Part shown: positions 1-41,583 of the stretch, piece by piece | Numbering within the stretch: position 1 is the stretch's first letter | Layout of the letters: each line of letters begins with the position of its first letter | Assembly (NCBI GenBank): GCA_015486505.1 | Contig: WFRP01000125.1 | Location: forward strand, 1 to 41,583 | Origin: Pseudomonadota bacterium | GTDB taxonomy: Bacteria; Desulfobacterota; Anaeroferrophillalia; Anaeroferrophillales; Tharpellaceae | Length of the DNA: 41,583 nucleotides | Direction: 5' to 3' | Position numbers and translations under genes: made by a program | Notes under the pieces: generated by a model | What the model saw: only the letters and a program-made list of their open reading frames with translations | Databases searched by the model: none | Told to the model about the DNA's origin: nothing

Positions 1-2
1 TT

Positions 3-542
3 CTCCTTCATTTTTTGCTGACCGGCGGTTTTCACCTCGACGGTATTGCCGATACCGCCGACGGCCTGATGAGCGGCAGTATCGACCTGGAAAAAATCTT
101 TACGATCATGAAAGACAGTCTTTTGGGCAGTATGGGCGCGACCGCCCTGGTTCTTTTACTGCTCCTTAAATTCAGCGCTCTGCTGAGCCTGGTTAAAGAT
201 GCCCCTTTAAGCCTGATTCTTTTTCCGGTATTCGGCCGTTATGCCATTGTTCAGCTGACATTCAGCTCTGAATATGCCCGGCCCAAAGGTGGTTTAGGCG
301 CTATTTTCACCAACCATTGCGGATTGCGTGAACTCGCAATTGCGGCAGTCACAAGTTTGACGGTGGGAATTTTATGTGCCGGTGGCGCCGGATTATTAAC
401 TTTTTTTGCGATTGTTTTATATGTGTTTTTAGTCAGAAATGCGGCCCGCCGCAAACTTGGCGGGGTCACCGGCGATATCCTCGGTTTTGCCTGTGAAAGC
501 AGTGAAGCTTTGACTCTGATTATGCTGGTTGCCCTGCGGTAA
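3..542 (+). CDS. cobS: Adenosylcobinamide-GDP ribazoletransferase (cobalamin synthase), 5' truncated by window edge
   Basis: GGFHLDGIADTADGLMSG motif near the N-terminus, hydrophobic protein; the frame is open upstream to the window edge, so the reported TTG start at 15 is probably not the true start. Confidence 0.88.
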   Translation, partial: LLHFLLTGGFHLDGIADTADGLMSGSIDLEKIFTIMKDSLLGSMGATALVLLLLLKFSALLSLVKDAPLSLILFPVFGRYAIVQLTFSSEYARPKGGLGAIFTNHCGLRELAIAAVTSLTVGILCAGGAGLLTFFAIVLYVFLVRNAARRKLGGVTGDILGFACESSEALTLIMLVALR

Positions 543-563
543 AGTCAATTTCAGGAGATAAAA

Positions 564-1184
564 ATGCCGGATAATTTCACAACTCTATATCTTCTGCGCC
601 ACGGTGAAACGGTGAATACCTTAGATGGACCGCTGCGCTATAACGGCCATTTTGATGTTGACATTACCGCCAATGCCCGAACCCAGATGCATAAACGCGG
701 AGACGAATTTATTAATCGTAAAATCACCACGGTCTATGCCAGCGATCTTAAACGCTGCCGTATCGGCGGCGAAATTATCGCTGAAAAGATCGGCTGCCCC
801 CTGGTTTTAAGTAAAAATCTTAGGGAAATGAAAATGGGTGACTGGGAAGGTTTGACCCTGGCTGAGGTTCGTGAACGTTTCCCCGAACAGGTGGAGAAAA
901 AATTTGCCGATTTCATCAATTACCGCATCCCCGGTAGCGAAACGGTGGCCGAGGTCGAAAAACGGATCTATCCCGAATTTGATAAAATCATTGCCCGGCA
1001 TCGGGGCGAAGCGATTCTGATTGTCGCCCACGGCGGGGTCAACCTGCTCTTTATCTCCCGGATTCTGGGTTTGCCCAGCGCGGAAATCTTTAATCTGGGC
1101 CAGGATTTCGGCTGTATCAACAAGATTATTATCGGCGCTGATTTTCATAAACTTGAAATGCTGAACAGCTCCGGCCTGCATTGA
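564..1184 (+). CDS. cobC: Histidine phosphatase family protein, probable alpha-ribazole phosphatase
   Basis: LLRHGETVNT motif, VAHGGV motif, position after cobS. Confidence 0.75.
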   Translation: MPDNFTTLYLLRHGETVNTLDGPLRYNGHFDVDITANARTQMHKRGDEFINRKITTVYASDLKRCRIGGEIIAEKIGCPLVLSKNLREMKMGDWEGLTLAEVRERFPEQVEKKFADFINYRIPGSETVAEVEKRIYPEFDKIIARHRGEAILIVAHGGVNLLFISRILGLPSAEIFNLGQDFGCINKIIIGADFHKLEMLNSSGLH

Positions 1185-1203
1185 TTTTTGCGCGAGTATA
1201 CCG

Positions 1204-1908
1204 ATGATCAGAAACGGCCCGCAGTCAGGTTCGAATTGCCCGAAAATCTGTTACACAGCGATTCTGCTGTTATTTTCAGGCATAATTCTCATTTTTTCCG
1301 CCTGCTCTTTAACACCAAAGAAACCGGCCCCGGGCAGTCCGGCGCCGGTACAGGAACTTGAACTCGGCTTCTACCAGAAAGGGATCGCTTCCTGGTACGG
1401 CCGCCCCTTTCACGGCCACGCCACGGCCAGTGGCGAAATCTATGATATGAACGGCCTCACCGCCGCCCATAAACAGCTGCCGCTGGGAACCCGGGTCCTG
1501 GTCACCGACCTTGAAAACCAGCGCCAGGTCGAAGTCGTTATCAATGATCGCGGCCCCTTTGTCAAAAACCGGATTATCGATCTTTCCAAAAAAGCGGCGC
1601 AGAAGCTCGATATGATTGTTAAGGGGACGGCGATGGTGCGGCTCGACATTCTCGAGTTGCCGGAGAGTATTTCAATTTCGCGGAAACACCCCTTTGCCAT
1701 CCAGTTCGCCGCCTTCAAAAACCGGAAAAGCGCCATCCGGCTCCGGGACAAGATTGCCCGGCAAAATTCTGAGGTGTTTATTGATGAAATCAAACGCAGT
1801 GACGGCTCCCTTTACAGGGTACGGCTCGGCTGGTTTAACAGTCGCAAGGCCGCCCGTAAAGAAGCCCGGCGCCTCGGCTTCCATAACGCCCAGATTTTCC
1901 GGCGCTGA
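1204..1908 (+). CDS. rlpA: Septal ring lytic transglycosylase RlpA family lipoprotein with C-terminal SPOR domain
   Basis: Lipobox-like FSACS, GIASWYGRPFHGHATASGEIYDMNGLTAAHKQLPLGTRV double-psi beta-barrel signature, C-terminal SPOR-like FAIQFAAFKNRKSAIRLRDKI. Confidence 0.88.
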   Translation: MIRNGPQSGSNCPKICYTAILLLFSGIILIFSACSLTPKKPAPGSPAPVQELELGFYQKGIASWYGRPFHGHATASGEIYDMNGLTAAHKQLPLGTRVLVTDLENQRQVEVVINDRGPFVKNRIIDLSKKAAQKLDMIVKGTAMVRLDILELPESISISRKHPFAIQFAAFKNRKSAIRLRDKIARQNSEVFIDEIKRSDGSLYRVRLGWFNSRKAARKEARRLGFHNAQIFRR

Positions 1909-1949
1909 ACCCGCTGCCAAAACAAAAATTCAAATTCCAAGGTAATAAA

Positions 1950-3110
1950 ATGACCCTTCCGACAATTATCAAAGTTCATGTCCCGGAAAGCCATAATGAC
2001 TTTCTTGAGCGCCTGCGCCGGCTGCCGCCGCTTTTCACCTGCACGATTGCCTCGACGGAAACCGCTTTAATTCCCGGGGTTTCGGCCGCCGGAGCGGGCC
2101 CTGAGTTAATCCCCTACACCGCCGCGGCTGATGTTGAAGCCCTGGTTTACGGTCAGGCGCTCTGCCTCGAAAAAATCCCGGAGAACCCGGTCGGGCCGCC
2201 GTCGCCGGTAATTATAACGATGGCGGCGTTACGGGAACTTGAGGCCCCCTTTTTCGTCGTCGATGCCGGCAATGCCGTTACCCCGAAAGTACCGATGCTG
2301 ACCGCCGGACGCCAACCGGGCCGCGAGATAACCGCGCCGGAAGCGGTGGCTGAGGTTGAAGAGCTTTTCCTCCAGGGCATAATTATCGGACAACAGCTGG
2401 CCGATAACCACCACAGCCTGATTTTGGGCGAGAGCGTCCCCGGCGGCACCACGACCGCGATGGCGGTAATGGAAGCTTTAGGGATTGCCGCTTTAGGCAA
2501 AATCAGTGGCAGTATGCCGGGCAACAACCAGAATCTGAAACAGGATTTGGTCTGCCGGGCCCTGCGCGAAAAAGATTTGCAACGCGGTTTCGCCCTGAAA
2601 AATCCGCTCAGCGCAATTCGCCTTTTAGGCGACCCGATGCAGGCGGTACAGGCCGGTATCGCTATGAGTGCGAGCCGCAAAATCCCGGTGCTGTTAGCCG
2701 GCGGCACCCAGATGATTGCGGTGGCGGCTCTGATCGGCGCCCTTTTAGAACAACCGGCCGCTATCAACGCAATAACGCGGCGCGGCAGTCAAAAACTTAT
2801 TAACTGCGCCTTGAAAGCTCAGCTTGAAAATGTCGCGATCGCCACCACCGCCTGGGTCTCCGAAGATGAATCAGCCGATCTCCGCTCGTTAATGCGGCAG
2901 CTGCCACAGGCCCTGCCGCTTTATGCCGCCGGTCTTGATTTTTCAACTTCCCGGCACCAGAACCTTAAGCTCTACGAGGAAGGTTATGTCAAAGAGGGGG
3001 TCGGGGCCGGAGCCCTGGCTTTATGCGCTATGCTTTATCATGATCTTGATAACCTGAAATTTCTGCCGCGGATCGAGAAAATCTACGAGGAGATCTACCT
3101 TGCCGGATAA
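1950..3110 (+). CDS. cobT: Nicotinate mononucleotide-dependent phosphoribosyltransferase, archaeal/cyanobacterial-type CobT (TIGR00303-like)
   Basis: VVDAGN..PKVPML, GESVPGGTTTAMAVMEALG, VLLAGGTQMIAVAAL; cobalamin gene neighbourhood. Confidence 0.75.
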   Translation: MTLPTIIKVHVPESHNDFLERLRRLPPLFTCTIASTETALIPGVSAAGAGPELIPYTAAADVEALVYGQALCLEKIPENPVGPPSPVIITMAALRELEAPFFVVDAGNAVTPKVPMLTAGRQPGREITAPEAVAEVEELFLQGIIIGQQLADNHHSLILGESVPGGTTTAMAVMEALGIAALGKISGSMPGNNQNLKQDLVCRALREKDLQRGFALKNPLSAIRLLGDPMQAVQAGIAMSASRKIPVLLAGGTQMIAVAALIGALLEQPAAINAITRRGSQKLINCALKAQLENVAIATTAWVSEDESADLRSLMRQLPQALPLYAAGLDFSTSRHQNLKLYEEGYVKEGVGAGALALCAMLYHDLDNLKFLPRIEKIYEEIYLAG

Positions 3111-3140
3111 ATTTACGCGAAAATCCGCTCCGGTCCGCGC

Positions 3141-4247
3141 ATGAAACCAGAACTTAAAAATCTGATCACGGCTTACCTGCAGCAGCTTCGGGCGGCCGCT
3201 CAGAGAAAAAAGCCCGATCCGGAAACAACTGCAGAATATCAGGTCACACCTTTAAGCCCGGACGGCTCGGAGCGGCTTTATTATCGGATTAGCGCCCCGC
3301 GCATCACTTTTATCGCCGCCGATGCCACCGGCTGCGGAGAACCGGATAAAAACAGCGGCCTTAGTCAGAATAATTCTTTTTCCCTTATCCAGCAACACCT
3401 TAACAAATTAAATTTCCCGGTCCCCGGCTATCTCGGCGACAGAGCCGCCGATGACGCTCTCTATCTTATCGAAGATTTAGGCGATACCACCCTGTATGAT
3501 TTGGTCAAAACTCAAGGCTGGAACAAGCGCACTGTTGCTTACTATCGTGAGGCCTTAAAATTACTGCTTAAACTGCAAATTAACGCGGCCCCGGGTTTTT
3601 CCCCGGACTGGGCTTACGCCGGCGGTTTTTACGATTATGAATTGATTGTCAACCGCGAACTCAACTATTTTCTTAAAGAGTTTGTCAGCAATTACTGCCG
3701 GATAGAAATTTCCCCGGCCGTAAAAGCTAAGCTTGAGGCGGAATTCGAATTTCTGGCCGCAGCGGCCCTGAAGGCGCCGGCGGATTTCTTCCTTTATCGC
3801 GATTTTCAATCCAAAAACCTGATGCTGTTTCAGGATGAAATTTTCCTGATCGATTTTCAGGGCGCCCGTTTAGGCCCGATATACTACGACCTTGCGGCCC
3901 TGATTAACGATCCCTACACGGAAATGCCCTTAAACTTACGGCAAGATCTGCAAAAATTTTACTACGAGCAACTGATAGTCGCGCATCCGGCGGGCACGCA
4001 CCTTCCCGACCCAGCAAGCTTTGCTTTCAATTTCGCTCTCTTCTCCCTGATCCGGACCTTGCAGACTTTAGGAGCTTTCGCCTATCTGAGCGGCCGGGGG
4101 AAAATTCATTTCACCCAATACATCCGGCCCGCGCTGGCAAATTTCACCCTCTATCTTGAACACCTGAAAAAACTAGATAACGACTGCGAACTTGAAACCC
4201 TAAACCTCATCAAGCAAAAAATCGGCCTTTGGCAGCAGCAATTATGA
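3141..4247 (+). CDS. Aminoglycoside phosphotransferase-fold protein (AmgK-like sugar kinase)
   Basis: YLIEDLGDTTLYDL, LYRDFQSKNLML catalytic loop, LIDFQGARLGPIYYDLAALINDPY. Confidence 0.7.
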   Translation: MKPELKNLITAYLQQLRAAAQRKKPDPETTAEYQVTPLSPDGSERLYYRISAPRITFIAADATGCGEPDKNSGLSQNNSFSLIQQHLNKLNFPVPGYLGDRAADDALYLIEDLGDTTLYDLVKTQGWNKRTVAYYREALKLLLKLQINAAPGFSPDWAYAGGFYDYELIVNRELNYFLKEFVSNYCRIEISPAVKAKLEAEFEFLAAAALKAPADFFLYRDFQSKNLMLFQDEIFLIDFQGARLGPIYYDLAALINDPYTEMPLNLRQDLQKFYYEQLIVAHPAGTHLPDPASFAFNFALFSLIRTLQTLGAFAYLSGRGKIHFTQYIRPALANFTLYLEHLKKLDNDCELETLNLIKQKIGLWQQQL

Positions 4248-5137
4248 AACCAGTAGAAATCAACCCTGAACTCTGCAGCGGCTGCCGGATCTGCGTTAGA
4301 ATCTGCCCGGCCCGCGCCTTTACTCTGGTCAATAATACTGCGGTTTTAAACGGCGAATGTACTTTTTTATGTGACCACTGCGCCGCCGCCTGCCCGCAGG
4401 CTGCCATCATAACCAATTTTCCGGAATTTGCGTACTGCCGACTGCTGACCATACCCGACCCGACAACTCTGGCCCCGGCCCCGGTACCCCCTGCGGAACT
4501 TGTCCGCCTGATGCAAGCCCGGCGCTCCTGCCGGCTTTATACCGACCGGGAACCAGGCCGGAGAATCCTTACCGACCTTGTAACTATCGCTAAAACCGCG
4601 CCTTCCGGCACCAACAGCCAGCAATGGACTTTCTCAATCATCAACAAGCGTTCTCGGGTCATCGAATTCGGAACCGAGATTGCCGCCTATTATAAAAAAC
4701 TGAACCGTCTCGCAGAAATGAAATGGCTCCGCCAAATACTGCAACTCTGCGGCAAACCGGAGCTTAATCATTATTACCGGGAATATTATGAACCGATCAA
4801 GGAAGGCCTGGATTTATGGTATGAAAAGAATGAAGACCGCCTCTTCCACGGCGCCCCGGCCCTGATTTTCATCGGCGCCCGCCCCGGCGCCGGCTGCCCG
4901 GCCGAAGACGCCCTGCTGGCAACCCAAAATATCCTGCTGGCCGCCGAAAGTATGGGCCTGGGCACCTGTCTTATCGGTTTTGCCGTCGAAGCTATGCGCC
5001 GCGATGCCGGGATTCAAAAAACCTTAAACATCCCCGCCAGCGAAAAAATCTACTCCGTCATTGCCCTAGGCTACCCCGCGATAAAATTCCAGCGTCCGGC
5101 CCAACGGCGAAAAGTTGCAATAAACTGGATTGCTTAA
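4244..5137 (+). CDS. 4Fe-4S ferredoxin domain / nitroreductase fusion protein
   Basis: CSGCRICVRICP and CDHCAAACP clusters, then RRSCRLYTDREP...APSGTNSQQW nitroreductase signature; ATG at 4244 overlaps the upstream stop. Confidence 0.82.
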   Translation: MKPVEINPELCSGCRICVRICPARAFTLVNNTAVLNGECTFLCDHCAAACPQAAIITNFPEFAYCRLLTIPDPTTLAPAPVPPAELVRLMQARRSCRLYTDREPGRRILTDLVTIAKTAPSGTNSQQWTFSIINKRSRVIEFGTEIAAYYKKLNRLAEMKWLRQILQLCGKPELNHYYREYYEPIKEGLDLWYEKNEDRLFHGAPALIFIGARPGAGCPAEDALLATQNILLAAESMGLGTCLIGFAVEAMRRDAGIQKTLNIPASEKIYSVIALGYPAIKFQRPAQRRKVAINWIA

Positions 5138-5167
5138 ACGGTTAAAAAGCCCTGCTCCTGAAACTCA

Positions 5168-5278
5168 TGCGGGAACCAACTCCCGCAACCCAAACAGGGC
5201 TTTGTGGCCCGCAAATAAGTACTCTTATCAGAACATTTTCTTGTTTTTTCAAACCGAAAATAACCTGTAAGGTACTAA
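5168..5278 (+). repeat. Family A element copy A1 (short apical loop, no optional cassette), tandem with A2
   Basis: TGCGGGAACCAACTCCCGCAACCC...AAATAAGTACTCTTATCAGAACATTTTC-ttgttttttcaaacc-GAAAATAACCTGTAAGGTACTAA. Confidence 0.95.
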
Positions 5279-5400
5279 TGCGGGAACAAACCCGCAACCC
5301 AAACAGGGCTTTGTGGCCCGCAAATAAGTACTCTTATCAGAACATTTTCTGATTATTAAATCTTGTTTTTTAGTGCAGAAAATAACCTGTAAGGTACTAA
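5279..5400 (+). repeat. Family A element copy A2 (long apical loop, no cassette)
   Basis: Near-identical to A1 outside the loop; ATTTTCTG...CAGAAAAT stem; shares the CTAA junction with A1. Confidence 0.95.
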
Positions 5401-5401
5401 A

Positions 5402-5441
5402 AAACCGGGCCCCTCTAAAGTTATTCAGAGGGGCCCGGTTT
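5402..5441. terminator. Bidirectional intrinsic terminator between convergent genes
   Basis: 15-bp perfect stem AAACCGGGCCCCTCT / AGAGGGGCCCGGTTT between nitroreductase (+) and flavodoxin (-). Confidence 0.85.
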
Positions 5442-5484
5442 CTTTGATTCAGTGTAGAGTTTTAAAATTAACTCTCGGCGTTTT

Positions 5485-5934
5485 CTAGACAATCATCTGG
5501 GCAACGGCTTTGCCGTAATCCTGACAGGATTTGATCATTTCCGGATCATCGCTTTGCAATTTACTTTCCAAGCCGTTAAAAGAGCCCAGATTAACCAGCC
5601 TCATTTTCAGCACAAATTCCATAGTGTCCGCCAGAACCTTGGGCGCATCACCGGAATGTGTATATGAGCCAAAAGCACCCGCCGCTTTGCCGCTGAGCCC
5701 GGCTTTTTCCGCCAGGAAGAGGAAGGTTTTGAAATTCTGAGTCATTTCCCGATGATAGGTCGGACAACCAAAAATATAGCCGTCATAACCGGCGAGATCC
5801 TCTTCTGATTTAATTTGACTTACCTTTTTCAACTCGGCTTCAGCACCGGCAAAACGCACGCCTTCAGCAACAAACTGGGCCATTTTTTCGGTATTACCAG
5901 TACGACTGAAATAAACAATCAAGACCTTTGCCAT
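5485..5934 (-). CDS. Flavodoxin / NAD(P)H:quinone oxidoreductase-like flavoprotein
   Basis: AKVLIVYFSRTGNTEKMAQFVAEG FMN-binding motif; internal ATG (MAKVLIV) chosen as start. Confidence 0.8.
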   Translation of the reverse strand: MAKVLIVYFSRTGNTEKMAQFVAEGVRFAGAEAELKKVSQIKSEEDLAGYDGYIFGCPTYHREMTQNFKTFLFLAEKAGLSGKAAGAFGSYTHSGDAPKVLADTMEFVLKMRLVNLGSFNGLESKLQSDDPEMIKSCQDYGKAVAQMIV

Positions 5935-6167
5935 AATCCATTCTCCGTTCTTGTCCAAAGTTAAAAATATCAATAACCGGACTATACCACCTGGAAACTA
6001 ATATTACAATACTTTTTTAATTCAATTAGTTGTTTTTTATCCGCGCGCATTAAAAATTAAAGATATATTATATTTCTTAAATCTCACACAATGTTTTTAA
6101 AATTAAAAAGGGCGCAAAAAATGCGCCCCTTGAAAACCAACGTTCGGGGAAACCCTGCTCTAAGATT

Positions 6168-7193
6168 CTACAGATATTCGCGAATCAGGATTTCGGCAAT
6201 CTGCACCGCGTTCAGGGCCGCGCCTTTGCGGATATTGTCGGCAACAACCCAGAGATTGATGCCGTTGGCAATTGATTCATCTTCACGAATCCGGCCGACC
6301 AGAGTCGCATCCTGACCGGCGGCTTCAACCGCCAGAGGATAGCGGTTCTCGGCCAGATCATCAACCAATTCGACCCCCGGCGCCCGCGCCATCAGTTCAC
6401 GCACTTCGTCAACCGTGATTTTCTCATCGGTTTCAATATTGACCGATTCGGAATGGCCGTAGAAAACCGGCACCCGCACTGCGGTCGCCGTCACCCCGAT
6501 GCCGTCATCGGCAAAGATCTTTTTGGTCTCGCGCACCATCTTCATCTCTTCTTTTGAATAGCCGTTCTCAAGAAAGACATCGATATGCGGCAGACAGTTG
6601 AAAGCTATCTGATGCGGATAGACGTTAACCGGAAGTTCGGATTCCTGATTAAAGAGGGCAAGAACCTGTTTTTCAAGTTCATCAATCGCTTTCTTGCCGC
6701 TGCCGGAGACCGCCTGATAGGTTGAAACCACGATCCGGCGAATCCCGACTTCATCGTAAATCGGCTTTAACGCCACCACCATCTGAATCGTTGAACAGTT
6801 GGGATTGGCAATAATCCCGCGCTTTTTATAGTCGGCAATCGCCCCGGGATTTACCTCGGGCACGACCAGCGGCACATCTTCTTCCATGCGAAAGGCATTG
6901 GTATTGTCAATCACCACCGCCCCGCTGGCGGCGGCAATCGGCGCGAAAACTTCACTGATTGAACCGCCGGCGGAAAAAAGGGCAATATCAACCCCGGCAA
7001 AAGAGTCCTCGGTCAACTCCGCAACGGCATACTCTTTACCTTTAAATTCATAGGTTTTGCCGACCGAGCGGGCCGAAGCCAGAAGTCTCAACTCGGCCAC
7101 CGGAAAACCCCGGGCTGCAAGCGTGGCAATCATCTCGTTACCAACCGCGCCGGTCGCCCCGACGACAGCGACACTGTATCCTGCTGATTTCAT
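6168..7193 (-). CDS. asd: Aspartate-semialdehyde dehydrogenase
   Basis: VVGATGAVGNEMI, NPNCSTIQMVVALKP, STYQAVSGSG. Confidence 0.93.
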   Translation of the reverse strand: MKSAGYSVAVVGATGAVGNEMIATLAARGFPVAELRLLASARSVGKTYEFKGKEYAVAELTEDSFAGVDIALFSAGGSISEVFAPIAAASGAVVIDNTNAFRMEEDVPLVVPEVNPGAIADYKKRGIIANPNCSTIQMVVALKPIYDEVGIRRIVVSTYQAVSGSGKKAIDELEKQVLALFNQESELPVNVYPHQIAFNCLPHIDVFLENGYSKEEMKMVRETKKIFADDGIGVTATAVRVPVFYGHSESVNIETDEKITVDEVRELMARAPGVELVDDLAENRYPLAVEAAGQDATLVGRIREDESIANGINLWVVADNIRKGAALNAVQIAEILIREYL

Positions 7194-7232
7194 TTAAATT
7201 TCTCCCTTTAAATTTTATCTACCCAAAAAATC

Positions 7233-7304
7233 GTACCTATTCAGCCAAATTTTATCTCCCTTCTTGCAGAAAGGGGTAGGGGTAAATTTTGGCTGAATAG
7301 TTAC
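7233..7304. repeat. Family B mini-MITE, 72-bp hairpin with TIRs
   Basis: GTACCTATTCAGCCAAATTTTA...TAAATTTTGGCTGAATAGTTAC inverted repeat between leuD and asd. Confidence 0.8.
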
Positions 7305-7311
7305 AAAAAAA

Positions 7312-7815
7312 TTATTTGTCATCCCGCAAACGTTTGCGCCAATGTGCCATAAGACCGCCGTCATCTAAAAGTTTCTGCATAAATTCCGGTACCGGCCGGG
7401 CCTGAAAGGTTTGCCCGCCGGTTAAGTCTTTAATTGTACCGGTGGCCGGATCGACATTAACCTGATGCCCGTCGGCAATCGCCGCCGCGGCTTCAGCGGA
7501 TTCCAGAATCAAAAGCCCGGTGTTAAAGGCGTTGCGATAGAAAATCCGGGCAAAGGTCGGCGCGATTACACAGGCAACACCTGACGCTTTTATCGCAATC
7601 GGGGCGTGTTCCCGGGAGGAGCCGCAACCGAAATTTTTCCCGGCCACAATGATATCCCCGGCCGCGACTTTGGCGGCAAAACCGGCATCGGCATCCTCCA
7701 TACAGTATTTTGCCAGCTCCCGCGGATCTGAAGTGTTAAGATAACGGGCCGGGATAATCGCGTCGGTATCAATATCATCACCGAACTTCCAGGCTTTTCC
7801 TTCAATATTATGCAT
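7312..7815 (-). CDS. leuD: 3-isopropylmalate dehydratase small subunit
   Basis: GDDIDTDAIIPARYL, GKNFGCGSSREHAP. Confidence 0.93.
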   Translation of the reverse strand: MHNIEGKAWKFGDDIDTDAIIPARYLNTSDPRELAKYCMEDADAGFAAKVAAGDIIVAGKNFGCGSSREHAPIAIKASGVACVIAPTFARIFYRNAFNTGLLILESAEAAAAIADGHQVNVDPATGTIKDLTGGQTFQARPVPEFMQKLLDDGGLMAHWRKRLRDDK

Positions 7816-7855
7816 AAATTTCCCCTTAATAATCCCTTAATAATTTAAATTTCGG

Positions 7856-9124
7856 TTAGAGAATCTCTTCCGGTGTCGCAATCCGGCCTAAAACCGCACT
7901 GGCGGCGGCCACCGCCGGACTGCTGAGATAGACTTCACTTTCAGGATGACCCATGCGGCCGACAAAATTCCGGTTGGTCGTCGCCACGGCGCGCTCGCCG
8001 GCGGCAAGAATCCCCATATGCCCCCCGAGACAGGGGCCGCAGGTCGGCGGTGAAATCAGGGCTTCGGCATCGAGAAAAATATCGGTCAGCCCCTCTTTAA
8101 TCATCTGCCGGTAAACCTCCTGCGTGCCGGGAATAATCATAAGCCGGACAAACCTAGCCGCTTTTTTCCCTTTCAGCAGTTTTGCCGCCAAGCGGAAATC
8201 CTCGATCCGGCCGTTGGTACAGGAGCCGATTACAACCTGATCGATCGCGATATTATCGGCGGCCGCCTGGTCGACGGTACGGGTTTTATCCGGCAGCGGC
8301 GGATAGGAGACCTGGGGCCTGAGTTTACTCACGTCAATTTCAATCGTGCGACAATAGTTCGCATCGGGATCACTGGCGAAAACCGTATAATCCCGCTGGG
8401 CCCGGGGCCTGACATAATCTAAAGTTATCTCATCCGGGGCGATAATCCCGTTTTTGGCCCCGGCTTCAATTGCCATATTCGCCATCGACATACGCCCGTA
8501 CATCGGTAGCGCGGCAATCGTTTCGCCGGTCATCTCCAGCGCCTGATAAAGCGCCCCGTCAACCTTGAGCAAACCGATGGTATGCAAAATCAAATCCTTA
8601 CCCTCAACCCAGGCCGGCAACTCGCCGTGATAAACCACCTTGATTGTCTCCGGGACCTTGAACCAGACCTTGCCGGTCGCCATCGCGGCGGCAAGATCGG
8701 TACTTCCGACCCCGGTCGCAAAAGCCCCTAAAGCCCCATAGGTACAGGTATGCGAATCGGCGCCGATAATCAGATCCCCCGGCCCCACCAGACCCTGCTC
8801 CGGCAAAAGAACGTGTTCGATGCCGACCCGGCCGATTTCAAAATAGTTTTTGAGCTCCTGAGCTTGAGCGAATTCACGCAGGATCTTCGCCTGTTCCGCG
8901 GATTTAATATCCTTGTTCGGGGTAAAATGATCCGGAATCAACAGAACCCTTTTTTTATCGAAAACCTTCTCGACGCCGAGTTTTTCAAACTCGGCAATCG
9001 CGATCGGGGCGGTGACATCGTTGGCCAGCGCGATATCGACATCAGCTTCAATCAGTTGTCCGGGCTCAACCTCTTTGAGACCGGCATGAAAAGCCAGTAT
9101 TTTTTCGGTTATAGTTTGTGCCAC
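7856..9124 (-). CDS. leuC: 3-isopropylmalate dehydratase large subunit
   Basis: [41 protein letters not shown]; start set to GTG at 9124 behind AGGAGG because the ORF-track ATG at 9163 lies inside a repeat. Confidence 0.92.
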
Positions 9125-9137
9125 AAAATCCTCCTGA

Positions 9138-9269
9138 TGCGGGAACAAACCCCGCAGTCCCAAAAAAGTTATCGGCCCGTACCCAGAGGCAATCCGCTGG
9201 TCGCAAATAAGTGCTCTTATCAGAACATTTTCTTGTTTTAAAACAAGAAGATAACCTGTAAGGCACTAA
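9138..9269 (+). repeat. Family A element copy A3 (perfect-hairpin apical loop, with cassette), tandem with A4
   Basis: AGTGCTCTTATCAGAAC-ATTTTCTTGTTTTAAAACAAGAAGAT-AACCTGTAAGGCACTAA; compensatory AGTGC/GCACT. Confidence 0.95.
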
Positions 9270-9391
9270 TGCGGGAACAAACCCGCAACCCAAACGGAGC
9301 CTTGCGGCCCACAAATAAGTACTCTTATCAGAACATTTTCTGATTATTAAATCTTGTTTTTTGGTACAGAAAATAACCTGTAAGGTACTAA
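9270..9391 (+). repeat. Family A element copy A4 (long loop, no cassette)
   Basis: TGCGGGAACAAACCCGCAACCC...GGTACTAA; 3' end overlaps the leuA stop codon. Confidence 0.95.
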
Positions 9392-10920
9392 ACCGTTACC
9401 TGGGGACGGTTGCGTTTTTTGTATTCAAGTTTGTTAAGCGCGTTCATATAGGCCCTGGCGCTGGCGACGACGACACAGGTATGCGCCCCCTGCCCCATTA
9501 CCGTCAGGCCCGCTTCCTTAATCCTGACGGTAACCTCACCCAGCGCGTCCGTCCCCCCTGTAATTGATTTAACCTCATAAGTCAAGAGCCGGCTTTGGGT
9601 ATCGGTTAACCGTTTAATCGTCTTGAAAACCGCGTCAATCGCCCCGTCCCCGAATTCAGCGCCGTGAATTGTCTCACCTCCAATCTCAATCTCCAAAGTA
9701 GCGCTCGGCATCGCCACGGTGCCGCTGTTGACACTGACGAAATTAAGTTTGTAATAGTGGGGAATGCGGATGATCTCATCGGCAATCAACGCGTCGATAT
9801 CCTCGTCAAAAATCTCTTTTTTCTTATCGGCCAGTTTTTTGAACGCGACAAAGGCGGTTTCAATCTGCTCCGAATCAAGTTCGTAACCTAAATCAATAAT
9901 TTTATCCTGAAAGGCGTGGCGGCCGGAGTGTTTGCCCATAACCAGACTGTTCTGCGACAGGCCGATCGATTCCGGTGTCATAATTTCATAGGTCTCTTTA
10001 TTTTTCAAAACCCCGTCCTGATGAATCCCGGCCTCATGCGCGAAAGCATTGGCCCCGACAATCGCCTTATTGGGCTGCACCCGAATCCCGGTCACCTGGC
10101 TTACAAGCCGGCTCGCGGGATAGATCTGCTGGGTAACGATATTGGTCGTATACTTAAGATTATCGGGCCGGGTTCTTAAAGCCATCACCAGCTCTTCCAA
10201 AGATGAATTACCGGCGCGCTCGCCGATACCGTTGATCGTACACTCGACCTGCCGGGCCCCGGCCTCAATCGCGGCGATTGAATTGGCGGTTGCCAGACCG
10301 AGATCATTATGACAATGCACCGAGATCACAACCCCGTCACCACCGTTCGGAAGGCGATTTTTAATCTCATCAATCATCGAGAAATATTCGCGCGGCACCG
10401 TATAACCGACCGTATCGGGAATATTAACGGTTTTGGCCCCGGCCTGAACCACGGCCGTTAAAATCCTGACCAGAAAATCGATGTCGCTGCGGGTCGCGTC
10501 TTCGGCGGAAAATTCAACATTCGAAGTCAAAGTCGAAGCATAGCGCACCGCGGCTACCGCCTGCTCCAGCACGGCATCGGCCTCCATCTGCAATTTATGT
10601 TTCATATGAATGGGCGAGGTCGCGATAAAGGTGTGAATCCGGGGGTCGGCCCCGCCTTTCAAGGCGGCCCAGGCCCGATCGATATCCTTTTGATTGGCCC
10701 GCGCCAGCCCGGCAATCTGGCACTCTTTTATATTATCACTGACCAGTTTAACCCCGGCAAAATCGCCCTCGGAAGCGATCGGAAAACCGGCCTCAATAAC
10801 GTCGACCCCGAGTTTCTCCAACTGCCGGGCCAAGAGTAATTTTTCTTCCACATTCATACTCGCCCCGGGTGATTGTTCGCCATCCCTTAAAGTTGTATCA
10901 AAGATCGTTATCCGGTCCAT
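9388..10920 (-). CDS. leuA: 2-isopropylmalate synthase
   Basis: FDTTLRDGEQSPGASM, HCHNDLGLATANS, C-terminal regulatory domain; position next to leuCD. Confidence 0.9.
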   Translation of the reverse strand: MDRITIFDTTLRDGEQSPGASMNVEEKLLLARQLEKLGVDVIEAGFPIASEGDFAGVKLVSDNIKECQIAGLARANQKDIDRAWAALKGGADPRIHTFIATSPIHMKHKLQMEADAVLEQAVAAVRYASTLTSNVEFSAEDATRSDIDFLVRILTAVVQAGAKTVNIPDTVGYTVPREYFSMIDEIKNRLPNGGDGVVISVHCHNDLGLATANSIAAIEAGARQVECTINGIGERAGNSSLEELVMALRTRPDNLKYTTNIVTQQIYPASRLVSQVTGIRVQPNKAIVGANAFAHEAGIHQDGVLKNKETYEIMTPESIGLSQNSLVMGKHSGRHAFQDKIIDLGYELDSEQIETAFVAFKKLADKKKEIFDEDIDALIADEIIRIPHYYKLNFVSVNSGTVAMPSATLEIEIGGETIHGAEFGDGAIDAVFKTIKRLTDTQSRLLTYEVKSITGGTDALGEVTVRIKEAGLTVMGQGAHTCVVVASARAYMNALNKLEYKKRNRPQVTV

Positions 10921-10983
10921 CTTTTCCTCCTGATTAATTATTGTTGTCTGTCTGTCTTGTAACTATTTTCAACCTTAAACAAA

Positions 10984-11022
10984 AAATCCCCCTGAATTCT
11001 GCTTCTGAACTCAGGGGGATTT
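10984..11022 (-). terminator. Intrinsic terminator downstream of pssA / upstream of leuA
   Basis: 12-bp stem AAATCCCCCTGA / TCAGGGGGATTT followed by a T-run on the minus strand. Confidence 0.8.
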
Positions 11023-11052
11023 GCCTATCTTGCGAAAATTTGAAGTCTGCCT

Positions 11053-11805
11053 TTAGTTGCTGTCTACCGACACACTCTTCTCTTCGGCCCCTTGAGTCCG
11101 TTTTTTTAGTAGTCCGGTTAGCTGTAGCAGGAATTTAACCGGCCCGGAAAATGTGTAAATCAGAGCCAAAGCAAAAAGTGAGATCTGGGGCTCGGCCGCG
11201 ATTACGATAAAAATCACCGCCATCATTACCAAAGCGATAAAAGGGGCCCGGCCGTTGAAAACCGACTCCTTAAATGCCGGATATTTGACATTGCTAACCA
11301 TTAAAAAGGCCAGAACGTAGCAGAGAGCCAGCAGAACCACATTACTTTCAATGCCGGTGGCCCCGAGATGTTCACAGATCAGAACCGTAGTTGCCGCCAT
11401 ACTCGCCGCCGCCGGAATCGGCAGGCCGTTAAAAGTGCCTTTGTCGCTGCTTTCCGCCTGGATATTGTAACGCGCCAGACGCAAGGCCCCGCAGGCGACA
11501 AAAAGAAACGCCGCCAGCCAGCCGAGGCGGCCGTATGAGGAAAGACTCCAGAGAAAGATCAACAATGCCGGCGCCACGCCGAATGAAACCAGGTCGGCCA
11601 ACGAATCAAATTCCATCCCGAAACGGCTGGTCGCGTGCATCATCCGCGCAACCTTGCCATCCAGGATATCAAAAAGATTGGCGACAACCACCGCGGTCGC
11701 TGCCAACGCGAAATCACCCTTGATCGCGGCTATAATCGCATAAAAACCACAAAAAAGATTGCCCATGGTAAAGAGATTGGGCAGCAGATATACTCCGCGT
11801 ATCAT
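11053..11805 (-). CDS. pssA: CDP-diacylglycerol--serine O-phosphatidyltransferase
   Basis: CDP-alcohol phosphatidyltransferase motif DILDGKVARMMHATSRFGMEFDSLADLVSFG. Confidence 0.92.
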   Translation of the reverse strand: MIRGVYLLPNLFTMGNLFCGFYAIIAAIKGDFALAATAVVVANLFDILDGKVARMMHATSRFGMEFDSLADLVSFGVAPALLIFLWSLSSYGRLGWLAAFLFVACGALRLARYNIQAESSDKGTFNGLPIPAAASMAATTVLICEHLGATGIESNVVLLALCYVLAFLMVSNVKYPAFKESVFNGRAPFIALVMMAVIFIVIAAEPQISLFALALIYTFSGPVKFLLQLTGLLKKRTQGAEEKSVSVDSN

Positions 11806-11888
11806 GTCGGCCTCCTTCGGGGTGCAAGTATTCGGGGTGCAAACATTAAAGATGTTAAAACCATAATTTACACCGACAAAGTTTTCCT

Positions 11889-12134
11889 GTAACTACTCAG
11901 CCGAATCCGGGGTCGGGCGCGGTTCTTCTCCGCCAGGCGTTAAGATTTCTGTTTTTCCTTACGCTCGCTGCGCCCGCCTTGCAAAACTCGCTTACGCTCA
12001 AACAGTTGCAATGCTAATGGGCTCCCGCTCGCTTCCGAAAAACAACGAAATCGTTTCCGCAACCGCTTACGAAAAGCCACCCCCGCCCCTTCCAGAAGAT
12101 GGGGGGGGGGGGTAAAATTTGGCTGAATAGTTAC
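11889..12134. repeat. Family B MITE, ~246 bp, with internal core
   Basis: GTAACTACTCAGCCGAAT ... ATTTGGCTGAATAGTTAC termini (16/18 complementary); core shared with 41461-41583. Confidence 0.85.
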
Positions 12135-12150
12135 GTTTTCCTTAACATAT

Positions 12151-12272
12151 TTAGTACCTTACAGGTTATTTTCTGCACCAAAAACAAGATTTAATAATCA
12201 GAAAATGTTCTGATAAGAGTACTTATTTGCGGGTCGCAAGGCTCCGTTTGGGTTGCGGGATCTGTTCCCGCA
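12151..12272 (-). repeat. Family A element copy A5 (long loop, no cassette)
   Basis: Reverse complement of the consensus; flanked by TTAG at 12273-12276, which contains the psd stop codon. Confidence 0.95.
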
Positions 12273-12941
12273 TTAGTCAACTATTGGCAAGTATCCAATA
12301 ACAGTCTCTCCGGCTTTAACCTGCTGGCCGACGGCAACATCAATTTCGGTATCCGGCGGTAGATAAAGATCGACCCTTGAGCCGAAACGAATCAGGCCGA
12401 AACGCTCACCTTTTTCGAGGCGGTCGTCAGGTTCGACAAAACAGACAATCCGCCGGGCAATCAGACCGGCAATCTGAGTAAAGGCGATCCGGCGCTTATG
12501 ATCATCCTCAATCACAACCATATTACGCTCATTTTCTTCCGCCGCCTTGTCGAGATTGGCGGAGAAAAATTTCCCCGCTTTATAGTGGATCGCCACAACC
12601 CGGCCGGCAGCCGGTGCGCGATTGACATGAACATTAAACACCGACATAAAAATACTGACTTTAATACTCTCTTTTATCCCGGCAAGCTCCGGCCCGTCAA
12701 CCTCGGCAACCGAAAGCACCCGGCCATCCGCGGGAGAAACCACCGCCCCCTCTTTCAGCGGGACGAAACGTTCAGGATCGCGAAAAAAAGCGCCGCAGAA
12801 AACCGCCAGCACCAGGGTTAACTTCCAGAGCCAGCCCCAGCCCAGAAGAAAAAAGATAATCGTTGCCAGGCCAAAACCAATCACCCAGCGATGACCTTCC
12901 GGGTGAACTTTATCCATAATCGGTAAACTGCTGAATTTCAC
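12273..12941 (-). CDS. psd: Phosphatidylserine decarboxylase (proenzyme)
   Basis: FFRDPER, VSPADGRV, NVHVNRAP, LIRFGSRVDLYLP. Confidence 0.92.
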   Translation of the reverse strand: MKFSSLPIMDKVHPEGHRWVIGFGLATIIFFLLGWGWLWKLTLVLAVFCGAFFRDPERFVPLKEGAVVSPADGRVLSVAEVDGPELAGIKESIKVSIFMSVFNVHVNRAPAAGRVVAIHYKAGKFFSANLDKAAEENERNMVVIEDDHKRRIAFTQIAGLIARRIVCFVEPDDRLEKGERFGLIRFGSRVDLYLPPDTEIDVAVGQQVKAGETVIGYLPIVD

Positions 12942-12953
12942 TTATTACTCCCT

Positions 12954-13970
12954 TTAGTTTTTTGCCTTATCGACCAACTTGTTTTTACCAATCCAACTCA
13001 TCATCGAACGGAGTTTCGCACCGACCGCTTCGATCTCGTGCTCGGCCCCATTCCGGGTCAAAGCGTTGAAAACCGGACGGTTGGCCTGATTTTCCAGAAT
13101 CCATTCCCGGGCAAACGAACCATCCTGAATCTCGGCCAGGATCTCGGCCATAGCTTCACGGCTCTCTTCATTGATAACCCGCGGCCCCCGGGTCAAGTCC
13201 CCGAACTGGGCCGTATTGCTGATTGAATAGCGCATATTACTGATTCCGCCCTCATAAATCAAGTCAACAATTAATTTCAATTCATGCAGGCATTCAAAAT
13301 AAGCCATCTCCGGAGCATAACCGGCATCGACCAGGGTTTCAAAACCGGCGCGAATCAACTCGGTCACGCCGCCGCAGAGCACCGCCTGCTCACCGAAAAG
13401 ATCGGTTTCGGTCTCTTCCCGGAAAGTGGTTTCAATAATCCCGGCCCGGCCGCCGCCGATGCCGCAGGCATAGGCCATCGCCAGTGCCCGGGTATCTCCG
13501 GCCGGGTCCTGATGCACGGCAATCAAAGTGGGAACCCCCATCCCCTGAGTATATTCATGCCGCACCAGATGGCCGGGGCCTTTCGGGGCCGCCATAAAAA
13601 CATTGACGCCCGCAGGCGGCGTAATCTGGCCGTAATGAATATTAAAGCCATGGGCGAAAGCCAGATAATCACCATCTTCAAGATTGGGGGCGATCTCTTC
13701 ATTATAAAGTTTAGCCTGGAGCTCATCGGGAACCAGAATCATTATTACCTGGGCCTGACGCACGGCTTCGGCGGTTTCAAACAGCGGCAGGCCACCGGTT
13801 TCCGCCTTCTGCCACGAAGGGCCGCCGCGACGCAGGCCAACGATCACATCAAAACCACTCTCTTTCAGGTTATGCGCATGGGCGTGACCCTGGCTGCCGT
13901 AACCGATAACCGCAATCTTTTTCCCCTGCAAAACCGCCGGATTGGAATCTTTTTCATAATAAAGCTGCAT
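12954..13970 (-). CDS. ilvC: Ketol-acid reductoisomerase
   Basis: [40 protein letters not shown]; start at [10 protein letters not shown] with upstream GGGGAAA. Confidence 0.94.
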
Positions 13971-14008
13971 AACATTTCCCCTTTTTTCTCTGTAAAAATT
14001 TAGTGTAA

Positions 14009-14040
14009 CTTCCCAGTAACGCCTTGTAACCACTTGAAAT
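14009..14040. repeat. 32-bp direct repeat, copy 1
   Basis: CTTCCCAGTAACGCCTTGTAACCACTTGAAAT, 28/32 identical to copy 2 at 14188. Confidence 0.85.
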
Positions 14041-14051
14041 TATAAAATTTT

Positions 14052-14133
14052 TATCTGTGCCTATCCGTGTCCATCTCCATCTATGGTTCAACAAAAAAAT
14101 AGAAACCACAGATGAACGCAGATTAACACAGAT
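14052..14133. repeat. Degenerate family C hairpin in the ilvN-ilvC spacer
   Basis: ATCTGTGCCTATCCGTGTCCATCTCCATCTATGGTT ... AACCACAGATGAACGCAGATTAACACAGAT. Confidence 0.65.
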
Positions 14134-14187
14134 TCAGTTCCTCTCACGTTACTTGTATATATGTGGCCGTGATAGCGGTCTGGGATG

Positions 14188-14219
14188 CTTCCAAGTAACG
14201 CCTTGCAAACACCTGAAAT
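14188..14219. repeat. 32-bp direct repeat, copy 2
   Basis: CTTCCAAGTAACGCCTTGCAAACACCTGAAAT. Confidence 0.85.
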
Positions 14220-14351
14220 CAATCAAGTTTCACGAATTATCTAACATAGGTACAATCTGTCGAAACCTTTTTTGACCTCTTTTTTCTCACGTCTCCGCGC
14301 CTTTTGCGCGAGATAAAAGTAATTTTTGCGCAGAAGCTTTTAACCACGTCG

Positions 14352-14837
14352 TCAATTTTTGCCGTCGCGGGCCAGGGCAACCATACCGGTCCGTGACATC
14401 TCTTTAATCGCAAACGGCGCCAGCACTTCGAGTGCGGCTTCAATCTTCGCCCGTTCTCCGGTCAGCTCAACTATCAGTGAGCGCACCCCGAGTTCCAGGA
14501 CCCGACCCTGATAGACCTCAACCAGGCGCAGCAGTTCAAGCCGCTTGGGCCCGCTGTTAACGGCAAACTTAAGCAGCACCATCTCCCGGGACATCTGGAC
14601 CGACTCAGTCAATTCAACCACTTTTATCACATTGATCAATTTATTGAGCTGTTTGGTAATCTGCTCAATAATATGATCATCACCAATAGTAACAATGGTC
14701 ATATTGGAAATCGATTTATCTTCAGTTTCGGCGACGGTTAAACTTTCAATATTAAAGCCGCGGCCGCTGAAAAGGGAAGCGATGCGGGAGAGGACCCCGA
14801 ACTCATTCTCAACCAGAACACTGATAATATGTTTCAT
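14352..14837 (-). CDS. ilvN: Acetolactate synthase small (regulatory) subunit
   Basis: MKHIISVLVENEFGVLSRIASLFSGRGFNIESLTV ACT domain. Confidence 0.93.
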   Translation of the reverse strand: MKHIISVLVENEFGVLSRIASLFSGRGFNIESLTVAETEDKSISNMTIVTIGDDHIIEQITKQLNKLINVIKVVELTESVQMSREMVLLKFAVNSGPKRLELLRLVEVYQGRVLELGVRSLIVELTGERAKIEAALEVLAPFAIKEMSRTGMVALARDGKN

Positions 14838-14850
14838 CTTAAAAAACCCC

Positions 14851-16548
14851 CTATACCAGCAACATATTCGAGATGGCTTCACCGGCAGGCACCATCGGAT
14901 AAACATTCTCTTCCGCCGCAACGACAATATCAACCACGACCGGCCCGGGATGAGCAAAAGCCTCTTTTAAGACCGGCTCAACCTCCGCCGGCCGGGTCGC
15001 CCGCAGGCCCAGCGCCCCGTAGGCATCCGCCAGCTTGACAAAATCAGGCGCGTGATCCATCGTTGTCGCCGAATAATGCTTGTCAAAAAAGAGTTCCTGC
15101 CATTGGCGCACCATTCCGAGATAGCCGTTATTTAAAATAATTACCTTAACCGGCAGATTATACTGCACCACGGTTGCCAGCTCCTGGCTGTTCATCTGGA
15201 TACTGCCGTCACCGGCGATATCAATTACCAGACGCTCCGGGAAAGCAACCTGGGCCCCCATCGCCGCCGGCAATCCGTAACCCATAGTCCCGAGGCCACC
15301 GGAAGTCAGCCAGCTGCGCGCCTGCGTAAAGGTAAAAAATTGCGCCGCCCACATCTGATTCTGGCCCACCTCGGTGCTGATAATCGGATTTTTACCGGCA
15401 GTTAATTCATCGATCTTTTCCACGACAAATTGCGGTTTGATAATCTCATCCTGCTGATAAGAGAGTTTATGCTGATCGCGCCAGCGGGCAATTTCTTCAA
15501 GCCAGGCATTATGGCCGGCACTGCAGGCTTTAGCCTTGGCCGGAGCCGACTTGACCAACTCCAGCATTTTACCGAGAACATCAGTGATATCACCGACGAT
15601 CGGAATATCGACATCGACATTCTTGCTGATCGAGGTCGGATCGATATCGACATGGATTATCTGGGCATCGGCGGCAAACTCATCAATCCGGCCGGTAACC
15701 CGGTCATCAAAACGGGCTCCTAAAGCGACCAGGACATCACTTTTGGTAACCGCCATATTGGCCCGATAGGTCCCATGCATCCCCAGCATCCCCAACGAAA
15801 GCGGGTCATCCTCCGGAAAAGCCCCAAGCCCCATCAGCGTGGTTGTTACCGGGATCTGCAAGGCCCGGGCAAGCTCCGTAAGTTCTCGCGCGGCATTGCC
15901 CAGAACCACGCCGCCGCCGACATAAAAAACCGGTTTTTCGGCCTTAAAAATTACCTCCATCGCCCGCTGAATCTGCCCGGGATGACCGGCATAATTAGGA
16001 TTATAGCCTTTAAGCTGAGGTTTGGTCGCGACTTTTTTAGCACATTTTCCAACAATCACATCTTTCGGCAGATCAATCAAGACCGGCCCCGGTCGGCCGC
16101 TGCCGGCGATATGAAAGGCCTCATTTATTATACGTTCAAGATCTTCAACCCGCTTAACGAGAAAATTATGTTTGGTACAAGGCCGGGTAATGCCGACAAT
16201 ATCGGCTTCCTGGAAGGCGTCATTGCCAATCAACGGCGTCGGCACCTGGCCGCTAAAAACCACCAGCGGAATCGAATCCATCGAAGCGGTCGCCAGCCCG
16301 GTAACCGTATTGGTCGCGCCCGGTCCGGAAGTCACCAGAGCGACCCCGATTTTACCGGTTGCCCGGGCATAGCCGTCAGCAGCATGCACGGCCGCCTGTT
16401 CGTGCCGCACGAGAAAATGACGGCAGGAGTAATCCGGCAGACAATCGTAAAGGTTAATTACCGCCCCCCCGGGATAACCGAAGATAACCTCGACTCCCTG
16501 CTCCTGCAAAACCTCAAGCAGTATCTGCGCTCCACTCATCTCTTTCAT
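14851..16548 (-). CDS. ilvB: Acetolactate synthase large subunit
   Basis: [35 protein letters not shown], ThPP motif [29 protein letters not shown]. Confidence 0.93.
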
Positions 16549-16650
16549 AATCTTTCTCCTGAAATTAAATTAACCTTGACCCTGTCGAATCACTTGCGAA
16601 AATCACGGCAATCCTGAAATACTTCTCGCTAAAAAACACCTCACTAAAAA

Positions 16651-17697
16651 TCAAGGCAGCAATGAAACCGTTGTAAGCCCGGCTCTTTCCGGCAGGCCCA
16701 GCATTAGATTCATATTCTGCACCGCCTGCCCGGCGGCCCCTTTAACCAGGTTGTCGATTGCCGAAAATAAAATCAGGCTCTGTTTATCCGCGGCCAGCAC
16801 ATAGCCGATATCGCAATAGTTGCTGCCCCGAACCCCGTTTAAGGTCGGCAGGACACCGGCCGGCAGCAGCCGGACAAAGGTTTCCGCGGCATAAGCCTGA
16901 TGCAGAGCGTCTTCGATTTCAGCCGCAGTAACCTCCCGGGACAACGGCAGATAGATTGAAGAGAGAATCCCCCGGTTAACCGGCAGCAGATGCGGTACAA
17001 ACAGAAGTCGTGGAGCGCTGCCGGCAACCCGTTCAAGTTGTTCGACCATCTCCGGCTGATGCCGGTGGTTACCGGCTTTATAGGGTTTAAAGCTCTCATT
17101 AACTTCACAATAAAGTGAGCCCAGATTAAGGCCGCGGCCCGCCCCGCTGGTACCGGATTTGGCATCAATGACAATGGTTGCCTGACGTTCAATCAGATTA
17201 AGCGGCAAAATCGGCGCCAGCGGCAGAATGACACTGGTGGGATAGCAGCCGGGATTGCCGACAATCCGGGCTTGAGGAATTTCTGCGCGGAAAAGCTCCG
17301 GTAAACCATAAACCGCTTTTCCCAGCAATTCCGGCCGGGTATGCGGTTGATACCAGCTCTCGTAGAGCTTAAGATCGCGAAAACGGTAATCGGCACTTAA
17401 ATCAACCACTTTCTTCCCGGCCTGATAAAGTTCGGCCACAACCTCGATTGCGGCTTTATGCGGCAGCGCCGTAAAAACCAGATCGGCCATATCTGCAATC
17501 TTATCGACCTGATTATCAATAAATTTAAGCTCGACTATCTCCCGTAATGATGGGAAAAGCTCGGTTACGGCTACTCCGATATGCTGGCGCGAGGTAACCG
17601 CGGTCAACTCAACCCCGGGATGGCCCGCCAGAATTCGCATCAGCTCAACCCCGGTGTAACCACTGGCACCAATAATCGCTACTTTAGTTTTTGCCAC
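16651..17697 (-). CDS. argC: N-acetyl-gamma-glutamyl-phosphate reductase
   Basis: GASGYTGVELMRIL, GNPGCYPTSVILPLAP. Confidence 0.93.
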   Translation of the reverse strand: MAKTKVAIIGASGYTGVELMRILAGHPGVELTAVTSRQHIGVAVTELFPSLREIVELKFIDNQVDKIADMADLVFTALPHKAAIEVVAELYQAGKKVVDLSADYRFRDLKLYESWYQPHTRPELLGKAVYGLPELFRAEIPQARIVGNPGCYPTSVILPLAPILPLNLIERQATIVIDAKSGTSGAGRGLNLGSLYCEVNESFKPYKAGNHRHQPEMVEQLERVAGSAPRLLFVPHLLPVNRGILSSIYLPLSREVTAAEIEDALHQAYAAETFVRLLPAGVLPTLNGVRGSNYCDIGYVLAADKQSLILFSAIDNLVKGAAGQAVQNMNLMLGLPERAGLTTVSLLP

Positions 17698-17736
17698 AAT
17701 CTTCTCCTTATCCCACCTTCCCGGAAACGAAAAAAA

Positions 17737-17758
17737 GGAGACCGTTTTCGCGGCCTCC
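17737..17758 (-). terminator. Intrinsic terminator downstream of rpsI
   Basis: GGAG-A-CCG...CGG-C-CTCC stem followed by TTTTTT on the minus strand. Confidence 0.65.
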
Positions 17759-17792
17759 CTCTATTGTAAGTCTTTCTTTAACCAGATTCGAT

Positions 17793-18185
17793 TTAACGTT
17801 TCGAGAACTGGTAGCGAGCCCGGGCACCACGTTGACCGTATTTTTTACGCTCCTTAATTCGCGCATCACGGGCAAGAAAGCCAGCCTTTTTTAGGACGCC
17901 GCGGAGTTCGGGATCATACTCCTGCAGGGCTTTACTGATACCATGTTTAACCGCACCGGCCTGACCGGAAACCCCGCCGCCGATAACCTTGATCATAAAA
18001 TCAAACTTATTATTACATTCAGCTACGGCCAGCGGCTGAAAAACCATCTCCCGGGCAATATCCATAGTAAAATAGTCTTCAACGCTGCGGCCGTTAACCT
18101 TAATTTCGCCACTGCCCTCACTCAACCAAACCTTGGCGATAGCTGATTTTCTTTTTCCGGTCGCGTAAAACCTTGTCGCACTCAT
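17793..18185 (-). CDS. rpsI: 30S ribosomal protein S9
   Basis: YATGKRKSAIAKVWL...C-terminal KKYGQRGARARYQFSKR. Confidence 0.96.
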   Translation of the reverse strand: MSATRFYATGKRKSAIAKVWLSEGSGEIKVNGRSVEDYFTMDIAREMVFQPLAVAECNNKFDFMIKVIGGGVSGQAGAVKHGISKALQEYDPELRGVLKKAGFLARDARIKERKKYGQRGARARYQFSKR

Positions 18186-18277
18186 ATTAAAATCCTAAAT
18201 ATTAAAATCTTGAATTATTCTGACTGTTTATCAACTGATTATTAGCGTTAATGCCGCAGTTGAGTCTTTAATGTACC

Positions 18278-18706
18278 TTAAAGCTCTACGGCAACCGGGT
18301 TCTGGGCCTGATGGGCGTGTTCGGCCCCGGCATAAATCTTAAGTTTCTGAATCATTTTCCGACCCAGTTTATTCTTCGGCAACATACCTTTTACCGCGTT
18401 TTTGATAAGTTCAGTCGGATTCTTCTCCAGAAGTTCAGCCGCGGTGATGCCTTTGATACCTCCGGCATAACCAGTATAATGGTAATAGACCTTATCTTTA
18501 AGTTTGTTGCCGGTCAAACGGATATCAGCCGCGTTAACCACCACAACATAATCGCCGGTATCAACATGCGGGGTGTAAATCGCTTTGTTCTTGCCCCGCA
18601 GAATTGTCGCTATTTCACTAGCCAGACGTCCAAGAACCCGCCCCTGAGCATCAAACAAATGCCATTTCTGCTCAAATTCACCAGGTTTTGCCACATAAGT
18701 CTTCAT
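18278..18706 (-). CDS. rplM: 50S ribosomal protein L13
   Basis: [51 protein letters not shown]. Confidence 0.95.
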
Positions 18707-18892
18707 CGGTTTTCTATTCTCCAGAAAAAACAGCCGGTCGCGTGATTCAATCACCTGCAACCGGTAAACTACCCAAATCCCCAAAGCCCGTCTTGAAAAA
18801 TCAGGGCAACAATTTTGAAAGGGCACTTTTTAATACAGCCGCCACGCATTGTCAAGTTCTTTTTACCGGTTAGAGACATTTCGTTTAATGAA

Positions 18893-20095
18893 TCAATCTG
18901 TCAAAAAATCACGGCGGCGTTGCGCGAACAGGCTTAGAACATAATCGATATCTTTCCGGGTTAAATCGGCGCTTACGGTTACCCGTAGCCGGGACTGGCC
19001 GGAGGCGACGGTCGGCGGCCGGATTCCCTGAATAAAAACCCCCTGCTCCAAAAACCAGGCGCTGATTTCCATTGTTTTATCGGGGTCGCCGACAACCACC
19101 GGAATAATCGGGGTCGGATCATCACGGACACTGACACCGAGACGTTTAAGGCCGTCGCGAAAATAGCCGGTCAGCGACCTTAAATGCCGCACCGTTTCCG
19201 GTTCGTCAAGCAAAAGGTCAATAGCGGCCATCGAGGCCCCTAAAGCGGCCGGCGGCAGAGCGGTTGAATAGATGAAACTGCGAGCTTTATTTATAAGGTA
19301 ATCGACATATTGCGGCGCTCCGGCAACGTAAGCGCCGCAGCTTCCCAGGGCTTTACCCAGGGTCCCCATCTGCATATCAATATCCTTGTAATCCAGCCCG
19401 AAATGCTCAGCTGAGCCGCGGCCGCCGGGGCCGAGCACGCCGGTGGCATGGGCATCATCAACCACCAGGATCGCGTCATATTTTCGGGCCAGCGCGGCAA
19501 GCTCCGGTAAAGGGGCGATATCGCCGTCCATACTGAAAACGCTGTCTGTCACAATCAGCCGACGCCGGAATCCGGCGGCACTTCCCTTGAGCAGATTTTC
19601 AAGATGCGCAACCTCACAATGCCGATAAATCTCCAATCGGGCCCGGCTCAAACGACAGCCGTCAACGATACTGGCATGATTCAAGGCATCACTGTAGATC
19701 ACATCTCCGGCCCCGACCAGGGTGGTCAGAAGGGCCAGGTTGGCAACATAACCACTATTAAACAGTAAGGCTTTGGGAGTTTTCTTGAAAGCGGCAATTT
19801 TCTCCTCAAGTTCAACGTGCAGGGCCATGGTTCCGGAAATCAGACGCGAAGCCCCGGCGGAACAGCCGTAGCGTTCAGCGGCCGCAAGCGCCTGGACCTT
19901 GAGCTTTGAATGATTGGCAAAACCAAGATAATTATTGGAACAGAGCAGAAGAATCGGCTGTCCCTGCAAGCTGGTATGGGCCTGCTGCGGACCATCAACA
20001 GTCCGCAGAAAACGCAGCCGCCCCTGTTCTTTAAGCTGCTCAAGTTCAAACTCAAGTTCAGAAAGCAATGATTTGTCCGCAACCACTTCAGTCAC
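18893..20095 (-). CDS. bioF: 8-amino-7-oxononanoate synthase
   Basis: LLLCSNNYLGFANH, SAGASRLISG, VDDAHATGVLGPGGRG, GTLGKALGSCGAY; next to bioB. Confidence 0.88.
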   Translation of the reverse strand: MTEVVADKSLLSELEFELEQLKEQGRLRFLRTVDGPQQAHTSLQGQPILLLCSNNYLGFANHSKLKVQALAAAERYGCSAGASRLISGTMALHVELEEKIAAFKKTPKALLFNSGYVANLALLTTLVGAGDVIYSDALNHASIVDGCRLSRARLEIYRHCEVAHLENLLKGSAAGFRRRLIVTDSVFSMDGDIAPLPELAALARKYDAILVVDDAHATGVLGPGGRGSAEHFGLDYKDIDMQMGTLGKALGSCGAYVAGAPQYVDYLINKARSFIYSTALPPAALGASMAAIDLLLDEPETVRHLRSLTGYFRDGLKRLGVSVRDDPTPIIPVVVGDPDKTMEISAWFLEQGVFIQGIRPPTVASGQSRLRVTVSADLTRKDIDYVLSLFAQRRRDFLTD

Positions 20096-20097
20096 CT

Positions 20098-21156
20098 TTA
20101 ATCTCCGGCCGCTTCAAGCTCAAACGCGCGCCAGTCCTTAAGCAAACGCTGATCATCCGACCACTGGCGGCCGCTGGTGGTCAGATAATCACCAATCATT
20201 AAACCATTGGCGCCGGCGGCAAAAATAAACGACTGAAAATCCCCGAAAGTCCGCTGTCGCCCGCCGCAGATCCGGATATCAACTGTGGGACAGACAAACC
20301 TGAACATCGCCATCGTTAAAAGCGCCACAAACGGGGTCAGGCCCGGTTCCTCGGCCAACGGAGTGCCGCTGACCGGGACGAGAAAATTTAGGGGGATTGA
20401 GTCGACTTTAAGCTCCCGCAGCGTCAAAGCCAACTCCACCCGCTGGGCCCAACTCTCGCCCAAGCCCATAATCCCACCGCTGCAGACGTAAAGACCGACA
20501 TCTTTCGCGGTTTTGACCGTCGCGACCGCCCGCTCATAATCGTGCGTGGTACAGATATTTTTAAAAAAGGAGCGGGAAGTTTCGAGATTATGGTGGTAGT
20601 GTTTAAGGCCGGCGTCACGATAACGGGCCGCCGTCGCCTCATCAAGAAATCCCAGGGACGCGCAGGGCCCGACCCCGGTGGCGCTGATTTCTTGCAGCAT
20701 CGCGATAATCTTTTCCTGTTCGGCCGAACAATCGACTGCCGTACCGCTGGTGACAATCGAAAAATTATCCACAGTACAGGCCGCCGCGGCCCGGGCCCGT
20801 TCGGCCAACTCCGCAACAGTTATCAGCGGAAAAGTCTTAACCCCGGTATCATAGGAGATCGATTGCGCGCAATAAGCGCAATCTTCCGGACAGCGGCCGG
20901 ATTTGGCATTGGTTATCGCGCAAAGCGCGATTTTCGAACCGCAAAAATGGCGCCGCAGCCGGTTACTTAAAGGTAATAACGAAAAAATATCCGGCCCGGC
21001 CAACTCCCCCATTGCCAAAGCCAGTGTTTTTTCAATACCTGCTCCCGTCGCCGATATTTCCGGCAACAACACTTCCAACTCGGCAATAATTGCCGGCTTT
21101 TCTTTCTCCGCTTTCCCGGATTTACAGGATTTTTGAACTAAACACATATTCCGCAA
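20098..21156 (-). CDS. bioB: Biotin synthase
   Basis: Radical SAM CPEDCAYCAQS, YHHNLETS, RICGGRQ. Confidence 0.92.
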   Translation of the reverse strand: MRNMCLVQKSCKSGKAEKEKPAIIAELEVLLPEISATGAGIEKTLALAMGELAGPDIFSLLPLSNRLRRHFCGSKIALCAITNAKSGRCPEDCAYCAQSISYDTGVKTFPLITVAELAERARAAAACTVDNFSIVTSGTAVDCSAEQEKIIAMLQEISATGVGPCASLGFLDEATAARYRDAGLKHYHHNLETSRSFFKNICTTHDYERAVATVKTAKDVGLYVCSGGIMGLGESWAQRVELALTLRELKVDSIPLNFLVPVSGTPLAEEPGLTPFVALLTMAMFRFVCPTVDIRICGGRQRTFGDFQSFIFAAGANGLMIGDYLTTSGRQWSDDQRLLKDWRAFELEAAGD

Positions 21157-21201
21157 AGAAAATTCCTTTTATTTTTCGGTTACTGATGCTAGTTTTAAAA
21201 T

Positions 21202-21810
21202 ATGGCATTCAATCGTAAAGACAGTTACTATAAACAGGCAAAGCGCGAAGGTAAGCGCTCCCGGGCCATCTATAAGATTGAGGAGATCGATCAACGCTTC
21301 CGGGTCTTCAAAAAAGGCCAGAAAATCCTCGAACTCGGGGCGGCACCCGGCGGCTGGATGGAGTATATCGCCCAACGCGTTGGGCCTTCAGGGATGGTTC
21401 TGGGGCTTGATCTGCTCCCCATAGCCAAGCTTAAATCACCCCCCTGCCTGACTCTGATTGCCGATATTCTGGCACCTGATACCGGAGCCCGGATAGATGA
21501 TCTGGTAAGCCCGCCGTTTGCCGGCATCGTCTCGGATCTTGCCCCCAATCTTACCGGAATTAAAGCCACCGATCAAGCCAACTCCATTGCCATACTGGAA
21601 TCAGCCCTGCAACTCGGCCTTGAACGGCTCAATCAGGGCGGTTTTTTTATCGGCAAGGTCTTTCAGGGCAGCGAACTTAAACCGTTTAAGAATCGACTGC
21701 AAGCGCTCTTCGCGAAAACCACCCTGGCCAAACCGAAGGCCAGCCGTAAAACCTCAACCGAGATTTACCTGGTGGCAACCGGCTACGCCGGCAACACCAG
21801 ACTCCAGTAA
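21202..21810 (+). CDS. rlmE: 23S rRNA (uridine-2'-O-)-methyltransferase RlmE/FtsJ family
   Basis: SRAIYKIEEIDQRFRVFKKGQKILELGAAPGGWMEYIA, VSDLAPNLTG. Confidence 0.9.
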   Translation: MAFNRKDSYYKQAKREGKRSRAIYKIEEIDQRFRVFKKGQKILELGAAPGGWMEYIAQRVGPSGMVLGLDLLPIAKLKSPPCLTLIADILAPDTGARIDDLVSPPFAGIVSDLAPNLTGIKATDQANSIAILESALQLGLERLNQGGFFIGKVFQGSELKPFKNRLQALFAKTTLAKPKASRKTSTEIYLVATGYAGNTRLQ

Positions 21811-22562
21811 AAATCAAGCAGTTGCCGGCCGTAAAAAAGATAAAGCAAACCGCCCGCCGCCAGGAACGGACCGAAGGGAATCGCGTAACGCCCGTCCCGG
21901 CCCTGCCAGACCACCAGCCCGACCCCGATTAGAGCCCCGCTTAGCGAACTTAACAAAATAATCGGCAGCAGAGCCTTATAACCCAAAAAAGCCCCAAACA
22001 TAGCCAAAAGCTTTAAATCACCGCCGCCCATACCGTCGCGCCCGGTACAAAAATAATAACCGGCCGCCACCAGCCACAATGAAAACCAGCCTGAAGCCGC
22101 CCCCAGCAAAAACTCCCACCAGGGCACAGAACCGCCCCACCACCAGCACCCGGCCAGCCCGATAACAATACCGGTCAGACTGAATCCATCGGGTATGATC
22201 TGAAATTCCAGATCAATAAATGTGATCGGTACCAGGAGAAAAATCAAAATCAGCGCCCGGGCCAACGCCGGACTCAGGCCGAACTGCCAGGCGGCGGCCC
22301 CGAACAAGAGGCCGGTTAAAAGCTCAACCAGCGGGTAACGTATGGATATCGGTTCCCGGCAGAAGAAACAGCGGCCCCGCAGAAAAAGATAGGTCAACAG
22401 CGGCACATTAAGCCAGAACGGCAGCCGATGTTTGCATCTGGGACAATGTGAAGGCGGCGCGACTATCGATAAATCGCGGGGTATGCGATAGATACAGACA
22501 TTAAAAAAGCTGCCGCAGACCAGCCCGAAAACAGCGACAACAATAATGATGAATAATTCCAT
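21783..22562 (-). CDS. pilD: Prepilin peptidase (leader peptidase / N-methyltransferase)
   Basis: GSFFNVCIYRIPRDLS, CPRCKHRLPFWLNVP, FIDLEFQIIPD, GMGGGDLKLLAMFGAFLG; 28-bp convergent overlap with rlmE. Confidence 0.9.
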   Translation of the reverse strand: MELFIIIVVAVFGLVCGSFFNVCIYRIPRDLSIVAPPSHCPRCKHRLPFWLNVPLLTYLFLRGRCFFCREPISIRYPLVELLTGLLFGAAAWQFGLSPALARALILIFLLVPITFIDLEFQIIPDGFSLTGIVIGLAGCWWWGGSVPWWEFLLGAASGWFSLWLVAAGYYFCTGRDGMGGGDLKLLAMFGAFLGYKALLPIILLSSLSGALIGVGLVVWQGRDGRYAIPFGPFLAAGGLLYLFYGRQLLDFYWSLVLPA

Positions 22563-22776
22563 TACCGACCTGAAAACCCTGTATTTGACTCTTGCTTGAC
22601 TCCAGGGAATAAGATAGTTGAATAAAATTGCTCAATATGATATATAGGGGTTTCGGAACGGAGCCGGAGATTTAATTCCGCTTAACGGACGAACTTATAC
22701 TGAACCGTCTATCACGCCGAGTTGACTTTGCCAAGAAAATAATTACATAAACACCCTGATAACGAATCATAACCAA

Positions 22777-22911
22777 TGCGGGAACAGATCCCGCAACCCA
22801 AAAGAAAGTTATTGGCCCGCACCCAGGGGCACTTCCGCTGGTCGCAAATAAGTACTCTTATCAGAACATTTTCTTGTTTTTTCAAACCGAAAATAACCTG
22901 TAAGGTACTAA
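22777..22911 (+). repeat. Family A element copy A6 (short loop, with cassette)
   Basis: TGCGGGAACAGATCCCGCAACCC...TACCCAGGGGCACTTCCGCTGGTCG...GGTACTAA. Confidence 0.95.
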
Positions 22912-22957
22912 TAAAGCACATTAACCATCAAACCGATACTTACGGATTAAATTACTT

Positions 22958-23491
22958 ATGGAAAACGAGGCAATCAGGACTTTCAACGTTGGCGAACTGG
23001 CCGTCTATCCGGGACACGGCGTAGGTGAAATCACTGCCATCGAACAGCGTGAGGTCTGTGATGAAACGCAGAATTTTTACATAATGGTGATTCTGGACAG
23101 CAATATCACGATTATGATCCCCAAGAACAACACCACCAACGTCGGCTTAAGAGCCCTGGTCAACGCCGAACAGATCAACGAAGTCTATACGACCCTGAAA
23201 AAACGCAAAATCAAACTCTCGCACCAAACCTGGAACAAACGCTACAAACAGTTTCACGATAAAATAAAACGGGGTTCACTTTTTGAAGTCGCCGAGGTCT
23301 TTCGTGATCTTAATCTGATCAGCATAAATAAAGAGCTCTCTTTCGGCGAACGTAAAATGATGGAAACCGCCAAACATCTGATTATCTCCGAACTGGCCTT
23401 AGCCCGCAACCTCTCCGAGGCTGAAATCGACCAGGAAATCCAGGAAATATTCGCAAACAACGAACCTGAAACCGAGACCGAGCAATCTTGA
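22958..23491 (+). CDS. CarD/CdnL family transcriptional regulator
   Basis: FNVGELAVYPGHGVGEITAIEQ RNAP-interacting domain, ERKMMETAKHLIISELALAR C-terminal domain. Confidence 0.85.
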   Translation: MENEAIRTFNVGELAVYPGHGVGEITAIEQREVCDETQNFYIMVILDSNITIMIPKNNTTNVGLRALVNAEQINEVYTTLKKRKIKLSHQTWNKRYKQFHDKIKRGSLFEVAEVFRDLNLISINKELSFGERKMMETAKHLIISELALARNLSEAEIDQEIQEIFANNEPETETEQS

Positions 23492-23540
23492 TTTACGTCG
23501 AAATGGCTCCCGAAAAGCATTACGGGTTTTGTCAGACTAA

Positions 23541-23665
23541 TTCGGGAACAAATTCCCGCAACCCAAAAGAAAGTTTTCGGCCCGCAAATAAGTACTCTTA
23601 TCAGAACATTTTCTGATTATTAAATCTTGTTTTTTTGGTGCAGAAAATAACCTGTAAGGTACTAA
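23541..23665 (+). repeat. Family A element copy A7 (long loop, no cassette)
   Basis: TTCGGGAACAAATTCCCGCAACCC...ATTTTCTG...CAGAAAAT...GGTACTAA. Confidence 0.95.
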
Positions 23666-23680
23666 GATACGAGAAGACCA

Positions 23681-24670
23681 TTGCAGATAATCCGCGCATT
23701 TTTCGTTCTATCATCAGCCCTACTTTCTTTTCAGATCGCAAAAGTTCAATTTGGCCGGATCGATTACGCCTGCGTTGCCGCGTTCATTACCGCGGCCCTT
23801 ATAACCTACACATTCTACCTGATCAGCCGCCTGAAAAAAGTGCCTTTACGCACCCTGGTCGGGGGTTTTTCCGGGATGGTAATCGGCCTCTTTATCGCCA
23901 ACCTGCTCCTGCGCGGCGCTCCGTTTGTCGACCTGTTCGACAACCCGCGTACCAGCTTCACCCTTTATCTGCTGACCTACTCAATGTTTGCCTACGTCGC
24001 GCTGGAGGTCGGCCTGAAAAAAGGCGATGAGTTTGATCTCATCCATTCCCTGGTCGCAAAAAAGCGCCACGATTCCGAGAAAATTGTCGACACCTCCGTA
24101 ATTATTGACGGCCGGATTGCCGATGCCTGCGAAACCGGATTTATCGAAGGAACCTTGATCATCCCGCAATTTGTTCTCCACGAGCTCCAGCTCATCGCCG
24201 ATTCCCCCGACTCTTTAAAAAGAACCCGGGGCCGGCGCGGCCTTGATATCTTAAAGCGCATCCAGAATCAGGCTAAAATCAAAATCGATATTACCGAAGA
24301 AGATTTCCCCCGGATCAAGGATGTTGACTCCAAACTGGTCGCTCTGGCAAAAAAACGCGAAGCCCAGATTCTGACCAATGATTACAACCTGAATAAGGTT
24401 GCCGATCTGCAGGGAGTCGAAGTTCTCAACCTCAACCAGCTGGCCGAGGCCTTGAAACCGCTGGTGCTGCCCGGCGAAAGTATGAATGTAATCGTCTCCA
24501 AAGAGGGCAAAGAGCCGATGCAGGGCGTGGCCTATCTTGATGACGGCACCATGGTGGTTATCGATCAAGGCCGCGACCTGGTTGGTGAAGCGGCTGAAGT
24601 TACAGTTACCAGCGTCCTGCAGACCACCGCCGGGCGTATGATTTTTGCCAAGCGCAAAAACGGTTCTTAA
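23681..24670 (+). CDS. PIN/TRAM domain integral membrane protein (PIN-domain nuclease fold)
   Basis: N-terminal TM segments, DTSVIIDGRIADACETGFIEGTLIIPQFVLHELQ PIN domain, C-terminal TRAM-like region; TTG start. Confidence 0.82.
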   Translation: MQIIRAFFVLSSALLSFQIAKVQFGRIDYACVAAFITAALITYTFYLISRLKKVPLRTLVGGFSGMVIGLFIANLLLRGAPFVDLFDNPRTSFTLYLLTYSMFAYVALEVGLKKGDEFDLIHSLVAKKRHDSEKIVDTSVIIDGRIADACETGFIEGTLIIPQFVLHELQLIADSPDSLKRTRGRRGLDILKRIQNQAKIKIDITEEDFPRIKDVDSKLVALAKKREAQILTNDYNLNKVADLQGVEVLNLNQLAEALKPLVLPGESMNVIVSKEGKEPMQGVAYLDDGTMVVIDQGRDLVGEAAEVTVTSVLQTTAGRMIFAKRKNGS

Positions 24671-24673
24671 ACT

Positions 24674-25927
24674 GTGCCGGAGTTGAAAGATAAGTCAGTT
24701 TTCGCAATTATTGTTGCGGCCGGCAGCGGCAACCGCTGCCCCGGTCCCAGGGCCAAGCAGTTCCTTAACCTTAAAGGCAAACCCATCTATACCCGGAGTG
24801 TTCAGGCTTTCCAGGAAACCGCGTGCGTCTCCGGCATTATAATTGTCGGCCCCGGCAATAACGCGGCCGCCCTGCTTGAAATGCAGGCCCTGACCGAAAC
24901 TTTTCCCAAAGTAATAAAGGTTGTCGCCGGCGGCAAGAGCCGGACGGAATCGGTCGCCAACGGGCTTAAAGCCCTGCGTTCAAGCGGCAATATCACAGAA
25001 AACGACCCGGTTCTGATCCATGACGGCGTCCGCCCGCTGGTCACGCCGGAACTTATCCGGCAGGTGGCCGGCAAAGTCGGCCCCGACCAGATCGCCATCC
25101 CGACCACAACCCCAACGGCCACCGTTAAAAAAATTTCCGGAGAAACCATCACCGCAACCATCGACCGGGAGACCACCGGCCTGGCGCAAACCCCGCAGGG
25201 TGTAACTTATGCCCTGCTGGAAGAAGCCGTAAGCCACTGGCTGAAGCACCCGACGTCCGCAATCACTGATGAAGGTTCTCTCATCGAAAACCTGCCCCCC
25301 GAAAGACGACAGCAAATAATTATGAACAACGTTTCCGGCGATCCCGACAATCTTAAAATCACTTTTCCAAAGGATCTACAAAAGGCGGAAACCATTCTTG
25401 ATGAGAGAGAAAACCTTAAACCGGTTTCACCCGACAACCTCCCCTATAAACCCCGCGTAGCGACCGGCTTCGGCTACGATGTTCACGCCTTTGCCCCGCA
25501 GCGAAAACTTTTTCTGGGCGGCCTTGAAATCCCGCACCCTCTGGGCCTGGCCGGACATTCCGATGCCGATGTTTTAATTCATGCCTTAGTCGATGCCATC
25601 CTTGGCGCCATCGGGGCCGGCGACATCGGCCGCCATTTCCCGGATCACGACCCGACCTACAAAGACTTGAGCAGTCTTTTCTTTCTCCAAAGAACCATGC
25701 GGCTGGTTCAGAAACGGGGATTTCATCTGGAGGCGGCCGATATTACAGTGGTGGCCGAGCAGCCAAAACTCAAACCCCATATACCGGAGATGCTGACCCG
25801 ACTGCATCGATGCATTGCGCAGCCGTGCCAATTAAACATCAAGGCCACCACCAGCGAAGGCCTCGGGTTTACCGGTCGTCGCGAAGGGATCGCGGCTTAC
25901 GCGGTTGCGACCGTGACCGCAACCTGA
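24674..25927 (+). CDS. ispDF: Bifunctional 2-C-methyl-D-erythritol 4-phosphate cytidylyltransferase / 2-C-methyl-D-erythritol 2,4-cyclodiphosphate synthase
   Basis: N-terminal IVAAGSGNRCPGPRAKQFLNLKGKP (IspD), C-terminal GFGYDVHAF...HSDADVLIHALVDAILGA (IspF); GTG start. Confidence 0.9.
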   Translation: MPELKDKSVFAIIVAAGSGNRCPGPRAKQFLNLKGKPIYTRSVQAFQETACVSGIIIVGPGNNAAALLEMQALTETFPKVIKVVAGGKSRTESVANGLKALRSSGNITENDPVLIHDGVRPLVTPELIRQVAGKVGPDQIAIPTTTPTATVKKISGETITATIDRETTGLAQTPQGVTYALLEEAVSHWLKHPTSAITDEGSLIENLPPERRQQIIMNNVSGDPDNLKITFPKDLQKAETILDERENLKPVSPDNLPYKPRVATGFGYDVHAFAPQRKLFLGGLEIPHPLGLAGHSDADVLIHALVDAILGAIGAGDIGRHFPDHDPTYKDLSSLFFLQRTMRLVQKRGFHLEAADITVVAEQPKLKPHIPEMLTRLHRCIAQPCQLNIKATTSEGLGFTGRREGIAAYAVATVTAT

Positions 25928-25943
25928 TTGCAGCCTGATTACC

Positions 25944-26744
25944 ATGATGATCCCACCTGCAAGTTCGCAAACTGAAAACATTTCCCGCCGGCTTGTCCGG
26001 CAGATTAACGATTCCCACCGGGCTTTCAAAATTGCACTCGGGCTTTCACTTATAATCCACGCGTTCCTGTTGCTGCCCGGCCTGTTCAACAAAACGCCCA
26101 GAAGGCTCTCCGATGAAAACCTGGTTGAGGTCAGGCTGCTTGATAAAGCCCCAAAATCCAAACCAAAATCCAGACCGCCGGTAAAACACCGCAAACCAAC
26201 CCTGAAACCTAAAAGGAAGCTCAAACACAAAAAAAAATCCAAGCCGAAAAAAAAATTGCGTAAGGTCACCAAGGAATCAACTCTCGCCCGCCGCCGCAGC
26301 GTTCCTAAAAAAAAGAAACCGGCCGCCGACAACAAACTTGAGGCGATCAAAAAACGTCTCGCCCGGCAACAGGAAGAAGAGAAACTCAACCAGATTCGCC
26401 AACGCCTGCGCCGTAGCGTATCACCCGCAGCTAAAGCCCGGCAAAGCCGCCTGACCCAGGCCTACAGTCAAACACTGACCGCCTGGATAATGCGCAACTG
26501 GCATTTGCCGGAATACCTTCTGAACAGCGGCCTTGAAGCCACAATCAGCTTGACGATTTCCGCCTCCGGAACTCTGATAAACCTTAATGAGGAACAATTA
26601 TCCGGCAATTCGATTTTTGATAACGCCATGCGCCAGGCCATCAGCAACGCTAACCCGTTTCCGCCTTTCCCGGCGGAATTAACTATTCCGCGGGAGGAAT
26701 TTGTCATAACTTTCAACCCCAACAAGATTCTTAAAGAGAACTGA
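25944..26744 (+). CDS. tolA: TolA/TonB C-terminal domain protein
   Basis: Single N-terminal TM, Lys/Pro-rich linker, TonB/TolA-like C-terminus, directly upstream of tolB. Confidence 0.7.
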   Translation: MMIPPASSQTENISRRLVRQINDSHRAFKIALGLSLIIHAFLLLPGLFNKTPRRLSDENLVEVRLLDKAPKSKPKSRPPVKHRKPTLKPKRKLKHKKKSKPKKKLRKVTKESTLARRRSVPKKKKPAADNKLEAIKKRLARQQEEEKLNQIRQRLRRSVSPAAKARQSRLTQAYSQTLTAWIMRNWHLPEYLLNSGLEATISLTISASGTLINLNEEQLSGNSIFDNAMRQAISNANPFPPFPAELTIPREEFVITFNPNKILKEN

Positions 26745-26747
26745 GCA

Positions 26748-28109
26748 ATGAAAAAAACAAGTTTCACAAAATCGGTCAAAGCAAGCCGCGCCCGGGTCCT
26801 GACCCTGCTGATGGTTTCCTGCATACTTCTAATCCTGGCCAACATAGCCCGGGCCCGGGTCTATCTTGAACTGGACTCACCCAACCTGCGGCGCGTCCCT
26901 CTGGCGATCGCCCCGCTGCAACCGCTTTGCGGCGCCAGCACCAATGCGGAAATTGCCCAGGTCGGACGTCAGATATTAATTGACGATCTCGAATTTTCTA
27001 CCTTTTTTGAACTGCTGCTTGACACTGAAAATTACCTCGAAAAACCCCAAAAATGCAGCCTCTCGCCCGGGACCTTTGATTACAGCAACTGGTCTTTGAT
27101 CGGGGCTGAACTGCTGATCAAAGCGGGCTATTCATTAAGCGGCAAAACCCTGGTCGCGGAATTTCGCCTCTACGACACCCTGGAAGGCAAAATGCTGATC
27201 GGGAAACGCTACCGCAGCCGGGCCAAAAATATCCGGCTGCTGTTCCATATGTTCACTAATCTTGTCGTGGAAAAGGTTACCGGCCTGCCCGGTGAATTCA
27301 CTGCCAAGATTGCCTTCTGCGGGCGCCGGCTCGGTGAACCGGCGCAAGAGTTATACATTTGTGATTATGACGGACAGGAATTACACCAGATCACCCGCAA
27401 TCACACTATCAACGTCTCCCCGGCCTGGTCCCATGACACCAATAAAATCGCCTACACTTCATATCTGAACAACAACCCCGATCTTTATGTTATCGACCTT
27501 AAAAAAGGCAAAGAGATACTTTTGAGCAAGCGCAAAGGGCTCAATGTGGCCGCCGACTGGTCGGCTGACGATCGCTACCTGACTTTGATGCAGCGCTATG
27601 CCCACCACAGCGAAATAACCATTATCGACAGCAGTTCGGGAAAAACCATACGCCGCCTGACCAACAGCCCTTCTAACCAGGCCTCACCCTGCTGGTCGCC
27701 TGACAACAGCGAAATCGCTTTTGTCTCCGACCGCAGCGGCACTCCCCATATTTACGTTATCCCGGCCTCCGGGGGCTCCTGGAGGCGCCTCACCAAAATC
27801 GACGCCTATAACGCCGACCCGGACTGGTCCGTTTGTAATGACAAAATCGTTTTCACCTCCAGGATCGATGGGATCTTCCAAATCTGCACGATCCGGCCGG
27901 ATGGTTCGGGCTACCGCCAACTAACCTTTACCAACAGTAATTGCGAAGTTCCCTGCTGGTCACCAAATGGCCGTCACATTCTTTTCACAAAGAAAATCAA
28001 CAATATCCGCCAGTTAATGGTTATGGACGCCAAGGGCCGCAACCTGAAACAGATCACTTTTGACAAAATCGACAAGAAAGGACCCAGCTGGTCCGCCAAC
28101 CGTCGATAA
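26748..28109 (+). CDS. tolB: Tol-Pal system beta-propeller protein TolB
   Basis: N-terminal VYLELDSPNLRRVPLAIAP, repeated PAWSHDTNKIAYTS / PCWSPDNSEIAFVSDRSG / PDWSVCNDKIVFTS propeller blades. Confidence 0.9.
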   Translation: MKKTSFTKSVKASRARVLTLLMVSCILLILANIARARVYLELDSPNLRRVPLAIAPLQPLCGASTNAEIAQVGRQILIDDLEFSTFFELLLDTENYLEKPQKCSLSPGTFDYSNWSLIGAELLIKAGYSLSGKTLVAEFRLYDTLEGKMLIGKRYRSRAKNIRLLFHMFTNLVVEKVTGLPGEFTAKIAFCGRRLGEPAQELYICDYDGQELHQITRNHTINVSPAWSHDTNKIAYTSYLNNNPDLYVIDLKKGKEILLSKRKGLNVAADWSADDRYLTLMQRYAHHSEITIIDSSSGKTIRRLTNSPSNQASPCWSPDNSEIAFVSDRSGTPHIYVIPASGGSWRRLTKIDAYNADPDWSVCNDKIVFTSRIDGIFQICTIRPDGSGYRQLTFTNSNCEVPCWSPNGRHILFTKKINNIRQLMVMDAKGRNLKQITFDKIDKKGPSWSANRR

Positions 28110-28291
28110 AACTCGCATAAAAGTAATCACGACAATAAAAAAACTTACAGGATAACTCGCAAATGTACTCGCAATAGAACAAATATAACCAACTAACCCA
28201 GGTTCCCGGAGCGCCCTAACCACAGAAAATATTGGAAGATTTTAATTAACCGGCTGCTTTTCAAAGGCATCACATTGACAAAACTATCTAA

Positions 28292-28440
28292 TGCGGAAAC
28301 AAATTCCCGCACCCCAAAAGAAAGTTTTCGGCCCGTACCCCAAGGGCAATCCGCTGGTCGCAGATAAGTACTCTTATCAGAACATTTTCTGATTATCAAA
28401 TCTGGTTTTTTGGTGCAGAAAATAACCTGTAAGGTACTAA
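28292..28440 (+). repeat. Family A element copy A8 (long loop, with cassette)
   Basis: TGCGGAAACAAATTCCCGC...TACCCCAAGGGCAATCCGCTGGTCG...GGTACTAA. Confidence 0.95.
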
Positions 28441-28570
28441 ATATATGAAATTAGCTTGATTTTTTATATTAAAGGAGTTATGTATAGTGCATCAGACACT
28501 GTTTTAAAATGTTCTGGTATTAATTAAGCACTTGTTTAACCTTCAACAATCACCGAAAAAGGAGTCCCAA

Positions 28571-29122
28571 ATGAAAGCAGCAAAAGCAATTCTGGCGTTG
28601 GCTTTGTTCGCAAGCTTGATGTTTGTGTTCACAAGTTGCACATGCAAACCTGATCTCGAAGAAGAGAAAGTCACGCAACCGACGACAATGACAACCCCGG
28701 CCGCAGCAACCTCCTCCGAGGCGGTTAAACCGGCAGCGACCTCTACCGGCGTAGTTACCGTTGGCGACCGGGTGGTTGATATCGGCGACCATATTTTCCC
28801 GATCTATTTTGATTTCGACAAAGCCGCTTTACGCAGTGACGCCCGCGAAACTCTGGGGAAACTGGCGCAGTGGATGAAAGTCAACCCCGAGGTCAAACTG
28901 CGCATCGACGGCCACTGCGATGAACGCGGCTCAAACGAGTATAACCTGGCCTTAGGTGAAACCCGGGCCGCCAGCGCGCAGAAATATTTGGTCTATCTGG
29001 GAATCTCTCCGGAACGTTTTGAGATATTAAGTTTCGGTGAAGAAAAACCGGTCTGCAGCGAAGCCACGGAAAGCTGCTGGAGCCGATGCCGGCGGGATGA
29101 TTTTACAATTACCGCCAAATAA
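28571..29122 (+). CDS. pal: Peptidoglycan-associated lipoprotein
   Basis: Lipobox FTSC, IYFDFDKAALRSDARETL, IDGHCDERGSNEYNLALGETRAASAQKYL. Confidence 0.92.
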   Translation: MKAAKAILALALFASLMFVFTSCTCKPDLEEEKVTQPTTMTTPAAATSSEAVKPAATSTGVVTVGDRVVDIGDHIFPIYFDFDKAALRSDARETLGKLAQWMKVNPEVKLRIDGHCDERGSNEYNLALGETRAASAQKYLVYLGISPERFEILSFGEEKPVCSEATESCWSRCRRDDFTITAK

Positions 29123-29133
29123 TGAAACTTTCA

Positions 29134-29268
29134 TTAGTACCTTACAGGTTATTTTCGGTTTGAAAAAACAAGAAAATGTTCTGATAAGAGTACTTATTTG
29201 CGACCAGCGGAAGTGCCCCTGGGTACGGGCCGAAAAGGCCTGTTTGGGTTGCGGGATTTGTTCCCGCA
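29134..29268 (-). repeat. Family A element copy A9 (short loop, with cassette)
   Basis: Reverse complement of the consensus, TTAGTACCTTACAGG...TTCCCGCA, then TTAG. Confidence 0.95.
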
Positions 29269-29299
29269 TTAGAATAATAGACTGCATCTGTAAACAAGA

Positions 29300-29351
29300 C
29301 CGGCGGGAAGCCAGACAGCTGACCGACAAGGTTCAGCTTGGCTCCCGCCGG
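29300..29351 (+). promoter_or_regulatory. Strong imperfect hairpin just upstream of ybgF
   Basis: CCGGCGGGAAGCCAGACAGCTGACC-GACAA-GGTTCAGCTTGGCTCCCGCCGG. Confidence 0.5.
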
Positions 29352-29371
29352 CGGTGGTTTGAATTTTGATC

Positions 29372-30190
29372 ATGAACGATTCGTATAAGTTAAAACTGAT
29401 CGCCATTCTGGTCATTGCATCGGCAATGATTTGCGGCTGTGCCGGTACTAATCAACAGCGCGAGGAGCAGGCAATCTACCACCGCCTTAACGCAATTGAA
29501 CAACAACAGGCAATCTTGCAGCGCGAGAGCGCCAGTGCCCAGAAAAAACTCAACGCCGACACCAACATCCGGCTTGACAACCTCGAAAGAGAGTTAAAAC
29601 TGCTCAGCGAGTCGGTTGAGGATGCCCTGGCCCGGCCCGAAGAAGTAAAATCAATTGACAAGTTTGAATTTGAAGGAACCATTGCCAACCTGGAGAAACG
29701 AATCCAGCAACTTGAGCAGGGAACAGCCACGGCTGCCCCAAATTCAGCCAAACCTAAAAACAACGTCCGGACTCCCCCGAGGCCGGCCCGCCCCGCCGCC
29801 AAAAAAGCCCCAGGCGCCCGCGAAAAGGCCCTCTATGACGATGCCTACAGCACTTTTAAGCGCGGCAATTTCAAAACGGCAAAAAATAAATTCGCAAAGT
29901 TTATTAAAACTTTCCCCAACAGCGGCTACAAGGTTAATTCTCAATTCTGGATCGGCGAATGCTATTATAAGATTGGAGATTACGCTGAAGCAATCATCAG
30001 GTATGATGAAATCATAGCCCAAGCCCCCCACCACCAGAAAGCGGCCAGCGCCCTCCTGAAACAGGGTTTTGCTTTCCTGAAACTCGGGGATACGACTGAC
30101 GGCAAACTAATTCTTGATAAAGTAGTCACAAACTACCCGAAAAGTGACCAGGCTGAAATTGCGCGGCGCAAACTCAAAACCATAAAATAG
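29372..30190 (+). CDS. ybgF: Tol-Pal system coordinator CpoB/YbgF
   Basis: Lipobox MICGCAG, coiled coil, YDDAYSTFKRGNFKTAKNKFAKFIKTFPNSGY TPR repeats; after pal. Confidence 0.88.
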   Translation: MNDSYKLKLIAILVIASAMICGCAGTNQQREEQAIYHRLNAIEQQQAILQRESASAQKKLNADTNIRLDNLERELKLLSESVEDALARPEEVKSIDKFEFEGTIANLEKRIQQLEQGTATAAPNSAKPKNNVRTPPRPARPAAKKAPGAREKALYDDAYSTFKRGNFKTAKNKFAKFIKTFPNSGYKVNSQFWIGECYYKIGDYAEAIIRYDEIIAQAPHHQKAASALLKQGFAFLKLGDTTDGKLILDKVVTNYPKSDQAEIARRKLKTIK

Positions 30191-30244
30191 CCGCAGCCGC
30201 GACATCGATGGCACAGGTTGTGCAGTTGTGCTAATATTAACATT

Positions 30245-30392
30245 TTCGTACCTTACAGGTTATTTTCTGCACCAAAAAACAAGATTTAATAGTCAGAAAA
30301 TGTTCTGATAAGAGTACTTATTTGCGACCAGCGGAAGTGCCCCTGGGTACGGGCCAAAAAAGCCCGATTGGGTTGCGGGATCTGTTCCCGCG
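30245..30392 (-). repeat. Family A element copy A10 (long loop, with cassette)
   Basis: Reverse complement of the consensus, TTCGTACCTTACAGG...TTCCCGCG, then TTAG. Confidence 0.95.
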
Positions 30393-30474
30393 TTAGACAG
30401 TTCTCATAATACTTTATACCATACCCGAATATAATTACTAAAAAGTAACCAAAAACCGGGAGCCAATCCAATTT

Positions 30475-31539
30475 ATGTTATTCAGAAGAGACAAAACCCT
30501 GCTGGGCTTAAACATCGGCTCCGGCTACATTAAAATTGTTGAGCTCAAAGATTCCGGTTCAGTTCACACACTGAGTAGTTTCGGCTTGGCGGCCCTGCCT
30601 CCCGACGCGATTGTTGACGGAACAATCATGGACGCTTCCGCCATCGTCAATGCGATCATCAACCTTGCCGCCAATCTTAAGGTTAAAAAGAAACGGATCA
30701 GCACGTCAATCTCCGGCCACTCGGTTATCATAAAGAAAATAACCCTCCCGCTGATGGATGAAAACACCATCGAAGAAACGATCCACCAGGAAGCCACCCA
30801 GCATATTCCTTACGACATAAGCGATGTCAATCTTGACTTCCAGATTTTAGGCCCGAATGCGGACAATTCCGACAATATGGATATAATTCTGGTCGCCGTC
30901 AAAAAAGACACGATCAATGACTATCTGACCCTGGTTGAAATGGCCGGTTTTACCCCGGTAGTGGTTGATGTCGACACTTTTGCCCTCGAAAACACCTTTG
31001 AACATAACTATGAAGATAATGGAAAAAAAATAGTTGCCTTAATTGATATCGGGGCAAACTTGACCTGTATCAACATACTGGATGACGGCGTAACCTGTTT
31101 TTCGCGTAATATCACCTCCGGCAGCCGCGTTATCACCGAACAACTGCAGAAACAGTTCTCCTTAAGTTACGAGCAGGCCGAACTCCTCAAAATGGGCAGC
31201 CCGGAAAATTTTGCCGACGATATCACGGTTGCAATTTCAGCCATTAAAGAGGCGGCCTTCCCGCTAATCAACGAAATCATCAAAGCCATTGATTTTTTTC
31301 ACACTTCGGCGGTCGCGGATGGCCGCATTGAAAAAATCGTCTTAAGCGGGGGCGGCGCCAAAACCTTTAACATCATTAAAGACATTAAGAACAAATCCGG
31401 GATTGAGACTGAACTGGTCGATCCATTTCGCAATATCATGGTTCCGGAAAAATATTTTGATCTGGAATACATTCGTGAAATCGGCCCAATTGCCGCGGTC
31501 GCCACGGGCCTGGCCCTGCGCAAGGATGAGGTCAGCTGA
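30475..31539 (+). CDS. pilM: Type IV pilus assembly protein PilM
   Basis: LLGLNIGSGYIKIVELK, ATQHIPYDISDVNLDFQIL; pilMNOPQ order. Confidence 0.93.
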   Translation: MLFRRDKTLLGLNIGSGYIKIVELKDSGSVHTLSSFGLAALPPDAIVDGTIMDASAIVNAIINLAANLKVKKKRISTSISGHSVIIKKITLPLMDENTIEETIHQEATQHIPYDISDVNLDFQILGPNADNSDNMDIILVAVKKDTINDYLTLVEMAGFTPVVVDVDTFALENTFEHNYEDNGKKIVALIDIGANLTCINILDDGVTCFSRNITSGSRVITEQLQKQFSLSYEQAELLKMGSPENFADDITVAISAIKEAAFPLINEIIKAIDFFHTSAVADGRIEKIVLSGGGAKTFNIIKDIKNKSGIETELVDPFRNIMVPEKYFDLEYIREIGPIAAVATGLALRKDEVS

Positions 31540-32153
31540 TGATCCATATAAACCTTCTGCCGGTACGAGCTGAACGTCGTAAAGAGTTCATCCGTAAACA
31601 ACTTTCAATTGCCGCGCTCACAATTTTCTTTGCCATTGCGGTTATGGGCCTCCTTTTTTTCCGGATTCAGGGACAATTAAATAAAACTAAAAGCTCTCTG
31701 GCAAGAACCAACAAAAAAATAAAGCAGCTGGACCCGGTCATCAAAAAGATTGACGCTTTCAAAAAAGAAAAAGCCGAGATCAGCAAAAAAATATCAGTTA
31801 TAATTGATCTTGACCGCTATCGCCTGGCCCCGGTAGTCGTGCTTTACGATCTCAACCGGCAGCGGCCGGAGAAACTCTGGTACACCGACATCAAGGAAAA
31901 CAACCGGCACCTGACCGTAAGCGGGGTCGCAATTGACAATGAAACCATCGTCAAGTTCCTGAACAACCTGAAAAAATCAATCCCTCTGCACAATTCCGAC
32001 CTGACTCTGCTGCGCTCTCAGAATATCCAGAAGCTGGATCTTAAAAAATTCACTATCGACTGTCCGCTGGATCTTGACGCCTTACCGGAAATGCTGGAAA
32101 AATCAGCTGCAACTCCGCCGGTTATTGCTGCAGAGGAGGAACAAAATGGCTGA
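31539..32153 (+). CDS. pilN: Type IV pilus assembly protein PilN
   Basis: MIHINLLPVRAERRKEF signature. Confidence 0.9.
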   Translation: MIHINLLPVRAERRKEFIRKQLSIAALTIFFAIAVMGLLFFRIQGQLNKTKSSLARTNKKIKQLDPVIKKIDAFKKEKAEISKKISVIIDLDRYRLAPVVVLYDLNRQRPEKLWYTDIKENNRHLTVSGVAIDNETIVKFLNNLKKSIPLHNSDLTLLRSQNIQKLDLKKFTIDCPLDLDALPEMLEKSAATPPVIAAEEEQNG

Positions 32154-32754
32154 TTTCAGCTTTGATTTTCTCCATAACACTCCGGCCCCCAAACGCGCTT
32201 TAATGTTGTTGGGGATAGTGGCTCTTCTGGCCGGCGGTTTCACCTACTTTATCTATATGCCCAAGCTGAAAACCCTGCAGAGAACCGAACGTAAGCTTAA
32301 AAAGGCTCGGGTAACGCTGCATCAGACGCAGCAGGTTGCAAGTCAGCTCCCCAAATTAGAAGCGGAAATTGCCAGGCTTAATATTGCCTTCAAAAAAGCT
32401 CTGAAGAAATTACCGGACAGTAAAGAAATCCCGGCCCTCCTCCTGAAAATAACTAAACTGGGCAAAGAAGCAAAACTTTCATTCAACCTGTTTCAACCGT
32501 TGGGCAACCGCAACCGGGATTTCTATGCCGAGGTTCCGATTGATATTGAAGTTCAGGGCGGTTACCATGCTATCGGCCGGTTTTTCAGCCAGATCTGCGC
32601 GATGCCGAGAATTGTAAACGTTTACAATTATTCCCTGGGTGATTACAAGCTGACGGCCGACGGCGACCCTCAGCTTAAAGCCAGGTTTCAGGCGGTCACC
32701 TATACATTTATCGATAAACCCGAACCCAAACTCAAAAAGGGTAAGAAGAAATAA
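32146..32754 (+). CDS. pilO: Type IV pilus assembly protein PilO
   Basis: Single TM plus coiled coil, YHAIGRFFSQICAMPRIVNVYNYSL; start at MADFSFDF. Confidence 0.87.
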   Translation: MADFSFDFLHNTPAPKRALMLLGIVALLAGGFTYFIYMPKLKTLQRTERKLKKARVTLHQTQQVASQLPKLEAEIARLNIAFKKALKKLPDSKEIPALLLKITKLGKEAKLSFNLFQPLGNRNRDFYAEVPIDIEVQGGYHAIGRFFSQICAMPRIVNVYNYSLGDYKLTADGDPQLKARFQAVTYTFIDKPEPKLKKGKKK

Positions 32755-33320
32755 TGGCTAGACTTTTTACCGGATTACGCTTCAGCTGCGCCCTGTTGTG
32801 CGTCTGCCTGATGCTGGTTACCCTTGACTCTCCGGCTTTTGCCGGCAAGAAGAGTAAACCGGATAATGTTACTGAACCATTAACCGCGGAAAAACTCAAA
32901 ATTCTTGATAATAAAAAAATTATATTTTCATATAAATCATTGGGGCGCAAGGATCCTTTCCGTCCTTTCATCGACTTCTCTCAGGTTGAAAGACCAATCC
33001 CAACCGATACCAGCCGCCCCCTGACCCCGTTGGAGAAGTACGCCCTGAATCAGTATCGGCTGGTCGGTATAATTCTTGCCGGAGATATGAACAATTACGC
33101 TCTGGTTGAAGATCCGGAAAATGTCGGTTATACCGTAAAGGTTGGGGATATGATCGGCAACATGAGCGGCCAGGTAAAAGAGATAAAATTTAATGAGCTC
33201 GTAATTGAAGAACCCTACCTTGATATATTCGACAGGGAGCAGATCCGTACCATATCCATCCGGCTTCGGGATCTTGAAGAAGAAAGTTATCTCCAACTGG
33301 AAAATGAAAATAGTGAGTAA
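32754..33320 (+). CDS. pilP: Type IV pilus assembly lipoprotein PilP
   Basis: GRKDPFRPF, LTPLEKYALNQYRLVGII; synteny. Confidence 0.88.
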   Translation: MARLFTGLRFSCALLCVCLMLVTLDSPAFAGKKSKPDNVTEPLTAEKLKILDNKKIIFSYKSLGRKDPFRPFIDFSQVERPIPTDTSRPLTPLEKYALNQYRLVGIILAGDMNNYALVEDPENVGYTVKVGDMIGNMSGQVKEIKFNELVIEEPYLDIFDREQIRTISIRLRDLEEESYLQLENENSE

Positions 33321-35094
33321 AACCATGATTTATACTATCCGACGAAAATTTTCGCTGGCATACTTAATCCCGGCGTTGATGTTGCTCAGTCCAGGATTTG
33401 TCAATTTCACGAATGCCGCGCCGGAATCCCCGAAATTCCCGGTATCTAACAATACAATAAGCTTTACGGCTGAACCGACAGACCACACGGTACAGTTACG
33501 TTTTGTAACAACCTCCGACAAAAAAATAAACTACAAACTTTTCACCCTTGATGCCCCGCCGCGACTGGTCATCGACTTTCCGCAAGCCACCTATATTAAA
33601 AATAATATTAATGAAGCATTGAAACATTGTGGTTTCAGCCGACTTCGGGTTTCCAGTGATATCGAAAAGGTTCGCTTTGTCCTGGATACCGAATATACCA
33701 CCCTGCCGCCCTTCACCCAGTCAGCCCGGAATCAAAAATTACTGCTGACTTTGCAACAAGCGGCTCCGGGAAGCGTCAAAACCATTGCTACCCCAGCTAA
33801 AGCCGAGAAAACTGTCGCAAAACCGGCTTTCAAGCCTGGAAACAACCCGATAAGTATCGATTTCAAGGATACTGACATTCAGAATGTCTTTCGCTTTTTG
33901 GCTGAAATCAACCACCTCAATGTGGTAATGAGTGATGATGTCTCCGGCACGGTTACCTTGCGCTTGAAAGAAGTGCCCTGGAAACAGGTGTTGAGCATAG
34001 TTTTAAAAACTCATCAGCTCGGTATGGAACGTACCGGCAATGTCGTTCGCATTGCCCCGCTCAGCGTCTTCGCCAGTGAACAGCAGGCCCTCGATGAAAA
34101 GCGTCGCGCTGAAGCTGAAAGCAAAAAAACCGATGAAGAGATCCAGGACACCGTCTTAAAGATACTTAAAGTTAATTTTGCCAACATTGATGAAGTTGCC
34201 GACAAGATTGAAAATACCATTTTGAGTGACCGCGGCACGGTCGAAACCGACCCGCGTACCAATTCTTTAATCATAACCGACATACCGGATCGCATCGCTC
34301 AGGCGGAATCCCTGTTAAGGAAACTTGACGAACCGGTCAAACAGGTGATGATTGAGGCCAAGATCGTCAAGATCGAGCGTAAATCCGTGCATGAACTGGG
34401 TGTTCAATGGGGCGGGGCCTGGGGCAAGAGCAGTAATGATCGTTACTACGGCATTAATGGTAATGATTCTATGGGTGGAACCGGTTTACCGCCGGTAACC
34501 GACGGCGGTACGGTCCCGGCAGTTCCGAGTTCTTATGCCGTCAATCTGCCGACAACCGCGGTTACCAGCGGTATCGGCCTGATTTTCGGCAAACTTGATA
34601 AATACAACCTTAACCTGAAATTGTCGGCCATGCAGGGACAGGGGCTTGCGAATATCCTCTCATCCCCGAAAGTTCTCGCCTTAAATCAGCACCCGGCCCG
34701 AATCGGCCAGGGGCAGGAGATCCCCTACCAGACGACTTCCCAGGATGGCACCACCACGGAATTTAAAAAGGCTGAACTCAGCCTGGAAGTAACCCCGACA
34801 ATAACCAATAACGGCATGGTCTCGATGGAGGTGATCGTCAGCAAGGATTCCAAAGGTGAAAATACAACCGACGGTCCCGCCATCAATACGCAGACAATTA
34901 CAACTTCTTTACTCCTCAAAGACGGGGAAACCGCGGTTGTCGGCGGGATTATCGAAAGCAACAAAACCAATGCCAATCAGAATGTGCCGGTTCTCGGAAA
35001 GATTCCGATGTTAGGCTGGCTTTTCCGGCATGACTACAAAGATTCCGACCGCAGCGAGCTGATGATTTTCATCACGCCGAGAATCATCCGGTAG
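33304..35094 (+). CDS. pilQ: Type IV pilus secretin PilQ
   Basis: AMIN domain, ISIDFKDTDIQNVFRFLAEINHLNVVMSDDVSGTVTLRL, secretin C-terminal domain; start 33304 or 33325 is uncertain. Confidence 0.9.
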   Translation: MKIVSKTMIYTIRRKFSLAYLIPALMLLSPGFVNFTNAAPESPKFPVSNNTISFTAEPTDHTVQLRFVTTSDKKINYKLFTLDAPPRLVIDFPQATYIKNNINEALKHCGFSRLRVSSDIEKVRFVLDTEYTTLPPFTQSARNQKLLLTLQQAAPGSVKTIATPAKAEKTVAKPAFKPGNNPISIDFKDTDIQNVFRFLAEINHLNVVMSDDVSGTVTLRLKEVPWKQVLSIVLKTHQLGMERTGNVVRIAPLSVFASEQQALDEKRRAEAESKKTDEEIQDTVLKILKVNFANIDEVADKIENTILSDRGTVETDPRTNSLIITDIPDRIAQAESLLRKLDEPVKQVMIEAKIVKIERKSVHELGVQWGGAWGKSSNDRYYGINGNDSMGGTGLPPVTDGGTVPAVPSSYAVNLPTTAVTSGIGLIFGKLDKYNLNLKLSAMQGQGLANILSSPKVLALNQHPARIGQGQEIPYQTTSQDGTTTEFKKAELSLEVTPTITNNGMVSMEVIVSKDSKGENTTDGPAINTQTITTSLLLKDGETAVVGGIIESNKTNANQNVPVLGKIPMLGWLFRHDYKDSDRSELMIFITPRIIR

Positions 35095-35103
35095 AAGCCG
35101 AGC

Positions 35104-35250
35104 CTAGGAGGTTGTCCGAGAATAGGATTTTTTTCTCAGATCAAGGCATTTTTTGACAATAAGCGCAGACATACACCTAGTATTTCGAGCATTATTTTCA
35201 AAAAATAACGCAGAGATGGGGAAAAAAGACGTTCTCGGACAGCCTCCTAG
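35104..35250. mobile_element. 147-bp MITE-like element with ~19-bp TIRs
   Basis: CTAGGAGGTTGTCCGAGAA ... TTCTCGGACAGCCTCCTAG (18/19 complementary), no ORF. Confidence 0.8.
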
Positions 35251-35251
35251 A

Positions 35252-36499
35252 TCACAAATAGTTAACCGGCAATTGGATAACCTTATCCGTCAACAGCTCA
35301 ACCCGACGACCCCGATTAACCAGGATTCCTAAATTTGCGCCCGTATCACTAATGAAATTTTTCAACCCTCGTAAATCCCGTCTCCGATTTATGGTTGAAC
35401 TCAGTTTTATTTCAACTGGAATCAGGCCGTTTACCCCATCAATAACCAAGTCAACCTCGGATTTATCGATCGTTCGGTAGTATGTATACTCCAAGCCGGT
35501 CGCCATGGTTGACTGCAAACCTCTTATAATCTCTTCAATAACAAAAGCTTCGAAAGAAAACCCGGCGACCGGGTGGATAAGCAAAGAATCAAGATCCCTG
35601 ATTTTGAGAAAACTATGCAGTAATCCCTGATCTCGAAAAAATCCTTTCTTTGCCTTTTGGATTTTTTTTAATTTATTTTTGCTGAATGGCAGTAAATTTC
35701 GCCAGATAAAAGTCTGGTGAATAATATCCAAGTAGTCTTTGACCGTGGTCACACTCACTTCTAGTGCCCGGGCAATCTCACTCATATTTAATTGATGGCC
35801 GGAAAACTGAGCCAACAGAGTCATAAACCTTCTAAAACTATGCATATTCAGTCGCGGAAACAACCCCCTGATATCCCGACTGATATAATCTTTAATATAG
35901 TTCTCCTGCCATTGCTCATAAAAACCGGGATGCCGCTCACCCACAATCAAGGGCTCAGGAAAACCGCCCTTAAACCAGACATTCATACTTTCGACCAGAC
36001 TTATTTTGCTCGTAAGAGATAAGAAATCTTTATTATCACTATCAGGGCCATTTGCAATTAACAAGTGATAGATATCCGGAATTCTCTTCTCGTAGTATTC
36101 GCACTGTTTAAATGGCCACATTTCTACAGTAACTATGCGTCCGGCCAGACTTTCACTTATTCCTTTAGCAATTTCCGGAGAGCTTGAACCTGTTAGAATA
36201 AATCGGCCTTTTTTCTGGCGATCCTGATCTATAACACCGCGCAAAATCTGAAAGAGTTCAGGATACTGCTGCGCTTCATCAATAATAACTCCAGCACTAT
36301 TGAGAGCAAAAAATGCCACCGGATCACTACTTATCAGTTGATAGTCATCCGGGCTTTCAAGATCATAATATCGCCATTCCGGCCGCATTTGCCGCACCAA
36401 AGTCGATTTTCCACATTGCCGGGGTCCGACAACCGCCACCACCGGAAACATCTCCAGTAGATGGTTGATTTTACCCTCTATAATTCGCGCTTTACCCAT
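35252..36499 (-). CDS. AAA ATPase with DUF4143 C-terminal domain
   Basis: Walker A VVGPRQCGKSTLVRQM, IIDEAQQYPELFQILRGVID, FILTGSSSPEI, DUF4143-like C-terminal ...TIDKSEVDLVIDG...PVEIKLS. Confidence 0.85.
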   Translation of the reverse strand: MGKARIIEGKINHLLEMFPVVAVVGPRQCGKSTLVRQMRPEWRYYDLESPDDYQLISSDPVAFFALNSAGVIIDEAQQYPELFQILRGVIDQDRQKKGRFILTGSSSPEIAKGISESLAGRIVTVEMWPFKQCEYYEKRIPDIYHLLIANGPDSDNKDFLSLTSKISLVESMNVWFKGGFPEPLIVGERHPGFYEQWQENYIKDYISRDIRGLFPRLNMHSFRRFMTLLAQFSGHQLNMSEIARALEVSVTTVKDYLDIIHQTFIWRNLLPFSKNKLKKIQKAKKGFFRDQGLLHSFLKIRDLDSLLIHPVAGFSFEAFVIEEIIRGLQSTMATGLEYTYYRTIDKSEVDLVIDGVNGLIPVEIKLSSTINRRRDLRGLKNFISDTGANLGILVNRGRRVELLTDKVIQLPVNYL

Positions 36500-36703
36500 G
36501 ATATTTAAACTCTACACCTAATATCAATGGTTGTCAAATAATAGTTTAAAAATAACTTATTGAATAAAACATATTAGTGCCGGCGCGAAGCAAAAGGCGG
36601 CGTTCTCGATATTCGTCGAAGCTCAAAGCCGTTTATCTATTTTGCGTTTCCCGGCAAAGGTAAAACTTGACCCCTACTACCTACACACCCAAAACGAATA
36701 AAA

Positions 36704-36743
36704 AAAGGGTGTTGGTGTTCCGCTTGGGACACCAACACCCTTT
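36704..36743 (-). terminator. Intrinsic terminator downstream of the large ASH-repeat gene
   Basis: 15-bp stem AAAGGGTGTTGGTGT / ACACCAACACCCTTT followed by a T-run on the minus strand. Confidence 0.85.
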
Positions 36744-36777
36744 AATTGTATGTTCTATAGCAAAAAAGCTCCTTGAG

Positions 36778-39700
36778 CTACTGCAATCTGACTCCACTCA
36801 CCGGCGCATCTTCAAGAACCACACCGTCAACGACACAGGTGTAGGTCCCGGAAAATTTATCCGCAGTCAGAGACGTAATATTGTAGGTATAGTTGTAAAT
36901 TCTACCGTTATAAGGCAGACTGAAAGTCATAACATAACCTGAAGCATCAGTCCCATAAAACAATTGCACATTATATCCCGGCCAGACAGCACTGATGTTG
37001 CCATTGCCGTCTTCAGTCACCACCAGGTTGGTCGGATGAACTCGTTTGACGCCATAGTACTCCGAGGTTACCTGCCAGGTTCCGGCAAGTGAATTTATAT
37101 GCAATGACTGCATCTCCAACAGGCCTTTATTGAAATCAAAGGGCCCGCTGGTGGAGGCATCTTTGACATAGGTCCCCATATAGAGCGTTCCGGGCATATA
37201 TTTGAAATCGGAAGCATTATTAAAAGGCTCATTATCCGGCGGAGTAATAATAATGTCGCCAAAGTGAAAATCATCATCGCCGCTATCGACTTTCTCACCC
37301 TGACACTGAGTACAGCCCAGCTCCCGGAAATCAACCTGACTTAAATCAAGCTTCATACCCGGGGCGGCTCCGGCCTTGTACCAGAGATTCTGCCAGCCAA
37401 ATACAGCGTTGTAAGGAAACAACTTCAAGCTCCCATCGGGCGTAAGAGCGTAGATATCTCCCTGAGAAAGCGGATCGTGGGAAAAGAGGACAAAAAGCTG
37501 CCCGGAGGCCTCGGTGGAGGCACTGACCGAAACTTTGTAGTCTATATCCGCAGTATATGTATCATAATCCGCCACGACGAAATCGGCATTGGCGACTCCT
37601 TTGAGCAGAACAACATACTGAGTCCCCCAATCGATTTCCTCGGGCGGAATATTTGCCAGATCCTGCACCGGCCCGACATTAAAATATAATCCATCTTCAA
37701 GGTAACCCGAAGAGACTGGCTTAAAGGTTACCTGACAGGTCAGGGAGCCACCTGATGCCCTGATAATATCGCCGGCCGCAATGCCACTGACACTGTAGGA
37801 GTCGGTTCCGGTAACTGCGCCTTTAACCTGTATATCCTCAACCGAACTATTGGTGATAGTCACATTTAAAACAGTATTACTGCCAACGTCACTATTGGGA
37901 AATTCAAGGGTTGTCGGTGACACGTCAATATCGACACCGGAACCCTGCATAATAATTTCCTGAGGCGGCAGATCGTGATTGAACAGAAGCCTGAGAATCC
38001 CGCTGAAATCACCCACAGACACCGGGGTAAATGTCACAATTCCAACCGTACTCATCCCGGCCGCCAGTGTACCATTGCTGATACCTTCAACCGCGAAAAG
38101 TGCGCCCGGAAGATCAACCCCGACGATTTCCAAATCAACATTGCCGGTGTTGGTCACAACCAGGGTTTCAGTTTTAGTTGTCCCCAAAGCTGTATTGCCA
38201 AAGGCAAAGGATTGCGGCGCCACGCTGATCGCGGGAGCCGAGATATCAACCCCGGAGCCCTTCAGTTTAATATCAGAGGTCACAACTCCCTGGTCATAAA
38301 GAACCCGCAGGGTTATATCATAATCCTGCTCCAGTAACGGCGTAAACGTAACCAACGCATCCAGCACTCCGTATGCCGGAATACTGCCAGGAATGCCACT
38401 GACAGCAAAGACCCCTTCCGGAAGATCTACGGCGCTAATATTAACGGCAACAGCCCCATTATTAATAAAACGCAGATTAGCACTCTTGCTGTTGCCAATA
38501 TTACAGCGACCCAAGTTTATTTCATCACTAACTTCAATGACATTATCAACATTATAAACACCAACTCCGCTTAATTTAATTTCCGAAGACGGCACACCAT
38601 GCTCGTACAAAACCCGTAAAGTGCTGTTATAAACCCGCGGCAATTTCGGTGAAAAAGTTGCTGTAACATTCAAAGTACCATACACCGGAATTGTCGCCGG
38701 CAGGCCGCTGACCTTAAATCCGGCACCATCCGGTAAATCAATTGCGGTAATCACCAGATCAACATTGCCGGTATTGGTAAAGACAAGATTGGCACTCTTA
38801 TCTTCTCCAACTGCGACATTGCCAAAACTGATATCACCGGGCGGAGTCACGGAAGCGATAATATTCCCGCGGCCGACCCCGCTCAAATCTATCTGTAACG
38901 GCGCCACCCCGTCAGCAAAAAATACCATAAGGGTACCAGAATATGACCGCGGCTGCGTCGGTGTAAAGGTAACCAAAGCTACGAAACTGGTTCCGGCTTT
39001 AATAGTACCGGACATACCCGTAACCGCAAAACCTTCCGGCACAATCGTTTCCCCAAACGTAACATCGTCTTTACCGGTATTGGTAAATGTGAGGATTTCA
39101 GTTGCAGACTCGCCAATATTTACGTTTCCATAAGGGTAAGACTTGGGAGATACGTCAACTTTCACATCAGGAGTAACCACCGGCGGCGTGGGCACAGCAG
39201 CTCCCTGGAGATTAACCGCAAGATTGGTAGCATCGGAATAAATGGTGAAACTGCCGAGAAAGGTACCGGTCGCTTCCGGTTTAAATTCGATATAAAGGTT
39301 GTAAGTCGCTCCCGGCACCAGATCAATCGTTTTACCATCGGCCTCAGAGCCTAATTCCCCAGGCAATCCGACATAAACATAGGGTGACTCCAGCGGCGTC
39401 ACATAATCAATTTTTATCGTACTGTCACCGGTATTTTTCATTTTGACCGTTAACGTGGACACTTCCCCCGTCTGCAACGAAGCAAAATCAAGCAACGGCG
39501 GAACCAACGGCGTATTATCATCATGGAGAAGGATAAGTTGGGGTTGCCCCATAGTCAAACGCTGACCATAAATATCAGAATTGGTCGTATTGAGATTACG
39601 GGCATCTTTCCAGACGGACAAAAACTGATGACTACCTGAATTGTAAGCCGTAACCGGATTATACTGGTTTGCCGGTTCGGTGCAAACCGCGTAATTATCC

Positions 39701-41268
39701 CCGCGCAGACTCCCTTCGGAGTCAACATACTGACCATAAATATCCAGATTTTCCAGGGAAACCTGAGAGTTTCGGCCATCCTGCCAGGTTACAAAAAAGC
39801 GCTGGTTAGTGGGATCAATCGCAACTTGAGGTCGGGTCTGATTGGAGTTAAGAATATTCTCATCCTGAGTTCCATCATTGTTGGTATCCTGAAAACTTAT
39901 TGCTATATTACCAGCATAAAGTCCACCTCCGGAATAGAGCAGTTGCCCAAAAATCTTGCTGTGGATTCCATCACCGGATCCATCATCATGTTTATCACGG
40001 TCTTCCCAGGCGACGAGAAACTTGCGATGGGTTGAGTCGTAACCGGCCGCGGGATAATAGCTTGACGCCCCTGAACTATAATCAATCCATTGGGTATAGA
40101 CCACGGATTTATCGATATTTTTATCAAAAATAGCGTAAACATGAACATTCTTATCCGTATCTTCAACTTCACTCAACTCTTCATCTGACACAACGTTATC
40201 TACCAGATTACTGGTCAGAAGTTTTTCACCTTTAACCCCCTCCCAGACAATTAGGGTCTCGGGTGAACTATCGTCGCAGACAACTTTAACATTATTTATA
40301 TCAGTAAAATACTCATATGTGTAGGTAGCGGTGCCCCTGGTTGCGTCTGTCTCATCCAAAGTCCAAGAAATAAGGCGCACTGTACGCACAGCCGGATTTT
40401 TAACACTATTACGAAGTATATCAACACTTTGAATAGCTCCAGTACCTGCCGCCACAACGCCATACGCGACAAAGTTGCTATCCCCAAAAAAGTACTCGCC
40501 TGTAGTCCACTCATTTGTAGTTTTAGGTTTCACCTTCTCCTTTACCCTCTGCAGTTCATCCCGGCTTTCAACCCAGGTCACCCAGAACTGATCGCGGACA
40601 TTGTCAAAGGCAATCGCCGGAAGTTTTCTTGATCTCAGATTATCGCTATCAATCGAAGTATAGGTGAAAGGATAGCCTAAGGGCGCGGCATTGGTCGGAT
40701 CAGATTGAAACGTAAAACCGGAAGAGCAATCCCCGGCTAGCTTAGAGACATCGAGAATGTCATAGTAGACATAGCCTTCTGCTGTAGCGCCTCGGGTATC
40801 CTGCCAGGCGATCATAATTTTGTCGGTTCCGGTAACTTGCGGATCAGCATCAGGTCGATTACGGTAGGCAAGCACCGGTACCGTCTGGTTGCCGGTTTGC
40901 GTTGAAATCGCAATTTCATCACCACAGTAACTGCCGTCACCATTGATAAATCGACCGTAGATATCAGCCCCTGTGGTACTCCAGTTACGCCAGTCTTCCC
41001 AGACGACAAACCATTTATTTTTATCCGGCAGGGCAATCACGCTCGGATTTTGCTGATCATCACCGAGCAGGGTCGCGGTATCCGGGGCAGTGGCGCCGTT
41101 GACAATTGAAATCGGGATATTCGGGCCTTCATTCGCTGCCTGTAAAGGGACCGCAAAACTCAAAACCATTGTCACCAACAACAAGAAAGTCAAAGCAAAA
41201 CAGCACATCGAACTATAGTTCTTACAGTTCTGCATTGATGCCTTAATCGTACCGGTTGACTCCATCAT
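36778..41268 (-). CDS. Large secreted protein: N-terminal propeller-like repeats (VVWEDxRN...DIYGQ) and about six tandem ASH/choice-of-anchor-D domains
   Basis: Signal peptide LTFLLLVTMVLSFAVPLQA; repeated FGNVAVGEDKSANLVFTNTGNVDLVI...VTFTP...LSGVG modules; repeated FFVTWQDGRN / FLVAWEDRD / FLSVWKDARN. Confidence 0.75.
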   Translation of the reverse strand: MMESTGTIKASMQNCKNYSSMCCFALTFLLLVTMVLSFAVPLQAANEGPNIPISIVNGATAPDTATLLGDDQQNPSVIALPDKNKWFVVWEDWRNWSTTGADIYGRFINGDGSYCGDEIAISTQTGNQTVPVLAYRNRPDADPQVTGTDKIMIAWQDTRGATAEGYVYYDILDVSKLAGDCSSGFTFQSDPTNAAPLGYPFTYTSIDSDNLRSRKLPAIAFDNVRDQFWVTWVESRDELQRVKEKVKPKTTNEWTTGEYFFGDSNFVAYGVVAAGTGAIQSVDILRNSVKNPAVRTVRLISWTLDETDATRGTATYTYEYFTDINNVKVVCDDSSPETLIVWEGVKGEKLLTSNLVDNVVSDEELSEVEDTDKNVHVYAIFDKNIDKSVVYTQWIDYSSGASSYYPAAGYDSTHRKFLVAWEDRDKHDDGSGDGIHSKIFGQLLYSGGGLYAGNIAISFQDTNNDGTQDENILNSNQTRPQVAIDPTNQRFFVTWQDGRNSQVSLENLDIYGQYVDSEGSLRGDNYAVCTEPANQYNPVTAYNSGSHQFLSVWKDARNLNTTNSDIYGQRLTMGQPQLILLHDDNTPLVPPLLDFASLQTGEVSTLTVKMKNTGDSTIKIDYVTPLESPYVYVGLPGELGSEADGKTIDLVPGATYNLYIEFKPEATGTFLGSFTIYSDATNLAVNLQGAAVPTPPVVTPDVKVDVSPKSYPYGNVNIGESATEILTFTNTGKDDVTFGETIVPEGFAVTGMSGTIKAGTSFVALVTFTPTQPRSYSGTLMVFFADGVAPLQIDLSGVGRGNIIASVTPPGDISFGNVAVGEDKSANLVFTNTGNVDLVITAIDLPDGAGFKVSGLPATIPVYGTLNVTATFSPKLPRVYNSTLRVLYEHGVPSSEIKLSGVGVYNVDNVIEVSDEINLGRCNIGNSKSANLRFINNGAVAVNISAVDLPEGVFAVSGIPGSIPAYGVLDALVTFTPLLEQDYDITLRVLYDQGVVTSDIKLKGSGVDISAPAISVAPQSFAFGNTALGTTKTETLVVTNTGNVDLEIVGVDLPGALFAVEGISNGTLAAGMSTVGIVTFTPVSVGDFSGILRLLFNHDLPPQEIIMQGSGVDIDVSPTTLEFPNSDVGSNTVLNVTITNSSVEDIQVKGAVTGTDSYSVSGIAAGDIIRASGGSLTCQVTFKPVSSGYLEDGLYFNVGPVQDLANIPPEEIDWGTQYVVLLKGVANADFVVADYDTYTADIDYKVSVSASTEASGQLFVLFSHDPLSQGDIYALTPDGSLKLFPYNAVFGWQNLWYKAGAAPGMKLDLSQVDFRELGCTQCQGEKVDSGDDDFHFGDIIITPPDNEPFNNASDFKYMPGTLYMGTYVKDASTSGPFDFNKGLLEMQSLHINSLAGTWQVTSEYYGVKRVHPTNLVVTEDGNGNISAVWPGYNVQLFYGTDASGYVMTFSLPYNGRIYNYTYNITSLTADKFSGTYTCVVDGVVLEDAPVSGVRLQ

Positions 41269-41312
41269 AATCCCCCTTCAACGGACCTGCCGTATCTGTA
41301 GATATTTCACCC

Positions 41313-41380
41313 ATCTGCGTCTATCTGTGTTCATCTGTGGTTAAAAAAGGAACCACAGATGAACACAGATGAACACAGAT
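41313..41380. repeat. Family C hairpin built from ACCACAGATGAACACAGATG units
   Basis: Arms of 30 nt (27/30 complementary) with loop AAAAAAGG; the 3' arm is three units of ~10 bp (ACAGATGAAC). Confidence 0.85.
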
Positions 41381-41406
41381 GAAAATCATTTATCTTATTT
41401 ATATTA

Positions 41407-41583
41407 GTAACTATTCAGCCACCCCCCCCACCTTCTGGAGGGGACGGGGGTGGTTTTTCGTAAGCGGTTGCGGAAACGATTTCGTTGTTTTTCCCAGCGA
41501 GCGGGAGCCCATCAGCATTGCAACTGTTTGAGCGTAAGCGAGTTTTGCAAGGCGGGCGCAGCGAGCGTAAGGAAAAACAGAAA
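41407..41583. repeat. Family B MITE copy, truncated by window end
   Basis: GTAACTATTCAGCC terminus and the same core as 11889-12134 in inverted orientation. Confidence 0.85.

Follow-up and report, generated by a model that had tools for sequence, protein, structure and literature searches.

Paired Changes in the Stem-Loop of a Dispersed Hairpin Element That Inserts at CTAA

Stem-Loops in the Window and the Element That Carries Them

The window, the whole 41.6-kb stretch of DNA analyzed here, contains ten copies of an AT-rich stem-loop, A1 to A10, as originally predicted, and genes that include leuA, ilvC, tolB and pal (Table 1). The window IlvC shares 95% identity with its counterpart in a Thermodesulfobacteriota MAG (JANTFH010000026.1). 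In cmsearch the copies lie well outside what chance would produce (E about 1e-14 to 1e-22); although the model derives from the window copies themselves, independent copies elsewhere give equal scores. The outer stem is AGTAC...GTACT in nine copies, including A10, which lacks the terminal pair and ends in GTACG. In A3, as had been noticed, it is AGTGC...GCACT, with a G-C pair where most copies have A-T. The apical part of A3 also differs and has a single T-G wobble, both as described before. The 13 bp attributed to it, however, are in fact at most 11, closed by a TTAA tetraloop (RNAfold), because arms of 13 nt would have no loop between them.

The AT-rich stem-loop forms the 3′ part of an element that is dispersed through the genome and is mostly 109-149 bp long. 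A TGCGGG...CCCGCA hairpin starts the unit and is followed by one or more further GC hairpins, by the AT-rich stem-loop and by a terminal CTAA. The AT-rich hairpin is imperfect: its 5′ arm carries two single-base bulges, and its internal loop is AAC/AAC. Flank alignments define these boundaries: this genome and its relatives share about 50 bp of conserved sequence 5′ of the stem-loop, and the sequence 3′ of GTACTAA is unique in the relatives, so that the unit extends from TGCGGG to CTAA. First units are as long as about 198 bp in this genome and as short as 81 bp in relatives. One to several copies of a hairpin module of about 27 bp (ACCCCAAGGGCAATCCGTTGGGC type) are added 5′ of the AT-rich stem-loop. 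This module is also found within one copy of another repeat, MITE-B, and behaves as if it were itself mobile. Unit A4 is inserted at the very end of leuA, whose stop codon falls within the terminal CTAA of the unit.

Table 1. Coordinates of the features; positions refer to the window unless a locus (L) is named.
Feature	Position	AT-rich stem-loop	Strand	Remarks
Unit A1	5168-5278	5217-5278	+	left target CTCA, 5164-5167
Unit A2	5279-5400	5326-5400	+	head-to-tail with A1
Unit A3	9138-9269	9209-9269	+	TGCGGG hairpin, GC hairpin (..CCAGAGGCAATCCGCTGG..), AT-rich stem-loop; right CTAA, 9266-9269; left target CTGA, 9134-9137
Unit A4	9270-9391	9317-9391	+	head-to-tail with A3; junction CTAA-TGCGGG at 9269/9270
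Unit A5	12151-12272	12151-12224	-	
Unit A6	22777-22911	22850-22911	+	left target CCAA
Unit A7	23541-23665	23590-23665	+	
Unit A8	28292-28440	28366-28440	+	between tolB and pal
Unit A9	29134-29268	29134-29195	-	
Unit A10	30245-30392	30245-30319	-	right end CGAA
Altered outer pair of A3	G9213-C9264		+	A-T in most copies
Sole base private to A3 against subfamily master	9250		+	A to G; T9229-G9250 wobble
leuA stop codon	9388-9390		-	TAG
Module of about 27 bp (ACCCCAAGGGCAATCCGTTGGGC type)	9178-9203; 28331-28361; L155 near 2607; L156:16517			
MITE-B	about 11900-12134		+	
MITE-B	41343-41583		-	
MITE-B, other sites	L151-L170			
MITE-B inserted in hairpin element	L157:1037-1362; L151:1-207			
Short repeat (AACCACAGATGAACACAGAT type)	14096-14133; 41343-41383			tandem, period 10, at 41354-41383
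AT-rich hairpin deleted, feet left	L265 about 1559; L157 about 3266		-	
Family II loci	L306:3039-3092 (G018); L323 (G000 C232:16298); L325; L332			
Diverged elements of G027/G064	L344; L345; L355; L356			

Mobility and Target Site

The element is mobile and inserts 3′ of CTAA, less often of CTGA, CCAA or TTAA. Between tolB and pal, the window reads ACTATCTAA, the element and ATATATG, and the corresponding site of a relative (G011, locus L241) is empty, with ACTATCTAA followed directly by ATATGCG. A second repeat of this genome, with ends GTAACTATTCAGCC, provides a larger set of such comparisons: 46 copies are empty (GCAATGCTAATGGGC or close variants) and 13 are filled, all with the element at exactly that CTAA and with twelve different insert lengths among them. 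Identical copies of the element are also found at many sites in this genome.

Among 61 single units, the left flank is CTAA in 41 and CTGA, CCAA, TTAA, ATAA or another tetranucleotide in the rest. The right end is CTAA in 56 of the 61, largely independent of the left flank, and this constant right CTAA beside varied left tetranucleotides speaks against target duplication as a general feature. Two units that have CTGA at both ends are not accounted for by a fixed right end. The element has no terminal inverted repeats, its two ends being unrelated (3 of 20 positions alike). Tandem units are arranged head-to-tail with the common junction CTAA-TGCGGG, which indicates that the right end serves as a new target.

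The second repeat, named MITE-B here, is abundant, about 250 bp long and bounded by terminal inverted repeats GTAACTATTCAGCC/GGCTGAATAGTTAC. One CTAA within it is a target for the hairpin element, and at two loci MITE-B has in turn inserted into the hairpin element. A short repeat of the AACCACAGATGAACACAGAT type also occurs in the window (Table 1).

Copy Number and Distribution

In 61 contigs (858 kb) of this genome, 275 stem-loops with 97 distinct sequences were found. Nearly all of these contigs were picked for having matches, and the copy numbers rest on the searches and on these contigs; with an initial candidate count of 710, we estimate 700-1000 copies in the genome. A search with the RNA model detected the element in 20 of the 22 genomes of the order. 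Among 298 sampled genomes of the phylum, the only other matches came from G027 and G064, which belong to a single other family. One exact pattern gave no match in viral contigs, and Rfam gave none for the window at the gathering threshold or for six loci at E up to 1.

Of 171 arrays, 164 are intergenic, in contigs with a coding fraction of about 0.83 by simple ORF calls. Relative to flanking genes, the element is oriented at random (34 same, 42 opposite, 20 convergent, 18 divergent), and orientation along contigs is unbiased, with 115 same and 108 opposite pairs.

The Paired Change in Copy A3

Four loop subfamilies, of 61, 62, 75 and 85 nt, dominate in this genome. A3 is a member of the 61-nt subfamily, whose G-C master, AAGTGC...TTGTTTTAAAACAAGAAAAT...GCACTAA, is present in 19 unchanged copies in the 61 contigs. 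The outer pair and the apical part of A3, which had been taken as two independent differences, were thus inherited together as traits of this subfamily. The sole base private to A3 is an A-to-G change, which is one-sided and weakens a pair.

By distinct sequence, the pair altered in A3 is AT in 64, GC in 10, AC in 12, GT in 6, CT in 4 and AG in 1; by copy, the numbers are 217, 28, 16, 8, 5 and 1, respectively. The original prediction held that mostly single-sided changes at this pair would tell against it, and the data come close to that: one-sided forms outnumber double changes among distinct sequences (23 vs. 10), although the two are about equal among copies (30 vs. 28). The association of G with C has an uncorrected odds ratio of 8.9 (p=3e-4). 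When letters are shuffled within loop subfamilies, the excess is modest, with 10 G-C forms against 6.3 expected (p=0.011). The G-C form is present in all four loop subfamilies, so that it either arose repeatedly or moved between them. In relatives the pair is AT in 19, GC in 13, GT in 4 and other in 5. Within this genome, the pair varies to an unusual degree and accounts for most of the covariation. Some small multi-copy families have a mismatched outer pair, which suggests that pairing is not strictly required there. The paired change in A3 is therefore a subfamily trait and, taken alone, is no proof of selection. A-C and G-T intermediates are both found at this pair, A-C at least as commonly, and the data do not single out RNA as the selected molecule.

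Covariation in the Main Element, Family II and a Diverged Family

An alignment of 64 distinct sense-strand sequences, from the main family, a second family (family II) and the diverged form of another family, was examined for changes on both sides of a pair. Such changes occur in 12 of 18 pairs, against 3.8 in shuffles, and fill 50 cells, against a shuffle mean of 13.0; none of 500 shuffles reached 50. Since the alignment was fitted to the structure and the shuffles ignore relatedness, these numbers support the fold and do not measure selection. Relatives alone give six pairs with double changes, against 1.8 when shuffled. The original prediction, that the stem-loop is a selected or mechanistically required structure, is right in direction, as pairing is kept well above chance, though this does not follow from copy A3 alone.

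Family II follows the plan of the main element: bases on its 5′ arm are left unpaired, and an AAC/AAC loop separates paired stretches. It was recovered by a model built without it. Its stems are different (CTTTGCC/GGCAAAG, GTTCC/GGAAC, ATTCCCC/GGGGAAT and others). It is dispersed in 11 of the 22 genomes of the order, with 32 matches in G018, and in most loci read it sits inside the main element, at the left AAC of that element; otherwise it is free. Short tandem runs of family II with a period of about 62 occur in two contigs of G018 (C149 and C186). The diverged copies of G027 and G064 keep the TAAGTAC...GTACTAA feet and the two single-base bulges. Their upstream GC hairpins differ from those of the main element, GAA/TTC replaces CAG/CTG, and in most of them a paired ATT/AAT replaces the internal loop.

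Possible Origins of the Paired Changes

Copy A3 is probably a copy of a non-autonomous mobile element recognized by its structure, in which pairing is needed for mobilization and the A-T to G-C change is a subfamily polymorphism. An enzyme supplied elsewhere would recognize the folded single strand, and the copies whose stem is still paired would be those that spread. Each insertion leaves a new CTAA target, at which further units join head-to-tail. The pairing of A3 may then be kept partly by this requirement for spread and partly by template switching between the arms. Several observations are against this explanation, namely the lack of an orientation bias, the units with CTGA at both ends, the mismatched outer pairs in small families and the failure to find a mobilizing gene.

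The less likely but still substantial alternative is that the element is the same and its compensatory changes are purely mutational, made by template switching or gene conversion in a quasi-palindrome, with no selection on pairing. Template switching is a documented mechanism that can copy both-sided changes from one arm to the other (PMC8794818). The AAC/AAC loop is fully complementary in seven distinct copies, and five of these are three-base switches from AAC to GTT on one arm (AAC/GTT or GTT/AAC), with no two-base intermediate among the copies examined, as is expected from this mechanism (PMC8794818). At two loci, the AT-rich hairpin has been deleted and its feet are left (Table 1). Such deletions mark the palindrome as mutagenic and, together with the homogenization of the arms, are signs that a DNA hairpin forms in vivo. 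However, homogenization left unchecked should erase the one-arm bulges and the 3 × 3 internal loop, and yet both persist in most copies and in family II, the bulges also in the diverged family; one-sided variants, too, stay common rather than being corrected. From this we infer that spread depends on the imperfect fold and that template switching is one of the sources of paired changes.

It is quite improbable that the stem is instead selected in a transcript, as part of a cis-acting structured RNA (terminator, attenuator or riboswitch) or of a retro-mobilized non-coding RNA. The several hairpins per unit, the covariation and the architecture conserved between distant families would suit such an RNA, whereas the random orientation to flanking genes, the hundreds of unrelated neighbors, the lack of an Rfam match and the frequency of A-C, at least equal to that of G-T at the A3 pair, do not.

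Beyond these copies, we tentatively suggest, as a possibility on the unlikely side, a phylum-level class of protein-free elements. An enzyme would read the folded strand, with two extra-helical bases on one arm and a paired stem round a central core, and would insert it at CTAA, each insertion regenerating the target and thereby building arrays; the stem-loops would also nest inside one another. What makes the hairpin element of interest is that it is abundant, targets itself and keeps its plan across distant families of a phylum, and that no enzyme for it was found. If the mobilizing enzyme reads the fold, each genome offers hundreds of natural variants, in many species, in which the role of paired and unpaired bases can be tested, and finding the enzyme might add a new structure-reading recombinase. 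There is also a caution: where hairpins are repeated, compensatory changes can come from subfamily descent and from template switching, so that one conspicuous copy by itself offers weak evidence of selection.

Comparison with Known Mobile Elements

No mobilizing gene was found among RAYT/Y1, IS91 Y2, IS110 and TnpB genes, an absence that is weak evidence given the gaps in MAGs. No autonomous version of the element, as lone arms or lone GC ends, was found either; the candidates were chance matches, contig ends, copies that were truncated or had decayed, copies with the hairpin deleted and sites where another repeat had inserted. No element ends border IS91 (Y2) or IS110 genes in the loci seen, where part of the IS ends were mapped. 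These loci gave no link to either group, and a Y2 pseudogene that abuts a truncated copy in L155 has the look of an insertion target. TnpB with its omega RNA is not supported, as no TnpB exceeded the cut-off in the 22 genomes.

The element resembles Chunjie, a MITE of Geobacter uraniireducens, in being a short, non-autonomous intergenic repeat. Whereas Chunjie possesses both terminal inverted repeats and direct repeats (PMC10969869), the hairpin element has unrelated ends and no general target duplication, and in this it also differs from classical MITEs.

Integron attC sites have three structural features (PMC2727003) that the element shares: extra-helical single bases on one arm of an imperfect hairpin, a central spacer that is unpaired, and an apical part that varies. 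Insertion beside a short fixed motif in head-to-tail arrays also recalls cassettes, but a cassette-like element moved by an integron-type tyrosine recombinase reading a folded attC-like strand is very improbable, as neither strand of unit A1 contains the R″ (RYYYAAC) and R′ (GTTRRRY) boxes and the copies lie scattered among core genes, with no cassette ORFs, rather than gathered in one array.

With IS200/IS605 elements, the hairpin element shares terminal hairpins, insertion 3′ of a tetranucleotide, a right tetranucleotide borne by the element and the lack of target duplication, with the two CTGA/CTGA units as exceptions. Its array junction is like the joints of single-strand systems, IS200/IS605 included. 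On the other hand, its hairpins are at the very ends, leaving no room for a left guide; no TnpB was found in the order, and Y1 genes do not appear to track the element. IS608 and ISDra2 are reported to prefer the lagging strand (PMC6006769), whereas the orientation of the element, compared between pairs within contigs, is unbiased.

REP and REPIN sequences, mobilized by RAYT (TnpA_REP), are similar in their hundreds of intergenic hairpin copies and tandem clusters. They differ in having a GT[AG]G guide at the hairpin foot and inverted REP doublets, neither of which the element has: on both strands of unit A1 GT[AG]G is absent from the foot, and GTGG occurs only inside a GC hairpin. No arm matches were found in 30 Y1_Tnp loci (flanks about 1.5 kb or less). 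The element is abundant in G014 (97% complete) and G005, with 32 copies each and no Y1 gene detected, and this genome, G000, has one, though MAGs can miss genes. This RAYT-like gene (L092:1299-2281, C101) is bracketed by an 18-bp inverted repeat, GGGTCGGGCCAAGCTAAC, that contains CTAA. RAYT/Y1 as the mobilizer is not supported, for lack of linked genes and of a guide motif. We assign the element to none of the RAYT/REPIN, IS200/IS605, TnpB, attC, MITE, IS91 or IS110 systems; compensatory changes are reported to be common in the hairpins of REPINs (PMC3116915), so that this aspect of it has a precedent.
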